This document shows positions 1 through 15,393 of a stretch of DNA of 15,393 nt, one piece after another. The notes under the pieces are model-generated. The model did not search any database, had not been told where the DNA came from, and saw nothing but the letters and a program-made list of their open reading frames with translations. The stretch is from Candidatus Pelagibacter sp. (GTDB lineage Bacteria > Pseudomonadota > Alphaproteobacteria > Pelagibacterales > Pelagibacteraceae). The position numbers and the translations under genes were made by a program. Each line of letters opens with the position of its first letter. Within the stretch, counting starts at the first letter, position 1. The DNA is taken from contig JAOJAE010000018.1 of assembly GCA_028227525.1 (NCBI GenBank), positions 1 to 15,393 on the forward strand. Reading direction: 5' to 3'.

Positions 1-154
1 GCTAACTGAAAACTTTAGCTCTAAAATAAAATTAAACTACAAACATGACGAAAGTTTAATAGGAGGTTTAATAGTACAAGTTGGTAGTACTATGGTGGAT
101 ACCTCAATTAAAAATAAATTACAACAAATCGAAAACAGAATGGTAGAGGCATAA
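1..154 (+). CDS. atpH: ATP synthase F1 delta subunit, C-terminal end (partial)
   Basis: The open frame enters from the left edge (first full codon at 2) and ends with TAA at 152-154, giving about 50 C-terminal residues. They include LIGGLIVQVGSTMVDTSIKNK, the conserved C-terminal pattern of the F1 delta subunit (OSCP family), which links the stator b subunits to the top of the alpha3beta3 head. The TAA is followed at once by the atpA ATG with no gap, as expected in an atpHAGDC operon. A GAGG at 146-149, inside this gene, is well placed as the ribosome-binding site of atpA, so translation of the two genes is probably coupled. The 5' part lies outside the window. Confidence 0.93.
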   Translation, partial: LTENFSSKIKLNYKHDESLIGGLIVQVGSTMVDTSIKNKLQQIENRMVEA

Positions 155-1690
155 ATGGAAATAAATCCTTCAGAAGTAACAAAAATACTTAAAGAACAAA
201 TTAAAAATTTTGGTGATAAAGCAGAAGTAACTGAGGTTGGTCAAGTTTTATCAGTAGGAGATGGTATAGCTAGAATTTATGGTCTTGATAATGTTCAGGC
301 TGGAGAGATGGTTGAATTTGCAGATGGATCTAAAGGTATGGCCTTAAACTTAGAAAGTGAAAACGTTGGGGTAGTAATTTTTGGAGACGATAGAAATATT
401 AAAGAAGGTGATACTGTCAAAAGAACTGGAAACATTGTTGATACTCCAGTTGGAAAAGAATTATTAGGTAGAGTTGTTGATGGATTAGGAAATCCAATTG
501 ATGGTAAGGGACCTTTAGATAAAAGTGTTAAAAAAAGTAGGGTAGAAGTTAAAGCTCCAGGAATTATTCCAAGACAATCAGTTAGTGAGCCTATGCAAAC
601 TGGTCTAAAATCTATTGATAGTCTGGTTCCAGTCGGAAGAGGCCAGCGTGAATTAATTATTGGTGATAGACAAACAGGTAAAACTGCAGTTGCGATTGAT
701 GCGATTATAAACCAAAAGAAAATAAATGAATCTGGTGATGAAAAACAAAAACTTTATTGTATTTATGTTGCTATCGGTCAAAAAAGATCAACTGTAAGAC
801 AAATTCAAAAAACATTAGAAGAGGCTGGGGCAATGGAATATACAACTATCGTTGCAGCAACTGCGTCTGACTCTGCACCACTTCAGTTTTTAGCACCTTA
901 TACTGGTTGTACCATGGGTGAATATTTTAGAGATAATGGAATGCATGGATTAATTATTTATGATGATTTATCTAAGCAGGCTGTTGCTTATAGACAAATG
1001 TCTCTATTATTAAGAAGACCTCCAGGGCGTGAAGCTTATCCTGGTGATGTATTCTATCTACATAGTAGACTATTAGAAAGAGCAGCTAAGTTAAGTGATG
1101 AACATGGTGGAGGTTCTTTAACAGCACTTCCAATTATTGAAACACAAGGTGGTGACGTATCAGCGTTTATTCCAACTAACGTAATTTCAATTACAGATGG
1201 TCAAATTTTTTTAGAAACTGAACTTTTTAACCAAGGGATTAGACCTGCAATTAACGTAGGTTTATCTGTTTCCAGGGTTGGTTCTTCAGCACAAACAAAA
1301 GCGATGAAAAAAGTTTCTGGATCAATGAAATTGGAATTAGCACAGTACAGAGAGATGGCTGCTTTTGCTCAATTTGGTTCTGATTTAGATGCATCAACAC
1401 AGCAACTTTTAAATAGAGGTTCTAAATTAACTGAACTTCTTAAACAAAAACAATATTCACCAATGACAGTAGCAGAGCAAGTAATATCAGTCTTCTGTGG
1501 AGTAAAAGGTTACTTGGATGATATTGAATTAAAAGACATTGCTGAGTTTGAAAACAAAATCATTGAAAAATGTAAGTCTGATAAACCTGAGATAATTGAG
1601 TCAATTCAAAGTTCAGGTAAACTTGAAGATGATAAGGAAAAATTACTAATTGAAGTAATTACTCAATTAAAGGAAAACTTTAAATCTTAA
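155..1690 (+). CDS. atpA: ATP synthase F1 alpha subunit
   Basis: Alpha subunit of the F1 head, 511 residues, the normal family length. It provides the non-catalytic nucleotide sites and contributes an arginine to each catalytic site at the alpha/beta interface. Visible features are the N-terminal beta-barrel (about 25-92), the Walker A loop GDRQTGKT at 170-177, the Walker B region LIIYDD at 266-271, and VSRVGSSAQ near 372-380 with the arginine finger at Arg374. The helical C-terminal domain follows. The start ATG lies directly after the atpH stop and 5 bases after a GAGG. It is followed by atpG after 6 bases. It acts at the inner face of the cytoplasmic membrane. Nothing is missing or odd. 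Confidence 0.98.
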
Positions 1691-1696
1691 TTTATT

Positions 1697-3992
<2,296 letters not shown>

Positions 3993-3993
<1 letters not shown>

Positions 3994-4385
3994 TGAGCGA
4001 AGAGTTTAAGGTTGAAATAGTTAACCCAGAAAAATCTTTTTTGATTAAAGAGGATGTTTCTGAAGTTGTAGTACCTGCATTTGAAGGAGAGATGGGAATA
4101 CTTAAAGATCATATTTCTATCATTTCATTTTTAAAGCCAGGTATCATCAAAATTTTATCAAAATCTGGTGATGAAAATTATTATGTTGAAGATGGAATTG
4201 TTGAATTTAAAAATAACAACTTATCAATTCTTACAAGTTCAATATTTAATCTCACAGATTTAGATAAATCTAAACAACAAGATTTACTTAAATTGGCAGA
4301 AGAAGAAGCAAGTAATCCTGAAATTAATGATCAATCTAAATATTTGGTTGATCAAAAAATTGAAGTATTAAGATCTCTTAATTAA
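3993..4385 (+). CDS. atpC: ATP synthase F1 epsilon subunit
   Basis: Rotor foot and regulatory subunit of F1, 130 residues. The N-terminal beta-sandwich (about 4-85) is recognisable from FKVEIVNPEKSF, then VPAFEGEMGILKDHISIISFLKPGIIKI, which matches the conserved GEMGVLPGHxPLL...LKPG pattern of the family. A short helical tail follows. The ATG shares one base with the atpD stop. It is the last gene of the atp block and converges with rppH: the stop codons of the two genes lie inside one 8-base palindrome at 4378-4385. The beta-sandwich glycines are kept, while the tail is weakly conserved, as is usual. Confidence 0.95.
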
Positions 4386-4395
4386 TAATTTTTTT
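4367..4395 (+). terminator. Possible weak terminator at the atpC/rppH convergence
   Basis: Seven-base arms ATTAAGA (4367-4373) and TCTTAAT (4376-4382) flank only TC, so a realistic RNA hairpin has about six AU-rich pairs with a four-base loop. After a six-base gap a T7 run lies at 4389-4395. On the other strand a T6 run also lies a short way beyond the hairpin. It sits across both stop codons, where a two-way terminator would be expected. The stem is weak and the T tract is not adjacent, so this is tentative. Confidence 0.3.
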
Positions 4396-4854
4396 AACTT
4401 TTTCTTGAAGTTCTTTGTAAACGTGTAGTTTAAAGTCCACTACAACTTCGGTGATTTGATCAAGGTTTATCCATTTCCAATCTAAAAATTCTGGATTTTT
4501 AGTTTTAATATTTATCTCTTTTTCATCTCCAGTAAATTTCATTAAAAACCATTTTTGTTTTTGGCCTTTATATTTACCTTTCCATATAATTCCTAATAAA
4601 CGATCAGGAAGTTCATAAGTGATTGTGCCATCTAATTCTTTTATTAATTCTACACTTTTAACACTAGTTTCTTCTTCTAGTTCTCTGTAGGCAGCTTTTA
4701 AAAAATCTTCACCTTCATCAACACCACCTTGGGGCATTTGCCAAAATTTTTTTGCATTATCTATTCTTCTTGCAACAAAAACTTTATTATCATCATTTAA
4801 TAAAATTATTCCCACCCCATTTCTTAGAGGTAGTTCACTAAAATCTTTATTCAT
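4378..4854 (-). CDS. rppH: RNA 5'-pyrophosphohydrolase (Nudix, RppH/NudH type)
   Basis: Nudix hydrolase of 158 residues, close in length and layout to alphaproteobacterial RppH. RppH removes pyrophosphate from the 5' triphosphate of mRNAs (and hydrolyses dinucleoside polyphosphates in vitro), opening them to RNase E decay. The N-terminal RNGVGIILLN and VFVARR, then WQMPQGGVDEGED, are typical of the RppH/IalA group. The Nudix box spans 43-65, with Glu49 and REL-EE at 57-62 providing the metal ligands. The usual glycine near the end of the box is Ser64 (EETSV). The ATG follows the peptidase stop after one base (TAA-T-ATG), so it is the last gene of the minus-strand block. Substrate choice among Nudix enzymes cannot be proven from sequence. 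Confidence 0.9.
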   Translation of the reverse strand: MNKDFSELPLRNGVGIILLNDDNKVFVARRIDNAKKFWQMPQGGVDEGEDFLKAAYRELEEETSVKSVELIKELDGTITYELPDRLLGIIWKGKYKGQKQKWFLMKFTGDEKEINIKTKNPEFLDWKWINLDQITEVVVDFKLHVYKELQEKVKKIIN

Positions 4855-4855
4855 A

Positions 4856-5995
4856 TTATCCGTTTAGTAGTTTTATTGCGTAATTTAATTGATTATCAGT
4901 ATCAGTTTTAATTCTAAAATCTTCACCTTCTTCATTCACTTCAATATCAGGTATTACACCAACTTCAGATATAGATTTTCCAGATGGAAGATAATATTTA
5001 GCAACTGTCAATCTGATAGCTCCTTTATTTTTTAAAGGAATTATTGATTGAACAGATCCTTTCCCATAACTGTTTTCTCCAAGTATAATTGCTCTTTTAT
5101 GATCTTTGAGAGCTCCAGCAACAATTTCTGAAGCAGATGCAGAGCCATAGTTAATCAGCACTAACAATGGTTTTCCATCAGTAATATCTCCTTTTTTTGC
5201 AAACCATTTTCTATTTTCTGATTTTTTTCTACTTTTTGTTGATACTATTTCTCCATTTTCTAGAAAAAAGTCAGATATTTTTATTGCTTGTGTTAATAGT
5301 CCACCAGGATTATTTCTTAGATCCAGTATGAATGCTTTCAAATTTTCATTTTCTTTTAACTTTTTAATCTTTTTTTTAATTTGATCACTACTGTTGTCAT
5401 TGAAAGAAGTTAATCGGATATAACCAATATTATTTTCCAAAAGATCTGATTTAACAGATTGAACTTCAATTATTTCTCTTGTTATGGTGAATGTAAGAGC
5501 TCTTTTTACTCCTCTTCGTCTTATAGTGAGCTCAATATCGGTACCTACTAGACCTCTCATTAGATCAACTGCTTCACTTAATGATTTTCCCTGAACCTGA
5601 ATATCATTTATTTTTACAATATAGTCTCCAGCTTTAATACCTGCTTTTGATGCCGGAGTATCATCTATAGGAGTTATAACTTTTACAACACCAGCCTCCA
5701 TACTAACTTCAATTCCAAGACCGCCAAACTCTCCACTAGTTTCTGTTTGCATCTCCTGAAATATTTCTGGAGACATGTAAGCTGAATATGGATCAAGTGA
5801 TTGAAGAAGACCATTAATAGCAGAGTCCATGCTTTCAGACTGATCAATTTCATCTACATATTCTTTATTTATTTTTTCAAGAACCTCTCCAAATAAATCA
5901 ATTTTTTTATAAATATCTATTTCAGCTGAGTTTATTGAGTTTGAGAAAACAAAAGAGGATAAAAAAATTATTAAATAAAATTGAATTTTTTTCAT
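4856..5995 (-). CDS. ctpA: Carboxyl-terminal processing protease, S41 family, periplasmic
   Basis: Serine protease of the CtpA/Prc family with a Ser-Lys dyad, cutting proteins near their C-terminus in the periplasm. I place the start at the ATG at 5995-5993, giving 379 residues. It begins with a Sec-type signal peptide (MKKIQFYLIIFLSSF..., hydrophobic to about 18, likely cut near residue 24). It also forms a 4-base ATGA overlap with the rsfS stop. A longer in-frame start at 6031 would put twelve charged residues before the signal and overlap rsfS by 40 bases. In this numbering the PDZ domain covers about 88-163, LDLRNNPGGLL lies near 225-235, and the dyad is Ser287 (GSASASEI) and Lys312 (YGKGSVQS), 25 residues apart as in the family. 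The next gene, rppH, follows after one base. Confidence 0.92.
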   Translation of the reverse strand: MKKIQFYLIIFLSSFVFSNSINSAEIDIYKKIDLFGEVLEKINKEYVDEIDQSESMDSAINGLLQSLDPYSAYMSPEIFQEMQTETSGEFGGLGIEVSMEAGVVKVITPIDDTPASKAGIKAGDYIVKINDIQVQGKSLSEAVDLMRGLVGTDIELTIRRRGVKRALTFTITREIIEVQSVKSDLLENNIGYIRLTSFNDNSSDQIKKKIKKLKENENLKAFILDLRNNPGGLLTQAIKISDFFLENGEIVSTKSRKKSENRKWFAKKGDITDGKPLLVLINYGSASASEIVAGALKDHKRAIILGENSYGKGSVQSIIPLKNKGAIRLTVAKYYLPSGKSISEVGVIPDIEVNEEGEDFRIKTDTDNQLNYAIKLLNG

Positions 5996-6342
5996 ATTAT
6001 TACTTTTTCTTTTGGAATTAGTTCTGACCAAATTTTTTCAAGTTCATAAAACTTTCTTTTTTCAGGATGAAAAATATGAACAATCAGATCAATTCCATCA
6101 ACTAGTTTCCACTCATTACTTTCTTTACCTTCTATTTTCGAATTTTTAATGCCATTGTCTTTTAATTTTTCTAAGACCTGCTCTGATAAAGACTGAATAT
6201 GTCTTGATGAAGTTCCACTTGCAATGATCATATAGTCAGCCATTGAACTTTTATCTTTAAGGTCAATGGTTACTATGTCTTGCGCTTTATTAAGATCCAG
6301 TGTGTCAATTACAACTGATTTAAGATCTGAAATTTTATCCAT
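5992..6342 (-). CDS. rsfS: Ribosomal silencing factor RsfS
   Basis: RsfS (DUF143/Iojap family), 116 residues, normal length. It binds L14 on the 50S subunit and blocks subunit joining when nutrients are scarce. Conserved stretches are DYMIIASGTSSRHIQSL (36-52), EWKLVDGIDLIVHIF (77-91) and HPEKRKFYELEKIW (92-105). It lies 17 bases after nadD, the usual alphaproteobacterial order. Its stop overlaps the start of the S41 peptidase by 4 bases (ATGA). In many relatives rlmH, the 23S rRNA methyltransferase gene, follows rsfS; here there is no room for it. No strong ribosome-binding site is seen; the start context is TTAATTAATG. Confidence 0.95.
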   Translation of the reverse strand: MDKISDLKSVVIDTLDLNKAQDIVTIDLKDKSSMADYMIIASGTSSRHIQSLSEQVLEKLKDNGIKNSKIEGKESNEWKLVDGIDLIVHIFHPEKRKFYELEKIWSELIPKEKVII

Positions 6343-6359
6343 TAATTAAAATAAGACTA

Positions 6360-6881
6360 TCAAATTTTTCTTAATTGAGAAGATGAAATGTTGACTTTCT
6401 TAAATTCAACAAATGTGAGAGTTTTATTGGTTAGACTCTTAAATGTCTTTGATTTTAATGAATTTTTTTTATACCCATGACGATCAAATACAACGATATT
6501 ACATTTTTGTGAAATTAATTTAGATTTGAACCATTTATGAAAGTTAATTAAGTTATCTGCTCCCATTAAAAAAAAAATTTCAAAGTTATTATTCTTTTTA
6601 ATATGGTTAATTAAATCAATAGTTTTGTTAGATTTTATAGTATTTTCATAAAATTTTACTTTTATAAAAGAATTCAATCCTATTATTTTTTTACAATCCT
6701 TTATCCTTTTTAATATGGGTGTCTTGCTTTCAGCTTTTAGTGGATTTTTTTTTGTTACTGCCCAAATAATTTTTTCAAGTTTAAATCTTCTTTTAGCTTC
6801 TTTAGATATTGCTAGATGACCTTTGTGTGCTGGATCAAACGAGCCACCTAAAATTCCAATTTTTATTTTTTTTGTATTCAA
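6360..6881 (-). CDS. nadD: Nicotinate-nucleotide adenylyltransferase (TTG start, short C-terminus)
   Basis: NadD joins ATP and nicotinate mononucleotide to make deamido-NAD, in NAD synthesis. Nucleotidyltransferase motifs are present: GGSFDPAHKGH at 12-22 (the GxFDPxHxGH loop with the catalytic histidines), FFLMGADNL at 103-111 with FHKW at 114-117, and ISSSQLR at 165-171 (the ISSTxIR motif). The start codon is TTG at 6881-6879. An in-frame stop lies four codons upstream and no ATG occurs before the GGSFDP motif, so TTG is the only good choice. The gene begins one base after the proA stop. At 173 residues it is shorter than most NadD proteins (roughly 190-215) and stops two residues after the ISSSQLR motif. 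The usual YLVP-type tail helix is absent. Confidence 0.9.
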   Translation of the reverse strand: MNTKKIKIGILGGSFDPAHKGHLAISKEAKRRFKLEKIIWAVTKKNPLKAESKTPILKRIKDCKKIIGLNSFIKVKFYENTIKSNKTIDLINHIKKNNNFEIFFLMGADNLINFHKWFKSKLISQKCNIVVFDRHGYKKNSLKSKTFKSLTNKTLTFVEFKKVNISSSQLRKI

Positions 6882-6882
6882 T

Positions 6883-8133
6883 TTATTTTCTTATTTTTCC
6901 TTTACTTGAAATTTCATATTTGTATGAAACTAATTGCTCTAGGCCCACAGGTCCTCTTGGGGGAAGTGTATTTGTGGATATGCCCACTTCTCCACCAAAG
7001 CCAAATTCACCACCATCAGCAAATTGAGTTGAGGTATTATGCATTGCAATAGAACTTTTTACATTTTTTAAAAATTTGTTAGCTGTTTTTTTATTTTTAG
7101 TAATAATTGAGTCGGTATGCATGGTTCCATATTTATTTATATGATTGATAGCTTCCTCAGAGCTTTTAACAACTTTAACTGATACAGCAGCTGTCAAATA
7201 TTCTGTAGACCAATCTTTTTCTTTAGCGGGATAAACTTTACCATTATAATATTTCCTTAAGATATTATCGCCATATATTTTACAATTTTCATCTTCAAGT
7301 TTTTTTAAAATTGGATTGCAAAATTTTTTAACTATTTTTTCATGAAGCAAAATAGTTTCAGTTGCGCCACAAATTGCTGTATTTCTTAATTTTGCATTAT
7401 AAACAATATTTGATGCCATTTTTAATTCTGCATCTTTGTCAACAAACGTATGACAAATGCCTTCCAAGTGACCAATTATAGGAACTGTAGAAAACTCTTG
7501 AACTCTTTTAACTAAGTTTTTTCCACCTCTAGGAATTATTACATCAATGTACTTTTTCATTTTGGAAAGCATGATATCGACCATTTTTCTATTTTTAGAG
7601 TCTACAAACTGAATATAATTTTCATCCACATTATTTTTTTTTAGAGCTAGTCGAAATAATTTTGCTAAAATTCTGTTGGTATTTATAGCCTCTGATCCAC
7701 CTTTTAGAATTACTGCATTACCAGATTTGAAGCACAGACCTGCTACATCAGATGTTACATTGGGTCTACTTTCAAAAATAACGCCAATAACACCAATTGG
7801 TATTGTCACTCTTTTAATATTTAACCCATTAGGTCTACTCCATTTTTTTAGAGTTACATTTACAGGGTCTTTAAGTTTAGAAATTTTATTTATAGAGTCA
7901 CTAATGTTTTTTAGTTTTATTTCATTTATCTCAAGTCTGCTAATTAGGTTTTCTTTAATTCCTTTATTTTTAGCAAATTTAACATCTTTTAAGTTTTCTC
8001 TTAGAATCAATTTTTTTTCTTTATCAAGTAATTTGGCGTAAAAATTTAAAACTTTATTTTTGGTATTGATATCAACTTTTCTCTCTGATGCTTTTCTACT
8101 CTTGATACCAATCAATTTCATTATTTTACTCAT
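6883..8133 (-). CDS. proA: Gamma-glutamyl phosphate reductase
   Basis: Second step of proline synthesis: NADPH-dependent reduction of gamma-glutamyl phosphate to glutamate semialdehyde. At 416 residues it has normal family length. It is an aldehyde-dehydrogenase-fold enzyme with IPIGVIGVIFESRPNVTSD (111-129), the cofactor-side LCFKSGNAVILKGGSEA (133-149), the ProA signature region GHLEGICHTFVD (221-232), and Cys255 in NTAICGATET as the catalytic thiol. It starts one base after the proB stop with a GAGG six bases before the ATG; a second in-frame ATG four codons in is less well placed. The pairing with proB supports substrate channelling of the labile phosphate intermediate. It is lysine-rich, like its neighbours, and shows no damage. 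Confidence 0.96.
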   Translation of the reverse strand: MSKIMKLIGIKSRKASERKVDINTKNKVLNFYAKLLDKEKKLILRENLKDVKFAKNKGIKENLISRLEINEIKLKNISDSINKISKLKDPVNVTLKKWSRPNGLNIKRVTIPIGVIGVIFESRPNVTSDVAGLCFKSGNAVILKGGSEAINTNRILAKLFRLALKKNNVDENYIQFVDSKNRKMVDIMLSKMKKYIDVIIPRGGKNLVKRVQEFSTVPIIGHLEGICHTFVDKDAELKMASNIVYNAKLRNTAICGATETILLHEKIVKKFCNPILKKLEDENCKIYGDNILRKYYNGKVYPAKEKDWSTEYLTAAVSVKVVKSSEEAINHINKYGTMHTDSIITKNKKTANKFLKNVKSSIAMHNTSTQFADGGEFGFGGEVGISTNTLPPRGPVGLEQLVSYKYEISSKGKIRK

Positions 8134-8134
8134 A

Positions 8135-10238
<2,104 letters not shown>

Positions 10239-10241
10239 CTA

Positions 10242-10496
10242 TTAATTGGGTTTTACTGAAACGAAAGTTCTATCTGCTTTAGATTTTTTGAATACAACTT
10301 TACCTTTTACAACTGAAAAAATTGAATGATCTTTACCCATTCCTACATTTTCACCAGGAAAAATTTTTGTTCCTCTTTGTCTAACAATTATATTCCCAGG
10401 TATTACTGTTTCACCGCCATACTTTTTAACACCAAGCCTTCGCCCAGCACTATCTCTTCCGTTTCTCGATGATCCACCTGCTTTTTTTGTTGCCAT
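10242..10496 (-). CDS. rpmA: 50S ribosomal protein L27
   Basis: L27, 84 residues, normal length, whose N-terminal tail reaches the peptidyl-transferase centre. It starts [20 protein letters not shown] with the conserved LGVKKYGGE next, and [18 protein letters not shown] follows at 31-48. There is no N-terminal extension of the kind cleaved in Firmicutes. It lies 12 bases after rplU, with AGG six bases before the ATG. The L21-L27 pair occurs together in most bacterial genomes, and here it heads the minus-strand block. Confidence 0.97.
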
Positions 10497-10508
10497 AAGT
10501 TACCTAAT

Positions 10509-10922
10509 TTATTTATCTGTCGCTGTAGCTTTTTCTTTAACTTCAGCTTCAACCTTTTTAGTTGGTTTAACTATTTTTTCTGCTTCTGATAAAACTTTAC
10601 CATCTTTTGAAAAAATCTTATTAATTCTTATCATTGTGTGCTCTTGTCTATGACCATTTTTTCTTCTTGAATTTTGTCTTCTTCTCTTTTTGAAGATTAA
10701 AATAGTTCTATCTTTTCCATTTTTAATTAAATCAGCTTCTACTTTTGCCCCTGCAACTATAGGTGTCCCAACTTCAATAGTTTTATCATCACCATAGGCA
10801 AGGATTTCGTTAAATTCTATTTTTGAATCAGGTTTTGAATCTGGTAATTTTTCAATCTTAAGAATTTCCCCAGATTTTACTTTATATTGTTTTCCACCTG
10901 TTTTTATTACTGCGTATGACAT
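10509..10922 (-). CDS. rplU: 50S ribosomal protein L21 with basic-acidic C-terminal tail
   Basis: L21, a 50S protein that binds 23S rRNA. I chose the ATG at 10922, giving 137 residues beginning MSYAVIKTGGKQYKV, the family N-terminus. An in-frame ATG at 10976 would add 18 unrelated residues and lies on top of the predicted promoter. Family hallmarks are GGKQYKV (9-15), the central VGTPIVAGAKVEA (51-63) and the arginine/lysine-rich FKKRRRQNSRRKNGHRQ (77-93). After the core (to about 103) comes a roughly 30-residue tail rich in Lys, Glu and Ala, ending KATATDK. Such tails are common in alphaproteobacterial L21 and probably disordered. It is the first gene of the nine-gene minus-strand block. Confidence 0.96.
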   Translation of the reverse strand: MSYAVIKTGGKQYKVKSGEILKIEKLPDSKPDSKIEFNEILAYGDDKTIEVGTPIVAGAKVEADLIKNGKDRTILIFKKRRRQNSRRKNGHRQEHTMIRINKIFSKDGKVLSEAEKIVKPTKKVEAEVKEKATATDK

Positions 10923-10948
10923 AGTATGATTTAAATTTAAGTTACCGC

Positions 10949-10976
10949 AATATAGTTGCAGCAAAGTTATAGTCAA
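10949..10976 (-). promoter_or_regulatory. Sigma70-type promoter of rplU
   Basis: On the minus strand TTGACT (10976-10971) and TATATT (10954-10949) are separated by 16 bases, a good match to a housekeeping promoter. The predicted start is near 10942, leaving a leader of about 20 bases before the L21 ATG. It lies in the 64-base gap between gloB and rplU, the only sizeable gap on this strand below 13425. It is therefore the likely main promoter of the rplU-to-rppH block. Confidence 0.7.
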
Positions 10977-10986
10977 GTCGAATTAA

Positions 10987-11718
10987 CTAGAAATTATCCT
11001 TTAAATCTCTCAATTTTGAAAAGGATTCAACATTTTTTGCCCTAAGGAATATATTGCACTCTTTTTCATCTTTAAGAATAGAAGGGATAGTAGGAACATT
11101 TTTTTTAAGTTTTTCATTAATTTTGGTTATTTTCTTTTGTAGGTCTTGGTTTTGAGGGTCATGTTCAATACAAAATTTAGAGTTTTGAAGGGTGTACTCA
11201 TGACCACAATAAATTTTGGTATCTTCTGGTAATTTTTTTATTTTTGATAAAGATTCAAACATTTCTTTATAGGTTCCCTCAAAAATTTTTCCGCACCCTA
11301 ATGAAAATAAAGTGTCACCAGTAAATATTATTTTTTCATTGAAGAAATAAAAAGCAATATGACCAGTTGTATGACCAGGAATATGAATTATTTTTGCTTC
11401 GAAATTATCCTCTTTCCATATTTGATTATCTTCTACTAAAACATTTATTTCAGGAATTCTTTCAGCATCATGTTTATATCCAATTACAATGGAATCATAT
11501 TTTTCCTTTAATTCTATATTGCCACCAATATGATCAAAATGATGATGAGTATTTAAAATATATTTTAAATTAATATTTTCTTTTTTAATGAAATTTATTA
11601 TGGGTTTCGCTTCACTTGGATCGACTACACAGGCGTCTTTTTTATTTTCATCAATAATTAAATAGCTATAATTATCTTGCAAGCACGGAATAATCTCTAT
11701 CTTAATATTATTTTTCAA
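10987..11718 (-). CDS. gloB: Hydroxyacylglutathione hydrolase (glyoxalase II), TTG start
   Basis: Metallo-beta-lactamase-fold thiolesterase that hydrolyses S-lactoylglutathione to lactate and glutathione, the second step of methylglyoxal removal. Metal ligands are visible: THHHFDH at 57-63 (His58, His60, Asp62, His63), His116 in PGHTTGH, Asp135 in TGDTLF and His173 in YCGHEY. The family segment SLGCGKIFEGT lies at 139-149. At 243 residues it fits glyoxalase II, with a somewhat short C-terminal helical domain (about 175-243). The start is TTG at 11718-11716, inside the end of metW (11-base overlap), with GGGGA nine bases upstream. No ATG or GTG fits the N-terminus IKIEIIPCLQDNY. Other thiolester hydrolases of this fold are possible. 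Confidence 0.9.
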   Translation of the reverse strand: MKNNIKIEIIPCLQDNYSYLIIDENKKDACVVDPSEAKPIINFIKKENINLKYILNTHHHFDHIGGNIELKEKYDSIVIGYKHDAERIPEINVLVEDNQIWKEDNFEAKIIHIPGHTTGHIAFYFFNEKIIFTGDTLFSLGCGKIFEGTYKEMFESLSKIKKLPEDTKIYCGHEYTLQNSKFCIEHDPQNQDLQKKITKINEKLKKNVPTIPSILKDEKECNIFLRAKNVESFSKLRDLKDNF

Positions 11719-12304
11719 TTAAAAATATCCCCAAATCAGAAAATAAATTTTTTATCCCAAGATTGTTATTATTTATCAATGATGTATTTTTTTCATTTAA
11801 AGCTAGTGATTTAAAAATTTTAAAATTTCTAGATCTTACAAAATATACAAAATCCTTAATTGTACACATATGTAAATTGGGTGTGTCATACCATTGATCT
11901 GGAAGAGTTTTTGTTACTGGCATTGTTCCTTTTATTAATAGATGTAATCTGACTTTCCAATATCCAAAATTAGGGATTGTAACTATTGCCTTTTTACCAA
12001 CTCTTAATAGCTCATTAATTACTAGCTCAGGATTTAAGAATGCCTGTAATGTTTGACTTAATATAACATAGTCAAAAGATTTATCAGGAAATTGCTTTAA
12101 ATCGAATTCTGCATTGCCTTCAATAACAGTAAGACCCTTTTCAATACATTTTTGAACTTTATTTTTAGATATTTCTAACCCTCTAATATCAATGTCTTTA
12201 TTATCTCTTAAAAATTCCATTAACACACCATCTGCACAACCAACGTCCAAGACACGTGTGTTTTTTTCAACTAAATCAGCAATTACTTTAAATTCATTTT
12301 TCAT
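11708..12304 (-). CDS. metW: Methionine biosynthesis protein MetW
   Basis: MetW, 198 residues, a class I SAM-methyltransferase-fold protein found next to metX in many proteobacteria. The SAM-binding loop VLDVGCADG (18-26) and the acidic residue of GLEIS (Glu44) are present. The family pattern PNFGYWKVRLHLLIKG (111-126) and LPDQWYDTPNLHMCTIKDF (134-152) separates MetW from general methyltransferases. Some MetX enzymes depend on MetW for activity; no methylation substrate is established. The start shares one base with the metX stop (TAATG), and gloB overlaps its end by 11 bases. The block therefore looks co-transcribed under the metX leader. Confidence 0.94.
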   Translation of the reverse strand: MKNEFKVIADLVEKNTRVLDVGCADGVLMEFLRDNKDIDIRGLEISKNKVQKCIEKGLTVIEGNAEFDLKQFPDKSFDYVILSQTLQAFLNPELVINELLRVGKKAIVTIPNFGYWKVRLHLLIKGTMPVTKTLPDQWYDTPNLHMCTIKDFVYFVRSRNFKIFKSLALNEKNTSLINNNNLGIKNLFSDLGIFLIEK

Positions 12305-13425
12305 TATTTAACAGCAGCATATGATTTATCTAAAAAGTTCTTAAGAGCACTTAAAAATTCTGGAACATCAAGTAAAAAAGAGTCGTGACCTTTATCCGAC
12401 TTTATTTCAGTAAAACCTACATCGGCACCAATAGCATTTAATGCAATTACAATATCTTTATTTTCCTGAGTAGGATAAAGCCAATCAGAAGTAAAAGATA
12501 TTACAAAAAATTTAGCTTTAGTATCTTTAAATGCATCAGATAAATTTCCATTGAATTGTTTTGTTAAATCAAAATAATCCATAGCTCTTGTGATATACAA
12601 ATAACTATTTGCATCAAATCTATCTACAAATACCGACCCCTGATGCCTTAGGTAACTCTCAATTTGAAAATCTGCATCAAAGCTAAATTTAAGATCTTCT
12701 CTTTCTTGCAATTTTCTTCCAAATTTTTCTTGGAGACCTTTTTTTGAAAGGTAAGTGATATGTGCTGCCATTCTAGCTACAGCCAAACCTTTATTGGGTA
12801 TTTTATCCTTAATATTATAATTTCCTTCATTCCAGTTACTATCAGCAGCGATTGCCTGACGACCTAGTTCATTAAAAGCAATATTTTGGGCAGAATGACT
12901 AGATGTGCATGCTATTGGTATTACAGTTTGTGCCTTATCAGGAAAATTACTAATAAATTGGAGAACCTGCATACCACCCATAGAACCCCCAACAATTGAA
13001 AAAAGTTTATCTATACCAAAGTGCTCAATTAAATTATATTGAGCATTAACCATATCATTGATTGTAATGACAGGAAAATTAGTGCCAAAAATTTTTTGTG
13101 TATCAGGATCTTTATGACTTGGTCCAAACGAACCCAAACATCCACCAATTACATTCGAACAAATTACAAAATACTTATTAGTGTCAATTGATTTATTAGG
13201 TCCTACAGCGTATGACCACCAACCATCTTTATTAGTGATTGGATTTAAACCAGCAACAAATTGATCACCTGTTAAAGCGTGAAAAACTAAAATAGCATTA
13301 TCTTTTTTTTCATTTAAAGACCCATAAGTTTCGTAGGCAATAGGGAAATTATTTATTGTTTTACCACAATCTAATTTAAGTGGTTTTTTTACTAATAAGG
13401 TTTTTAAATTTATCTCTTTGTTCAT
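12304..13425 (-). CDS. metX: Homoserine O-acyltransferase, MetX family
   Basis: Alpha/beta-hydrolase enzyme that acylates homoserine to open the methionine pathway, feeding direct sulfhydrylation or transsulfuration. It has 373 residues, normal length. Visible motifs are [12 protein letters not shown] (48-59), [14 protein letters not shown] (90-103), the nucleophile elbow GGSMGG with Ser148, Asp314 in FTSDWLYPT and His347 in KGHDSF, completing the catalytic triad. MetX members use acetyl- or succinyl-CoA, and I do not call the donor from sequence. The ATG lacks a visible Shine-Dalgarno. A SAM-II riboswitch precedes it, so SAM should repress the metX-metW-gloB unit. Confidence 0.95.
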
Positions 13426-13441
13426 AATAAGTGTGATTATT

Positions 13442-13496
13442 TGAATTGTGAGAAAAAAAACAATTTTAGCGGTTTTTTTTAAGCGCTCGCAATTCA
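13442..13496 (-). promoter_or_regulatory. Candidate expression platform: alternative hairpin with T8 tract
   Basis: On the minus strand, GAATTGCGAG (13495-13486), inside the aptamer, can pair with CTCACAATTC (13452-13443) downstream with one C-A mismatch; the flanking T (13496) and A (13442) add one more pair. Inside this stem, A8 (13480-13473) can pair with T8 (13460-13453). The structure would consume one strand of P1 and part of the pseudoknot, so it excludes the SAM-bound fold. The T8 tract directly after the aptamer suggests SAM-dependent transcription termination, with the long hairpin as antiterminator. The pairing is seen; the mechanism is inference. Confidence 0.5.
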
Positions 13497-13510
13497 GTTA
13501 AATCAGCGCA
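13461..13510 (-). promoter_or_regulatory. SAM-II riboswitch aptamer upstream of metX
   Basis: Read on the minus strand, this 50-base stretch lines up without gaps with the SAM-II aptamer I recall from the marine metX leader used for the crystal structure. P1 pairs GCGCT (13509-13505) with AGCGC (13487-13483). The 17-base loop begins GATTTAAC and holds ATTGC (13492 to 13489 region). A 12-base A-rich linker (13482-13471) leads to GCTAAAA (13470-13464). Loop and linker lengths equal those of the recalled reference. The ligand-contact bases, by its numbering, are kept: U10, U11, U21, G22, U44 and A45-A47. It should bind S-adenosylmethionine and lower metX expression. Unlike the reference, no AAGGG ribosome-binding site follows. 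Confidence 0.93.
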
Positions 13511-13515
13511 TAAAT

Positions 13516-13544
13516 TTTGTACTAGAAGTTATTTATTATGTCAA
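13516..13544 (-). promoter_or_regulatory. Promoter of metX-metW-gloB
   Basis: On the minus strand a perfect -35 box TTGACA (13544-13539) is followed after 17 bases by TACAAA (13521-13516), a 4/6 match to the -10 box. The predicted start, about seven bases further at 13509, falls on the first base pair of the SAM-II aptamer. That agreement supports both calls. Confidence 0.65.
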
Positions 13545-13555
13545 TTTTTTAAAAA

Positions 13556-13584
13556 TTGTCTTATTCAGTGTAAAAATTTATATT
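13556..13584 (+). promoter_or_regulatory. Promoter of hisC-tyrA
   Basis: TTGTCT (13556-13561) and TATATT (13579-13584) are separated by 17 bases. The predicted start is near 13591, giving a leader of about 24 bases before the hisC ATG at 13615. It stands back to back with the metX promoter: the two -35 boxes are 11 bases apart and lie in one dyad (CAATTTTT/AAAAATTG, 13542-13558). No Shine-Dalgarno is visible before hisC. Confidence 0.55.
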
Positions 13585-13614
13585 TTTATCTATAAAGAGC
13601 TCATAGTAAAAAAA

Positions 13615-14697
13615 ATGACCATTCCAAAATTTAAAAGATTTAATATTGAAGCTTATAAGCCAGGTAAATCTAAAATAAAAAAACTTAAAAAAATTATAAA
13701 ATTGTCAGCAAATGAGTCAGCCTTGGGGATGAGCCCCAAAGCAATGAAAATAATTTCTGATAAAAGTTTAAAATTAGAGAGATACCCAGATGGAAAATCT
13801 GAACTTTTGAGAAAAGAAATTTCAAAAAAATATAAATGTAAAAGTGATAAAGTTATATGTGGAGCGGGATCGGATGAGGTTATTCAAATGATTTGTCAAT
13901 TATTCCTAAACCCTAAAGATGAAGTCGTTGTACCTCAATATAGCTTCTTAATGTACAGGATTTATGCAAATATTGTAGGTGCTAAAGTAATATTCGCAAA
14001 AGAAGTAAACTTTAAAATTTCAATATCAGAAATAATAAAAAAAGTTACAAGAAAAACTAAAATAGTTTTTTTAGCAAATCCAAATAACCCAACTGGAACT
14101 TATTTGACTAAAAAAGAATTATTAGAGTTAAGAAAAAAATTAAATAAAAATATACTATTGGTAGTTGACGATGCGTATGCAGAATATATGAAAAACAAAG
14201 ATTATAAATCAGGCTTAGACTTGTTTAAAAATAAAGACAATGTTTTCATTTTAAGAACTTTCTCAAAAATATTTGGTTTAGCCTCTTTAAGAGTGGGGTG
14301 GGGATATGGTTCTAAAAAAATTGTAAATGCTTTAAATATAATTAAACCACCATTTAATGTAAGTCAGCTTGCTCAATTAACAGCAATACAGTCACTTAAA
14401 GATTCTAAATTTATTGAAAAATCGATAAAGCATAATTTAATTTTTGCTAAGAAAATAAAGTCTTTTCTAGAAAAATATCAAATATTTTCCAATAAGATTT
14501 CAGCAAACTTTTTATTATTAGATTTTAAAAGCTGCAGATATTCAGCAAAAAATTTTTATGAGAAGCTTAAAAAGAGAGGAATAATTGTTAGATCAACAGA
14601 AGATGGTTATCATATTAAAAATAAATTAAGACTAACCATTGGATCGAAAAGTGAAAATTTAGCATTTATGAATGCTGTAAAGAATATATTAAGTTAA
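13615..14697 (+). CDS. hisC: Histidinol-phosphate / aromatic aminotransferase (HisC family)
   Basis: PLP-dependent class II aminotransferase, 360 residues, normal HisC length. Visible features are SANESALGMSP (31-41), RYPDGKSELLR (56-66), GAGSDEV (83-89), NPNNPTG (155-161), the PLP-phenol contacts Asp185 and Tyr188 in VVDDAYAEY, the Schiff-base Lys218 in TFSKIFGLASLRVGWGYG, and Arg339 in RLTIGS for the substrate carboxylate. By family it could transaminate histidinol phosphate in histidine synthesis. Because tyrA follows after one base, a role with prephenate, phenylpyruvate or hydroxyphenylpyruvate is at least as likely, as in other alphaproteobacterial hisC-tyrA pairs. The symbol gives the family, not a proven reaction. 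The gene is extremely lysine- and isoleucine-rich. Confidence 0.9.
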   Translation: MTIPKFKRFNIEAYKPGKSKIKKLKKIIKLSANESALGMSPKAMKIISDKSLKLERYPDGKSELLRKEISKKYKCKSDKVICGAGSDEVIQMICQLFLNPKDEVVVPQYSFLMYRIYANIVGAKVIFAKEVNFKISISEIIKKVTRKTKIVFLANPNNPTGTYLTKKELLELRKKLNKNILLVVDDAYAEYMKNKDYKSGLDLFKNKDNVFILRTFSKIFGLASLRVGWGYGSKKIVNALNIIKPPFNVSQLAQLTAIQSLKDSKFIEKSIKHNLIFAKKIKSFLEKYQIFSNKISANFLLLDFKSCRYSAKNFYEKLKKRGIIVRSTEDGYHIKNKLRLTIGSKSENLAFMNAVKNILS

Positions 14698-14698
14698 T

Positions 14699-15393
14699 AT
14701 GAAAAATATTTTAATTATTGGATGCGGTCTATTAGGTTCTTCTATTTTAAGAAGAATACATAAAAAAAAAATTGCAAATCAAATTTTTATTTATGAAAAA
14801 TCTAGTGCAAATGTATCTAAAATAAAAAGATTAAAACTTCCAGGTATAATTATAAAAAACTTAGATCAAGCAATAAAAAAATCTGATTTAATTATTTTAA
14901 GCACACCAATGAGTGAGTATAAAAATTTAATTCTTAAAATGAATAAATCTTTATCAAGTAAAAATATAATCACTGATATTGGTTCTTCAAAAATAGAAAC
15001 ATCAAAAATTATAAAAAATTTTTTAAAGAAAGGAATTATTTGGACCCAAGGACATCCAATTGCAGGCTCAGAAGTGAGTGGACCTGAAAACGGTAAACAA
15101 GATATATTTGAAAACAAATGGTGTGTTTTAATTAAAGACAAAAATACAAAGAAAAAACACTTAACTTTATTAAGTAATTTTTGGAAAAAGATGGGTTCAA
15201 AAATAGTTGTTATGACAGCAGAAAAGCATGACAAGATATTTTCTATGACAAGTCATCTTCCTCACTTAATTGCATATAATTTAGTAAAATCAGCACAAGA
15301 TTTTGAGAAAATACAAAATTATGATTTAATTAAATATAGTGCGGGTGGATTAAGAGATTTCTCAAGAATAGCAGCTTCTAATGAAATCATGTG
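14699..15393 (+). CDS. tyrA: Prephenate/arogenate dehydrogenase, N-terminal 231 residues (partial)
   Basis: NAD(P)-dependent oxidative decarboxylation of prephenate or arogenate, for tyrosine. The open frame starts ATG 14699, one base after hisC (TAA-T-ATG), and runs off the right edge with no stop. The Rossmann loop is GCGLLGSS (8-15), then LSTPMSEY (67-74) and DIGSSK (93-98). The TyrA signature HPIAGSEVSGPE (119-130) carries His119 at the catalytic position. FSMTSHLPHLIAYNLV (181-196) and YSAGGLRDFSRIAASNEIM (213-231) follow. No chorismate mutase domain is fused at the N-terminus. The choice between prephenate and arogenate, and the presence of any C-terminal ACT domain, cannot be told from this part. 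Confidence 0.94.
   Translation, partial: MKNILIIGCGLLGSSILRRIHKKKIANQIFIYEKSSANVSKIKRLKLPGIIIKNLDQAIKKSDLIILSTPMSEYKNLILKMNKSLSSKNIITDIGSSKIETSKIIKNFLKKGIIWTQGHPIAGSEVSGPENGKQDIFENKWCVLIKDKNTKKKHLTLLSNFWKKMGSKIVVMTAEKHDKIFSMTSHLPHLIAYNLVKSAQDFEKIQNYDLIKYSAGGLRDFSRIAASNEIM

Follow-up and report, generated by a model that had tools for sequence, protein, structure and literature searches.

The present analysis asks how a SAM-II riboswitch may control metX in Candidatus Pelagibacter sp., and is based on a contig stretch of 15,393 nucleotides, all of which is referred to here as the window. The aptamer ends 35 bases before the metX ATG (at 13425, minus strand), and between the two stand a T8 tract, a strand complementary to most of the aptamer core (the arm), and a further 17 bases of spacer. 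The question is at which step such an arrangement could read out SAM. A SAM-II element before metX of 'Ca. Pelagibacter ubique' (SAR11_0217) was named by Meyer 2009 (PMC2704228), and the window shares with it the gene, the organism group and the aptamer class; the accessible part of that account mentions no arm, T run, outer helix or expression platform. A 2016 paper, in the part available, describes SAM-II before bhmT and metX as affecting transcription (PMC5069961); the locus tag SAR11_0217 is absent from its main text. No description of this arm or of the outer helix was found in the literature searched, some of it available in part; the 2009 SAM-V paper, the likeliest place for one, lay outside that search, and both features may already be described there.

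The aptamer and its gene context

A preliminary description made from the bare sequence had assigned the aptamer to the SAM-II class, and this was borne out by a full-length RF01726 match, by the P1 and P2 pairs and by the metX-metW context; its coordinates also proved right (Table 1). The RF01726 covariance model aligned over 60/60 positions with 30.4 bits (E 3.9e-4, 281 bases searched), which is below the Rfam gathering score of 44, as the 23.7 bits for RF00521 are below 36. An Rfam scan at gathering scores returned no match in the window, and SAM-II was seen only in a lax scan, as a sub-gathering match at 13456-13515. SAR11 leaders behaved likewise, with 0/7 genomes above the cut-off, and because RF01726 scores these leaders below its gathering score, SAR11 SAM-II riboswitches may be missing from standard annotation.

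The element combines a P1 stem with an H-type pseudoknot P2 that contains the conserved GCTAA strand, and the genes downstream of it are methionine genes, as expected of the class. P1 and the inner P2 pairs were kept in 32/32 distinct aligned rows, P1 without variation, and the outer P2 pairs in 89.8% of alignment cells, the window having U.U where most relatives show U-A; the exact P2 register is our own reading of the sequence. There was no covariation in P1 or P2 among 36 chosen leaders (32 distinct), because these pairs hardly vary. Judged by this sequence, RNA from the window would be expected to bind SAM. The promoter layout TTGACA-17-TA(A/C)AAA was found in 80/80 of the best 80 metX relatives, and the metX transcript is expected to start close to the first base of P1. 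The promoter consensus scan requires the second hexamer to end in T, and the TACAAA promoter of the window is therefore unlisted.

Table 1. Features of the metX leader and neighboring genes in the window
Feature	Position	Strand	Basis
metX, homoserine O-acyltransferase	12304..13425	-	NCBIfam PRK00175.1 MetX, 514 bits (cut-off 331)
metW, next after metX	11708-12304	-	TIGR02081, 237 bits (cut-off 189.5)
Promoter: TTGACA 13544-13539, 17-base spacer, TACAAA 13521-13516	13516..13544	-	sequence
SAM-II aptamer including pseudoknot P2	13461..13510	-	RF01726 alignment and relatives
SAM-II P1: GCGCT 13509-13505 with AGCGC 13487-13483	13483..13509	-	RF01726 alignment
P2 pairs	GC 13490-13489 with GC 13470-13469; AAC 13499-13497 with G 13461 and first U's	-	
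Core of the aptamer, GAATTGCGAG; forms the 5' strand of the middle helix in the free fold	13486..13495	-	sequence, relatives
A8 in linker L3, able to pair with T8 (inner helix)	13473..13480	-	sequence, fold
AAAATTG, 3' end of aptamer	13467-13461	-	sequence
T8 tract, immediately 3' of P2	13453..13460	-	sequence
Anti-aptamer strand (arm) CTCACAATTC; pairing with the start-codon region is a possible alternative	13443..13452	-	fold, relatives
Spacer AATCA, pairing with TGATT 13505-13501 as outer helix of the free fold	13434..13438	-	minimum-energy fold; complementarity in relatives above shuffles

The preliminary description took it that classical SAM-II aptamers end at the ribosome-binding site they hide, a premise that was off, since a hidden site is not the sole classical arrangement. 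It does hold for the metX SAM-II from the Sargasso Sea (2QWY), which is likewise a compact H-type pseudoknot before metX but carries its ribosome-binding sequence inside P2, according to the accessible parts of PMC10907184 and PMC5352136, whereas P2 of the window has no such site. The metA SAM-II of Sinorhizobium meliloti, as given in the part of PMC9373788 available, likewise acts on a far-downstream start codon, with a Shine-Dalgarno sequence serving a start 74 nt downstream; the window, in contrast, has no Shine-Dalgarno sequence, and its arm would switch partner. Combinations of SAM-II with an intrinsic terminator (S. meliloti metZ, predicted; the bhmT tandem of SAM-II and SAM-V), as described in the portions seen of PMC9373788, PMC11508383 and PMC9481103, share the aptamer class and the off-switch logic. 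The type found in the window differs from these in having no terminator hairpin and in a competitor that pairs with the core and P1, not with GCTAAA from within a terminator.

A conserved strand against the aptamer core

The arm can pair at 9 of its 10 bases with the core, with an additional flanking pair T13496/A13442. Folding of RNA 13510-13426 predicted the hairpin and an additional outer helix, with an energy of -15.9 kcal/mol (z -3.25, 0/200 shuffles as good), and this folding, with the conservation of the arm, supports the preliminary claim of a free-RNA hairpin that excludes the aptamer. In leaders folded up to -1 the minimum-energy structure was the hairpin in 102/102 distinct leaders, with at least four outer pairs in 98. 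The effect was modest for the aptamer-to-arm part in relatives (mean z -0.79 against shuffles, z < -2 in 1/112), and with coding bases added the hairpin share of the predicted ensemble in the window drops from 1.00 to 0.63. The pair GAATTGCGAG and CTCACAATTC (13443-13495) looks like a split lac operator; with 33 bases between its halves, the likeness was set aside as coincidence.

Relatives were collected in several steps. A first scan retained the best 80 metX loci, all SAR11, and in all 80 the core, a T7-T9 run and the arm were present, one with an altered first arm base. An aptamer-only model, cut off ahead of the T run to avoid favoring it, matched 357/397 genomes of the order, and loci were added from 88 genomes hand-chosen to spread over the score range. 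The 242 sequences gave 199 with a metX hit and 196 parsed leaders (three metX loci, L141, L168 and L170, had no parsed aptamer and lie outside the 196); all leader counts are loci and not independent lineages, some genomes being counted twice (L081 and L123). The arm occurred in 167/196 parsed metX-linked SAR11 SAM-II leaders, with 29 lacking it. Because the arm is kept in 167/196 while the adjacent spacer varies (104 distinct spacers), its conservation, on the sequences compared, is above chance. The core was present in 167/167 arm-bearing leaders versus 3/29 other metX-linked leaders, and in each of the 167 the G that ends P2 is followed directly by at least five T, with 0-3 bases between T run and arm. 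The run was T6-T9 in 165 parsed relatives and T5 in three further loci, L242-L244. The exact pattern of core, GCTAA and CAATTC was found in 242/397 genomes of the order, one of them (G185) only through a second CAATTC further on, and its reverse in none; of 96 genomes sampled from the class, the center genome alone matched. Conservation of the downstream arm and T tract, which the preliminary description had named as a test, was found for both.

Among 165 arms (two arm-bearing loci, L191 and L198, fall outside this set) the forms were CTCACAATTC in 130, CTCTCAATTC in 27, CTCCAATTC in 5, ATCACAATTC in 2 and CTCCCAATTC in 1. A G opposite the mismatch, which would complete the helix, occurred in 0/165, and no perfect arm was found among the 165 or in 20 further loci taken because they looked odd or divergent. 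It is from these 20 that L242-L244 (G079, G226, G185) come, with arm CTCGCATAATTC after their T5, in which the missing pair is restored and a two-base bulge appears instead; L245, from the same set, has arm TTCCAATTC, which keeps the pairing with a deletion. The arm search required CAATTC, so L242-L244 would not count as arm-bearing. Each arm form tried makes at least 8 pairs with the core and has a defect, with predicted duplex energies from -5.7 to -8.9 for natural arms and -13.6 for the unseen perfect arm; placed in the leader of the window, the latter would deepen the predicted fold from -15.9 to -21.3. Because the perfect arm is missing, and because the one lineage with the missing pair carries a bulge, the sequences suggest selection that holds the competitor arm at a set strength, though shared ancestry is the chief reason for caution.

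The covariation that the preliminary description had proposed as a test in the 13495-13486/13452-13443 stem did not appear, with zero two-sided changes among the 36 chosen leaders (32 distinct), because the core, its 5' side, never varies; nor was two-sided covariation seen there in any other helix. Matching of A-run and T-run lengths was considered as a sign of pairing (Spearman 0.27 over 165 loci, 0.28 over 118 distinct leaders) and dropped, the value being 0.11 (p 0.44) on 56 distinct aptamer-to-arm sequences.

The outer helix, which the preliminary description did not mention, joins the spacer to the 5' strand of P1. In relatives, nucleotides 2-12 of the aptamer paired with the spacer at a mean of -5.05 versus -2.03 for shuffled spacers, the real spacer being better in 92/102 leaders and in 26/31 clusters (the 31 clusters being drawn at 90% MetX identity), and the energy reached -4 or lower in 58/102 leaders. 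For 157 other SAR11 genes, the 17 bases preceding the start gave -2.07 versus -1.93 when shuffled, with 25/157 at or below -4. The triplet AGC was found in 50/104 metX spacers (8.4 expected) and in 8/157 upstream of other SAR11 genes. Pairing of the spacer with the P2 strand GCUAA was also tried and rejected (-2.42 versus -0.80 shuffled), being weaker than that with nucleotides 2-12. Leaders with spacers shorter than 10 bases were omitted from this comparison and from that of start-codon accessibility below, and the assigned start codon may be wrong in a few cases.

Other platforms and the MetX tree

The 29 armless leaders carry other platforms behind the aptamer: 15/29 have GCCC(A/G)G...CTGGGC with T9, 11/29 a CC(G/A)CC...GG hairpin with a T run, and 3/29 are of another sort. 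In the first two kinds the hairpin includes TTTAGC or a similar strand able to pair with aptamer GCTAAA, which by sequence would be the usual antiterminator arrangement. MetX identity to the window was 72.6-100% for arm-bearing loci and 60.9-71.7% for armless loci, so that the ranges are separate. In a tree of 58 MetX proteins (29 hand-picked from the 167 arm-bearing loci, and the 29 others) the arm-bearing rows were 29/29 on one side of a branch with support 100/99. One leader with a GCCCAG terminator, L162, is sister of the arm-bearing rows in the midpoint-rooted drawing, followed by 14 further terminator-bearing rows. A single change from terminator to arm is the simplest reading of this tree, and from the sequences the ancestral platform seems to have been a terminator. 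At the position of the T run L162 has a T5, ahead of its separate GCCCAG...CTGGGC-T9 terminator, and this T5 is likely the forerunner of the T run after P2.

Several further SAM-II elements came to light in these genomes. Eight arm-bearing genomes (L205-L207, L210, L236-L239) contain a further SAM-II that carries CCACC...GGTGG-T9; in the two of them examined, L205 and L236, this is followed by a SAM-V aptamer above its gathering score and then by a gene with a homocysteine S-methyltransferase domain, which is the known SAM-II/SAM-V tandem. In L184, L209 and L214 (about 1501-1570, oriented) a SAM-II-like element has GGAG close before the ATG of a short reading frame, 55-57 aa long in L184 and L209 and with no Pfam match; judging from sequence, these elements look like direct start-site hiding, and L208 has a similar element with AGAG. 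In L132, L135 and L166 a SAM-II stands before metW and not metX, a small hairpin and a T run lying near the start (metW was identified by TIGR02081 in L132 and by likeness in L135 and L166).

The step at which the switch would act

The preliminary description proposed that the SAM-bound pseudoknot followed by U8 acts like an intrinsic terminator. Here its reading divides: the SAM-II identity, the competing hairpin and the conserved T run and arm stood, and termination at T8 was not supported, the arm lying downstream of T8 and no terminator-like stem being present. In folding of successive prefixes, which took 14 nt as inside the polymerase and left pseudoknots such as P2 out of the model, the P1 hairpin was predicted when polymerase had just finished T8 and about 44 nt were outside, and the arm fold from about position 82, the arm pairing about 24 bases after the end of T8, near the ATG. 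In this model the arm cannot be an antiterminator for T8, because it is transcribed after T8 and its fold appears only at about position 82; the competing strand of an attenuator would be made before the U tract. Nor is there a GC-rich stem directly before the tract, only the weak, A/U-rich P2 abutting T8 (with its U.U in the window), and the scan for terminator-like sites, which is blind to pseudoknots, found 0 in 13380-13620. Judging from L162, where the T5 precedes a separate, real terminator, the T run does not have to serve as a terminator tract.

Termination could still occur if the SAM-bound pseudoknot and U8 made up an intrinsic terminator and the arm only locked read-through transcripts on afterwards. 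The constant abutment of P2 and T run in the arm-bearing leaders, the short gap to the arm, the occurrence of terminators after SAM-II in sister lineages and the description of metX SAM-II as affecting transcription would all fit, yet we regard this explanation as doubtful. The arm would be inactive until T8 had been passed, and its tuned strength would then be unexplained; a decision at T8 is further disfavored because a perfect arm should then be harmless, yet is unseen. The T run is also only T5 in L242-L244, and a 2024 review, in the part accessible, calls a terminator directly stabilized by its ligand unlikely (PMC10907184). Somewhat more doubtful again is that the SAM-stabilized pseudoknot is itself the terminator, with the U8 tract, and the arm a latch, so that aptamer and expression platform would be fused in about 70 bases. 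Rho offers another route, in which the U/C-rich, G-poor stretch running from T8 up to the ATG would be single-stranded in SAM-bound RNA and load Rho, and would be hidden in the hairpin when SAM is absent. The timing fits, the arm being already transcribed, the stretch is indeed C-rich and G-poor, and a Rho protein over the cut-off was found in 9/10 SAR11 genomes searched, but the stretch is short and we consider this improbable. Expression data bear on both routes: in the part of PMC5069961 available, P. ubique metX is missing from the 23 genes whose mRNA or protein changed sixfold on sulfur limitation, whereas bhmT mRNA is in that list and was up 33.8-fold in sulfur-limited exponential cells. 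The absence of metX counts a little against termination and also against a strong translational switch, with smaller changes being possible. Slightly more improbable than Rho is that the arm is non-regulatory, with the hairpin a 5' mRNA stabilizer or the arm a DNA or ribosome element; the pairing is unproved by covariation, which would allow this, but the observed arm variants keep complementarity to the core, including those of L242-L244 and L245, and the spacer is complementary to P1 too.

We give about even chances to a SAM-II riboswitch with a lineage-specific platform, in which a competitor hairpin takes the place of a terminator and the decision falls after the arm has been made, probably at translation. 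Sequence, conservation, pairing potential and phylogeny are observed; SAM binding by this RNA, the folding kinetics, and an output at translation rather than transcription we infer. The transcript would start close to P1, which would fold first, and SAM could bind once P2 had emerged, with arm and spacer emerging later. Without SAM, one long three-part hairpin would form, in which the arm pairs with the core, the spacer with the 5' strand of P1, and the U run with the A run; the aptamer would be destroyed and the AUG left unpaired, the on state. If SAM held the core in the pseudoknot, the freed arm and U run could instead pair with the AUG region, the off state. Because of its standing defect, the arm would form a hairpin that SAM could still compete with.

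Predicted accessibility of the start codon was compared between free RNA and a proxy of the SAM state, made by leaving the aptamer out of the fold. The probability that the AUG is unpaired was 0.88 free versus 0.42 in the proxy with sequence to +12 (lower in 30/31 clusters) and 0.58 versus 0.39 to +36 (27/31); by leader, it fell from 0.84 to 0.36 with 12 coding bases (107/110) and from 0.50 to 0.35 with 45 (89/110). Other SAR11 genes gave 0.53 (to +12) and 0.45 (to +36), and a shuffled arm 0.57 and 0.50, the real arm being lower in 23 and 22 of 31 clusters. The wider window -14..+9 did not differ between the states (0.54 versus 0.56, lower with SAM in 70/134; 0.63 and 0.57 in a second set, where the arm was just masked), and -12..-5 ran the other way, at 0.56 without SAM and 0.73 in the proxy, so that it was more closed in the free RNA. 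Because of these unchanged and opposite results the sign of the change over the start region is not clean, and the predictions fit an off-switch at the start codon only weakly. Pairing of the arm with coding sequence was rejected as a group-wide rule (-6.34 observed, -4.48 with synonymous codons, -3.86 for the rest of the gene) and is kept as a possibility only, because strong pairing is confined to a few groups, ATGAATACTGAG (mean -9.7) among them, which carry the effect. A start hexamer ATGA(A/G)(T/C) was found in 101/110 arm-bearing leaders versus 35/157 other genes, and may simply be inherited because several armless metX leaders start likewise.

The patterns detected point to an apparent swap of platform at one gene and on one well-supported tree, in a major group of ocean bacteria: a competitor hairpin seems to have replaced a GC-rich terminator, the aptamer having hardly changed. 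A set strength of the competitor is directly testable, and the arm variants are a ready natural mutant series for measuring how a riboswitch is tuned.
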